Program-made: the position numbers and the translations under genes
Shown: positions 1 to 42,480 of the stretch, in pieces
Layout of the letters: each line of letters begins with the position of its first letter
Position numbering within the stretch: position 1 is the first letter of the stretch
Source: Spirochaetales bacterium
GTDB taxonomy: Bacteria; Spirochaetota; Spirochaetia; Sphaerochaetales; Sphaerochaetaceae
Direction: 5' to 3'
Length of the DNA stretch: 42,480 nt
Assembly (NCBI GenBank): GCA_018433865.1
Contig: JAHDQJ010000028.1
Location: forward strand, 1 to 42,480
The notes under the pieces: model-generated
Told to the model about the DNA's origin: nothing
Databases searched by the model: none
Seen by the model: only the letters and a program-made list of their open reading frames with translations

Positions 1-174
1 AAATTGAACTGAACTTCCTTAAGTTTCGACAAAGTCATCAATCCAGGCGGATTTGGTTGTTTACTCTGACTCTGGTTGCGACCGACCCTGATTGGTTCCT
101 TCTTCCTGACTCCTAATGGTTATTTCTACCCGACCCTAACAAAGCAAAAAGTTTCTTGATCGGATGATTCGGGC

Positions 175-675
175 ATGAAGAGATACAGAGATTGCACCAC
201 GAAGGGAAATCACATCAAGGAGTTGCCGGTCGAACAGCGTCCCCGGGAGAAATTACAGGCGAGTGGCCCTTCATCCTTGAGCGATCTGGAACTGGTCACT
301 TTACTCATCGGGTCGGGAACACCACGAAATCCTGCCACTCTGCTGGCCAAGCAGGTACTGGAATTGCTCGACAAGACTCACGCCGACGAACAGGTCCAGC
401 CAAAGGAAATCGTACGGATCGACGGGTTGGGAATTGCTAAAGCCACACTCATCTGTGCTGCGTTGGAATTGGGAAGGCGCCGGCTTCCCACCAAACACAA
501 GCAAGTGATTTTCCCTTGTGATGTATACCCGTTGATCCGCCACTATGGGAACCGGCAACAAGAACACTTCATCTGTGTGTCCCTGAATGGAGCACATGAG
601 ATCATATCAGTCAATGTGGTATCAATCGGACTGGTGAATCATACGTTGGTTCACCCGAGGGACGTCTATTCGTAG
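175..675 (+). pseudogene. radC: RadC, truncated before the JAB active site
   Basis: The product resembles the first two thirds of RadC (UPF0758). Residues ~12-105 carry the helix-hairpin-helix region (SLSDLELVTLLIGSG; the RIDGLGIAKA turn). The start of the JAB/MPN metalloprotease-like domain follows (FICVSLNGAHEI, then VHPRDVYS). Full RadC proteins are roughly 220-230 residues and continue past VHPREV into the metal-binding HxH and HPSGDP motifs. Here the frame stops at residue 166, so the catalytic part is missing. I see no continuation of RadC in the DNA after 675, and base composition drops to AT-rich directly afterwards. That suggests an insertion or deletion junction close to 665-675 rather than a point mutation. 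It is probably chromosomal host sequence at the edge of the mobile region. Confidence 0.8.
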
Positions 676-1087
676 ACTTTGATACAATGATTTGGGGGTA
701 CGATAGGCCAAAAAACCCTCTAGGATGCGTTATTTTGAGGTTTTCATACCATCTAGGCAATTATAGGAGAGTGCTTTTCAGCTGTTGGTCACCAGTCCGA
801 TTTGGTATCCGTGTATTTTGAAACCATCGAATACGCACACTTAGGAAAAGACTTTTTGTGTATCCAAAGATTATTTTGAGTCGAGAGAGGTATACTGATT
901 GGCCTGAAATCATTTGTACTATCCACTGTGCCACTTCGAGCATATAAAAGCATTTTGACAGGTAGATAGTATTTACCCGTCAACACATATCTCGTGTTAC
1001 AATCATTACTTGAAGACATTTCAACTTTACTTATGCCTGCCAGAATAATAATCTATGGGAAAGATGCAACCGTTTTGGAGGGTTCTC
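676..1087. other. AT-rich gap after truncated radC
   Basis: About 410 bases without a convincing gene. Short minus-strand frames overlap here but have no ribosome-binding site or recognisable motif. A TTGACA hexamer lies at 955-960 and a TACAAT at 998-1003, but they are not correctly spaced for each other, so I do not call a promoter. The radC junction lies at its left end. Confidence 0.5.
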
Positions 1088-2143
1088 ATGATTTCAAATA
1101 TTAGACTTAGTACAACGAATTCATTTGATGGATATCAAATAACTCAATACTTAGACATCGTCTATGAAAGCATAGTTGTTGGTACGAACCTTTTCAGTGA
1201 TTTCTTTGCTAGTGTCTCAGATATATTTGGAGGAAAATCGCGTAGTTACCAAAAACAACTATACCAATTACGCAAGTACGCCTTAGAAGGCTTAATTGAA
1301 AAGGCAAGAGAGAAAGGTGCTAACGCAATCCTTGGAATCAAAATAGATTCTGATGAAATTTCCGGCTCGGGAAAATCCATGTTCATGATCAATGTTACAG
1401 GTACTGCAGTAGTAATAAAAAAGATAGACGATACAAGAGCTGAATTGCATCATTTAATGATTGATGGTGAAGATGTAAAAAAACACATAAAGATGCAAGA
1501 AATCGAAAAGAGGTCCACTGAAAAGAACTTCCAATTAGAAGAAGATGAGATTGATATGCTTATACATGGTGAATTCCCAGACGCAGCCAAATTTTTCCTT
1601 AAGTCGCTATTCACAATCCAAGAAGGGTCTTCAACTTTTGACCAAGAAGACTATAACGAAAACCTTTCTTCTTTAATAATGTATCTAGGTCAATTCGAGC
1701 CAAAAGAACAAGCATCCTTTCTATACCCTTATATTCCGGACTATTTAAGACTTGAAGAAGCCATAATGACTGTTCTGAATAGTTTAGGCCTTGTTGATTT
1801 TAGCAAAATTGCTGAGTGGTTATATTCAGACGCAGTTGAACTCCATCACTTTGGCCTGAATGTATTAAAAATTATTAAAGCTGGGTATTCCACAGAAGAT
1901 ATTGCTGCCTGTCAGAATCTTATCTATCTTCTAGAAAAGAAATATTCTATTGAAGCCCTCGAAGACGATGGGAAAAGTTGGGAATGCATGTGCGGTAAGA
2001 CTAACTCAATTAAACATTCCCATTGTCGACGATGCAACAGAAACAGATTAGGATTTACCGATAATGAAGTTCAACCTTCCGAAGTAATCGATATTTTGAG
2101 GAATGAATTAAATGTTGTAAAAATGCTGTTGAATGTCGAGTGA
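1088..2143 (+). CDS. YbjQ-like domain protein with C-terminal zinc finger
   Basis: I chose the ATG at 1088 because GGAGGG at 1075-1080 is correctly spaced; upstream ATGs in the same frame lack a site. Residues ~5-115 match the YbjQ/UPF0145 (DUF74) fold: TTNSFDGYQI, then IVYESIVVGTN, GGKSRSYQKQL, EKAREKGANAILGIKID and a final GTAVVIKK strand. The middle (~115-290) is acidic, probably helical and unrecognised. Near the C-terminus WECMCGKTNSIKHSHCRRC is a four-cysteine ribbon of RanBP2/zinc-ribbon type. YbjQ domains form homopentamers of unknown function. The fusion to a zinc ribbon suggests binding to a nucleic acid or protein partner (inference). The gene is AT-rich like the restriction-modification genes that follow. 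A YjzC-like small gene lies 28 bases downstream on the same strand. Confidence 0.75.
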   Translation: MISNIRLSTTNSFDGYQITQYLDIVYESIVVGTNLFSDFFASVSDIFGGKSRSYQKQLYQLRKYALEGLIEKAREKGANAILGIKIDSDEISGSGKSMFMINVTGTAVVIKKIDDTRAELHHLMIDGEDVKKHIKMQEIEKRSTEKNFQLEEDEIDMLIHGEFPDAAKFFLKSLFTIQEGSSTFDQEDYNENLSSLIMYLGQFEPKEQASFLYPYIPDYLRLEEAIMTVLNSLGLVDFSKIAEWLYSDAVELHHFGLNVLKIIKAGYSTEDIAACQNLIYLLEKKYSIEALEDDGKSWECMCGKTNSIKHSHCRRCNRNRLGFTDNEVQPSEVIDILRNELNVVKMLLNVE

Positions 2144-2171
2144 TCAAGAACTATTTGAAGGAGGTGGTCAA

Positions 2172-2336
2172 ATGGGGAAATTACATAAACCGGGAGAAGA
2201 CAATCAGAAGCCTGGCAAGTATATTGAAACCGGTCCACAAGGTGGGGAATTACCAAAGCCAAAAGTGGTTAAAATTGATTCAGGCGATAGGCTTCCTCCC
2301 ACTAGTAAACCCGGGAATAAATGGAAACATAAATAG
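2172..2336 (+). CDS. YjzC-like small protein (54 aa)
   Basis: The start at 2172 follows a strong GAAGGAGG site (2157-2164); an ATG 39 bases upstream in the same frame overlaps the previous stop and lacks a site. The product begins MGKLHKPGED and contains GKYIETGPQGG, PKVVKIDSGDRLPPTSKPGNKW. The pattern of an N-terminal RPGx motif, a YxExGxxG turn and a GDRxPxTxxxxxxW ending matches the YjzC-like small protein family described in Bacillus and elsewhere. Its function is unknown to me. It is probably co-transcribed with the YbjQ-like gene upstream, since no terminator separates them. Confidence 0.7.
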   Translation: MGKLHKPGEDNQKPGKYIETGPQGGELPKPKVVKIDSGDRLPPTSKPGNKWKHK

Positions 2337-2363
2337 TTTGAAGATAGAGTATTAAATCAGCCC

Positions 2364-3218
2364 TCATTTCAGGTAAGGTTCTTCAGTCAAGTATTGCCCT
2401 AGTGTTACCCCATCGTCCGTAACCCAATAATCATTCCCGTTGAGACTAGCCCCTCCAACAAAACCTGCGGCTGCAGAAGGACTGGTGAATCTAATGTCTT
2501 TTGTCAGCACAAACGAGTTATTAATAGAATCTGAATATTTTCCCCTCAAGCGTTTCACTTGTTTCGGAGCACTTCGGGTCAATCCTTCTGTCAGACGACT
2601 ACCTTTTAGAACTACAATCCCATCGTCTGTGAGCTTTGCCGAAGCTATAGCCTTCTTTCCTCTAGAATGAAAGATTTGATCTTCTATTGAACTCTCAGGT
2701 ACTCTATTCACAATAGGTTCAAAAACCTTACGTCCAAGGGCCCACACCACCAACCTGATGAAGTCAATGAAATCTTCCATTTCATCTTCTTTTTCTTCCG
2801 GAAGGCTTCCTTTATGTGGCGACCCACCATTTGTGACTTTACAACGGTCAGTATCAAGTGCAATCTCATGGAGACGGTATTCCAGGTAATTAAGCTCTGT
2901 GGCCCCGAGTGAATTATCGACAGTTGTGAAAATAATACTCTCGGTCCAATAGTCTATGCTTTTATGAGGTTCAAGTATCCGGTGCAAAACACCTTTTTCG
3001 TTTTTTCGGACATCAGCTTGACCGATGTAAACGGCTTCTTCATCTTTCTCGGTAGTACCAAGTAGTAGGTACACTCCACTTCGATTTAAATTGTCTATCT
3101 GTTTACCTATATCTATGAGTGTACGAGGAACTATATAAACCACACCAATCCAGTTCTTGATGGTGCATTTGGAGATGCCATCCTTGATGTAAAGGTTTAT
3201 GTTCTTTCCTCTAGCCAC
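2364..3218 (-). CDS. GIY-YIG nuclease family protein with DUF4357
   Basis: The frame starts at GTG (3218) after GGGAGG with about 7 bases of spacing. Residues ~48-115 carry a GIY-YIG nuclease core: SGVYLLLG, then EAVYIGQAD, and a later Glu in NYLEYRLHEIA that could be the metal ligand. The last ~55 residues (FTSPSAAAGFVGGASLNGNDYW) are the DUF4357 module, which often follows GIY-YIG domains in bacterial defence-associated proteins. It likely acts as a structure- or sequence-specific DNA endonuclease. It is the last gene of a minus-strand cluster behind two DNA methyltransferases, 239 bases from the fused restriction enzyme. It may be an accessory nuclease of that system or an independent defence gene; context alone does not decide. 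Confidence 0.8.
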   Translation of the reverse strand: MARGKNINLYIKDGISKCTIKNWIGVVYIVPRTLIDIGKQIDNLNRSGVYLLLGTTEKDEEAVYIGQADVRKNEKGVLHRILEPHKSIDYWTESIIFTTVDNSLGATELNYLEYRLHEIALDTDRCKVTNGGSPHKGSLPEEKEDEMEDFIDFIRLVVWALGRKVFEPIVNRVPESSIEDQIFHSRGKKAIASAKLTDDGIVVLKGSRLTEGLTRSAPKQVKRLRGKYSDSINNSFVLTKDIRFTSPSAAAGFVGGASLNGNDYWVTDDGVTLGQYLTEEPYLK

Positions 3219-3457
3219 TCATCTGCCTCCCTCATCTATTTGAGAATAGCATGAGATTGGAATCTTATAAATTCTTAAGTATAAGTGAGTATATATTTTA
3301 TGTTCTCCACAACCATTTTCTGATCTAAATCTACATTTTCTCTGTTTTTTATAGAAATTGATCGATACTTGTCTTAATAACAATTGTAGCGGATAATAGT
3401 ATTGTAGAGAGGCTTCTTGCACCTTGTCCTCATCTTGTTTTCTTTATAACTTTCTTG

Positions 3458-6208
3458 CTATAGCTCCACCTCCCGTACACTCAACCGCACTCTTTGCATC
3501 TCCAGAACTGTATTCTTGATGCGTTCGAGTTGTGTCGTGTATCCAAAGCAGTCTGCGACAATGCGCTCGAAATTAAGGCGGTCGGCACATTCATATTCCT
3601 CCGCAGTAGTCTTAATCTTTCGAGCAAGTAGTGGACGAAAGGCTTCAAGAATACAGGAAACGTCGATGGAGGAAAGACGGCGTGGATCTAGCATTAAAAT
3701 TTTTTTAGTATTTTCGGCACGGTTGTCAAGCGCCCCCAGCCCTTTGGGGAATCCTGTTGCTTCAGTGTAGAATACACCGACGATAGAGTTAAGAAGTGCG
3801 TGGCAAAGCTCCAAGTTAATCTCTGTAGACTTAGGGTTAAAGCCAATTGCCCTTTGGTTGATCTGTGCGGGTTCTTCTAATAAACCATAAAAGATTCGGC
3901 GTTCAGGATTCATACCCGTAAATAAGCGAATACGATCGCTACCAGAGAAACTACCGTCAGCGAGGTTCATCCAGAAAGTCTCTTTATGAGGAACTGATTG
4001 GTTAACATGTCCCTGAAAACGGTTAATCCATTCGAGCGTTCTGTAGCATCCTTGAGCATGGAGTTCTTCCAGTGTCCTATTGCAAACAAAAGAATATGTG
4101 TCAGGTTGAGCAATCAAATATTCCACACTCTTCGCACTTTTAAAAATCCGTCCAATAAAAGCCGGATCGATATCATCAGGTCTGTTGAGATACCAGATTT
4201 CATCTTGACCAGTTTTTATTCCACGGAAAACGTCAAACAAATCGGTGACCGGACAGAGAATATCACGAATATCTGCTAGCCAGTCCACATCATAGAAAAA
4301 ACAATTTAAGACAATATTCATGCTGAGAAGTTCAATCATTTTAGCTAGCGTATGCGTCTTAAAGGTTAATAATGTTGGGGCGACAGACTGTTCAAGACGA
4401 ATAGAGTTAATAATTTGTTGTGTATCATCGACAGTTAAGTCTGGAAGAGCTTTGCGAATCAAACCGAAGTTGACCGCGTGTGTCTCAGGGGCTGTTTCCG
4501 GTGTAGTCTTCTTTTTTAAAAACAGCATCAGCGTTATGACATCAGCATTATCAAACCATTTGCCTTCTCCGCTGGCAACAATGCTCTCAATACTGTAATA
4601 ATAGTTTAGTGCACTAAAGAACTTCTGCCCTGTCAGGGTACCGAGCCAAGAGTTTGACGTGATGACAGCAACTCTGGCATTATCTGCAAGTTGTCTGTGC
4701 AAGTGTAGAATTAAAGCTTGATAAAGATCGACTCGCTCAGATAGAACGATACCACTGTCGATACGGACTTGTTCCAGTGTAGCATTAATATGATCACTCT
4801 CCTCACGCCCTTCCTGATCAAAAGCTACAAAGGGTAGGTTGGATACAAGGCTTCCCCACCTGGGAAGGCGAATATCCCTACTCTCACCATTTCGCGGATC
4901 TGTAATTGATACTACTTGGTTTTCATGTAAATTAAAAGCATTTGTCCGAAACAGCAAACTTGGTAGATTTATAGCGCTTGCTTGTGTCATGGCAATATTC
5001 GATACCTGAAGCGGAAACGAGTATTTATCAGAAGCGTAGGTTGTGGCATAGGCAAGATCTACGCCGAGAATGTTCTTTGCATCAAGGATTTCTTTTACAA
5101 TCGTACCTGTGCCACAACAGGGATCTATCGCTGGGACGGTCAAATCAGCGATTCCGGCGTTGACGAGAATTTTTGCTAGTTTGGGTGGTGTTGTAAATAT
5201 GCCAGCAACGTTGCGTTTGAACTGGTTAACACTACTCTCTAGCACAGCTTGAAGTGCAGTCTGTGGAATCTTGGCTAAGCCATTTTCGGATAGAAATGCA
5301 TTGTAATCGGTTAAATCTGTCCAAGTTGCGTCAGGAAGAATATCACCGTATGGAATAGCCTCAAAAATGTTAAAAAAATCACACCGAGCAGTGATCTGTT
5401 CAAACACCCGTAGTGCATCTGTTGGCGATACATCCTCGTCAATATCTTTTACAGCCGCTGCCGGGGAGTGGTTGCCTTTAATCATGTGAGCAAAAGTAAT
5501 TTTATTGATCCAGTTAAGAAGGATGGTTTGGGCATAACCAGTATATTGGTTGTTCTGATCGAATTTGTATTCATTTTTTACACTGCGCCACCATTGCGAT
5601 ATGTACGCTGTTATGGTTGTGTTTCTAATGCCAGACGCTTGTAGATGTTCTGCCACGATCCCCTTATTACGGTTGAGAATCTCAGTAAAGATTGTGTCGG
5701 CGACAATTTCTCCGATTCCAGCTGGATGCAATTCACCTGATATGAAATAGGCATTCAGTTCACCGAGAATATCAGCAATTAATGTCTCCCAGTCCGACTT
5801 GTATGTCGTAACATCGGTGCGGGAGCGGATATGACGCGTCTTGTCCCACTCCCGTATCTTCTCCCAAATGTCTCCATTTTTTTTAACATATAGTACACCA
5901 TAGGTAAAATTCCATACGAAGCAACTGTTCACGCGAAGTACATCAGCTTTGCGTTGTGCATCTTGGATGAAAGTCGAATCAGTTATCGAGACATCAGGCA
6001 TTTTAACTTCCCAACCCTGTAATATTTGCGTCCGGGTAACATCGCCATACACAAAAATATCCGGGAACATACGTTTACTCCCGGTATTGAGTGTACTTTC
6101 GCCACCGATAGATTTAATTTGCCAAGTGTTCTGGTTAGTAACCCTATCCATCCATTTAATGAGTTCAATCACTTCACTTCGCTCGTTTCTATTCACTATA
6201 AGTGGCAT
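3458..6208 (-). CDS. Type IIG-like restriction enzyme/adenine methyltransferase fusion
   Basis: A 916-residue protein combining an N-terminal nuclease-like region with an N6-adenine methyltransferase. Residues ~49-69 read FPDIFVYGD...QGWEVK, a PD-(D/E)xK arrangement with catalytic candidates D50, E67 and K69. SAM-binding motif I is DPCCGTGT at ~362-369. The catalytic motif IV is SNLPF near ~457-461, an NPPF variant with Leu in place of the first Pro. The C-terminal ~350 residues (DLFDVFRGIKTGQDEIW and onward) look like a TaqI/Eco57I-type target-recognition region. The order nuclease-MTase-TRD is that of single-chain type IIG enzymes. It is 7 bases downstream of a second methyltransferase, so the two are probably translated from one message. 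The exact target cannot be read from sequence. Confidence 0.85.
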   Translation of the reverse strand: MPLIVNRNERSEVIELIKWMDRVTNQNTWQIKSIGGESTLNTGSKRMFPDIFVYGDVTRTQILQGWEVKMPDVSITDSTFIQDAQRKADVLRVNSCFVWNFTYGVLYVKKNGDIWEKIREWDKTRHIRSRTDVTTYKSDWETLIADILGELNAYFISGELHPAGIGEIVADTIFTEILNRNKGIVAEHLQASGIRNTTITAYISQWWRSVKNEYKFDQNNQYTGYAQTILLNWINKITFAHMIKGNHSPAAAVKDIDEDVSPTDALRVFEQITARCDFFNIFEAIPYGDILPDATWTDLTDYNAFLSENGLAKIPQTALQAVLESSVNQFKRNVAGIFTTPPKLAKILVNAGIADLTVPAIDPCCGTGTIVKEILDAKNILGVDLAYATTYASDKYSFPLQVSNIAMTQASAINLPSLLFRTNAFNLHENQVVSITDPRNGESRDIRLPRWGSLVSNLPFVAFDQEGREESDHINATLEQVRIDSGIVLSERVDLYQALILHLHRQLADNARVAVITSNSWLGTLTGQKFFSALNYYYSIESIVASGEGKWFDNADVITLMLFLKKKTTPETAPETHAVNFGLIRKALPDLTVDDTQQIINSIRLEQSVAPTLLTFKTHTLAKMIELLSMNIVLNCFFYDVDWLADIRDILCPVTDLFDVFRGIKTGQDEIWYLNRPDDIDPAFIGRIFKSAKSVEYLIAQPDTYSFVCNRTLEELHAQGCYRTLEWINRFQGHVNQSVPHKETFWMNLADGSFSGSDRIRLFTGMNPERRIFYGLLEEPAQINQRAIGFNPKSTEINLELCHALLNSIVGVFYTEATGFPKGLGALDNRAENTKKILMLDPRRLSSIDVSCILEAFRPLLARKIKTTAEEYECADRLNFERIVADCFGYTTQLERIKNTVLEMQRVRLSVREVEL

Positions 6209-6215
6209 CTTTAAT

Positions 6216-7067
6216 TTACCTCTCTTTAAAATCTAGAATTATATTAGTAGTGACGATGCTCTTTTTTATATTCTTATCCAAGGTATTCCAAGCTAAAAAC
6301 AACCTGCGCTTTGCAACATCGATATAGTCAATCTCGTCCTTTTTAAAGAGAGCTACATCTTCATTTTTTTCTATGCCAATAAAATTGCGTCCTTCCAAAA
6401 GTGCAGCCACCAAAAAGGAGCCACTACCAAAAGTATTATCTAATATTACATCACCTGGTTTTGTGTATGTACGAATAAAATATCTTCCCAATTCTATAGG
6501 CTTTTGAGTAGGATGAACCACTTCTCCTTCAGATTCTGCTGTTTTTATATAGATGATATCCGTAGGGTATCGCTCCCCTGAACTTTGAACATGAACCGGT
6601 TGAAATTCACCATAACTGCCGCTTAACTGATCTTTTCTAACTCCTTTATTATAGGGCTCACCAGGAATCATCTGTGGATTGTATGTAGGTTGTTTTTTAT
6701 AGAATACACAAACATCTTCATATTTTCTAAGAGGCTGTTTTTTTACATTCAAAAAGTTGGTGGGCTTGGATTTCTCCCATATCCATTTGTACTTATATAA
6801 TTTTGGTTGACTTAAAATCAGTTTGGCGGTAAAAATCCCTTGCGCAGTCAATACTATAGCACCATTGGGCTTAATTATTCGAATATACTGCTCCCAAAGC
6901 AAATCAAGCGGTATGTAGCAATCCCATTGATTTTGTGTCATTCCGTAAGGCAAATCACATAAAATCATATCTATTGACCCATCCGGGATATCTTTCATAC
7001 ATTCTAAGCAATCAGCTTCGTATAGTTGATTAAGCATCGGATACAATGGTGAATTAACATCTATCAT
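6216..7067 (-). CDS. DNA methyltransferase (beta-class N4/N6)
   Basis: Residues ~38-42 carry DLPYG, the catalytic motif IV (DPPY family, with Leu in the second position). Motif I, DNTFGSGSF, comes late at ~205-213, followed by the GRNFIGIEKN strand. The order IV-TRD-I defines the beta class of amino-methyltransferases. HPTQKP before motif I is the usual conserved run in this family. A suitable AGGAG lies upstream of the ATG. The gene sits between a controller-like HTH gene and the fused restriction enzyme. That layout suggests it supplies the modification activity, or the second-strand modification, for the fused enzyme. It could also protect DNA against the neighbouring GIY-YIG nuclease. Confidence 0.88.
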   Translation of the reverse strand: MIDVNSPLYPMLNQLYEADCLECMKDIPDGSIDMILCDLPYGMTQNQWDCYIPLDLLWEQYIRIIKPNGAIVLTAQGIFTAKLILSQPKLYKYKWIWEKSKPTNFLNVKKQPLRKYEDVCVFYKKQPTYNPQMIPGEPYNKGVRKDQLSGSYGEFQPVHVQSSGERYPTDIIYIKTAESEGEVVHPTQKPIELGRYFIRTYTKPGDVILDNTFGSGSFLVAALLEGRNFIGIEKNEDVALFKKDEIDYIDVAKRRLFLAWNTLDKNIKKSIVTTNIILDFKER

Positions 7068-7096
7068 GTAAAAGCTCCTATTTGTTATTTTATCAG

Positions 7097-7309
7097 TTAA
7101 ATACGGCTTAACATATCAATAATATCTTTTGATATTCCTTTTTGAATGCAATATTCTTTGATCTGGAGGCTTGCTAAACGACTCGGCCTATATTTATTGT
7201 TCTCCCAACGATTTAGCGTTGTGTAACTAACATGCAAATCACGCGCAAGAGTTTCTTGGGAAATATTCATTTCTTTCCGAATCATTTTCAGAATTTCGTC
7301 TATGGGCAT
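7097..7309 (-). CDS. XRE-type controller protein of the restriction-modification operon
   Basis: A 70-residue single-domain helix-turn-helix protein (EILKMIRKEMNISQETLA, then HVSYTTLNRWENNKYRPS). The size, the position as first gene of the operon and the palindromic site overlapping the promoter all fit a restriction-modification controller (C-protein) or autorepressor. These proteins delay nuclease expression until methylation has occurred. It is read with the methyltransferase 29 bases downstream. Whether it activates or only represses cannot be told from sequence. The palindrome lies between -35 and -10, which favours repression of its own operon. Confidence 0.85.
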   Translation of the reverse strand: MPIDEILKMIRKEMNISQETLARDLHVSYTTLNRWENNKYRPSRLASLQIKEYCIQKGISKDIIDMLSRI

Positions 7310-7342
7310 CTTAATCCCCCAAAATAAATTTCTACTTGATAC

Positions 7343-7371
7343 ATTATGTCATATGCTATAGCATATATCAA
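7343..7371 (-). promoter_or_regulatory. Promoter with embedded 16-bp palindromic operator
   Basis: On the minus strand TTGATA (7371-7366) and CATAAT (7348-7343) are spaced by exactly 17 bases, about 35 bases upstream of the HTH gene start. The perfect palindrome ATATGCTATAGCATAT at 7351-7366 fills the spacer. A dimeric XRE protein bound here would block polymerase, so autoregulation by the adjacent gene is the simple reading. Confidence 0.65.
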
Positions 7372-7821
7372 TAGAAATCTCTTCGTTTAAACACCCGAAA
7401 CAATCATCAGTGTAAAAGCACTACGATACATTACATTGGTTTCGATCATCTGCTTTCTAGGGTGGCTTCTCATTTTTGGAGATATTCCTTCTGGAGACTT
7501 AGTCGGAAGCACAACTTCAAGGAATTTTTGACCAAAAACATTATAGAAATCCTCCCGATTACCGACAAGCAGTGGTAATGAGCTTCGTTTTATCCTGTGC
7601 TCGACACAGCACCAAAGGCTCCTCAATTCGCCCAGAATATGAGTTAAGGAACCATACCATTGACACCACCTCACCATTCCGGTACTCTCAGTCCTACACA
7701 TATACTACTTAACACATGTTTACACTATTTTCCAAAATCCTATTGACCATCATCCCCCTTCCGTATTATCCTCTCTCCACCAAGTCTGAAGACTAACAGG
7801 CTTACAAGGATAATAACGATT
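7372..7821. other. Gap between restriction-modification cluster and phage genes
   Basis: About 450 bases separate the AT-rich defence cluster from the GC-rich phage region. A 104-codon minus-strand frame (7387-7701) is open but has no ribosome-binding site and no motif I recognise. It could be a remnant of an inactivated gene. No integrase, att-like repeat or RNA gene is visible. This is a reasonable place to look for the phage/cargo junction. Confidence 0.4.
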
Positions 7822-8211
7822 ATGAAGATAACTACCGTGACTTTTGGAGAGTACCTGAAGCAAAAACGCGACGAGAAGCAGATCAGCTTGCGTGAAGTGG
7901 CTCGTACTTTGGGAGTGTCGGCGCCGTTTCTCAGCGATGTGGAGAACAACCGCCGAGGACCGCTGACTGAGGAACGACTGGCAGATTTGGCCAAGGTGCT
8001 GAATCTGAATGAACAAGAGCAAGCTGAGATGTATGACATCGTCGGTAAACAGAAAGGCCTGCTCGCACCGGATCTGAATCCGTATGTGACCGAACGGCCG
8101 TATGTGAACGCTGCTCTCAGGGCTGCAAGAAATTTGGAAGCGAACGAAGAGGATTGGCAGTGGTTCGCCGAATACCTGAAGAACAAATACCCGCAAGGCA
8201 ACGAAAGCTGA
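7822..8211 (+). CDS. XRE family HTH transcriptional regulator
   Basis: Residues ~8-70 are a classic XRE helix-turn-helix (FGEYLKQKRDEKQISLREVA, then VSAPFLSDVENNRR). A short C-terminal region (~75-129) is unrelated to CI-type oligomerisation domains. This type, with the LGVSAPFLSDVENNRRGP signature, often accompanies ImmA/IrrE proteases. It runs convergently toward the zinc-ribbon ImmA-like gene, with 46 bases between the two stops. It may be a second lysogeny regulator or the remains of a separate XRE/ImmA module. The ribosome-binding site (AAGGA, about 11 bases upstream) is weak. Confidence 0.8.
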   Translation: MKITTVTFGEYLKQKRDEKQISLREVARTLGVSAPFLSDVENNRRGPLTEERLADLAKVLNLNEQEQAEMYDIVGKQKGLLAPDLNPYVTERPYVNAALRAARNLEANEEDWQWFAEYLKNKYPQGNES

Positions 8212-8257
8212 TTGCCTTGTGCGGTAGGTTCATCCAAGACCCTCGGTATCCGACTGA

Positions 8258-9652
8258 TCAGAACGGTATGTCGGGATCGAAATCATTACCATCATCCCCC
8301 GGCTCGTCTATCCCCAAGACCTGGGCATACGGCTTGAGAAGATTGTGCTTGAAATATACCGTCGGCTGTCCGCACTGCTCGCAAAAGCGCGAGTCCGGCA
8401 GGTTCTCGTGGGGATGGCTATCATGAAAATTACCAAAATCATCCTTCCATTGACCAGGTATGCATTTGTTCACCAACGGCAATCCGCATATGCGGCAATA
8501 AGCGGCATCCGTGTTGATTTGCTCATTGTCGCACCGCGGGCACACCGTGACCTTGTTCGTCTTCGGATCGTATGCGATCTCCGATTCGTATATCATCGAA
8601 AAGTCTCCTTCGTTCTGTGTTTCCAAGCTCCGTTTGATGCGCAGGTGATGGTCGCTGCCATTGAATGCGGTGATCTTCCCGCACGCATAGCAGTGCTTCG
8701 CCTCGGGATGGTTGAGGTGCGCCGGATCCTCGGTGCATGGATTTGTCAGCAGAGTTCCACAGATCCTGCAATATCCGGCATCAGCCGAGTACGACTCATT
8801 CCCGCAGACGGGACAGGGTGAGAACTGCATGTGCGCGTTCACCCCGAGTTTCCGATATGAGAAGGCCTTGGCGTCCACCTTGAACGCAAAGCGCTTGCCG
8901 CCACACTCGGAGCAATGGGATGCGCCGGGAAAGCGCTCCAGGTTGCAGCGCGTGCAATACCACGCGGCCGATTGCCCGATGTCCTTCGTGGATTCCCAGT
9001 CGAGGTGATGGGCGCTATACATGTCGATGTCGGTCTGCAACAATCCCACCCTGGTCTTTGCCGCCGCACTCGAGATGTCGAACGCCTTCTCGATCAACGA
9101 CTGTGCATCGAAACGCATGCCGAGGTTCTCGGTGAGCGCCGTACGCCTGGCGACCTCCCAGACATCCTCGTCTGCCACCCGCGATATCCCGTGCGCGTCC
9201 AAAAGCCGCTCGGCATGGTAGGCGGGACAGAGCAGGTTCCGCGCGAAGCAGCTCGCTTCGTGCTCCAGGCGATGGTACAGCCGTTGGGTCATCCCCTCGC
9301 GGCTGATGATCGGCACCTCGTGTTCGAGGAGGTGGCCGAGGATGACGTGCCCGATCTCGTGGGCGATGGTGAACCGCGTGCGCCGCCGGCTCTTCTTATC
9401 GTTGTAGTAGATCACATACCTGCCGTAGCCATGCATCACCGCCGCCCCGTCTTCGGACCTGAGGAGCTGGATGCACTCCTCGCGCGTAAGGCCGCGCTCC
9501 TTCATCAGCGACACATAGGAGCGGATCTCGAAGAGGTTGCGGTATTGGCGCTGGATCGCATGCAGGTCCACGGGAAACCGGGTGATGCCGGAGTCCTCGA
9601 GCACGATCAGGGCCTCGATGATGGGTTGCCGGTAATCCGGGAAGAAATGCAT
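8258..9652 (-). CDS. ImmA/IrrE-like metallopeptidase with tandem zinc ribbons
   Basis: Residues ~1-195 form an ImmA/IrrE (DUF955) metallopeptidase. HEIGH at 98-102 gives two zinc ligands and the catalytic Glu, and EHEASCFARNLLCP at 130-143 supplies the third ligand. Residues ~230-430 hold a series of paired CxxC knuckles: CTRC/CSEC (233-250), CPVC/CRIC (280-298), CYAC (~321), CPRC/CRIC (371-389) and CEQC (~424). Usual ImmA proteins are 150-250 residues; this one is 464. In ICEBs1 and related elements ImmA cleaves the neighbouring repressor to trigger induction. Here the start codon directly abuts the end of the XRE repressor gene, so the two form an ImmR/ImmA pair. The ribbons may sense DNA, a protein or redox state (inference). 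Confidence 0.85.
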   Translation of the reverse strand: MHFFPDYRQPIIEALIVLEDSGITRFPVDLHAIQRQYRNLFEIRSYVSLMKERGLTREECIQLLRSEDGAAVMHGYGRYVIYYNDKKSRRRTRFTIAHEIGHVILGHLLEHEVPIISREGMTQRLYHRLEHEASCFARNLLCPAYHAERLLDAHGISRVADEDVWEVARRTALTENLGMRFDAQSLIEKAFDISSAAAKTRVGLLQTDIDMYSAHHLDWESTKDIGQSAAWYCTRCNLERFPGASHCSECGGKRFAFKVDAKAFSYRKLGVNAHMQFSPCPVCGNESYSADAGYCRICGTLLTNPCTEDPAHLNHPEAKHCYACGKITAFNGSDHHLRIKRSLETQNEGDFSMIYESEIAYDPKTNKVTVCPRCDNEQINTDAAYCRICGLPLVNKCIPGQWKDDFGNFHDSHPHENLPDSRFCEQCGQPTVYFKHNLLKPYAQVLGIDEPGDDGNDFDPDIPF

Positions 9653-10035
9653 CAGTAGTCGTCAGATGCGTGGACCTCGCCGACCCCGTCGCTGTCGGCG
9701 TTGCGGAAGGCTGTTGAGAAAGTGCTGCGCAGTATGTCCATCATCCGCTCCCTGTCTTCTTCGGACATGGATTTCGACGCGCGCGCGATGATCCTCATGT
9801 CCTTGTCATCTTCGATGGTGTTGTTCAAGCTGAGAAGATAGTTGTAGTCGATGCCGAGCGCCTGTGCAATGACCTTCAGCGTGCTGGGGTCGGCCACCCT
9901 GCCGAAGTCGCCCTCGATACGCGAGATCGTGGCATGGTTGAGGTTCACCTCGCGCGCCAGCTGGCGTTGGGTCAGCCCGAGCTGCTCTCGCTTGGCCTGT
10001 ATCACGCGTCCCAATGTGAGTTCGCTTTCGCCCAT
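9652..10035 (-). CDS. Phage repressor-like XRE protein (ImmR type)
   Basis: Residues ~6-70 form an HTH of XRE type (LGRVIQAKREQLGLTQRQLA, then LNHATISRIEGDFGRV). A short acidic tail (~80-127) would be the target of the ImmA-like protease. It is transcribed leftward from a promoter facing the early operon and overlaps the protease gene by one base. It most likely maintains lysogeny by binding the GTTGAC half-sites between 10,120 and 10,270. Assignment as the main repressor rests on position; the XRE gene at 7,822 is the alternative. Confidence 0.82.
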   Translation of the reverse strand: MGESELTLGRVIQAKREQLGLTQRQLAREVNLNHATISRIEGDFGRVADPSTLKVIAQALGIDYNYLLSLNNTIEDDKDMRIIARASKSMSEEDRERMMDILRSTFSTAFRNADSDGVGEVHASDDY

Positions 10036-10098
10036 GTCAAAGCCTCCTTCCGACAGTCCGCCACCCGCAAATTTGTCAAACCGTTGAGCGGCATGCAG

Positions 10099-10127
10099 AT
10101 ACTAGCACATGCGGTGCATTTGGTCAA
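10099..10127 (-). promoter_or_regulatory. Leftward promoter for the repressor/ImmA genes
   Basis: On the minus strand TTGACC (10127-10122) and TAGTAT (10104-10099) are 17 bases apart, about 65 bases upstream of the repressor start. The -35 overlaps a GTTGAC half-site, which would allow autoregulation. Confidence 0.55.
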
Positions 10128-10154
10128 CAATTGTCAAAATATTCCCGGTTTCGT

Positions 10155-10207
10155 GTTGACTCGATGCGCCATACGGTGTATGTTCCCTCTGTTGACCTGA
10201 TGCGCCA
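10155..10207 (+). repeat. Operator-like 17-bp direct repeats
   Basis: GTTGACTCGATGCGCCA (10155-10171) and GTTGACCTGATGCGCCA (10191-10207) differ only by a two-base swap and lie 36 bp apart. Inverted GTCAAC half-sites flank them at 10123-10128 and 10261-10266. Location between divergent repressor and early genes fits repressor operators. The first copy contains the -35 of the rightward promoter. Confidence 0.6.
10156..10184 (+). promoter_or_regulatory. Rightward early promoter
   Basis: TTGACT (10156-10161) and TATGTT (10179-10184) have 17-base spacing. The -35 lies in the first 17-bp repeat, so a repressor bound there would exclude polymerase. A short hairpin AGCC/GGCT followed by eight T (about 10221-10241) lies downstream and might attenuate the transcript. 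The first clear coding start is at 10454, leaving a leader of roughly 260 bases. Confidence 0.55.
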
Positions 10208-10453
10208 CCATGGGGCACGAGCCTCCGGGCTGCTTTTTTTTCGCCATGATGGTGCCTTGAGTCAACAAATATATCATTTCGAGCCTGACTACGTATAGGG
10301 CGAGGAATCCTGATGCAGCGGCCTGCCACACATCTAGTGTCGGCGGGCCGCTTCGGGTCTCCTGGTCTCGTTGCGCCCACAGGCTCGCAATCCGATCGGC
10401 TCGTCCCCGAATGCCGTCATGTCCTCGCCCTCCGTCGCAGGCGGGAGGGACAC

Positions 10454-10957
10454 ATGGCAAAGGACGCCAGGACAGAATTCTTCTATTGCATCGACGGGAA
10501 ACCGTACCGCCTTACCCCTGGTAAGGATGGAATCACCGAACAGGTCATCACCGTGCTGCGCGACTCGTACCATAGCGAGGACCTGAACGACCGCTACGAG
10601 GATGAGCTCAAGAACTGCCGCTTCACCATCGCCAAGACGGTGCATGCGGCCAAGGCAAACGAGCAGGATACGGATCCGATCGAGACCCTTGCCGATTTCT
10701 CCATGTCACCCGAGCACGTGCTGTTCGCCAAGGATGCGCCTCCCTCGCTCTTGGACCGCGTGCGCGAGATTCTGCCCCTGCTGCTTCCCGAGCAGCGCGA
10801 GCTGTTCTGGAAACTGTGCGAGGGCCGGCAGGTGGCCGACATCGCCCGCGAGGAGGGCACGAGCGACAACGCCATCCGCAGCCGCCGCAAGAAGATGTTC
10901 GAACGCATCCGCAAGCTGTACGCGCAACTGTACGGCGAGGATCAAGCCCCTGTTTGA
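10454..10957 (+). CDS. Sigma-70 region 4-like phage regulator
   Basis: I chose ATG 10454 because GGGAGGG immediately precedes it; the longer frame from 10313 begins in the leader. The C-terminal half resembles sigma factor region 4: LLPEQRELFWKLCEGRQVADIA, then GTSDNAIRSRRKKMFERIRK, a helix-turn-helix that would contact the -35 element. The N-terminal half (FFYCIDGKPYRLTPG) is unrecognised. As first gene of the early operon it probably controls transcription of later phage genes, like the ArpU and sigma-like regulators of related phages. A hairpin/G-tract repeat starts over its stop codon. Confidence 0.65.
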   Translation: MAKDARTEFFYCIDGKPYRLTPGKDGITEQVITVLRDSYHSEDLNDRYEDELKNCRFTIAKTVHAAKANEQDTDPIETLADFSMSPEHVLFAKDAPPSLLDRVREILPLLLPEQRELFWKLCEGRQVADIAREEGTSDNAIRSRRKKMFERIRKLYAQLYGEDQAPV

Positions 10958-10975
10958 GGGGGGGGGTACGGTTTT
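10947..10975 (+). repeat. Hairpin/G9/TACGGTTTT repeat, copy 1
   Basis: CCCCT-GTTTG-AGGGG forms a short stem, followed by AGGGGGGGGGTACGGTTTT (10957-10975). The same 19 bases recur at 16933-16951, again after a hairpin. Both copies sit between early genes and are followed by GGTA-rich, TATAGG-like sequence. They may be RNA processing, transcription control or protein-binding sites. Confidence 0.7.
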
Positions 10976-11061
10976 CCGGTAATAGGTAGGGGGATCGTAT
11001 CGGCGCAAGGGACGCCGGGTTCCCCCGGGGAGCAATCCCCGAACCACCAGGGAGGAATGGG

Positions 11062-11274
11062 ATGGGATATCGACACCGGGTCAGGATCAACGTGGCCCAA
11101 AGCGGCGGGGAGACCCAGGGGGTGCTCGCAAGTGGCAGCCGGAGGGTCCCGGCACGGCTCATGCGCCTGCTGTTCGGCCAATACAGCGAGGTGCTCGTGC
11201 TTACACCGGGCAAGAGCGTCAGGAGCGTGGAGATCCACGAGACAACCCAGGGGGACCGCGATGACAGAGGATAG
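11062..11274 (+). CDS. Small phage protein, unknown function (70 aa)
   Basis: The start is ATG 11062 with GGAGG at 11051-11055; an ATG five bases upstream lies inside the spacing and is in another frame. The product (MGYRHRVRINVAQSGG...SVEIHETTQGD) is basic and strand-rich by pattern, with no domain I recognise. It overlaps the next gene by 14 bases, which suggests translational coupling. Small genes of this type are common directly upstream of the Rrp5-like/DUF2800 replication cluster in related phages. Confidence 0.6.
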   Translation: MGYRHRVRINVAQSGGETQGVLASGSRRVPARLMRLLFGQYSEVLVLTPGKSVRSVEIHETTQGDRDDRG

Positions 11275-11770
11275 GATGCGCTTGCTCTTGGACAAGGTTG
11301 CCGACTTGCGGTCCCTCGCCGACGCGCTCGAGCTTGCCGCCGAGTTGCTGAAAGGCACTGACCGGAAGGTCGCGTCATCCGAAAAGACGATGCCGCCGGC
11401 CATCGATGAGGTGCGTGAGGAGGCATCCATCAACGGGATGGAGCGAGCCCCGTCGCTTACCGAGGTGCGGGCGGTACTCGCAGACCAGTCCCGCGACGGG
11501 CATACCGCACGGATCAAGAAGCTGCTGGAGAAGTACGGCGCTCCCCGGCTCTCGGAGGTCGACCCCGTCCACTATCGCGACCTGCTGGACGAGGGGCGCT
11601 GCCTGGGTGCGACCAGGGAGGACATTGAGCTGGCATTGGCGGAAAAGGAGGCTTTACGATCTGAGTTTCCACCAGTGTTCGAGCACCACCATGCCACCAG
11701 CCTCGCCGACCTCAATGAAGAGTACTATCCGTCGTTCCTGCGCGACATCAGGAGGCTCGGCAATGGCTAA
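11261..11770 (+). CDS. Phage 'Rrp5-like' small protein with SAP/HeH-like segment
   Basis: The start is ATG 11261 (MTEDRMRLLLDKVADLRSLA). The N-terminus is a leucine-heptad helix (~5-30). Residues ~65-110 (SLTEVRAVLADQSRDG, then LLEKYGAPRLSEVDPVHYRDLL) match a helix-extended-helix segment found in small phage proteins that annotation pipelines often name rRNA biogenesis protein Rrp5. That name is misleading. The segment resembles LEM/SAP-like DNA-binding modules, so a replication or recombination accessory role is plausible. The C-terminal ~60 residues (LGATREDIELALAEKE...) appear to be an added extension. It overlaps the DUF2800 gene by 8 bases. Confidence 0.6.
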   Translation: MTEDRMRLLLDKVADLRSLADALELAAELLKGTDRKVASSEKTMPPAIDEVREEASINGMERAPSLTEVRAVLADQSRDGHTARIKKLLEKYGAPRLSEVDPVHYRDLLDEGRCLGATREDIELALAEKEALRSEFPPVFEHHHATSLADLNEEYYPSFLRDIRRLGNG

Positions 11771-12884
11771 GCATTCCCTGCTCTCGCCGTCGTCGGCAGC
11801 TCGGTGGACCGCTTGCCCGCCCTCGGCACGACTTTGTGAACACATCGCGGAAGGTCCGAGCCTGTTCGCCGAGGAGGGCACCGAGGCTCATGCACTGTGT
11901 GAATACAAGGTGAAGCTCGCCCTCGGCATCGATGCGGCGGACCCGACGCCTACATTGGGATTTTACAACGAGCAGATGGAAGACTGTGCGGATGAGTACG
12001 CCGCCTTCGTGTTGGAGGCGCTCCAACAGGAGAAGGATGCCGGCAAGGATCCGATCATCCTGTTGGAACAGAAGGTGGATGTCAGCACGTATGTGCCCGA
12101 GTGTTCGGGGACCGCCGACTGCATCATCGTCGCCGACGGAAAACTGCACGTGATCGACTTCAAGTATGGCCAAGGGGTGCCGGTGTCGGCCGAGCGCAAC
12201 ACGCAGATGATGCTCTACGCGCTGGGGGCGCTGGGCATGTTCGGCGCGCTGTATGAGGTGGACGAGGTGTCGATGACGGTGTTCCAGCCGCGCCTGGCGA
12301 ACGTGGGGACCTTCACGATGGCCTCCGATGAGCTGCTCGAGTGGGCCGACTCGTACCTCAGGCCCCGCGCCGATCTTGCATTCAAAGGCGAAGGGGAGTT
12401 CTGCAGCGGTCCTCACTGCCGCTTCTGCAAGGTGAAGGCCACCTGCCGCGCTCGTGCCGAGGCGAACCTGGCACTCGCCAGATACGAGTTCAGGATGCCT
12501 CCGATGCTGGATGACGACGAGGTGTGCAAGATCCTGGGCAAGGTGGAGGAGCTGGCCGCATGGGCCTCGGATGTGAAGGAGCATGCGCTCAAGGCAGCCC
12601 TGACAGGCAAGCGCTTCGAGGGTTTCAAGCTGGTCGAGGGTCGCTCGGTGCGCAAGTACACCGACGAGGCCCTGGTGGCCGCAACCGTGCTCAATGCGGG
12701 GCATGACCCCTATGAGAAGAAGATCCTGGGAATCACTGCGATGCAGCGGTTGCTCGGGAAATCGCAATTCGAACAGATGCTGGGGAACCTTCTTGAGAAG
12801 GGCCCGGGCAAGCCGACTTTGGTGGCGGAGAGCGACAGGCGTCCTGCCCTCAATGCGGCGACACAAGATTTCAAGGAGAACTGA
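11763..12884 (+). CDS. DUF2800 PD-(D/E)xK nuclease (Cas4/RecB-like)
   Basis: The start ATG 11763 overlaps the previous stop. The 373-residue product carries a RecB-family nuclease core: E41 in EEGTEAH, GTADC at 116-120 and VIDFKYG at 130-136, giving the D...(D/E)xK signature. FCSGPHCRFCKVKATC at ~213-228 (Cys 214, 219, 222, 228) resembles the iron-sulfur cluster of Cas4/AddB-like nucleases. This family sits beside DUF2815 and the phage polymerase in many siphophages and is presumed to process DNA ends during replication or recombination. The single-strand binding protein starts 2 bases after its stop. Confidence 0.85.
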   Translation: MAKHSLLSPSSAARWTACPPSARLCEHIAEGPSLFAEEGTEAHALCEYKVKLALGIDAADPTPTLGFYNEQMEDCADEYAAFVLEALQQEKDAGKDPIILLEQKVDVSTYVPECSGTADCIIVADGKLHVIDFKYGQGVPVSAERNTQMMLYALGALGMFGALYEVDEVSMTVFQPRLANVGTFTMASDELLEWADSYLRPRADLAFKGEGEFCSGPHCRFCKVKATCRARAEANLALARYEFRMPPMLDDDEVCKILGKVEELAAWASDVKEHALKAALTGKRFEGFKLVEGRSVRKYTDEALVAATVLNAGHDPYEKKILGITAMQRLLGKSQFEQMLGNLLEKGPGKPTLVAESDRRPALNAATQDFKEN

Positions 12885-12886
12885 TC

Positions 12887-13441
12887 ATGGCAAACAACAC
12901 GAAAGTCATCACCGGCAAGGACACCAGATGGTCGTACGCCTCTGTGTGGGAACCCAAGTCCATCAACGGCAGCACGCCCAAGTATTCGGTGTCGCTGATC
13001 ATCCCAAAAAGCGACAGGGCTACGGTGGAGAAGATCAGAGCGGCCATCGAGGCTGCATACAAGGAAGGCGAGGCGAAGCTGAAGGGCAACGGCAAGAGCG
13101 TCCCTGTCCTCGCCTCCCTGCGATCGCCCCTGCGTGACGGGGACATCGACCGCCCCGACGATGCGGCGTATGAGAATGCGTTCTTCGTCAACGCCAACAG
13201 CGCCACCGCACCGGGAGTCGTCGATGAGGGGCGCAACCCGGTGCTGGACAAGAGCCAGGTGTACTCGGGTGTCTACGGACGGGCGGCAATCACCTTCTAC
13301 GCATACAACTCCAACGGCAACCGCGGCATCGCGTGCGGCCTGCAGAACCTGCAGCTGATCCGTAGCGGGGAACCTTTGGGAGGCCGTTCGAGTGCCGAGA
13401 GCGATTTCGCCACCGACGACGAGGACGATTACCTTGCCTGA
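12887..13441 (+). CDS. DUF2815 single-strand DNA-binding protein
   Basis: A 184-residue protein matching DUF2815: TRWSYASVWEPKSINGSTPKYSVSL at the N-terminus, a strand-rich OB-fold-like middle, then GLQNLQLIRSGEPLGGR. The very acidic C-terminus ending DDEDDYLA resembles the partner-binding tail of bacterial SSB proteins. It probably coats single-stranded DNA during phage replication and recruits the polymerase or nuclease encoded on either side. Its position between DUF2800 and family A polymerase is the usual one for this family. Confidence 0.85.
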   Translation: MANNTKVITGKDTRWSYASVWEPKSINGSTPKYSVSLIIPKSDRATVEKIRAAIEAAYKEGEAKLKGNGKSVPVLASLRSPLRDGDIDRPDDAAYENAFFVNANSATAPGVVDEGRNPVLDKSQVYSGVYGRAAITFYAYNSNGNRGIACGLQNLQLIRSGEPLGGRSSAESDFATDDEDDYLA

Positions 13442-13522
13442 CCACCATCGGGGGGATGGCGGCCCACCGCTGCCGTCCTCCCCTCTTTCGTGCACGGGAA
13501 TCATCACCTACCGGAGGCTTTC

Positions 13523-16396
13523 ATGAAATCCATCAGCGTGGACATCGAATCGTATTCCTCAATCAACCTCGCCAAGAGTGGAGTCTACCGCTATTGCGAG
13601 GCCTCCGACTTCGAGATCCTCCTGTTCGGCTACAGCGTCGATGGCGGACCGGTGCAGGTGGTCGATCTCGCCCGGGGAGAGAGGATACCTCGAGAAATTA
13701 TCGAAGCGCTTACCGATCCCAGCGTGGGAAAGTGGGCGTTCAACGCTGCCTTCGAGCGCATCTGCCTCTCGCGGTTCCTCGGAATGCCGACCGGCACGTA
13801 TCTCGATCCGTCCTCCTGGCGATGCACGATGGTATGGTCGGCGTACCTGGGGCTGCCGCTGTCGCTCATGGGCGTCGGTACGGTGCTGAAGCTCGAAAAG
13901 AGGAAGCTCGCCTCAGGCAAGGACCTGATCAGGTATTTCTGCACTCCGTGCGCGCCCACAGTCGCAAACGGCAAGCGGACACGCAACCACCCCTCCCATG
14001 CTCCCGACAAATGGAAGCTGTTCATCGAGTACAACAAGCGCGACGTGGAAGTCGAGCTCGCCATAGACAAACGCCTTTCAACCTATCCCGTTCCCGATGC
14101 CATCTGGGATGAGTACCACCTGGACCAACGCATCAACGACCGGGGTGTATTGATCGACAGGGGACTCGTGCGGAGTGCCATCGAGATGGACCGTACATCC
14201 CGTCAGGAGCTGATGGCGCGCATGAAGGCCATCACCGACCTGGAGAATCCCAACTCGGTGTCGCAGGTGAAGACCTGGCTTGCCGACAACGGCCTCGAGG
14301 TCGATTCGCTGGGCAAGAAGGATGTGATCTCCGCTTTGGATGGTGCTCCGCGTGAGATCAGGGAAGTGCTCGAGCTCAGGTTGCAGCTGGCAAAGTCGTC
14401 GGTGAAAAAGTACCAGGCGATGGAGCATGCCGTCTGCTGTGATGGCCGTGCACGGGGCATGTTCCAGTTCTACGGGGCATCACGAACCGGGCGATGGTCG
14501 GGAAGATTGATACAGATGCAGAACCTTCGGCGCAACAGCATCGAGGACCTCGCCGAAGCCCGGACCCTGGTGAAGAGCGGTGACTACGAGGCGGTGAAGC
14601 TGCTCTATGGCGATGTGCCCGATACGCTTTCCCAGCTGGTAAGGACAGCCTTCATTCCCAGGAAAGGATATCGCTTCATCGTCTCCGACTTCTCGGCGAT
14701 CGAAGCGAGGGTGCTATCGTGGCTCGCCGGAGAGACCTGGCGCATGGATATCTTCGCCGAGGATGGGGACATCTACTGTGCCACAGCCTCGCGCATGTTC
14801 CACTGCGAGGTCACCAAATACGGGGAGAACGGACACCTTCGTCAAAAAGGCAAGCAGGCCGAGCTCGCCTGTATCGCAGAAGGCCAGCTGGTACTTACCA
14901 ATCAAGGACTGGTTCCAATCGAACAGGTCACAACCAGTCATCTCCTTTGGGACGGAGAGGATTGGGTAACGCACGAGGGCGTGATCGACAAGGGAATTGG
15001 GGAGGCAATCACCTATGGGGGACTTACAGCAACAGCAGACCATCTTGTGTGGATCGAGGGGGAACCGGAGCCGGTACACCTTGGAATCGCCGCCGCCCGC
15101 GGCTCACGTCTCGTACAAACCGGAGATGGTGGGAAAGCGATACGGTTGGGTCCGGATAGTGTCACCGGAGAAACGGTGGAATGCCAGGAGGAACCATTGC
15201 TATGTGCTCACCCAGTGCGAAGGATGCCGCAGCATTCAGTGGCAGCTCCTATCGAACCTGACCCAGGGCAAGTCCAAGGGATGCCAGCGGTGCTCCCAGC
15301 CGAGGGCGATTCCGCTATGGCTCGATCGGAGACTCACGGCCGCGAAGCAGCGATGCGAAAATCCGAAGGACGGTGGGTATCACAATTACGGGGCACGGGG
15401 CATACGTTTCGCGTTTTCCAGCGTGAAGGAGGCAGGGTTGTACCTTCTGGGAGAATTCGGACTGCCGGACAAGGAGATGGAGATAGACCGCATCGACAAC
15501 GACAAGGACTACGAAGCTGGCAATTTGCGGTTTGTCACCCACTCGGAAAACAACCAAAACAAACGCAACACCGTCCTGAGCGAATTCAAACAGGAGTACT
15601 GGCCATACGCAAGACCGGTAGTCATTCGAAAGCTCTCTGCCGGTGTGAGCAGGACGGGCATCATCGAGGATGCCATGAAGGCTGTCACGGAGAGAAGGAA
15701 AAACTGGCGGATAATCAGCGCACGGTTGGACTTTATGACATTCGTAATGCCGGAGAGCATCACCGTTTTACCGTATCGGGCATCCTCGTGCACAACTGCG
15801 GATACGGCGGATCAGTCGGAGCCCTCAAGGCAATGGGAGCGCTCGAGTCCGGCATGACCGAGGATGAGCTCAAGCCCCTGGTGGATGCCTGGCGCCAGTC
15901 CAACCCTAACATCGTCAAGCTCTGGTGGGATGTGGACAAAGCAGCCATGGATGCGGTCAGGGAGGGAATCTCCACCGAGATCCACAATCTCACGTTTTCC
16001 TACGAGGGCAACGGGCTGTTCATCACCCTCCCCTCTGGCAGGAGACTCGCCTACGTAAGGCCGAAAATCGAAACCAACGACTTCGGTAGCGATTGCATCA
16101 CCTACGAGGGAACGGGATCCACCAAGAAGTGGGAGCGCATCGGGACATTTGGTGGAAAGTTGGTGGAAAATCTTTGTCAGAGCATCAGCCGCGACTTGCT
16201 GTGCCACGCCATGCAGCAGCTCGAGGCGTGTGGCTGCCGCATCGTGATGCACATCCACGACGAGGTGGTCATCGAGGCTCCCAAGAACATGGACGTGCAA
16301 GACGTCTGCCACCGCATGAGCAGCACCCCGCCATGGGCACAGGGGTTGCATCTCAACGCGGACGGCTACGAGACCGATTTCTACAGGAAGGATTGA
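13523..16396 (+). CDS. Family A DNA polymerase interrupted by an intein
   Basis: The start ATG 13523 follows CGGAGG. The precursor is 957 residues; removal of the 309-residue intein leaves 648, the usual size for this phage polymerase. The N-terminus holds a 3'-5' exonuclease: SVDIESYS (Exo I), FNAAFERICLS (Exo II) and YNKRDVEVEL (Exo III). The polymerase domain shows GASRTGRWSGRLIQMQNL, motif A IVSDFSAIEARVLSW, motif B split as KQAELA/CGYGGSVGALK, and motif C MHIHDEVVIE. It replicates the phage genome. The intein lies inside the nucleotide-binding O-helix, so the unspliced protein should be inactive. A second reading frame inside the intein encodes an HNH nuclease (separate entry). Confidence 0.93.
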   Translation: MKSISVDIESYSSINLAKSGVYRYCEASDFEILLFGYSVDGGPVQVVDLARGERIPREIIEALTDPSVGKWAFNAAFERICLSRFLGMPTGTYLDPSSWRCTMVWSAYLGLPLSLMGVGTVLKLEKRKLASGKDLIRYFCTPCAPTVANGKRTRNHPSHAPDKWKLFIEYNKRDVEVELAIDKRLSTYPVPDAIWDEYHLDQRINDRGVLIDRGLVRSAIEMDRTSRQELMARMKAITDLENPNSVSQVKTWLADNGLEVDSLGKKDVISALDGAPREIREVLELRLQLAKSSVKKYQAMEHAVCCDGRARGMFQFYGASRTGRWSGRLIQMQNLRRNSIEDLAEARTLVKSGDYEAVKLLYGDVPDTLSQLVRTAFIPRKGYRFIVSDFSAIEARVLSWLAGETWRMDIFAEDGDIYCATASRMFHCEVTKYGENGHLRQKGKQAELACIAEGQLVLTNQGLVPIEQVTTSHLLWDGEDWVTHEGVIDKGIGEAITYGGLTATADHLVWIEGEPEPVHLGIAAARGSRLVQTGDGGKAIRLGPDSVTGETVECQEEPLLCAHPVRRMPQHSVAAPIEPDPGQVQGMPAVLPAEGDSAMARSETHGREAAMRKSEGRWVSQLRGTGHTFRVFQREGGRVVPSGRIRTAGQGDGDRPHRQRQGLRSWQFAVCHPLGKQPKQTQHRPERIQTGVLAIRKTGSHSKALCRCEQDGHHRGCHEGCHGEKEKLADNQRTVGLYDIRNAGEHHRFTVSGILVHNCGYGGSVGALKAMGALESGMTEDELKPLVDAWRQSNPNIVKLWWDVDKAAMDAVREGISTEIHNLTFSYEGNGLFITLPSGRRLAYVRPKIETNDFGSDCITYEGTGSTKKWERIGTFGGKLVENLCQSISRDLLCHAMQQLEACGCRIVMHIHDEVVIEAPKNMDVQDVCHRMSSTPPWAQGLHLNADGYETDFYRKD
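14870..15796 (+). mobile_element. Intein in polymerase motif B (309 residues)
   Basis: The in-frame insertion begins at Cys1 (codon 14870-14872; block A CIAEGQLVLTNQGLVPIEQV). Block B is GLTATADHLVWIE. It ends with block F VGLYDIRNAGEHHRFTV and block G ILVHN, followed by Cys+1 (15797-15799). All residues needed for splicing are visible: Cys1, the block B TxxH pattern, the terminal HN and the Cys nucleophile. The splicing N-part is ~85 residues and the C-part ~30. Between them frame 0 gives ~195 residues rich in Arg, Gly, His and Gln with no recognisable fold. That segment corresponds to the HNH nuclease read in frame +1. The linker is therefore unlikely to be a conventional in-frame endonuclease domain. 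Confidence 0.92.
15126..15857 (+). CDS. HNH homing endonuclease nested out of frame in the intein
   Basis: In the +1 frame relative to the polymerase, MVGKRYGWVRIVS begins a complete phage-type HNH protein. It has a zinc-binding knuckle (CEGC at 31-34, CQRC at 53-56), then RCENPKDGGYHNYGARGIRF (~76-95), and the catalytic HNH-like core DRIDNDKDYEAGNLRF with THSENNQNKRN (121-148). This is the family of free-standing and intron-borne endonucleases seen in phages. It is not the LAGLIDADG type usual in inteins. Homology begins at the Met at 15126, but its GGAG abuts the ATG. An in-frame ATG at 15015 has a well-spaced GGGGAGG (14999-15005) and may be the real start. The frame continues to 15857, through intein blocks F and G and 58 bases of downstream polymerase sequence. 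Recognisable homology fades near 15715. Confidence 0.82.
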   Translation: MVGKRYGWVRIVSPEKRWNARRNHCYVLTQCEGCRSIQWQLLSNLTQGKSKGCQRCSQPRAIPLWLDRRLTAAKQRCENPKDGGYHNYGARGIRFAFSSVKEAGLYLLGEFGLPDKEMEIDRIDNDKDYEAGNLRFVTHSENNQNKRNTVLSEFKQEYWPYARPVVIRKLSAGVSRTGIIEDAMKAVTERRKNWRIISARLDFMTFVMPESITVLPYRASSCTTADTADQSEPSRQWERSSPA

Positions 16397-16398
16397 AC

Positions 16399-16818
16399 AT
16401 GAACATACGCAACAAGGAAGGATACATGGACAGGACAGCACATGAGGCCATCACGGCCATCGAAAGAAAAGCGAAGCTGCGATTCGATTACCACCCCATG
16501 GTGTACATCTGCTCGCCGTATGCCGGGGACATCGAGGTTAACATACGCAACGCACGGCGCTACAGCCGCCATGCGGTCAGCAAGGGATACCTGCCGGTCA
16601 CCCCGCACCTGCTCTACCCACAGTTCCTCGACGACAGCCTGCAAAGCGAACGAGAGCTGGGCCTGTTCTTCGGCCTGGTGCTCATGGGCAAATGCTCCGA
16701 GGTGTGGGTATTCGGCGAACACATCAGCACGGGCATGCGATTGGAGATCGACCGGGCTCGCTTCAAGGGGTACACCATCAGGTTTTTCAGCAGCGAATGC
16801 GAAGAGCTTCGGAGATGA
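16399..16818 (+). CDS. DUF4406/deoxyribosyltransferase-like protein
   Basis: MVYICSPYAGDIEVNIRNARRYSR, then YLPVTPHLLYPQFLDD and CSEVWVFGEHISTGMRLEIDRA match the nucleoside 2-deoxyribosyltransferase-like fold (DUF4406/DUF7768). A Glu in the GEHISTGMRLEI loop would be the candidate nucleophile. Such phage proteins are thought to act on nucleotides or nucleotide signals, but the substrate is unknown. Two in-frame starts are possible: ATG 16399, after AGGAAGG overlapping the end of the polymerase gene, and ATG 16426, after AAGGAAGG. I use the first. The gene lies immediately behind the polymerase, which supports a nucleotide-metabolism role. Confidence 0.75.
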   Translation: MNIRNKEGYMDRTAHEAITAIERKAKLRFDYHPMVYICSPYAGDIEVNIRNARRYSRHAVSKGYLPVTPHLLYPQFLDDSLQSERELGLFFGLVLMGKCSEVWVFGEHISTGMRLEIDRARFKGYTIRFFSSECEELRR

Positions 16819-16917
16819 CACCGACGGATGGGAGGCCGGGGTTGCATAAAAAGGTTTTGCCTAAAAGTGTCACCAAGAGTGCCAGGCTGCGGGCAATCCT
16901 CCCAGACAGAAGCCGGT

Positions 16918-16951
16918 CCCCTGGCGATTGCCAGGGGGGGGGTACGGTTTT
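16918..16951 (+). repeat. Hairpin/G9/TACGGTTTT repeat, copy 2
   Basis: A perfect 8-bp stem CCCCTGGC-GATT-GCCAGGGG (16918-16937) runs into AGGGGGGGGGTACGGTTTT (16933-16951), identical over 19 bases to 10957-10975. It lies in the gap (16819-16978) between the deoxyribosyltransferase-like gene and the antirepressor. A 50-codon frame at 16815-16967 runs through it and is probably not a gene. Confidence 0.7.
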
Positions 16952-16978
16952 TGGGTATAGGGTATAGGAGATAAAATT

Positions 16979-17455
16979 TTGAAACCGGATGACATCACAC
17001 ATACGCCGCAGGGCATCCCCAGGGGAATGCGGATTCCCATCAGTCACCAGCAGCCCGTGCCCACCATCAGCGCAAGGGCGCTGCACCGAGCGTTGCAGGT
17101 GGCCGCGCGCTACCACGACTGGTTCTCACGCATGAGAGGCCACGGATTCGTCGAGGGGAAGGATTTCTTCACCACCTCTCGCGAAGATACCGGCGGTCGT
17201 CAGCGCTTAGACCACGCGATCACCATCACGATGGCCAAGGAGCTGTGCATGCTGCAGCGCTCGCCAGCCGGTCGCGAGTTCCGCAGATACTTCCTTGAAT
17301 GCAAGCAGGACTGGGAATCCCCGGACCGGCTCATCCAGCGTGCCATCGCCATCGTACGCGCGCGCTGTGCCGAGGCCGAGCGGCGCATCATGGCCGAATG
17401 CGGACTGCCCCGAGGCCTGACAGCCCTGCTCACAGGGCGCAAGGAGGACATCTGA
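16979..17455 (+). CDS. AntA/AntB-type phage antirepressor
   Basis: PTISARALHRALQVAARYHDWFSRMRGHGFVEGKDFF is the AntA/AntB antirepressor N-domain, and ITITMAKELCMLQRSPAGREFRRYFLECK is its usual continuation. These proteins bind a phage repressor and relieve repression. Here the likely target is the XRE repressor at 9,652-10,035. The frame opens with TTG 16979, preceded by AGGAG at ~10 bases; a later ATG (MRIPISHQQP) is the alternative start. The stop overlaps the start of the primase gene by one base, so the two are translationally coupled. Confidence 0.85.
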   Translation: MKPDDITHTPQGIPRGMRIPISHQQPVPTISARALHRALQVAARYHDWFSRMRGHGFVEGKDFFTTSREDTGGRQRLDHAITITMAKELCMLQRSPAGREFRRYFLECKQDWESPDRLIQRAIAIVRARCAEAERRIMAECGLPRGLTALLTGRKEDI

Positions 17456-19710
17456 TGGACATCACGCTGTACACCGCACCCTGCTCTGGCAATGCGAAGA
17501 ACTGCCATTACCACACCCGCGTCGATGTGACCACACCCGAAACCTTCGAAGAGGCGATACGCTTCGACCATGTGTGCGCCGCCTACCGGGACGGTTACCG
17601 CAGCGCTACCAACTTCCTGTCCTCCACCGTCGTGGTGATGGACTGCGACAACGACCACTCGGAGAGCCCGGACGATTGGATCACACCGAAAAAACTCACC
17701 GACGAGCTCGCCGACGTATCCTTCGCCCTCGCCCCGAGCAGGAACCACAACCTGCCCAAGGAGGGCAAGAGCGCGCGCCCGCGCTTCCATGCGTACTTCC
17801 CGATCCGCGAGATCACCGATGGCGATGCCTACGCACGCCTCAAGCGAGCCATCCACGCGCGCTACCCCTTTTTCGATGCGAACGCACTGGATGCGGCACG
17901 TTTCTTCTTCGGCTCGAGCCATGGCGGTGTCACCTGGCACGAGGGATGGCTGGACATCGACGAGACGCTCAGGGTGGAGCTGACGTCCGCAGCCGACCCC
18001 AGCCGTCCTGCGATCACCGCCGGCATGCGCAACACTACGCTCTCGCGCTTCGCGGGCAAGGTGCTCAAGCGCTATGGGGTCTCAGAACGCGCTCATGACA
18101 TCTTTCTGGAGGAGGCCGCCCGGTGCGACCCTCCGATGGAGGACGGTGAGCTCGACGCGATCTACAGCAGCGCGGTGAAGTTCGCAGCCCGTGTGCAGCA
18201 GCAGCCTGGGTACATCCCACCCGAGGCCTACAACGATGAGTTCAAGCTGTCGCTGAAGCCCGATGATTACTCCGACATCGGCCAGGCCAAGGTGCTGGTA
18301 CGCGAATACGCGGATGAGCTCAAGTACTCCGACGGCACCGACTACATCCGGTACAACGGCGAGTACTGGGTGGAATCCCGTCAACTGGCGCTGGGAGCTG
18401 CCGAGGAGTTCCTCGATCTCCAACTCGAGGATGCGCGTGACGAATACGCGGCAGCGCTGAAGGCATTGGTCGACCTTGGCATCGACGAAGCTGAAGTTGT
18501 CGCCGGAGGGAAAAAGTTCGAGGCCACCCTCTCAGGGGATGTCCTCATCGCCTACAGGCGTTATCTGGCGGCATCGACCTACAAGGCCTTCGTCATGAAG
18601 CGGCGCGACATGAAGTACGTCACCGGTGCGCTGCAGGCGGCCAAGCCCATGGTGCTCGTCGACGTGCAGGATCTGGATGGCGACCCGTTCCTGCTCAACA
18701 CTCCCGGTGCTACCTACGACCTACAACGCGGGTTGTCCAGCAAACGCGAACCCCGCTCCGAGGATCTCATCACCAAGCGCACGCTTTGCACTCCCGGTGA
18801 CAAGGGCATGCACGAATGGAACAAGGCGCTGGACCTGTTCTTCTGCAATGACCGGGATCTGATCGCATATGTGCAGCAGATCGTTGGTATCGCCGCGATC
18901 GGCAAGGTGTGCCTGGAGGCGCTCATCATCGCCTATGGCGAAGGAAGCAACGGAAAATCCACCTTCTGGAACTCCATATCGCGGGTGATGGGGACCTACA
19001 GCGGTGCCATCTCGGCCGATGCGCTGACCGCGGGGTGCAAGCGCAACATCAAGCCCGAGATAGCCGAGCTCAAGGGCAAGCGCCTGGTGATCTCATCCGA
19101 GCTCCAGGAGGGCACGAGGCTCAACACCTCGACGGCGAAGATCCTCAGCAGCACCGACGAGATCGAGGCGGAGAAGAAGTACAAGGACCCCTTCAAGTTC
19201 CGTCCCTCCCATACGGTGGTGCTCTACACGAACCACCTGCCGAAGGTCGGCGCCTGCGATGCGGGAACCTGGAGGCGTCTGATCGTCATTCCCTTCAACG
19301 CGCGCATCAGCGGCAGCGGGGATGTGAAGAACTACGCCGATCATCTGGTCGAGCATGCGGGTGAGACCATCATGGCATGGATCATCGAAGGTGCAAGGAC
19401 GGCGATCTCCCGCAGGTTCCATCTGCATGTGCCGCCATGCGTGCAGCAGGCGATCGACAAGTACCGGGAAAACAACGACTGGATGGGTACCTTCCTGGAG
19501 GACCGTTGCGAGGTGGGACCCGATCTCGAACAGCCGTCGGGGATTTTCTACCAGGAGTACCGCAACTACTGCAATCGCACCGGCGAGTACACACGCAGCA
19601 CGACCGACTTCTACGCGGCCCTCGAGTCGGTAGGATTCCACCGCAGGAAAACAAAACGGGGGATACTCATCCAAGGGCTGACCCTGAAGCCGCAGGAATA
19701 TCTGCCATAG
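17455..19710 (+). CDS. Primase-helicase (AEP-like N-domain, D5/SF3 helicase)
   Basis: ATG 17455 overlaps the preceding TGA and follows AAGGAGG. The 751-residue product starts with a primase-polymerase-like domain (~1-190) with VVVMDCDND (acidic metal-binding pair), ARPRFHAYFPI and ALDAARFFFGSSHGG. A central D5_N region follows. The SF3 helicase core then has Walker A AYGEGSNGKSTFW at ~492-504, Walker B KRLVISSELQEG at ~541-552, and sensor VVLYTNHLPKVG. It would load at the phage origin, unwind DNA and synthesise primers for the intein-bearing polymerase. The gene ends just before a tandemly duplicated hairpin region. Confidence 0.88.
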   Translation: MDITLYTAPCSGNAKNCHYHTRVDVTTPETFEEAIRFDHVCAAYRDGYRSATNFLSSTVVVMDCDNDHSESPDDWITPKKLTDELADVSFALAPSRNHNLPKEGKSARPRFHAYFPIREITDGDAYARLKRAIHARYPFFDANALDAARFFFGSSHGGVTWHEGWLDIDETLRVELTSAADPSRPAITAGMRNTTLSRFAGKVLKRYGVSERAHDIFLEEAARCDPPMEDGELDAIYSSAVKFAARVQQQPGYIPPEAYNDEFKLSLKPDDYSDIGQAKVLVREYADELKYSDGTDYIRYNGEYWVESRQLALGAAEEFLDLQLEDARDEYAAALKALVDLGIDEAEVVAGGKKFEATLSGDVLIAYRRYLAASTYKAFVMKRRDMKYVTGALQAAKPMVLVDVQDLDGDPFLLNTPGATYDLQRGLSSKREPRSEDLITKRTLCTPGDKGMHEWNKALDLFFCNDRDLIAYVQQIVGIAAIGKVCLEALIIAYGEGSNGKSTFWNSISRVMGTYSGAISADALTAGCKRNIKPEIAELKGKRLVISSELQEGTRLNTSTAKILSSTDEIEAEKKYKDPFKFRPSHTVVLYTNHLPKVGACDAGTWRRLIVIPFNARISGSGDVKNYADHLVEHAGETIMAWIIEGARTAISRRFHLHVPPCVQQAIDKYRENNDWMGTFLEDRCEVGPDLEQPSGIFYQEYRNYCNRTGEYTRSTTDFYAALESVGFHRRKTKRGILIQGLTLKPQEYLP

Positions 19711-19716
19711 ACCCGC

Positions 19717-19900
19717 ATGGACCGAAAAGGTGCAGGTCGAGCAGGTCATAACCATAACTACGCATATAGGGTTTTTTTAGGGAAAAAAGAGCCTATAGGG
19801 GGTTTTAGGAATTGACCTTCTACACCTGCACCTCTGCCCTGATGGAGAACGAGCATGCTTGAGAAAGAGATCGAACTGCAGCTGGTGAAAGCTGTGAGAA
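19717..19900 (+). repeat. Tandem duplication, upstream copy
   Basis: This segment and 19963-20150 are ~246 bp apart and share long near-identical runs, including 27 identical bases ending ACTACGCATATAGGG and the start of a nuclease gene. Each copy contains a hairpin: TATAGG with CCTATA, and an inner T-run pairing with an A-run (19765-19797 here). Drift between copies shows the duplication is not recent. Confidence 0.8.
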
Positions 19901-20136
19901 TGGTGGGATGTCGATCGAAAAACCAGACGATCGGATCATCCGGGACAGCGGGAATTTCTGGAATGGACCGAAAAGGTGTAGGTCGTGCTAGTCATAACCA
20001 TAACTACGCATATAGGGATTTTTTAGGGAAAAAACAGCCTATAGGGGGTTTTACGGATAGACCATCATCGACTGTCACCCACGATCCTGACGGAGAAGCA
20101 CAATGCTTGAACAAGAGATCGAACTGCAGCTGGTGA
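19855..20136 (+). pseudogene. Truncated duplicate of VRR-NUC gene start
   Basis: The first ~18 residues (MLEKEIELQLVKAVRMVG) copy the beginning of the VRR-NUC gene at 20103 (MLEQEIELQLVRAVKKKG). After that the frame runs into unrelated sequence of the duplicated spacer and ends over the start of the real gene. No nuclease motif is present, so this is a by-product of the tandem duplication. A short peptide could still be made, since the ATG keeps its upstream context. Confidence 0.75.
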
Positions 20137-20150
20137 GAGCTGTGAAAAAG
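19963..20150 (+). repeat. Tandem duplication, downstream copy
   Basis: Second copy of the duplicated spacer, hairpin (20011-20043: TATAGG, T-run, A-run, CCTATA) and nuclease gene start. The hairpin followed by GGGGGTTTT may terminate or slow early transcription between the primase and the nuclease/helicase genes. Duplication would then double this control point. Confidence 0.8.
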
Positions 20151-20384
20151 AAGGGAGGCCGGGCGGTGAAGTTCATGAGCCCCGGCTTTGACGGGATGCC
20201 CGACCGCCTGGTGCTGCTGCCCGGTAGCAAATGCGGCTTCGTGGAAGTGAAGGCCCCGGGCAAGAAGCCGAGGGCACTCCAAGTGGTAAGGATTGAAATG
20301 TTGAGAGCTCTGGGCTTCAAGGCATACGTCCTGGATGCCATAGGGCAGATAGAGGAGATCATCAATGACATACGCACCGCATGA
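20103..20384 (+). CDS. VRR-NUC domain nuclease
   Basis: A 93-residue single-domain VRR-NUC protein: LEQEIELQLVRAV, then SPGFDGMPDRLVLLPGSKCGFVEVKAPGKKP and LRALGFKAYVLDAIGQIEEII. D in MPDRLV, E-V-K in FVEVK and the preceding Gly turn form the PD-(D/E)xK active site. Phage VRR-NUC proteins resemble a minimal FAN1-like or Holliday-junction-type nuclease and typically sit directly before a SNF2 helicase, as here (20-base overlap). They are expected to resolve branched DNA during replication or before packaging. Confidence 0.88.
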   Translation: MLEQEIELQLVRAVKKKGGRAVKFMSPGFDGMPDRLVLLPGSKCGFVEVKAPGKKPRALQVVRIEMLRALGFKAYVLDAIGQIEEIINDIRTA

Positions 20385-21738
20385 CTATCAACGGTATGCG
20401 AGCAACTTCATAGAGACACACCCCGCATCAGCGATATTACTTGCGTGCGGACTTGGCAAAACGATCATCACCCTGACAGCGGTACACAACCTGCTCTTCG
20501 ATTCCTTCGAGGTGCGCAAGGTCCTGGTAATCGCGCCGTTACGGGTTGCAAGGGACACCTGGCCGGCTGAGCTCACCAAGTGGGATCACTTGGCGCTGCT
20601 GAGAGCCTCGGTGGCTGTGGGAAGCACGGTCGAACGGATCTCTGCGTTGGAGCGCAAGGCTGACCTGTACATCATCAACCGCGAGAACGTGCAGTGGCTC
20701 ATCAAGGAGTCCGCCCTGCCCTTCGACTTCGACATGGTGGTCGTCGACGAACTCTCGTCGTTCAAGAACCACCGCTCCAAGCGCTTCAGGGCTTTGATGA
20801 AACGCCGAGCCGTGATCAAGCGCATCGTGGGACTCACCGGCACCCCGGCCAGCAACGGTTTGATCGACCTCTGGGCCCAGTTCAAGCTGCTGGACAAGGG
20901 GGTGAGGCTGGGAAGGTTCATCGGCTCCTACCGTGATGCGTACTTCACACCCGACAAGCGAAACGGACAGGTCGTGTTCAGCTACAAGCCAGCTCCCGGT
21001 GCGGAGGAACGGATTTACCGGGCGATCGAGGATATCACCATCTCCATGAAGGCTCAGGACCATATCAGGATGCCCGCTCTGGTGAGCAACGAGCATCGCG
21101 TCACCCTCGGTGAAGACGATCGTGCGGCATATGAGAGGCTACGGAAAGATCTGGTGCTCGATGCCTCCGGGGGACAAGTGACCGCGGCCAATGCGGCGAG
21201 CCTCTCGGGCAAGCTGCTGCAGCTGGCGAACGGCGCGGTATACACCGATGACGGAAAGACCATCGGCATCCATGACCGAAAGCTCGATGCGTTGGAGGAT
21301 CTCATCGAAGCGGCCAATGGTCAGAGTGTGCTGGTGGCCTACTGGTTCAAGCATGACCTGGCGCGGATCGCAGGGAGATTGGAGAAGCTGGGACTCGCGT
21401 TCTCGACTCTCGATACCAGTGAGAGTATCCGTGTGTGGAATACCGGCGGATTGCCAGTCGGGTTGATCCACCCGGCATCCGCCGGGCACGGATTGAATCT
21501 CCAAGGCGGCGGCAGCTTCCTGATCTGGTTCGGCCTCACCTGGAGCCTGGAGCTCTACCAGCAGACGGTGGCGCGCCTCTGGCGTCAAGGGCAGAAGTCC
21601 GAGACCGTGGTGGTCCAGCACATCATCACCGGGGGCACCATCGACGAACGCATCATGAAGGTCCTCTCGGGCAAGGCCCACACCCAGGATGCCCTCATCG
21701 AAGCGGTGAAGGCCGAGCTTACAGGGGGCAACCGATGA
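20365..21738 (+). CDS. SNF2-family DNA helicase/translocase
   Basis: A 457-residue superfamily 2 ATPase. Motif I is LLACGLGKTIITL (GLGKT at ~29-33). Motif II is VVVDELSSFKN (DEAH-like, DELS). Motif III is GLTGTPASN (~157). Motif VI is QQTVARLWRQGQ (~400). It lacks long accessory domains, typical of phage SNF2 proteins that follow VRR-NUC. The role is probably remodelling of replication or recombination intermediates together with the nuclease. It overlaps the small gene downstream by 4 bases (ATGA). Confidence 0.9.
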   Translation: MTYAPHDYQRYASNFIETHPASAILLACGLGKTIITLTAVHNLLFDSFEVRKVLVIAPLRVARDTWPAELTKWDHLALLRASVAVGSTVERISALERKADLYIINRENVQWLIKESALPFDFDMVVVDELSSFKNHRSKRFRALMKRRAVIKRIVGLTGTPASNGLIDLWAQFKLLDKGVRLGRFIGSYRDAYFTPDKRNGQVVFSYKPAPGAEERIYRAIEDITISMKAQDHIRMPALVSNEHRVTLGEDDRAAYERLRKDLVLDASGGQVTAANAASLSGKLLQLANGAVYTDDGKTIGIHDRKLDALEDLIEAANGQSVLVAYWFKHDLARIAGRLEKLGLAFSTLDTSESIRVWNTGGLPVGLIHPASAGHGLNLQGGGSFLIWFGLTWSLELYQQTVARLWRQGQKSETVVVQHIITGGTIDERIMKVLSGKAHTQDALIEAVKAELTGGNR

Positions 21739-21956
21739 CCGAGGCAAGTATGAGGCATCTGGCGGCTGCGATCATTGAGCGGGCGGTCACCGACTGGCAC
21801 AAGGTGGTATCCCAGCTGGAGGGCAACCCCGATTACGTATATGCATGGGCAACCAAGGACGAGATCGAGCGCTTCTTCGAGAGCGAGTGGTTTGAACTCC
21901 TCTGCGATATCAACCCCGATCTGACCAAGATTCACCTACAGGAGGCAAGCGCATGA
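21735..21956 (+). CDS. Small phage protein, unknown (73 aa)
   Basis: The start ATG 21735 overlaps the helicase stop as ATGA. The product (MTEASMRHLAAAIIERAVTDW, then DEIERFFESEWFELLCDINPDLTK) looks all-helical. Similar short proteins with an AIIERAVxDW start and a FxSEWF segment occur between helicase and DUF1492 genes in related phages, but I know no function. It overlaps the DUF1492 gene by 4 bases, so the three genes are tightly coupled. Confidence 0.7.
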   Translation: MTEASMRHLAAAIIERAVTDWHKVVSQLEGNPDYVYAWATKDEIERFFESEWFELLCDINPDLTKIHLQEASA

Positions 21957-22363
21957 CTACAAAGGAATATCTTTCGCAGGCGTGGTACCTGGACAAGCGC
22001 ATCAGGACCAAGGAACGCCAGCTCGATTGGCTCAGAAGTCATGCCGTCTACGTATCCCCCAAACTCGCCGAAGTGCCCAAGGCTCCGTCGATCCGTCGCT
22101 CTCCTGTGGAGGAGGCGGTGGTACGCATCACAGAGTTGGAGACGGAGATCAACACCGGCATCGCACAGATGATGCGACTCAAGACTGAGATTGCCGATGT
22201 GATCCGAAGTGTCAACAGCATGGAGTGCGAGACGCTGCTGGAGATGCGCTACCTCGCCTTCCTGAGCTGGGACCAGGTGGCAGCCCAGCTGAGCTACAGC
22301 CAGGACTACATCTACCATTTGCACCGGAAGGCGTTGGCGTTGGTGCGGGTTCCAGGGATATGA
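21953..22363 (+). CDS. DUF1492 sigma-like late regulator
   Basis: MTTKEYLSQAWYLDKRIRTKE opens a typical DUF1492 protein, with a coiled-coil middle (ITELETEINTGIAQMMRLKTEI). The C-terminal helix-turn-helix (LLEMRYLAFLSWDQVAAQL, then YSQDYIYHLHRKAL) resembles sigma region 4. Such proteins end the early operon of many siphophages and are thought to turn on the late (packaging and structural) genes. The likely target here is the promoter upstream of the small terminase at 25,554. The following ~1.1 kb has no gene on this strand. Confidence 0.85.
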   Translation: MTTKEYLSQAWYLDKRIRTKERQLDWLRSHAVYVSPKLAEVPKAPSIRRSPVEEAVVRITELETEINTGIAQMMRLKTEIADVIRSVNSMECETLLEMRYLAFLSWDQVAAQLSYSQDYIYHLHRKALALVRVPGI

Positions 22364-22428
22364 ACGTTGGAATATTAGGAAGTAGTGGATATTGCAAGCA
22401 ACCATATTGGGGACAAGCCAAAAAAGGT

Positions 22429-22477
22429 GGAGGCCAGCGGATGGGTGGTTGGGGTGGAGAGGGTTCCGCTGGCCTCC
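22429..22477. repeat. 13-bp perfect inverted repeat with G-rich loop
   Basis: GGAGGCCAGCGGA (22429-22441) is the exact reverse complement of 22465-22477. The 23-base loop reads TGGGTGGTTGGGGTGG then AGAGGGT, five G-runs of two or more. The loop could fold into a two-layer G-quadruplex on top of the stem. There is no T-tract, so it is not an ordinary terminator. Confidence 0.85.
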
Positions 22478-22974
22478 AAGGAAAATCACACGAAAGGAGA
22501 CATGAAAAAACTGTTGCTCTGTCCGCATATATAAGCATGGACCGTGCCAACTCTGGCAAGATGCTGAGAATTTGAAGAAATCGATGAATTCCATATGGAT
22601 TTTGCACGATTGGAAACATCGCCTTCATTCGCTTACCCTCCGGAAGCTCCCGTTTACCTGTGAATATTTGTTACACGGTGCAGAACGTGTGCAACACCTG
22701 CGCAATGTACAAACCGGTTCCCGATAGAGAGGCATCCATACGCGTGCACAGGAAACCCAGGCATCCCATCCAAACTGCCCACGATCGACGTAGTCTCCGT
22801 CCCCGGCTGTATTCCTTTTTCGCCCAGAGGATGCCGTGTTTCGGGAACAAGTCAATTCCCGTGGGAGAAAGCAGGGGTGCGATGGTCATCCAAAGCGCAG
22901 CTCATCCTAGGACAACGCCCAGCCTGTTTGGTAGCGTGTATCCATCCCACCCTGTTCCCCTCACGTCCTTACTT

Positions 22975-23007
22975 GGATGCGCTCTGCCCAGGAACCGGAG
23001 CGCATCC
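22975..23007. repeat. 10-bp perfect hairpin
   Basis: GGATGCGCTC (22975-22984) pairs with GAGCGCATCC (22998-23007) around a 13-base loop. A second pairing, CGTTCCC with GGGAACG (23007-23013 and 23033-23039), follows directly, suggesting a folded RNA or a protein-binding site. There is no T-tract. Confidence 0.7.
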
Positions 23008-23165
23008 GTTCCCACGTTCCAGCCGGAGTGAAGGGAACGTGTGCTGAAACAACCCGTGAAACGTTGGCATATCAGCAATTGCCTTGTATCTGTTCCTATG
23101 TTCCTGAAATATCATTTGGTATGAATACCAGTAATATAGGGGGAGAATACCGGCGCGGCATGAGC

Positions 23166-23196
23166 ATACGCGCATATACACGCGTATAGGGGTTTT
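23166..23196 (+). terminator. Rho-independent terminator-like hairpin
   Basis: ATACGCG (23166-23172) pairs with CGCGTAT (23181-23187), followed by AGGGG and six T. It would end transcripts crossing the non-coding stretch before the LRR cassette. The CGTATAGGGGTTTTTT part resembles the CATATAGGGTTTTTTT element at 19763 and 20009. Confidence 0.6.
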
Positions 23197-23268
23197 TTGG
23201 TGCTTGAGAACACACACAAGAACAGGTGTATGGACTGCTTTCGATGCCCCTGCAACCAAACGTTAAAA

Positions 23269-23363
23269 TATCAGAACATAACAGTTGTGCTCAGTTCGCC
23301 TTGCACGCTACTGTATACTCAGACAAGTCCAATCGGAAGCTCGGGAAATCCTCCCGGGCTTTC
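23269..23363 (+). repeat. Direct repeat flanking the LRR gene, left copy
   Basis: Begins TATCAGAACATAACAGTTG and ends in GGGAAATCCTCCCGGGCTTTC. The right copy at 25033-25129 has the same beginning (one mismatch), the same terminator-like end and the same length. The middle is diverged but keeps TCAGACAAG-like motifs. The LRR gene fills the space between the copies. Confidence 0.75.
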
Positions 23364-23365
23364 TT
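23339..23365 (+). terminator. Terminator in left flanking repeat
   Basis: GCTCGGGA pairs with TCCCGGGC (one G-T pair) around AAATCC-type loop sequence, then TTTCTT. It insulates the LRR promoter from upstream transcription. Confidence 0.65.
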
Positions 23366-23421
23366 GATACGATAAGATTTGCATTCTTGAAAAATAACCC
23401 AAAATTTTGAAGAATTTTAGT

Positions 23422-23450
23422 TTGTTTATTACCGATGCGCGGGATATAAT
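23422..23450 (+). promoter_or_regulatory. Promoter of the LRR gene
   Basis: TTGTTT (23422-23427), 17 bases, then a consensus TATAAT (23445-23450), 44 bases before the start codon. It is in an AT-rich pocket unlike the surrounding phage DNA and needs no phage factor, as expected for a gene expressed in the lysogen. Confidence 0.7.
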
Positions 23451-23494
23451 ACCCCTTGGTATTGTCTGACCTTTTCCACTAATCCGAGGTACAT

Positions 23495-25030
23495 ATGAGA
23501 AACATGAGGGGATCATCTCGCTGCACAAGGGTTGCACTTGTGCTGTTTGTCTTATTGGTTCTGTTGTCATGCGATGTATTCGCCGCCAGCTATGATATTG
23601 CCAAACTCGACAGCAACACCTGCTATATCAGGCACTATCAGGGCCAGGAGGGGGAGTTGGACATTCCCTCAACGATCGATGGATATCGTGTCATCCATAT
23701 CGGCAACCAGGCTTTCAAAGGCAACCGCTCCTTGGCCGGTGTCACCATCCCCGACAGCGTGAAGTCGATCGGAGAGTCGGCGTTCGCATCCTGTCCTTCC
23801 CTGCGCTCCGTCCACATTCCCGGCAGCGTCACCTCCATCGACAAGAAGGCTTTCCAGGATTGCACTTCCCTGGCCAGCATCATCATTCCCAACAGCGTAA
23901 AAACCATTGAAAGGGATGCGTTCTCCGGGTGCACGGCCCTTACTTCAGTGACCCTCCCGGACAATCTCACCACCATACGATACGGCCTTTTCTGCGATTG
24001 TGAATCCCTGGCCGGCATCACCATCCCCGATACCGTCACCACCATCGATGTCAATGCTTTCGCCAGGTGTTCATCCTTAACCGAAATCATCATTCCCGAC
24101 AGAGTCAATTCCATCGGAGAATGGGCTTTCAGCGGATGCGCATCCTTGGCCAGCATCACCATCCCCGCCAGCGTCACGTCCATTGGGGATGGTACGTTCA
24201 TCGGCTGTGAATCGCTGATGAATATCAGGGTCGATCAGAAGAACCCGGTCTTCACGCAAACTCAAGGGGTCCTCTATGACTTGCAAGAGAAAAGCTTGCT
24301 TGTGTATCCGGCGGCCCGCAGGTCCCCTGCGTATGCAATCCCTTATGGAACGCTCCTCATCAAGGAAGCGGCGTTCGCCAACTGCCCCTTCCTGACCACC
24401 GTCACCATCCCCGAAAGCATCATTACCATCGAGAGCAGTGCTTTCCATGGATGCACGTCCCTAGCCAATATCATCATCCCCGCCAGCGTCACATCCATCG
24501 GCAGCATGGCTTTCTCGAATTGCTCCTCCCTTTCCAATATCACCGTCGACCCGAGGAACCCTGCATTCGAGGATATCCGAGGCGTCCTGTTCCAAAGGAA
24601 GCAGAAGTACCTCCACACATATCCAGCGGGAAAGAAGGCTGTGGCTTATTCAGTTCCAGGTGGAACCGTATGCATCCCTGGCTACGCTTTCGCTTATAAC
24701 ACTTCATTGGACAGCATCACCATTCCCGAAGGCGTCACCCGCATCGAGGACATGGCTTTCGCGTTTTGCACCTCACTGAGAAGCATCACGATCCCTGATT
24801 CAGTCACCATGATAGGGAGCTCCCTGTTTTATAAGTGTGACCGCTTGTCGAGAATCGATGTACATGAGAAGAGTCTTGCCTATAGATATTTCCAAAATAC
24901 GGAATATGCGTCACTTCTCACGTCCGGTTCCGCAAGCGCGCCTTCGGCTGTTCCCTATCCCCAACCTGCTCCCGAGGCTCCCGCGGCCCCGGCAGCGGCG
25001 GCTGCTCCTGCTTCCGCGATCTATCGTTGA
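23495..25030 (+). CDS. Secreted BspA/TpLRR-type leucine-rich repeat protein
   Basis: The 511-residue product begins with a signal peptide (hydrophobic VALVLFVLLVLLSCDVFA; C at ~26 could also be a lipoprotein cysteine). About a dozen 23-residue LRR_5 repeats follow, of the form L..ITIPDSVTSIG..AFSGC.S, interrupted twice by longer inserts (NPVFTQTQGVLYD; NPAFEDIRGVLFQ). The C-terminus is Pro/Ala-rich. TpLRR/BspA proteins of spirochaetes and Bacteroidetes are surface-exposed and bind host matrix or other bacteria. A phage would not need it for its own replication. It has a private promoter and terminator and sits between direct repeats, so it is a lysogenic-conversion (moron) gene. Alternatively it is a host gene captured by recombination. 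Confidence 0.88.
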   Translation: MRNMRGSSRCTRVALVLFVLLVLLSCDVFAASYDIAKLDSNTCYIRHYQGQEGELDIPSTIDGYRVIHIGNQAFKGNRSLAGVTIPDSVKSIGESAFASCPSLRSVHIPGSVTSIDKKAFQDCTSLASIIIPNSVKTIERDAFSGCTALTSVTLPDNLTTIRYGLFCDCESLAGITIPDTVTTIDVNAFARCSSLTEIIIPDRVNSIGEWAFSGCASLASITIPASVTSIGDGTFIGCESLMNIRVDQKNPVFTQTQGVLYDLQEKSLLVYPAARRSPAYAIPYGTLLIKEAAFANCPFLTTVTIPESIITIESSAFHGCTSLANIIIPASVTSIGSMAFSNCSSLSNITVDPRNPAFEDIRGVLFQRKQKYLHTYPAGKKAVAYSVPGGTVCIPGYAFAYNTSLDSITIPEGVTRIEDMAFAFCTSLRSITIPDSVTMIGSSLFYKCDRLSRIDVHEKSLAYRYFQNTEYASLLTSGSASAPSAVPYPQPAPEAPAAPAAAAAPASAIYR

Positions 25031-25032
25031 TT

Positions 25033-25129
25033 TATCAGAATATAACAGTTGACAACAGCTTGTCCTTCTCGCTACCCTACCATCAGAGACAAGCAACCAG
25101 GCAGCCCGGGAATTCCTCCCGGGCTTTCC
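25033..25129 (+). repeat. Direct repeat flanking the LRR gene, right copy
   Basis: Begins TATCAGAATATAACAGTTG three bases after the LRR stop codon and ends with GGGAATTCCTCCCGGGCTTTCC. It is the partner of 23269-23363. The ordinary phage gene order (DUF1492, then HNH and TerS) resumes directly after it, as if the LRR cassette had been inserted with duplication of its target. Confidence 0.75.
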
Positions 25130-25131
25130 TT
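25104..25131 (+). terminator. Terminator after the LRR gene
   Basis: GCCCGGGA (25104-25111) pairs perfectly with TCCCGGGC (25117-25124) around ATTCC, followed by TTTCCTTTT. A strong rho-independent terminator closing the LRR transcription unit. Confidence 0.8.
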
Positions 25132-25152
25132 TTGCCCCAAGGAGTACCCCCC

Positions 25153-25512
25153 ATGCCCCACAAGCCCAAGCGACCGTGCAGCCATCCGCTCTGCCCGCAT
25201 CTCACCGACGGACGGTTCTGCGGCGAGCATGCGAAATTGGATGCGCGACGCTACGAGCGCTATCGACGGGACCCGGGTACCAACAGGCGCTACGGGCACA
25301 CCTGGCGCAAGGTGCGCAAGGCCTTCCTAAATGAGCATCCCTTCTGCGTTCTGTGCAGGAGCCACGGGAAGCTCACCGAAGCGACCGTGGCCCACCACAT
25401 CAAGGCCGCTAGGGGTGGTGGTGCCGATGACGAGGCGAACCTCATGGCGCTATGCAACAGCTGCCACTCGGCCCTGCATGGGCGCCAGGGGGAGCGCTGG
25501 CGCAACCAATAA
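25153..25512 (+). CDS. Phage HNH endonuclease next to terminase
   Basis: The start ATG 25153 has GGAG at 25141. The 119-residue protein has an N-terminal zinc site (CSHPLCPHLTDGRFCGEH) and then the HNH nuclease: FCVLCRSHGKLTEATVAHHI, NLMALCNSCHSALHGR. HNH proteins immediately upstream of the small terminase are widespread in cos-type HK97-like phages and assist terminase in cutting at the packaging site. It has no resemblance to the HNH protein nested in the intein. The right flanking repeat and terminator precede it. Confidence 0.88.
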   Translation: MPHKPKRPCSHPLCPHLTDGRFCGEHAKLDARRYERYRRDPGTNRRYGHTWRKVRKAFLNEHPFCVLCRSHGKLTEATVAHHIKAARGGGADDEANLMALCNSCHSALHGRQGERWRNQ

Positions 25513-25553
25513 TTAATTTATGCGCTATATGTAGTGTTACTACCTAGGGGGTA

Positions 25554-25582
25554 TTGATTCTCTACACCATATATGGTATACT
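25554..25582 (+). promoter_or_regulatory. Putative late promoter upstream of TerS
   Basis: TTGATT (25554-25559), 17 bases, TATACT (25577-25582), in a short AT-rich gap (25513-25660). The spacer contains the palindrome CCATATATGG (25567-25576). A hairpin ACGGGGG/CCCCCGT (25621-25639) with a weak T-tract lies in the leader. The DUF1492 or sigma-like protein may act here. Confidence 0.6.
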
Positions 25583-25660
25583 GCGGGCAGGGGCAATCAC
25601 GCGTAAAAATTGGAAATCAAACGGGGGATTGACCCCCGTTCTTTGTTGAGGGGGTTCGGC

Positions 25661-26200
25661 ATGGCGAAGGACGGCACCAACCGCGGCGGGGCACGCGTCG
25701 GCGCGGGGAGAAAACCCAAGGCGCTTTCCGAGAAGATCGGCGAAGGAAGAAGTGCCACCGTGGTGCAGCTGCCCGATGCTCCCGACCTCGAGGGCATGGA
25801 CATGCCACCGGTCAAGTATTACCTGACGGTCATCCAGAAGAACGGCATCGAGCTCGATGCGGCCGAGGTGTTCCGGGAGACCTGGGACTGGCTCAAGGCC
25901 AGGCGCTGCGAGGAATTGGTCAGCAGCCAGGTCATCCACCAGTACGCTATGGCGGTGGCCAGGTGGATCCAGTGCGAGATGGCCGTCAGCGAGTACGGCT
26001 TCCTCGCCAAGCATCCGACCACCGGGGCGGCGATCGCCTCGCCGTACGTGGCGATGAGCCGCGAGTACATGAAGCAGGCCACCCAGATCTGGTACCAGAT
26101 ATCCCAGGTGGTGAAGGAGAACAACAGTGCCTCCTACCAGGGGGCGAACCCGCAGGACGACCTGATGGAACGCCTGCTCAGCGCACCGCGTCCACGCTAG
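25661..26200 (+). CDS. terS: Terminase small subunit (P27 family)
   Basis: The start ATG 25661 follows GAGGGGG. The N-terminus GTNRGGARVGAGRKPKALSEKI is the basic DNA-binding lead of P27-type small terminases. The rest (KYYLTVIQKNGIELDAAEVF, then SPYVAMSREYMKQATQIWYQI) fits the family fold, with the PY and REYMKQA region conserved. It recognises the packaging site and recruits TerL. TerL itself lies 5.5 kb downstream, separated by a block of accessory genes. GGAAATCAAAC repeats flank the gene (25611, 26200, 26220). Confidence 0.85.
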   Translation: MAKDGTNRGGARVGAGRKPKALSEKIGEGRSATVVQLPDAPDLEGMDMPPVKYYLTVIQKNGIELDAAEVFRETWDWLKARRCEELVSSQVIHQYAMAVARWIQCEMAVSEYGFLAKHPTTGAAIASPYVAMSREYMKQATQIWYQISQVVKENNSASYQGANPQDDLMERLLSAPRPR

Positions 26201-26230
26201 GAAATCAAACAACCGCCCGGGAAATCAAAC
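26200..26230 (+). repeat. GGAAATCAAAC repeats after TerS
   Basis: Two copies (26200-26210 and 26220-26230) follow the TerS stop and a third precedes TerS at 25611-25621. A looser TCAAACAATCAAAGG lies just before the metK start. They may be remnants of recombination around TerS or packaging-site elements. Confidence 0.5.
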
Positions 26231-26267
26231 GAAAGCCCACTATTCAAACAATCAAAGGAATCCATCC

Positions 26268-27431
26268 ATGAAACACCACCTCACCTCCGAGAGTGTCTGC
26301 TGCGGTCATCCGGACAAGCTGTGCGACCATATCGCCGACTCGATCCTCGATGCCCACCTCGCCATCGACGAGCACTCGCGCGTGGCGTGCGAGGTCATGG
26401 CCACCAGGGGCCGCATCATCGTCGCCGGGGAGATCACCAGCAGGGGCTCGGTCAATGTGCGAAAGACGGTGCGGGAGGCACTTGCCCGTTGCGGTTACGA
26501 CCCGAGGGACTATGCGATCAGCGTGCATCTGCACACCCAGAGTCCCGATATCGCCAGCGGCGTGGACCGGGCCCTCGAGGTCAGGGATGCCGAGGGTATT
26601 CATGATGAACTGGGAGCCGGGGACCAGGGCACGGTGTACGGCTATGCCACAAACGAGACGCCGAGTGGTATCCCGCTGCCGCTCGAGCTGGCGCATCGCA
26701 TCTGCATGGGACTGGACGAGTGTCGATTGAGCGGAACCATACGCGGCATCCGTAGCGACGGCAAGGCGCAGGTCTCCATCGGGTACGAGGACGGAAAGCC
26801 CAAGCGGGTGGCCGCGATCGTCGTCTCGGTGCAGCATGCACGTGACAAGGACTTGGACACTCTCAAAGGGGAGATCATCAAGAAGGTGCTCTACCCTGTT
26901 TTCGAGAATTCCCCGTTCGATGCGCACACCCGCATCCTCATCAATCCCTCCGGCCGGTTCGTCGAGGGGGGTCCCGCCGCGGACACCGGCCTGACCGGAC
27001 GCAAGATCATGGTGGACACCTACGGGGGTCTCGCCCTGCACGGAGGGGGTGCCTTCAGTGGCAAGGATGCGACCAAGGTCGACCGGAGCGGAGCCTACAT
27101 GGCACGCATGGTGGCCAAGCACATCGTGGCCGCCGAATTGGCTGAACGCTGTGAAGTGGCCATCTCGTATGCCATCGGGAAGGCCGAGCCGGTCGCGGTG
27201 GATGTACACACTTTCGCCACCGGAACCCATGACGACGAGCAGCTTGCCCAGGCCGTGCGTTCGGTCTTCAGCCTCAAGCCACGGGACATCATCGAGACTC
27301 TGGGACTTCGCAGTCCCATCTACAACCTCACCTCCTGCTACGGCCATTTCGGCAGTGCGCTGTTCACATGGGAACAGGTGAGCGAGCGGCATGTAGAGGC
27401 ACTCAGGGGCGAACTGGAACAGCACGACTGA
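26268..27431 (+). CDS. metK: S-adenosylmethionine synthetase, phage-encoded
   Basis: A full-length (387 aa) MetK. The ATP/methionine site is TSESVCCGHPDKLCDHIADSI at the N-terminus, with GAGDQGTVYGYATNET at ~124-139, GGGAFSGKDATKVDRSGAYMAR (P-loop-like and K+ site) and FATGTHDDEQL. All signature segments are intact, so it should make SAM from methionine and ATP. It lies 13 bases before a DNA methyltransferase that consumes SAM. Together they would keep methylation going during infection even if host SAM falls. Start ATG 26268 follows AAAGGA. Confidence 0.93.
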   Translation: MKHHLTSESVCCGHPDKLCDHIADSILDAHLAIDEHSRVACEVMATRGRIIVAGEITSRGSVNVRKTVREALARCGYDPRDYAISVHLHTQSPDIASGVDRALEVRDAEGIHDELGAGDQGTVYGYATNETPSGIPLPLELAHRICMGLDECRLSGTIRGIRSDGKAQVSIGYEDGKPKRVAAIVVSVQHARDKDLDTLKGEIIKKVLYPVFENSPFDAHTRILINPSGRFVEGGPAADTGLTGRKIMVDTYGGLALHGGGAFSGKDATKVDRSGAYMARMVAKHIVAAELAERCEVAISYAIGKAEPVAVDVHTFATGTHDDEQLAQAVRSVFSLKPRDIIETLGLRSPIYNLTSCYGHFGSALFTWEQVSERHVEALRGELEQHD

Positions 27432-27444
27432 AAGGAAACACACC

Positions 27445-28692
27445 ATGAGAATCCAGAAGATGAGGCTGTCGGACCTGAATCCGGCCGCATACAACCCGCG
27501 CAAGGCGCTCAAGCAAGGCGATCCCGAGTACGAGAAGCTCAAGAGATCGCTCGAGCAGTTCGGCTATGTCGAGCTCATCGTGGTCAACACGGCCAACGAC
27601 AACACTGTCATTTCCGGCCACCAGCGGCTGAACGTCCTCAAGGACATGGGCGTGGCCGAAGAGGACTGCATCCTCGTCGAGCTCGATGCCGACAAGGAGA
27701 AGGCCCTCAACATCGCCATGAACAAGATCAGCGGCGAATGGGACAAGGACAAGCTGGCCTTGCTCATCACCGATTTGCAGGGACAGGACTTCGACGTCTC
27801 GCTCACCGGATTCGACCCCGCCGAGATCGACGACCTGTTCAAGGATTCGCTTGCCGAGGGCGTGCATGATGATGAGTTCGATGTGAATGCCGAGCTAGAG
27901 AAGCCCGCGATCACCAAGAGCGGGGACCTCTGGAAGCTGGGAAGGCACCGCCTGGTATGCGGTGACAGCACCAAGGCCGAGACTTTCTCCCTTCTCATGG
28001 CAGGGTCCAAGGCGAACCTGGTGGTCACCGACCCGCCGTACAACGTCAACTACGAGGGTACGGCCGGCAAGATCAAGAACGACAACATGGCAAACGATGC
28101 GTTCCTGCAGTTCCTACTCGATGCCTTCACCAATACTGCTTCCCACATGGCCGACGATGCCTCCATCTACGTGTTCCATGCCGATACCGAGGGACTGAAC
28201 TTCCGCAAGGCCTTCAGCGAGGCGGGCTTCTACCTGTCGGGCACCTGCATTTGGAAGAAACAGTCGCTGGTGCTCGGTCGCTCGCCCTACCAGTGGCAGC
28301 ACGAGCCGGTGCTCTTCGGATGGAAGAAAAAGGGAAAGCACCAATGGTACACCGGGCGCAAGGAATCGACCATCTGGGAATTCGACAAGCCCAAGAAGAA
28401 TGGTGAGCATCCCACGATGAAGCCGGTGGCATTGATCGCGTATCCGATCATGAACTCGTCGATGAGCAACACGCTGGTGCTCGACCCGTTCGGCGGCAGC
28501 GGCAGCACGCTTGTCGCCTGCGAACAGACTGAACGGAGCTGTGCCACCATCGAGCTGGATGAGAAGTACTGCGACGTGATCGTGAGGCGCTACATCGAGC
28601 TGGTCGGATCCTCCGCCAATGTCACCGTGCAGCGCGACGGGCTGGATTATACCTATGAGGAAATCGTCCCCGGGAAGGCTAGCGATGGATGA
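27445..28692 (+). CDS. ParB-domain DNA methyltransferase (N4/N6, beta class)
   Basis: Residues ~5-110 are a ParB/Srx-like N-domain (LNPAAYNPRK, then VISGHQRLNVLKDMG). A methyltransferase follows with motif IV DPPYN at ~196, the GKHQWYTGRKESTIWEFDKP region and motif I DPFGGSGST at ~347. The IV-to-I order makes it beta class, methylating adenine N6 or cytosine N4. It is 415 residues, and ParB-MTase fusions of this size are common in prophages. No cognate nuclease is adjacent. It probably protects phage DNA from host restriction or marks it for packaging, supplied with SAM by MetK upstream. It overlaps the next gene by 8 bases. Confidence 0.9.
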   Translation: MRIQKMRLSDLNPAAYNPRKALKQGDPEYEKLKRSLEQFGYVELIVVNTANDNTVISGHQRLNVLKDMGVAEEDCILVELDADKEKALNIAMNKISGEWDKDKLALLITDLQGQDFDVSLTGFDPAEIDDLFKDSLAEGVHDDEFDVNAELEKPAITKSGDLWKLGRHRLVCGDSTKAETFSLLMAGSKANLVVTDPPYNVNYEGTAGKIKNDNMANDAFLQFLLDAFTNTASHMADDASIYVFHADTEGLNFRKAFSEAGFYLSGTCIWKKQSLVLGRSPYQWQHEPVLFGWKKKGKHQWYTGRKESTIWEFDKPKKNGEHPTMKPVALIAYPIMNSSMSNTLVLDPFGGSGSTLVACEQTERSCATIELDEKYCDVIVRRYIELVGSSANVTVQRDGLDYTYEEIVPGKASDG

Positions 28693-28990
28693 GCTTACCC
28701 TGCTTGCCACGATCTCGGTGTGTCTGTTCGGTTCGGGCGGCATCGTGCTGTGGCTGCTCAACCGCATGGCCAAGCGGAGCGACGACCGACTGGGATATGC
28801 GAAGGACCTGAGGGAGATAAAAACCACCATCACCAGGATCCAGATGGGACTGGTCATGGCCTTGGAGAATGACAAGGTCATCTTCAAGTCGCTGAGGACC
28901 CATGAGATCAATGGGGAATCCGAGGAACAGGAAAAGAAGATGGACGATTACTTCCTGTCGCTGCTTGGCACCAAGGGAGGCGAACGATGA
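28685..28990 (+). CDS. Single-TM small protein with coiled coil, possible holin-class
   Basis: The start ATG 28685 overlaps the methyltransferase stop. A single hydrophobic helix near the N-terminus (LLATISVCLFGSGGIVLWLL) is followed by a charged, probably helical cytoplasmic part (LGYAKDLREIKTTITRIQMGL...EEQEKKMDDYF). Genes of this shape lie in phage lysis cassettes as holin-like or antiholin-like proteins. It overlaps a clearer multi-TM protein by 4 bases. Function is assigned by topology and context only. Confidence 0.6.
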   Translation: MDELTLLATISVCLFGSGGIVLWLLNRMAKRSDDRLGYAKDLREIKTTITRIQMGLVMALENDKVIFKSLRTHEINGESEEQEKKMDDYFLSLLGTKGGER

Positions 28991-29298
28991 CCCTCAGTGC
29001 CATATTGCTCGCCTTCGCCGCGTTCCTGGGCTTGGTGATGGAACTGTACAAGAAAAGCCTTCGTCGTGATGAAGCAAGCGAAAACGAGATCAAGCTGGTC
29101 GCCCTCGCCTCTTCCGCTGCCCTCGCGTACGTGACCTACCGGGTCGCACCGGCAACCACACCCGCAGGGGAGCTCAACAGCACGCCCTACCTGGTGATCC
29201 TGTACACCGTGGCGATCTACCTGTTGCAGCTTCCGGCGTGCATGGCATTTTGGAAACCATTGCTCAAACGGTTCATACAAGGAAAAATCGATGAATGA
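28987..29298 (+). CDS. Putative holin (about three TM segments)
   Basis: A 103-residue protein with hydrophobic segments at ~3-20 (LSAILLAFAAFLGLVMEL), ~36-55 (LVALASSAALAYVTYRVA) and ~68-88 (YLVILYTVAIYLLQLPACMAF). The short basic C-terminus is KRFIQGKIDE. Size, topology and position directly before the spanin pair suggest a holin that times lysis by opening the inner membrane. GGGAGG precedes the ATG by 6 bases. The endolysin it would release is not visible in this window. Confidence 0.65.
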   Translation: MTLSAILLAFAAFLGLVMELYKKSLRRDEASENEIKLVALASSAALAYVTYRVAPATTPAGELNSTPYLVILYTVAIYLLQLPACMAFWKPLLKRFIQGKIDE

Positions 29299-29581
29299 CA
29301 TCATGCAGCTGCTGATCCTCATCATCCTGGGACTGCTGGGGATCACCCGATTGCAGGCATCCAAGACCAAGGAACTGAAAAAGGGTATCCAGCAAGAGCG
29401 GGATACGGTGAAGAAACGAGAACAGGAGTTGGAGAAGATCCATGAAGTGCACCAGAAGATCACCGCCATCAAACAAGAAGAGCCGCCTGAGAAGATCGAA
29501 CCTCCACAGCGTGGTGATGTTGGTGGCCGTCTTGACCGTCTCAACCGGCTGCACGAGCGTGCCAACAATCGAGGCCAGTGA
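29291..29581 (+). CDS. Inner-membrane spanin (Rz-like)
   Basis: An N-terminal membrane anchor (MQLLILIILGLLGITRL) is followed by a long heptad coiled coil (TKELKKGIQQERDTVKKREQ, LEKIHEVHQKI). A Pro-rich hinge and a basic end complete a 96-residue protein, typical of Rz i-spanins. It pairs with the lipoprotein encoded in the overlapping +1 frame (29442-29804). i-spanins link across the periplasm to fuse inner and outer membranes at lysis, which implies a diderm host. It overlaps the holin gene by 8 bases. Confidence 0.75.
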   Translation: MNDIMQLLILIILGLLGITRLQASKTKELKKGIQQERDTVKKREQELEKIHEVHQKITAIKQEEPPEKIEPPQRGDVGGRLDRLNRLHERANNRGQ

Positions 29582-29804
29582 TCCGTATCGGGATGTCCTG
29601 GTCTTGATGGCTCCCGAGGCCCCGGCGATCCCGACCTTCCCCACACTGAGTTGGGCGTACTTGGATGACCGTTATTCCCTCAACGAAGCGGATGCGGATG
29701 CGCTGTTGGACTACGGGGAGAACGAACTGCCGCTGTTCGCCCATCGCTATGAACAGTACCAACGCCAGATGCGCCTCATCCTGGATGGATTGGCTCAACC
29801 CTAG
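29442..29804 (+). CDS. Outer-membrane lipoprotein spanin (Rz1-like), overlapping
   Basis: The frame is +1 to the i-spanin gene and begins inside it. The first ~25 residues are very basic; an internal ATG at 29517 (MLVAVLTVSTGC) gives a neat lipoprotein signal with lipobox VSTGC. I list the longer frame, but 29517 is an equal candidate. The mature part (CTSVPTIEASDPYRDVLVL, Pro-rich PEAPAIPTFPTL) is short and proline-containing like Rz1. The relaxed lipobox (Ser at -3) is tolerated in spirochaetes. The overlap of 140 bases with the coiled-coil gene repeats the classic Rz/Rz1 arrangement. Confidence 0.7.
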   Translation: MKCTRRSPPSNKKSRLRRSNLHSVVMLVAVLTVSTGCTSVPTIEASDPYRDVLVLMAPEAPAIPTFPTLSWAYLDDRYSLNEADADALLDYGENELPLFAHRYEQYQRQMRLILDGLAQP

Positions 29805-29867
29805 GAAATTGAACTTGCTATTGGCCGGAACCTAGGCAATCAATGCACACTGACAGGGAGGATGCAC

Positions 29868-30107
29868 ATGGATGAGATGAACCGGAAACGAATCGAGGTG
29901 CTCAAGAAGCAATACCCGTCAGGGTGCACGGTGGAACTGGTGCACATGGATGACGAGTTCGCACCGCCGGCGGGCACCAAGGGCACGGTGGTCCACGTGG
30001 ACGATATCGGAAGCATCCACATCGCATGGGAAACCGGTTCAACCTTGGGGGTGGTACCCGGGGTCGACATGGTCAGGCGCCTGGACGAAGAAATACCTGA
30101 AAAATAG
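29868..30107 (+). CDS. DUF4314 protein
   Basis: The start ATG 29868 sits 6 bases after GGGAGG; an ATG at 29862 is too close to the site. YPSGCTVELVHMDDEFAPPAGTKGTVVHVDDIGSIHIAWETGSTLGVVPGVD is the DUF4314 fold, a small SH3-like barrel of ~60 residues. It is common in prophages of anaerobes, often beside amidoligase genes as here. Its function is unknown. It may be a partner or adaptor for the amidoligase system (inference from recurring neighbourhood). Confidence 0.8.
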   Translation: MDEMNRKRIEVLKKQYPSGCTVELVHMDDEFAPPAGTKGTVVHVDDIGSIHIAWETGSTLGVVPGVDMVRRLDEEIPEK

Positions 30108-30200
30108 TGTATCTTATTTGCATATATACACTTGCTATCTATCCCTCTTTGAGTGATTACTACAGTACGAACAGAAACACACCAAAGAGAGGTAGACGGC

Positions 30201-31106
30201 ATGGAAAAGACAACACGGTTCGGAATTGAGATAGAGATGACGGGAATCACGCGCAAGGATGCGGCTCTGGCTGCCCGGACGGTCCTCGGCGGGGAGCTCT
30301 GCTACGGCGGCTCCTACTACGACACCTACGAGCTTGAGGCTCCCGACGGCAGGACCTGGAAGTTTACCTACGACGGCTCCATCCGCTGCGAAACCAGGCG
30401 GGGCAGGATCGCCGAGAGCGCGTCGCGGCTGTACAGCGTCGAGCTGGTCAGCCCGATCCTCACCTACGAAGCCGACATCGAGACGCTTCAGGAAGTCGTC
30501 AGGGCGCTCAGGAAGGCCGGGGCCTTCACCAACAACTCCTGCGGCATCCACATCCACCTCGACGGAGCAGAGCACACACCGCGCTCGATCCGCAACTTCG
30601 TGAACATCATCCACGCCCGGAACGACCTCTTCTACAAAGCCCTGGGTATCGAAGCCCAGCGTGCACGGTACTGCAAGAAGATGGACGAGCACCTGGTGGC
30701 GGCCATGAACCGCGCCAAGCCGACCACCTTCGCAGAGATCGAGAGCATCTGGTACGCGGGATACCAAGGCAGCCGCGAAGCCCATTACCATCAGAGCAGG
30801 TATCATTTTTGCAACCTTCATGCGTTTTTCCACGGCCACCATACCGTGGAGCTGCGAGGCTTCAACAGCACCCTCCATGCCGGGGAGGTCAGAAGCTACA
30901 TAGTCCTTGCACTCGCGCTCAACAGCCAGGCGCTCACACAAAGCTCGGCGAGCACCAAGAAGCCCCAGGCCGAGAACGAGAAGTTCGCGATGCGCACCTA
31001 CCTCAACCGCATCGGCCTCATCGGCGACGAGTTCAAGGCCTGCCGCGAGCATCTGTGCAAGCGGTTATCGGGAAATGCCGCATGGAGACGGCGGATCGCA
31101 GCTTGA
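30201..31106 (+). CDS. Amidoligase family enzyme (COOH-NH2 ligase type)
   Basis: The start ATG 30201 is 8 bases after AGAGAGG. FGIEIEMTGITRKDA is the substrate/ATP-binding opening (ExE motif) of the glutamine-synthetase-like amidoligases. YELEAPDGRTWKFTYDGSI, VELVSPILTYE, SCGIHIHLDG (the HxH motif) and VELRGFNSTL complete the fold. Family members form amide bonds between carboxylates and amines with ATP. It is paired with a cyclotransferase-like gene ~80 bases downstream, a combination noted for phages in comparative-genomic work on amidoligases. The product could be a gamma-glutamyl-type modification of a cell-wall peptide, a protein or a metabolite; the target is unknown. Confidence 0.85.
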   Translation: MEKTTRFGIEIEMTGITRKDAALAARTVLGGELCYGGSYYDTYELEAPDGRTWKFTYDGSIRCETRRGRIAESASRLYSVELVSPILTYEADIETLQEVVRALRKAGAFTNNSCGIHIHLDGAEHTPRSIRNFVNIIHARNDLFYKALGIEAQRARYCKKMDEHLVAAMNRAKPTTFAEIESIWYAGYQGSREAHYHQSRYHFCNLHAFFHGHHTVELRGFNSTLHAGEVRSYIVLALALNSQALTQSSASTKKPQAENEKFAMRTYLNRIGLIGDEFKACREHLCKRLSGNAAWRRRIAA

Positions 31107-31186
31107 ATGGGCGACGGCTTTGCAACCTTGAGGGCGGGACGGCCGCCCTTGCGGTGGTAGAAACCGATCGAAGGAGTGAAGCAACC

Positions 31187-31630
31187 ATGAAGAAAGTCTA
31201 CCTGGCCTACGGAAGCAACTTGAACCTCGAACAGATGGGATACCGATGCCCCGATGCCGCGGTCATCGGAACCACGGTACTACCCGACTACCGGCTGGTG
31301 TTCCGGGGAGGCCGCCATAGTGGCGTGGCCACGATCGAAGCACATGAAGGCGCAAGCGTCCCGGTCCTCCTGTGGCAGATCACCGAGAGGTGCGAGAAAG
31401 CCTTGGACCGCTACGAGGGATTCCCGCACCTGTACCGCAAGAAGAACCTGATGGTGGATCTCGATGGTGATGAGATGGTGGCGATGGCCTACATCATGAA
31501 CGAAGGCCCCCCTCCGGCTATGCCGGATGCGTACTACTACGCGACCATCCTGCACGGCTATCGCGATTGCGGCTTTGACGAGGATATCCTCAAGCAAGCG
31601 GTGATGGACACCTCCGAACGTGTTCAATAA
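31187..31630 (+). CDS. Gamma-glutamylcyclotransferase-like (AIG2/GGCT) protein
   Basis: VYLAYGSNLNLEQMGYRCPDA is the GGCT/AIG2 substrate loop (YGSNL). Later come WQITERCEKALDRYEGFPHLYRKKNLMVDLDG, with the catalytic Glu (E in RYEGFP), and MAYIMNEG. The 147-residue length is normal. GGCT enzymes cleave gamma-glutamyl-amines with cyclisation to oxoproline. Next to an amidoligase this suggests that the pair makes and removes, or edits, a gamma-glutamyl linkage. AAGGAG precedes the ATG. A terminator follows the gene. Confidence 0.85.
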   Translation: MKKVYLAYGSNLNLEQMGYRCPDAAVIGTTVLPDYRLVFRGGRHSGVATIEAHEGASVPVLLWQITERCEKALDRYEGFPHLYRKKNLMVDLDGDEMVAMAYIMNEGPPPAMPDAYYYATILHGYRDCGFDEDILKQAVMDTSERVQ

Positions 31631-31664
31631 CTGAACGTATCCAAGCTCCACGGACTACCCTATC

Positions 31665-31688
31665 GAAGACCCTCCGGGGTCTTCTTTT
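31665..31688 (+). terminator. Terminator before TerL
   Basis: GAAGACCC (31665-31672) pairs with GGGTCTTC (31677-31684) around TCCG, followed by TTTT. It separates the accessory block from the TerL/structural operon. Confidence 0.75.
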
Positions 31689-31706
31689 CGTATACACAGG
31701 AATTCC

Positions 31707-33308
31707 ATGAAACAATTGAAGAAATACACACCCACGCCATTCATGGCCAAGGATTCGACCTATGACAAGACCAAGGCCGACCGGGCGGTGCAGTTCATCC
31801 AAAGCCTGCGCCATACCAAGGGGGTGTGGGCGGGAAAGCCCTTCCTGCTGCTACCGTGGCAAGAGCAGATCATCCGCAACCTGTTCGGCATCGTGAAGGC
31901 CGACGGATGGCGGCAGTTCAACACCGCCTATATCGAGATCCCCAAGAAGAACGGCAAGAGCGAGCTCGCCGCCGCGGTGGCGCTGCTGCTCACCTGCGCC
32001 GACTTCGAGGAGCGCGCCGAGGTCTACGGATGCGCGGCCGATCGCCAGCAGGCCTCGATCGTGTTCGAGGTGGCGGCGGACATGGTGCGCATGTGCCCCT
32101 CGCTGAACAAGCGCGTGAAGATCCTGGCGGCCACCAAGCGCATCGTGTACCTGCCGACCAACAGCTTTTATCAGGTGCTGAGCGCCGAGGCCTACTCCAA
32201 GCACGGGTTCAACATCCACGGTGTGGTCTTCGACGAACTGCACACCCAACCGAACAGAAAGCTCTTTGATGTGATGACCAAGGGCTCGGGCGACGCGCGT
32301 GCCCAGCCGCTGTTCTTTCTGATTACCACAGCCGGCACCGACCAGCACTCGATCTGCTACGAGCAGCACCAGAAGGCCAAGGACATCCTCGAGGGAAGAA
32401 AGCACGACAAGACCTTCTACCCCCTCATCTACGGTGCCGACGAAAACGACGACTGGACCGATACAAAGACGTGGAAGAAAGCCAACCCGTCGCTTGGGCA
32501 TACCATCACCCTCGAGAAGGTGAAGGCGGCCTGTGACAGCGCAAGGCAGAACCCGGGCGAGGAGAATGTGTTCCGTCAGCTCAGGCTCAACCAATGGGTC
32601 AAGCAGGCTGTTCGCTGGATGCCGATGGAGAGGTGGGATCAATGCAACTTCCCCGTCGATGCCGAGGAGTTCGAGGGCAGGGTCTGCTACGGGGGACTGG
32701 ACCTCTCGTCCACCACCGACATCACCGCATTCGTGCTCGTATTCCCACCCAGGGATGAGAATGACAAGTTCGTGATCCTCCCCTGGTTCTGGATACCCGA
32801 GGACAGCTTGGACCTGCGCGTACGGCGTGATCATGTGCCCTACGACGTATGGGAACGAACCGGCCACATACAGACCACCGAAGGCAACGTGGTGCACTAC
32901 GGCTTCATCGAACAGTTCATCGGCGAGCTCGGCAAGAGATACAACATCCGAGAGATCGCGTTCGACCGTTGGGGAGCGGTGCAGATGGTGCAGAACCTGG
33001 AGGGCATGGGCTACACGGTGGTGCCCTTCGGACAGGGCTTCAAGGACATGAGCCCCCCGACCAAGGAGCTGATGAAGCTGGTATTGGGGCGGAGTATCGC
33101 ACATGCGGGCCATCCGGTGCTCCGCTGGATGATGGACAACATCTTCATCCGCACCGACCCGGCTGGGAACATCAAGCCCGACAAGCAGAAGTCCACCGAG
33201 AAGATCGACGGCGCGGTTGCCACGATCATGGCACTGGATAGGGCGATCAGGTGCGGCAACGAAGTGCGCGAATCGGTCTACGAGGACCGGGGAATTCTCT
33301 TCATCTAG
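31707..33308 (+). CDS. terL: Terminase large subunit
   Basis: A 533-residue packaging motor. The ATPase has a deviant Walker A, EIPKKNGKSE at ~77-86, and Walker B VVFDELH at ~170. A coupling motif TTAGT follows (~205). The nuclease domain has GGLDLSSTTDITAF (~331; first acidic residue of the RNase H-like site) and ends with KIDGAVATIMAL. It cuts concatemers and pumps DNA into proheads, working with TerS. It belongs to the Terminase_1 (YmfN-like) group typical of HK97-like siphophages. The ribosome site AGGA is modest. Confidence 0.93.
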   Translation: MKQLKKYTPTPFMAKDSTYDKTKADRAVQFIQSLRHTKGVWAGKPFLLLPWQEQIIRNLFGIVKADGWRQFNTAYIEIPKKNGKSELAAAVALLLTCADFEERAEVYGCAADRQQASIVFEVAADMVRMCPSLNKRVKILAATKRIVYLPTNSFYQVLSAEAYSKHGFNIHGVVFDELHTQPNRKLFDVMTKGSGDARAQPLFFLITTAGTDQHSICYEQHQKAKDILEGRKHDKTFYPLIYGADENDDWTDTKTWKKANPSLGHTITLEKVKAACDSARQNPGEENVFRQLRLNQWVKQAVRWMPMERWDQCNFPVDAEEFEGRVCYGGLDLSSTTDITAFVLVFPPRDENDKFVILPWFWIPEDSLDLRVRRDHVPYDVWERTGHIQTTEGNVVHYGFIEQFIGELGKRYNIREIAFDRWGAVQMVQNLEGMGYTVVPFGQGFKDMSPPTKELMKLVLGRSIAHAGHPVLRWMMDNIFIRTDPAGNIKPDKQKSTEKIDGAVATIMALDRAIRCGNEVRESVYEDRGILFI

Positions 33309-33326
33309 AAATCTGGAGATACACAT

Positions 33327-34655
33327 ATGGGACTCTTATCCAAGCTTGTCACCAGAACGCGTGACAAGCCGCAAAACAGGACCAGCGGGTCCTCATACAG
33401 CTTCCTGTTCGGGGGCTCGACATCCGGCAAGGCGGTGAACGAACGCTCATCGATGCAGATGACGGCAGTCTATGCCTGCGTGCGCATCCTTGCCGAGGCG
33501 ATCGCGGGGTTGCCGCTGCATCTGTATCGGCATGGGGAGAACTCGAGCAAGCAGAAGGCGAAGGACCATCCGCTCTACACCCTGGTCCACTGCGAGCCCA
33601 ACGCGGAGATGACCAGTTTCGTCTTCCGCGAGACGATGATGACCCACCTGCTGCTCTGGGGCAATGCGTACGCCCAGATCATCCGAAACGGCAAGGGTCA
33701 GGTGGCCGCGCTCTACCCCCTGATGCCCAACCGCATGCAGGTCGACCGTGACAAGAACGGGAGGCTCTACTACCAGTACACCACCAGCGCCGAGGATGCG
33801 CCCACCATGCAGGGTACCTCGGTGGTGCTCGATGCATCGGAGGTGCTGCACATCCCGGGCCTGGGCTTCGACGGGTTGGTGGGCTACTCGCCGATCGCGA
33901 TGGCCAAGAACGCCATCGGCATGGCAATCGCCTGCGAGGAGTACGGGGCGAAGTTCTTCGCAAACGGGGCTGCCCCAAGCGGCGTGCTCGAGCATCCGGG
34001 AACGGTCAAGGACCCCACACGCCTCCGCGATACGTGGCAGGGCCAGTTCGGCGGCTCGGCGAATTCGCACAAGGTTGCGGTGCTCGAGGAGGGGATGAAA
34101 TACACACCGATTTCGATCTCACCCGAGCAAGCGCAGTTTCTGCAGACGCGCAAGTTCCAGATCAACGAGATCGCACGCATCTTCCGCGTCCCTCCACACA
34201 TGGTGGGGGACCTGGAGAAGTCCTCGTTCAGCAACATCGAGCAACAATCGTTGGAGTTCGTCAAGTACACCCTCGACCCGTGGGTGATCCGTTGGGAGCA
34301 GGCGCTCTCGCGTGCACTGTTGGCATCCGATGAGAAGCAGACGCATTTCTTCCGCTTCAACGTCGAGGGACTGCTGCGCGGCGACTACCAGAGCCGCATG
34401 ACGGGCTACGCCACCGCGCGCCAGAACGGTTGGATGAGCGCCAACGACATCCGCTCGCTGGAAGACATGGATCTCATCACCGATGCAGACGGAGGAAACC
34501 TCTATCTGATCAACGGAAACATGCTCCCCCTATCCCGGGCTGGGGCATTCGCAGACAAGGTTACGGACACATCCCAGGAGGAGACCGATGAAAAACAAGA
34601 AGTTCTGGCAATGGAAAAACCAGGGCGAAGAAGAAGGCAGAGCGAGAATCCTTGA
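33327..34655 (+). CDS. HK97-family portal protein
   Basis: SMQMTAVYACVRILAEAIAGLPLHLYRH, HPLYTLVHCEPNAEMTSFVF, LLLWGNAYAQIIRNGKG and FSNIEQQSLEFVKYTLDPWV are the HK97 gp3-type portal signatures; the length (442) is usual. It forms the dodecameric ring for DNA entry and tail joining. The C-terminal tail (DEKQEVLAMEKPGRRRRQ) is read through the start of the protease gene, overlapping it by 68 bases, so the two are coupled. Confidence 0.93.
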   Translation: MGLLSKLVTRTRDKPQNRTSGSSYSFLFGGSTSGKAVNERSSMQMTAVYACVRILAEAIAGLPLHLYRHGENSSKQKAKDHPLYTLVHCEPNAEMTSFVFRETMMTHLLLWGNAYAQIIRNGKGQVAALYPLMPNRMQVDRDKNGRLYYQYTTSAEDAPTMQGTSVVLDASEVLHIPGLGFDGLVGYSPIAMAKNAIGMAIACEEYGAKFFANGAAPSGVLEHPGTVKDPTRLRDTWQGQFGGSANSHKVAVLEEGMKYTPISISPEQAQFLQTRKFQINEIARIFRVPPHMVGDLEKSSFSNIEQQSLEFVKYTLDPWVIRWEQALSRALLASDEKQTHFFRFNVEGLLRGDYQSRMTGYATARQNGWMSANDIRSLEDMDLITDADGGNLYLINGNMLPLSRAGAFADKVTDTSQEETDEKQEVLAMEKPGRRRRQSENP

Positions 34656-35316
34656 GCTTTCGGGCACGATCGCCGAGGAGAGCTGGTTCGATGATGATGT
34701 CACCCCCGAGCAGTTCCGTAACGAACTGTTCGCCGATAGCGGCGAGGTGACCATCTGGATCAACTCACCCGGTGGGGACTGCATCGCAGCGAGTCGCATC
34801 CATGCGATGCTCATGGATTACCCGGGAGCCGTCACCGTGAAGATCGACGGGATCGCAGCGAGCGCTGCCTCGGTCATCGCAATGGCGGGCACGAGGGTGC
34901 TCATGGCGCCCACCGCATTGATGATGATCCACAACCCCATGACACTCGCCTATGGCAACCACCAGGACATGCAAAAGGCCATCGGCATGCTGGATGAGGT
35001 GAAGGAAAGCATCGTCAACGCCTACGAGATCAAGACAAACCTCACAAGGGCGAAGATCAGCCACCTGATGGACAACGAGACGTGGATGAACGCGAAGAAA
35101 GCCATCGAGCTGGGCTTCGCCGATGCGATCCTCGAGGATGCGAAGAAAGCGTCCAATGAGGCATCGTATGCGTTCTCGATGCGCACCTCGCAGCTCTCAC
35201 TGATGAACAAGATCACCGAAACCTATGCACACACAGAAAACCAGGAGCCACCTGAGGAAGGCAGAGCCGCCCTTGGCGAGCTCGAGAAACGACTGAATCT
35301 CATCAAACCCCAATAG
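34588..35316 (+). CDS. ClpP-like prohead protease
   Basis: A phage ClpP/S14-family serine protease of 242 residues. The oxyanion loop NSPGGD is at 59-64, the nucleophile Ser is in GIAASAAS (S92) and the His in MMIHNP (H115). An Asp in SHLMDNETWMNAKKAIELGF completes the triad. It removes the N-terminal delta domain of the major capsid protein during maturation. A GGAGGAG site precedes the ATG inside the portal gene. The C-terminal ~50 residues are a likely scaffold or targeting tail. Confidence 0.92.
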   Translation: MKNKKFWQWKNQGEEEGRARILELSGTIAEESWFDDDVTPEQFRNELFADSGEVTIWINSPGGDCIAASRIHAMLMDYPGAVTVKIDGIAASAASVIAMAGTRVLMAPTALMMIHNPMTLAYGNHQDMQKAIGMLDEVKESIVNAYEIKTNLTRAKISHLMDNETWMNAKKAIELGFADAILEDAKKASNEASYAFSMRTSQLSLMNKITETYAHTENQEPPEEGRAALGELEKRLNLIKPQ

Positions 35317-35327
35317 GAGAAGACACA

Positions 35328-36530
35328 ATGGGAAAGATCAATGACATGCGCGCCCAGCGCGCGAAGACCTGGGAACAGGCGAAGGCATTCCTCGACTCCA
35401 GGCGCAACGACAAGGGCATCCTGAGCGCCGAGGATACCACCACCTACGAACGTATGGAAGCCGAGATCGTGGATCTGGGCCACGAGATCGAACGGCAGGA
35501 ACGCATCGAGGCGTTCGAGCGTGAGCTGAACGCACACGTGGGATCTCCCATCACCAGCCGACCCGATGGAGCACAGAAGACTGAGAAGAAAGCAGGACGC
35601 GCCTCGGACGAGTACCGTAAGGCATTCTGGAACCACCTCAGGCGCCGCGAGAACGCACCAGAACTGCGTAACGCATTGCAGGTTGGCACCGACACCGAAG
35701 GCGGCTACCTGGTGCCCGACGAATTCGAACACACCCTCGTGACAGCGTTGGAGGAGGAGAACCTGTTCCGCTCAATTGCCAGGATCATCCAGACTGCCAG
35801 CGGAGACCGAAAGATTCCCATTTCCGCATCCAAGGGCGAGGCGGCATGGATCGACGAGGAGGGAACCTATCCGGAGAGCGACGACAGCTTCGGGCAGGTG
35901 ACCATCAGCGCCTACAAGCTGGGTACGATCATCAAGGTATCCGAGGAGCTGATCAACGACAGCGTGTTCGACATCGAGTCCTACATCGCCACCGAGTTCG
36001 CCCGCCGCATCGGAGCCAAGGAAGAGGCAGCGTTCTTTACCGGGGACGGATCGGGCAAGCCGCTGGGTATCCTCGCGGCCACCGGGGGTGCACAGATCGG
36101 CGTCAACGCGGCATCCGCGACCGCCCTGAATGCCGACGAAGTCATCGACCTGTACTATGCGCTTCGCTCTCCGTACCGCAAGAACGCGGTGTGGGTGACC
36201 AATGATGCCACCGTCAAGGCACTTCGCAAGCTCAAGGACGGCAACGGGCAGTACATCTGGCAGCCTTCGCTGACTGCAAACACCCCTGATACCATCCTCA
36301 GCCGGCCTGTGAAGACCTCGGCCTACATGCCCGAAATCGCAAGCGGGGCCAAGACGCTGGCCTTCGGGGACTTCTCGTACTACTGGATCGCCGACCGCCA
36401 GGGACGCACCTTCAAGCGCCTGGGCGAACTGTTCGCCCCGACCGGGCAGGTGGGGTTCCTCGGGTCCCAGCGTGTGGATGGGCGACTGATCCTCGGTGAG
36501 GCCGTCAAGGTCCTCCAGCAGAAGGCCTAA
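35328..36530 (+). CDS. HK97-fold major capsid protein
   Basis: Residues ~1-100 are a charged coiled-coil delta domain (MRAQRAKTWEQAKAFLDS, ERQERIEAFERELNAH), to be cleaved by the upstream protease. The capsid fold starts near ~118 (LRNALQVGTDTEGGYLVPDEF). It includes the E-loop region (SKGEAAWIDEEGTYPESD), the spine helix (SVFDIESYIATEFARRIGAKEEAAFFTG) and ends LGEAVKVLQQKA. Length 400 is typical. It forms the T=7-like icosahedral head (family knowledge). Confidence 0.93.
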   Translation: MGKINDMRAQRAKTWEQAKAFLDSRRNDKGILSAEDTTTYERMEAEIVDLGHEIERQERIEAFERELNAHVGSPITSRPDGAQKTEKKAGRASDEYRKAFWNHLRRRENAPELRNALQVGTDTEGGYLVPDEFEHTLVTALEEENLFRSIARIIQTASGDRKIPISASKGEAAWIDEEGTYPESDDSFGQVTISAYKLGTIIKVSEELINDSVFDIESYIATEFARRIGAKEEAAFFTGDGSGKPLGILAATGGAQIGVNAASATALNADEVIDLYYALRSPYRKNAVWVTNDATVKALRKLKDGNGQYIWQPSLTANTPDTILSRPVKTSAYMPEIASGAKTLAFGDFSYYWIADRQGRTFKRLGELFAPTGQVGFLGSQRVDGRLILGEAVKVLQQKA

Positions 36531-36542
36531 GGGAGGCAATTG

Positions 36543-36791
36543 ATGTCATATAACACCAAGAACTACCGCGAGCAAGGCGGTGAGAAAACTGTCATCGGCG
36601 GCGAGGTGATCCTCGCCGCCACCTCGAAGGTAACCATCGACCCTGCAGCGGTCATCGAAGGGCTTCCCGGTGGGAGCTTCACACCCGCGGCAAGCCAGGC
36701 GGACAGCACGGCGACCACCATTGAAGATCTGGTGGTGGATTTCAACGCGCTGTTGGCGAAACTCAGGAGCGCCGGCCTGATGGCCAACTGA
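36543..36791 (+). CDS. Head fiber-like protein
   Basis: YNTKNYREQGGEKTVIGGEVILAATSKVTIDP matches the N-terminal segment of phage head fiber proteins (the YREQGGEKxVIGGEL pattern), which attach to the capsid surface. The 82-residue protein here lacks the long receptor-like shaft and probably is a minor decoration protein. GGGAGG precedes ATG 36543. A GC-rich hairpin without T-tract (36820-36847) follows before the connector gene. Confidence 0.7.
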   Translation: MSYNTKNYREQGGEKTVIGGEVILAATSKVTIDPAAVIEGLPGGSFTPAASQADSTATTIEDLVVDFNALLAKLRSAGLMAN

Positions 36792-36819
36792 TTGTAAACA
36801 AAGTCTACTGATTTTATGG

Positions 36820-36847
36820 GGGCATCCCGGCGGGAGCCGGGGTGTCC
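36820..36847 (+). terminator. GC-rich hairpin between head fiber and connector genes
   Basis: GGGCATCCCGGC and GCCGGGGTGTCC pair with G-T wobbles around GGGA. There is no clear T-tract, so it may reduce rather than end transcription, or stabilise the capsid mRNA 3' end. Confidence 0.4.
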
Positions 36848-36872
36848 GTCATTTCGATGAAGGAGGAGGCGC

Positions 36873-37418
36873 ATGATCGCAAGCATCGCCATGTTCAACA
36901 CCTACAGCGGCAACTATGAGGACTCAAGCGAGGCCGTGCTGCTCAAGACAGCCTTCCTCTGTACTGCCGAGGATATCGTGACCTCGTATCTGGGCTTCGA
37001 TCCGATCTCGAAGGAATACACCGACGTGGCCGCCTCCGGCACGGGCTCCAGACGCTTGTACCTGCCGGTGCGCAACATCACCTCAGTCGGATCCCTCACC
37101 GTGGGAACAGTCGAAGTGGATCCTTCTGTGGTGAAAGCCTACGACGATTACATCAGCTTCATCGACCATGCCACAAAGTTCCCCATTGGTGAGGACAATA
37201 TCTTGGTGAGCTACACAGCGGGATGGGAAGTCGAGCAGATGCCTTCGGTGATCGTCGTCTCGATCCTCCGCATCGCCACGCTCATGCTCAGCGAGACCGG
37301 GGGGAACATCGGCCTGACGGGCAAGAGCTTCGCAGACAACAGCCGCACGTTCGTCAACTACAGCAACTACCGCAAGTACCTCCAGCCATTGGACGGTATG
37401 CGCATCCTGGGGTTCTGA
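36873..37418 (+). CDS. Head-tail connector (gp6-like)
   Basis: An AAGGAGGAGG site precedes the ATG. The 181-residue protein has a helical N-terminus (LLKTAFLCTAEDIVTSYLGFDP), a strand insert with LPVRNITSVGSLTVG, DNILVSYTAGWEVEQMPSVI, then a helical bundle (VVSILRIATLMLSETGGNIGLTGKSF). This pattern fits the HK97 gp6/SPP1 gp15 connector fold, where AGW and the following helix are typical. It would extend the portal channel. The stop is one base before the next ATG. Confidence 0.8.
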   Translation: MIASIAMFNTYSGNYEDSSEAVLLKTAFLCTAEDIVTSYLGFDPISKEYTDVAASGTGSRRLYLPVRNITSVGSLTVGTVEVDPSVVKAYDDYISFIDHATKFPIGEDNILVSYTAGWEVEQMPSVIVVSILRIATLMLSETGGNIGLTGKSFADNSRTFVNYSNYRKYLQPLDGMRILGF

Positions 37419-37419
37419 C

Positions 37420-37938
37420 ATGACCAGCAGACGGAAACGATACAGCACCGAAAGCGTATCGGTGGAGACCGACCTCGCCGAAGCGTTAGGGTACCTCGAA
37501 TCCCTCGGGGTAAATCGGCACAAGGCGATGCGACGCATCCTGGGCGGTATCGGAACCGCAGCAAGGACCCAGGTGCGCAAGGCCTACAAGTCCCACGGCC
37601 TGGCCAAAGGCACCGGAGCGCTCTACAAGAGCATCAGCCGCCGCGTGATCCGTAGCGGCAAGGCCGTCATCGTCGAGGCCAAGGCCTCATCGGACAAGAC
37701 CAAGGTGTTCTACGGCTACGCGCTGGCCAAGGGAGCCCGCATCACCGCCAAGGACGGGGGGTATCTGACCTTCCAAAAGGACGGCAAGTGGGTGCGCGTC
37801 CATTCGGTGAAGCTTCCCGAGCGCGACTTCGTGGCCGCCCCGGTGAAGAAATACCTGAGCACCACGGCCTTCAAGACGAAACTGGATCAGCTGGTCCAAA
37901 GGGAGGTGGCGCGCATCGAGAAGGAGAACAAACGATGA
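37420..37938 (+). CDS. HK97 gp10-like tail completion protein
   Basis: The 172-residue product has the HK97_gp10/tail-terminator region signature. GGIGTAARTQVRKAYKSHGL, TGALYKSISRRVIRSGKAVIVEA, FYGYALAKGARI (the usual YA.ALEFGT position) and RDFVAAPVKKYLST match that layout. It likely closes the head-tail joint. It is very basic. It follows the connector without a gap and overlaps the next gene by 4 bases. Confidence 0.75.
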   Translation: MTSRRKRYSTESVSVETDLAEALGYLESLGVNRHKAMRRILGGIGTAARTQVRKAYKSHGLAKGTGALYKSISRRVIRSGKAVIVEAKASSDKTKVFYGYALAKGARITAKDGGYLTFQKDGKWVRVHSVKLPERDFVAAPVKKYLSTTAFKTKLDQLVQREVARIEKENKR

Positions 37939-38393
37939 AAACCGAGATGCAGGTACTCGAAAGGCTCAAGGCGGTGATCGCAACCTCGCTGACCACGCTG
38001 GTGGAAGCTGGGGCGGGAATCACGGCGGAGCAGTTCGACGAGAAAAATGTCGAGATCGAGTTCCCCGATGTGGACAGCATGCGGCGTCCCACGATGCTCT
38101 ACATCCAACCCGATTATGAAAACCTCGAGCCGCTGGGGATGCAAAGCGACCTGGCCACCATGCGCGCTACCGTATTCATCCTCTGCAAGGGGGCAGCCAA
38201 CGCGATTCTGGTCAGGCGTGTATTCGCACTGTATGGCGCCCTGTACCTGTTGGTCCGCGGCGATCCCACCCTAGGCGGCTTCATCGAAGACTCGCGCATC
38301 ACGGACATGGACTACTACCCCGCCGTCACCGCTAGCGCGACCATCACGGCCATCGAGGCGAGCATGGATCTGCAGTGGTCCAAGGAATTTTAG
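37935..38393 (+). CDS. Tail terminator/joining protein
   Basis: ATG 37935 overlaps the previous stop. The 152 residues (VLERLKAVIATSLTTLVEAG, VEIEFPDVDSMRRPTMLYIQPDYE, RATVFILCKGA, DYYPAVTASATITAIEASMDL) show a mixed alpha/beta layout like lambda gpU/SPP1 gp17 tail terminators. I base the call on position (between gp10-like and tail tube genes) and size more than on motifs. Confidence 0.6.
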   Translation: MKTEMQVLERLKAVIATSLTTLVEAGAGITAEQFDEKNVEIEFPDVDSMRRPTMLYIQPDYENLEPLGMQSDLATMRATVFILCKGAANAILVRRVFALYGALYLLVRGDPTLGGFIEDSRITDMDYYPAVTASATITAIEASMDLQWSKEF

Positions 38394-38417
38394 ACACCAA
38401 CAAGAGAGGTAACGCTT

Positions 38418-39377
38418 ATGGCATTTTACACAGGAACGGGATCGCGGCTGCAGGCGGGCAAGGAGGCCTCCTTCGCCCAGGCCGCCAGTCCCACGACTCT
38501 GGTCGACCTGACCAGCGAGAGCATCAAGGTGGCCGTGGAGAAGGGCGACGAGGGATCGCTGCTGGGAAGCAAGACCGCTACGAACCGGGATCTTCTGGCG
38601 GTGACGGTGGAGGGCTCGGTGAGCTTCATCCTCCGACCCGAATCGGCCGGCCTCATCCTGCACGCCGCCCTGGGGGGAGAGGACACCTGCAACCAGGTGG
38701 GGGAATCGGATTCGTATGAGCACACCATCACCTTGTGCGATGTGAACGAGGCCCTTCCCAGCCTCACCCTCGCCATCGACCGCAAGGCGGCGATCAAGCG
38801 CTACGCCGGGTGCACCATCAGCGCACTCAGCCTTGATTGCGCGGCGGGCGATTATGTGAAGGGGAGCATCGATCTCAAGGGGACCACCGAAGAGAGCGGG
38901 ACCATTGATGAGGCATTGAAGAGCTTCTCCATCCCCTCGTACCGGTGCACCAATGCGACCTTCACCGTAAACGGAAGCTCGTACGACATCACCAGCGCAT
39001 CGCTGAAGATCGACAACGCGCTCGAAAGCTCCCCACGCACCTATGCCTCAGGCCTGTATGCAGGCAGGCCCCAGCATGGAAAGAGAGCTGTGACCATCAA
39101 CTTCGAGATCCCCTACAGCGCCGAGATTGAAACGCTCAAGAGCTCGTATCTGACCAGCGAGGAGAACGCTTCTGTAGAGCTGACCTTCTCATCCCCTGCC
39201 GCAGGGCACAGCATTACCATCACCCTCTCGCATGTGGCGATCGGCGAGGTGGATGCGAATGTCGGGGGGACGGGCATACTCAGCTCGACCGTCGCGGGCG
39301 AGGCGCTCAGCGTGGGCACCGAAGAGCCCATCACCATCGTGATCACCGACAAGATATCGACACCCTACGGAGGATAA
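38418..39377 (+). CDS. Major tail tube protein
   Basis: A 319-residue protein opening MAFYTGTGSRLQAGKEASFAQ with alternating strand segments (LLAVTVEGSVSFILRPES, GSIDLKGTTEESG, SASLKIDNALESSPRTYASG). The pattern is typical of siphovirus tail tube proteins. It forms the stacked rings of the tail. RBS GAGAGG precedes. It is followed directly by the chaperone pair, the conserved order in long-tailed phages. Confidence 0.85.
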   Translation: MAFYTGTGSRLQAGKEASFAQAASPTTLVDLTSESIKVAVEKGDEGSLLGSKTATNRDLLAVTVEGSVSFILRPESAGLILHAALGGEDTCNQVGESDSYEHTITLCDVNEALPSLTLAIDRKAAIKRYAGCTISALSLDCAAGDYVKGSIDLKGTTEESGTIDEALKSFSIPSYRCTNATFTVNGSSYDITSASLKIDNALESSPRTYASGLYAGRPQHGKRAVTINFEIPYSAEIETLKSSYLTSEENASVELTFSSPAAGHSITITLSHVAIGEVDANVGGTGILSSTVAGEALSVGTEEPITIVITDKISTPYGG

Positions 39378-39382
39378 GAAAG

Positions 39383-39832
39383 ATGTTCATCAAGACAAGA
39401 CATTATGACGCTTGCATACAGAAGGTACGCATCGAGGTTGGGACGCTCGTGGGGCTGGAGGCGGACGACGAGGCATACATCGTGCTCAAGGAGCTGCCCA
39501 CCTTGGAGATGCTCAAGTTGAAGGAAGCCTCCGAGCAGGGTGAGAATGAGACGCTCACCCTGCTTCGCGACCTGCTTCCCTCGATCCTGGTTGATCACAA
39601 CTTCTATGAGGATGCGGATGCCAAGCGCAAGATGGACAACCGCGAAGTTGCCTCTTTGGTGTTCGAGTCGCTGGATCTGACGGTGAAGGTCGTCAACGAA
39701 TACACCCATGCCGCTTTTTTTTCCCGCACGGACGCGAGCGGCGGCAGATCGCGTCCCTCTGCGCAGAGGTCTTCAACGGAAGAAGAAGCGCTGAGCTCTA
39801 CAGCGAGTACGGCCACTGGCTCTTCTACATAA
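39383..39832 (+). CDS. Tail assembly chaperone, frame-0 product (gpG-like)
   Basis: The 149-residue frame-0 product (VGTLVGLEADDEAYIVLKELPTLEMLKLKEAS, then NREVASLVFESLDLTVKVVNEYTHAAFF) has an all-helical chaperone layout. The last ~40 residues after the T-run are low-complexity Ser/Thr/Arg sequence with no fold, as expected when the biologically important continuation is in another frame. It coats the tape measure during tail assembly. A T-run at 39715-39722 is the slippery site for the longer product. Confidence 0.85.
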   Translation: MFIKTRHYDACIQKVRIEVGTLVGLEADDEAYIVLKELPTLEMLKLKEASEQGENETLTLLRDLLPSILVDHNFYEDADAKRKMDNREVASLVFESLDLTVKVVNEYTHAAFFSRTDASGGRSRPSAQRSSTEEEALSSTASTATGSST

Positions 39833-40005
39833 CCGATATCTATCTGCCCTGCTGCGATTCTGAGAGCGGGGACTTCAGGCACTTGCCGTTCGCTGGTTCT
39901 CTCATGGACCAGCCGTACATGAGCATGCAGATCCTCAAGCTGATCCAGCTCAACTACCGGCGCCATCTGCATGACCAGGCGAAAAAACTGACACAGAAAC
40001 ACTAA
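39383..40005 (+). CDS. Tail assembly chaperone, -1 frameshift fusion (gpGT-like)
   Basis: At T-TTT-TTT (39715-39721) a -1 slip moves ribosomes into a frame that reads FPHGRERRQIASLCAEVFNG, then YSEYGHWLFYITDIYLPCC and MDQPYMSMQILKLIQLNYRRHL, stopping at TAA 40003-40005. That sequence has the composition of a real protein and has no start codon near its beginning. The arrangement (tube gene, chaperone with slippery run, extension, tape measure) is the lambda G/GT pattern. Fusion length ~207 residues. The frameshift efficiency is unknown. Confidence 0.82.
39715..39722 (+). promoter_or_regulatory. Slippery T8 run for programmed -1 frameshift
   Basis: Frame 0 reads GCT TTT TTT TCC. After slipping by -1 the next codon is TTC (39721-39723). 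The heptamer T TTT TTT allows perfect re-pairing of both tRNAs. Downstream GC-rich sequence could form a stimulatory structure. Confidence 0.8.
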
Positions 40006-40011
40006 TCACAG

Positions 40012-40033
40012 GGCGTCCATGGGACGCCTTTTT
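40012..40033 (+). terminator. Hairpin with T-tract before tape measure gene
   Basis: GGCGTCC (40012-40018) pairs with GGACGCC (40022-40028) around ATG, followed by TTTTT. It may partly terminate so that tape measure mRNA is less abundant than chaperone mRNA. Confidence 0.7.
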
Positions 40034-40056
40034 CATTGCATAAGGGGAACACGAGT

Positions 40057-42375
40057 ATGGCAGCACAAGCGAAAGTCATCATCAAAGGCCAGAACGACAT
40101 CGGTGGAGCGGTCAAGGCTGCGGCAGCCGACTTGGGAAGCCTCAAGGGTGCTGCAAACAAACTGGGTGGAGTGCTTAAAGGCGCCTTCGCCGCCACCGCG
40201 ATCATCGCCTCGGTGAAGGCTTTGGGCAATGCAGTATCGGCAACATTCTCCGAGTTCTCCGCAGCCGAACGATCCTACAAGCAACTCGCACTTGCTCTGG
40301 GCGACAGCACCTCGTATGAGAAGGTCACCGCCGTGGTCGAGCGCCTCAGCAGCCAGACCCTCTCTGGCAAGGGGGATATCGAAGCGATGGTCGCCCAGTT
40401 GGCCGCGCTGGGAAAGAGTGCCGACGAGATCGAAAGCATCTCCGAGGCGGCGGTGTACCTGTCCAACGTGACCGGCAAGGACCTCAACGGCTCGATGATG
40501 AACCTCCTGGATTCGTACACCGGAGCTACCGGAGAGCTGAGGAAACTTGGCATCGAGCTGGATGGCCTCACCAAGGATGAGCTCGCACACGGAGCGGCGG
40601 TCGACAAGGTGATCGACAAGCTCGGAGAGTACTCGGCGATGATGGCCGATGGGGATACCGCCCAACACCTGACGAACATGAAGAATACCTGGGGAGACAT
40701 TCGCCAGCAGGTGGGCGGTATCATCGATTACAACTTCGGTCCGTGGTTGGGCAACCTCGATGTAGCCTTCAGCGGCATCAAAACCAACCTCACCAATATC
40801 ATCAACTATGTAGGGGCGGTGATGAAGAACCTGCCCTCTGCCTTCAAGCTAACGCTGTCCACAGTGTGGGAGTTGCTCAAGCGCACCTTCGAATGGGATT
40901 CGCTCAAGCTGATCATCACCACTACAGCCCAGAATATCGGCATCGTCATCAGCGCCATGCTCAAGGCGGTGTTCGGAAGTATCCCCAAGCTGCTGGGCAA
41001 TGCAGTGGTCGGCATCATCAGCTGGATCACCTACATCGCACTGAACATCGAAAGTGCGATTCTTGGTGCGTTCCAGAATGCGATCAACAAGGCGGGAGAC
41101 AAGATCCAGGGCACCTGGGTGGGGAAGCTCTTCGACTTGGGCGACAAGCTGGCCAACCTTGATATGGGGGCAGAGGCGAGCAAGGACGAGGCGACCTTCT
41201 ACAAGCAGCAAGCCGACCGGAGCTTCGAGAACCTGGGACCGCTGTTGCGCGATGCGGTGATTGATGCAATCGATACCGCCCAAACGGTCGTGCTCAATAG
41301 TGCCGACATGGTCTCTTCCCTGTACGGCGATATTGGTTTTGATTTCAAGACTGCACTCGATGAGATTGTCGCACCTGACCTTGAGGCAATCGCCCAGAAG
41401 GCTGATGCAGCCAACCAGACCAAGCTGCTTTCCCAGATCGCCTCCAGTGGCGAGGGTACGGCAGCCTCCACAGCCGAGACAGCCGAAAACACGAACCAGA
41501 CCGACACCCGCATGGGCTCCCAGATCGCAACGATGCTCAGTGAAGGATTGACGAGTGTGTTCACCGGTCTGTTCGGGGACGTCACCGGGGGCCTGATGGG
41601 CATGGTGGCTACCGAGATGCTGGGAGGGGTGACTGCGATCATCTCAACGCTGCAGCCGATCATCGACCTCATCTTCAACACCCTCTCTCCCCTGGGCATC
41701 CTGCTCACCATCCTCCAGGGGTTCGTGTCGGTGATGGAGCCGGCCCTCGGCGCGGTGTTCCAGCCGCTGGTGGACGTGTTCACCTGGATCGGGACCACCT
41801 TGGCGACCCTGTTCCTGCCGGTGTTGGATGTGCTGGCCACCGCATTCGCCCTGGTAGGCAACATCCTCATGGCGGTCCTCTCTCCCGTGCTGCAAAGCCT
41901 CGCCCCGGTCTTCCAGGTGATAAGCGGCATCATGACGGCCTTCTCCCCGATCCTCCTGTTGGTGGCCAAGGCATTCACGATCCTCATGAGCCCGCTCGAG
42001 TATGTCGCGGACCTGTTGTCGTGGCTGGGCAGCTGGGTGCAGTACCTCGGGTCCGTGATCGCCACCGCGGCCTACAACCTGGTGCACCCGTTCAGGCAAA
42101 AGAGCTACGCAGCCAGCCCGGGTGGGTTCTCCAGCGATGCCTTCAGCGGCCTCGCCGACCGCCTGGCGAACATCGATGCGATTGCCAGCCAAGGCTCGGT
42201 GGCAACCGACGCGGTCTCCACCACCACGGCTGTGGGAAACGCAAGCTACCAGGGAGCGACGCAAGTGACCATCAACATCTTCCAGCAGGCCCCGGTGGTC
42301 GGAAGCGACGGCATGCGAGCCTTCGCCCGGATGATCCGCGGCGAGTTCGAGCGGCTGGACTATTATTCTGTGTGA
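40057..42375 (+). CDS. Tail tape measure protein
   Basis: The start ATG 40057 is chosen since the N-terminus AQAKVIIKGQNDIGGAVKAAAADL is the usual opening. ERSYKQLALALGDSTSYEKVTAVVERLS, SISEAAVYLSNVTGKDLNGSM and LLDSYTGATGELRKLGIEL are the TMP core. Hydrophobic segments (~200-340, ~500-640) follow, then coiled regions and a C-terminal tail ending FERLDYYSV. The 772-residue length sets tail length (roughly 0.15 nm per residue in well-studied phages, so about 115 nm). It is also thought to help DNA cross the envelope. Confidence 0.9.
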   Translation: MAAQAKVIIKGQNDIGGAVKAAAADLGSLKGAANKLGGVLKGAFAATAIIASVKALGNAVSATFSEFSAAERSYKQLALALGDSTSYEKVTAVVERLSSQTLSGKGDIEAMVAQLAALGKSADEIESISEAAVYLSNVTGKDLNGSMMNLLDSYTGATGELRKLGIELDGLTKDELAHGAAVDKVIDKLGEYSAMMADGDTAQHLTNMKNTWGDIRQQVGGIIDYNFGPWLGNLDVAFSGIKTNLTNIINYVGAVMKNLPSAFKLTLSTVWELLKRTFEWDSLKLIITTTAQNIGIVISAMLKAVFGSIPKLLGNAVVGIISWITYIALNIESAILGAFQNAINKAGDKIQGTWVGKLFDLGDKLANLDMGAEASKDEATFYKQQADRSFENLGPLLRDAVIDAIDTAQTVVLNSADMVSSLYGDIGFDFKTALDEIVAPDLEAIAQKADAANQTKLLSQIASSGEGTAASTAETAENTNQTDTRMGSQIATMLSEGLTSVFTGLFGDVTGGLMGMVATEMLGGVTAIISTLQPIIDLIFNTLSPLGILLTILQGFVSVMEPALGAVFQPLVDVFTWIGTTLATLFLPVLDVLATAFALVGNILMAVLSPVLQSLAPVFQVISGIMTAFSPILLLVAKAFTILMSPLEYVADLLSWLGSWVQYLGSVIATAAYNLVHPFRQKSYAASPGGFSSDAFSGLADRLANIDAIASQGSVATDAVSTTTAVGNASYQGATQVTINIFQQAPVVGSDGMRAFARMIRGEFERLDYYSV

Positions 42376-42480
42376 AATGTTATGCAAAGTTTTACGCTCT
42401 ATTTTCTTGCTATTCCTAGAGTTTCAATTGTGGTTCTTCGCATAGTCTCCGATGATGGTGGTACGGGAGCTACTCTCGAA
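42376..42480 (+). other. Right edge: possible start of the next tail gene
   Basis: A frame starting at ATG 42382 (MQSFTLYFLAIPRVSIVVL...) stays open to the edge (33 codons), where a distal tail protein gene would be expected. There is no ribosome-binding site, and composition turns AT-rich compared with the tape measure gene. I cannot confirm it as a gene. Confidence 0.25.

Follow-up and report, generated by a model that had tools for sequence, protein, structure and literature searches.

The window, that is, the whole stretch of DNA that we analysed (contig C48, 42,480 bases), lies within a 2.9-Mb genome and holds a prophage with genes for a helicase, an ssDNA-binding protein, HNH, terminase, portal, protease, capsid and tail. 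Between a DUF1492 transcription regulator gene and a conserved segment that precedes the HNH and terminase genes lies a stretch that we call the slot. No recognised protein gene was found from 22363 to 23494, and the claim of an earlier note that 22364-23260 is free of genes was borne out for recognisable protein genes, as Pfam and PHROGs were silent there and 22706-23250 had no codon-position bias. The open reading frames at 22660-23031 (plus strand), 22969-23259 (minus strand) and 21932-22594 (minus strand) had no Pfam or PHROGs match, and the frame at 22225-22575 (plus strand), which was searched against PHROGs only, had no match there. The features of the region are:

21953 to 22363, plus strand: DUF1492 transcription regulator gene, the left border of the slot (PF07374, 8e-06; phrog_36 transcriptional regulator, 6.4e-22)
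about 22523 to 22420, minus strand: predicted small RNA of about 104-105 nt (covariance-model match; fold z-score)
22428 to 22478, minus strand: terminator hairpin with a 14-bp stem and a C-rich loop (inverted-repeat scan, fold, covariation)
22487 to 22504, minus strand: putative seed region CAUGUCUCCUUUCGUGUG with anti-Shine-Dalgarno CUCC (conserved in the copies)
22505 to 22522, minus strand: conserved 5' core ACAGAGCAACAGUUUUUU (near-invariant in the alignment; 0/18 differences from the second phage)
22535 to 22550, minus strand: sigma-54-type promoter, TTGGCACG-N4-ATGC (conservation of TGGCA and TGC in the copies; 0/12 promoter columns differ from chromosomal copy L053)
22659 to 22675, minus strand: enhancer-like palindrome UAS2, TGTAACAAATATTCACA, at -125 from the first promoter base
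22689 to 22705, minus strand: enhancer-like palindrome UAS1, TTGCGCAGGTGTTGCAC, at -155 from the first promoter base
22706 to 23007, no strand assigned: filler of the slot, no function recognised (identity with the second phage 77%; no codon-position bias)
23008 to 23250, plus strand: dispersed element B (ends in a possible terminator, 23166-23187, and a T-run; copies elsewhere)
23256 to 23365, plus strand: conserved right border of the slot, a candidate promoter-leader segment before HNH (related-phage comparison)

Nine prophage loci in this and related genomes (L038-L042 and L044-L047) have the DUF1492 gene and the conserved segment with other material of about 0.7-2.6 kb between them, and 23 distinct IMG/VR contigs have both borders. 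In three of these contigs (L214, L215 and L216) the slot is empty and the segment follows the regulator almost directly. Related phages carry different cargo in the slot, or none. We conclude that the stretch is probably a slot for cargo (moron) genes in a temperate phage whose hosts are Sphaerochaetaceae-like spirochaetes, and our best explanation has a small RNA (sRNA) gene as its cargo. The conserved segment is duplicated in the window, with a second, diverged copy at about 25021-25132, and the two copies flank a BspA-type leucine-rich-repeat gene (23495-25030), as if recombination between copies exchanged cargo genes. The border segment is also repeated at L046, as it is around the BspA-type gene. 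At L047, L048 and L051, RloA/RloB-type ATPase pairs and an AbiEi-like regulator (assigned by eye) lie in the same slot or beside element B, and thus the slot may carry phage-defence genes. Elsewhere in the window, the DNA polymerase A gene at 13490-16396 has what seems by eye to be an intein-like interruption (CIAEGQLVLTN ... HHRFTVSGILVHN), with a Pfam polymerase match on one side of the insertion only. What appears to be an S-adenosylmethionine synthetase gene (metK-like, 26268-27431) adjoins a ParB/DNA-methylase-like gene, both recognised by eye from the translation.

The right-hand part of the stretch, 22706-23250, is absent from most related phages. It looks like slot filler followed by dispersed element B, with no sign of coding. 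Compared with the second phage, substitutions fell evenly over the codon positions, both in the filler (22/98, 23/97 and 22/98) and in element B (17, 17 and 19 of 81), whereas the same comparison of the DUF1492 gene gave 9, 35 and 12 of 137, a clear codon-position bias. The open frames of up to 123 amino acids within the stretch could be taken for the remains of a protein gene, as the earlier note had proposed, but without a family match or a codon-position bias like that of DUF1492 a decayed gene is very improbable. Element B is 78% identical in the second phage and has copies at L044, L048-L051, L068 and L069, one of its carriers being a genome of another family (G089). It stands directly before the conserved segment in L204, L205, L206, L212, L213 and L217, and it is a putative boundary or terminator element.

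The earlier note had also suggested that the stretch could be a structured phage RNA of the large, ornate type. The length of sequence without recognised protein genes and the several inverted repeats would suit a GOLLD/ROOL-type RNA or another single structured RNA that fills the stretch. Rfam holds GOLLD and ROOL families as well as a Qrr model, but with Rfam 15 nothing in the window reached a gathering score, and six host loci gave no match either; the stretch itself had only a chance-level match (E 3.2). Furthermore, the majority of related phages do not have the stretch, and the region is made up of modules that differ in origin. A single large RNA is thus extremely improbable, and what stands of the proposal is a structured non-coding RNA of about 105 nt on the minus strand. 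Of the inverted repeats that had been listed, the one at 22429-22477 was confirmed as a perfect 14-bp stem, 22428-22441 with 22465-22478, of which about 0.001 would be expected in a stretch of this size by our own arithmetic. The repeat at 22975-23007 exists as a 10-bp pair (22975-22984 with 22998-23007), but about 0.2 such pairs are expected by the same arithmetic and, by eye, it is not fully paired in the second phage. Those at 23007-23039 and 23117-23130 are 7-8 bp long, below the scan minimum of 10, and thus absent from its list; by eye they are not full pairs in the second phage. The T6 terminator at 23166-23196 is present, but the scan found 1 where 1.5 were expected in shuffles, and its covariation in a comparative fold of 12 copies was weak, with both bases altered in 1 of the 9 pairs. 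The RNA that had been expected to end near 23196 is instead predicted to end in the hairpin at 22428-22478 on the minus strand. No origin-like repeats were found and no direct-repeat families were listed.

The minus strand of the left-hand part very probably carries an RNA gene of a Sphaerochaetaceae sRNA family with sigma-54-type promoters. We built a covariance model on 19 chromosomal copies, leaving the window copy out, and it matched the window at 22421-22550 on the minus strand with 113.5 bits (E 9.9e-22), and the fold of 22421-22525 on that strand had a z-score of -4.12. With the same model the chromosomal copy in the window's own genome scored 130.7 bits. The 5' end of the RNA would lie near 22523, as placed from the promoter, and the 3' end at the T-run at 22425-22420. 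Two palindromes of 17 nt each precede the promoter, and therefore the whole unit was taken to run from 22705 to 22420. The segment 22420-22552 recurs in many host-family genomes when the stretch is compared by blast with 101 genomes. The copies share one order on the minus strand: TTGGCACG-N4-TTGC, which we take to be the sigma-54 -24/-12 promoter pattern, about 12 nt, ACAGAGCAACAG, a U-run, CAUACCUCCUUUAGUG or a variant of it, the hairpin and a T-run. A plus-strand short open reading frame (MKKLLLC..) on the hairpin segment, which was first suggested by a conserved ATG after GGAG, was dropped because every copy has the minus-strand sigma-54-type promoter and terminator.

The 69 loci that were aligned gave 88 matches, of which 82 are distinct; all 82 of these have TGGCA, and 81 have TGC at -12. 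The 12-pair terminator helix is 97.0% paired in the distinct copies and each of its 12 pairs is changed on both sides somewhere, so that covariation in the hairpin at 22428-22478 is strong. Over the whole sRNA structure, cells with changes on both sides numbered 245, compared with 61.5 in shuffles and 21-39 with the structure slid, in an alignment that was fitted to the model and thus favours the structure. Upstream of the promoter, the palindromes lie at -155 and -125 in L053, L054 and the phage copy, and at -154 and -124 in L052. Similar palindromes stand before many other copies, though not before all, mostly singly and at other offsets, and 37 of the 88 copies match the two palindrome patterns. 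The gene rpoN is present in the window's genome, but it does not discriminate since 136 of the 139 host-family genomes have it.

The sRNA was found by covariance-model search in 119 of these 139 genomes of the host's bacterial family, and in 64 of the 75 that have a completeness of at least 90% and a contamination of at most 5%. A phylum-wide draw of 296 genomes gave 11 matches, all in the host's family, although the large draws use stricter filters and may miss weak relatives outside it. An exact pattern of the sRNA core occurred in 12 stretches of the genome collection, all from spirochaetes, including Sphaerochaeta and Sphaerochaetaceae. The chromosomal copy in the window's genome (L131) lies between a rhomboid-like and an rlmE/ftsJ-like gene, both named by eye. 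Genome G007 has a second, diverged copy (L128, 1569-1701, minus strand), which is not at the rhomboid/rlmE site but has a GGDEF-like gene and small helix-turn-helix-like genes nearby. Some genomes have rows of two to four copies. In the rows at L055-L058, L060, L061 and L064 the copies differ in seed class (CAUACCUCC, CAAACCUCC, CAUACUCCUCC or CAACCUCC), which suggests a division of labour between the paralogues. The family was not found in the literature on Sphaerochaeta small RNAs or on sigma-54/RpoN sRNAs of spirochaetes or phages, in a search that covered few subscription journals. The matches for sigma54/RpoN and sRNA with spirochaete or phage terms, as far as the accessible parts of these sources tell, dealt mostly with Borrelia, with one Leptospira review and one on Campylobacter, and the family may be described elsewhere.

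The sRNA gene sits inside the phage genome with phage genes on both sides, and it recurs at the same place in a second phage, IMG/VR contig 3300042281_000316 (L204, also L169). The gene there is 89% identical, scores 117.9 bits with the covariance model, and stands in the same gene order as in the window (DUF1492, sRNA, filler, element B, conserved segment, HNH). A 17-base pattern found 30 stretches in IMG/VR, of which this phage alone had a strong model match; a longer exact pattern had 0 matches in IMG/VR, and blast against phage and plasmid collections gave none. L182 (E 0.0008) was considered as a further copy and rejected, as the promoter elements are absent; it is excluded from the CUCC counts. 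In total, 1 of the 23 IMG/VR contigs and 0 of the 9 genome prophage loci that have the slot contain the sRNA, which thus appears to be occasional cargo. The DNA itself shows homology to the host family, the promoter, the palindrome spacing, the terminator covariation and the presence in a second phage. On these grounds the cargo is, with good probability, a host sRNA gene copied in full, with palindromes, sigma-54-type promoter, an RNA of about 104 nt and terminator. The gene was apparently captured from the bacterial host together with its promoter. In a tree of the copies that did not include the second phage, the phage copy grouped with L017 (support 91), but the deeper nodes, which would place the donor lineage, are weak.

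It is possible that such a gene is only a piece of host chromosome acquired by chance, drifting and useless to the phage. The rarity of the sRNA among the IMG/VR contigs with the slot fits this reading, as do a seed flank that is altered only in the window copy among 82 and the fact that no target was found. The distribution of differences argues against it. Of 132 columns compared with L053, 23 differ in the phage copy, and none of these is among the 57 constrained columns, which cover promoter, 5' core and stem (P 4e-7, with the 57 columns chosen after the alignment was viewed); some of this constraint may date from before the capture. When the two phages are compared, there are no differences in UAS2 (0/17), the -24 element (0/8), the 5' core or the T-run (0/8), and the stem arms had 0/14 and 1/14, the single change giving a G-U pair, so that 27 of 28 stem positions are unchanged. 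By contrast, UAS1 had 3/17, the seed 5/18, and the remaining positions 25/175. We thus consider a useless passenger rather unlikely.

The seed combines an invariant motif with variable flanks. All 83 distinct copies, with that of the second phage among them, retain CUCC. The flank CAUGUCUCC is unique to the window copy among the 82 distinct copies, and the other 81 have CAUACCUCC or other variants. The two seed changes in the window copy preserve a hairpin of 6 bp, G-U pairs included, around CUCCUUUC, and the second phage retains ACCUCC. A family-wide seed hairpin was not accepted, since a stem of at least 6 bp around CUCC was found in 21 of 83 copies against about 10% of shuffles. The departure of the window flank from the 81 other copies, and from the second phage, could be decay, and as there is only one such seed sequence, retargeting and drift are not separable. 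Another reading is that the phage RNA or its enhancer sites act as a sponge or decoy, competing for targets or for the enhancer-binding protein and damping the host sRNA. The same core, the same enhancer-like sites at equal spacing and the altered seed flanks are consistent with this, but CUCC and the C-rich loop are kept, which speaks for a working anti-Shine-Dalgarno RNA, and we regard a sponge as quite unlikely.

Site searches and a duplex scan gave no convincing target. In six genomes, sRNA loci included, contiguous sites for the host seed with an adjacent AUG were depleted (31 against 100 control matches). This speaks against a simple long duplex, and any pairing would need to be short or to contain bulges. 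A gapped target pattern had a single site, C43:9976. Among 36 start regions of the window, hand-picked from the list of open reading frames, the best duplex was at 34588 (head maturation protease), with -31.6 kcal/mol. This score was equalled by 0.35% of random stretches, or about 0.13 expected in 36, and the observed seed change ranked 4th of 16 for this site, which is a weak lead. Hfq was not found in the window's genome.

If the gene works as its parts suggest, host RpoN, together with an enhancer-binding protein, would transcribe it while the phage is a prophage. Translation would then be blocked in the manner of the Listeria sRNA LhrC, through pairing of Shine-Dalgarno regions with the exposed anti-Shine-Dalgarno element CUCCUU and the C-rich loop, and the altered seed flanks would shift the target set of the phage copy. 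By analogy, we give repression of translation through Shine-Dalgarno pairing an about even chance. More tentative, and on balance doubtful, is the full scenario that temperate phages captured the host sRNA gene with its promoter and enhancer sites and changed its seed flanks, and that the prophage thereby listens to a host sigma-54 signal and aims the RNA at targets of its own, in the host or in the phage.

Parts of this arrangement resemble known systems. In Listeria, CU-rich motifs in the single-stranded parts and the terminator loop of LhrC bind the G-rich start region of lapB mRNA (PMC4132741). LhrC is likewise a multicopy sRNA, and its CU-rich motifs, which can cover Shine-Dalgarno regions, have their counterpart in the CUCC seed and the C-rich terminator loop of the window sRNA. 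LhrC needs the two-component system LisRK (PMC4132741), whereas here there are a sigma-54-type promoter and enhancer-like palindromes. A relation in sequence to LhrC was checked only through Rfam, with no match. The Qrr sRNAs of Vibrio also occur as several paralogues in each genome, and sigma-54 and a response regulator that binds enhancers drive their expression; however, they act with Hfq on quorum-sensing mRNAs (PMC3352281), while here Hfq was not found and the anti-Shine-Dalgarno seed differs. Neither the window nor the six host loci had a match to any Rfam family, Qrr included. The sRNAs svsR (PMC12803456), DicF and AgvB (PMC12197685) are also carried by prophages and likely act on host genes. 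Unlike them, the window sRNA can be recognised as a diverged copy of an sRNA gene that is conserved in the host family, and it has that gene's sigma-54-type promoter and enhancer-like sites; we met no case of a captured host sRNA with its own promoter in the parts of these two papers that we had.

A conserved, often multicopy sRNA family with sigma-54-type promoters thus extends across a whole spirochaete family and has no match in Rfam 15, and two phages have copies of their own in which the control region is intact. Provided that they are transcribed, these RNAs would offer a simple handle on post-transcriptional control in spirochaetes in which Hfq was not found, and also on how phages tap host signalling. 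Should capture and retargeting prove true, the phage copy would be a phage-owned paralogue plugged into the regulatory RNA network of its host.
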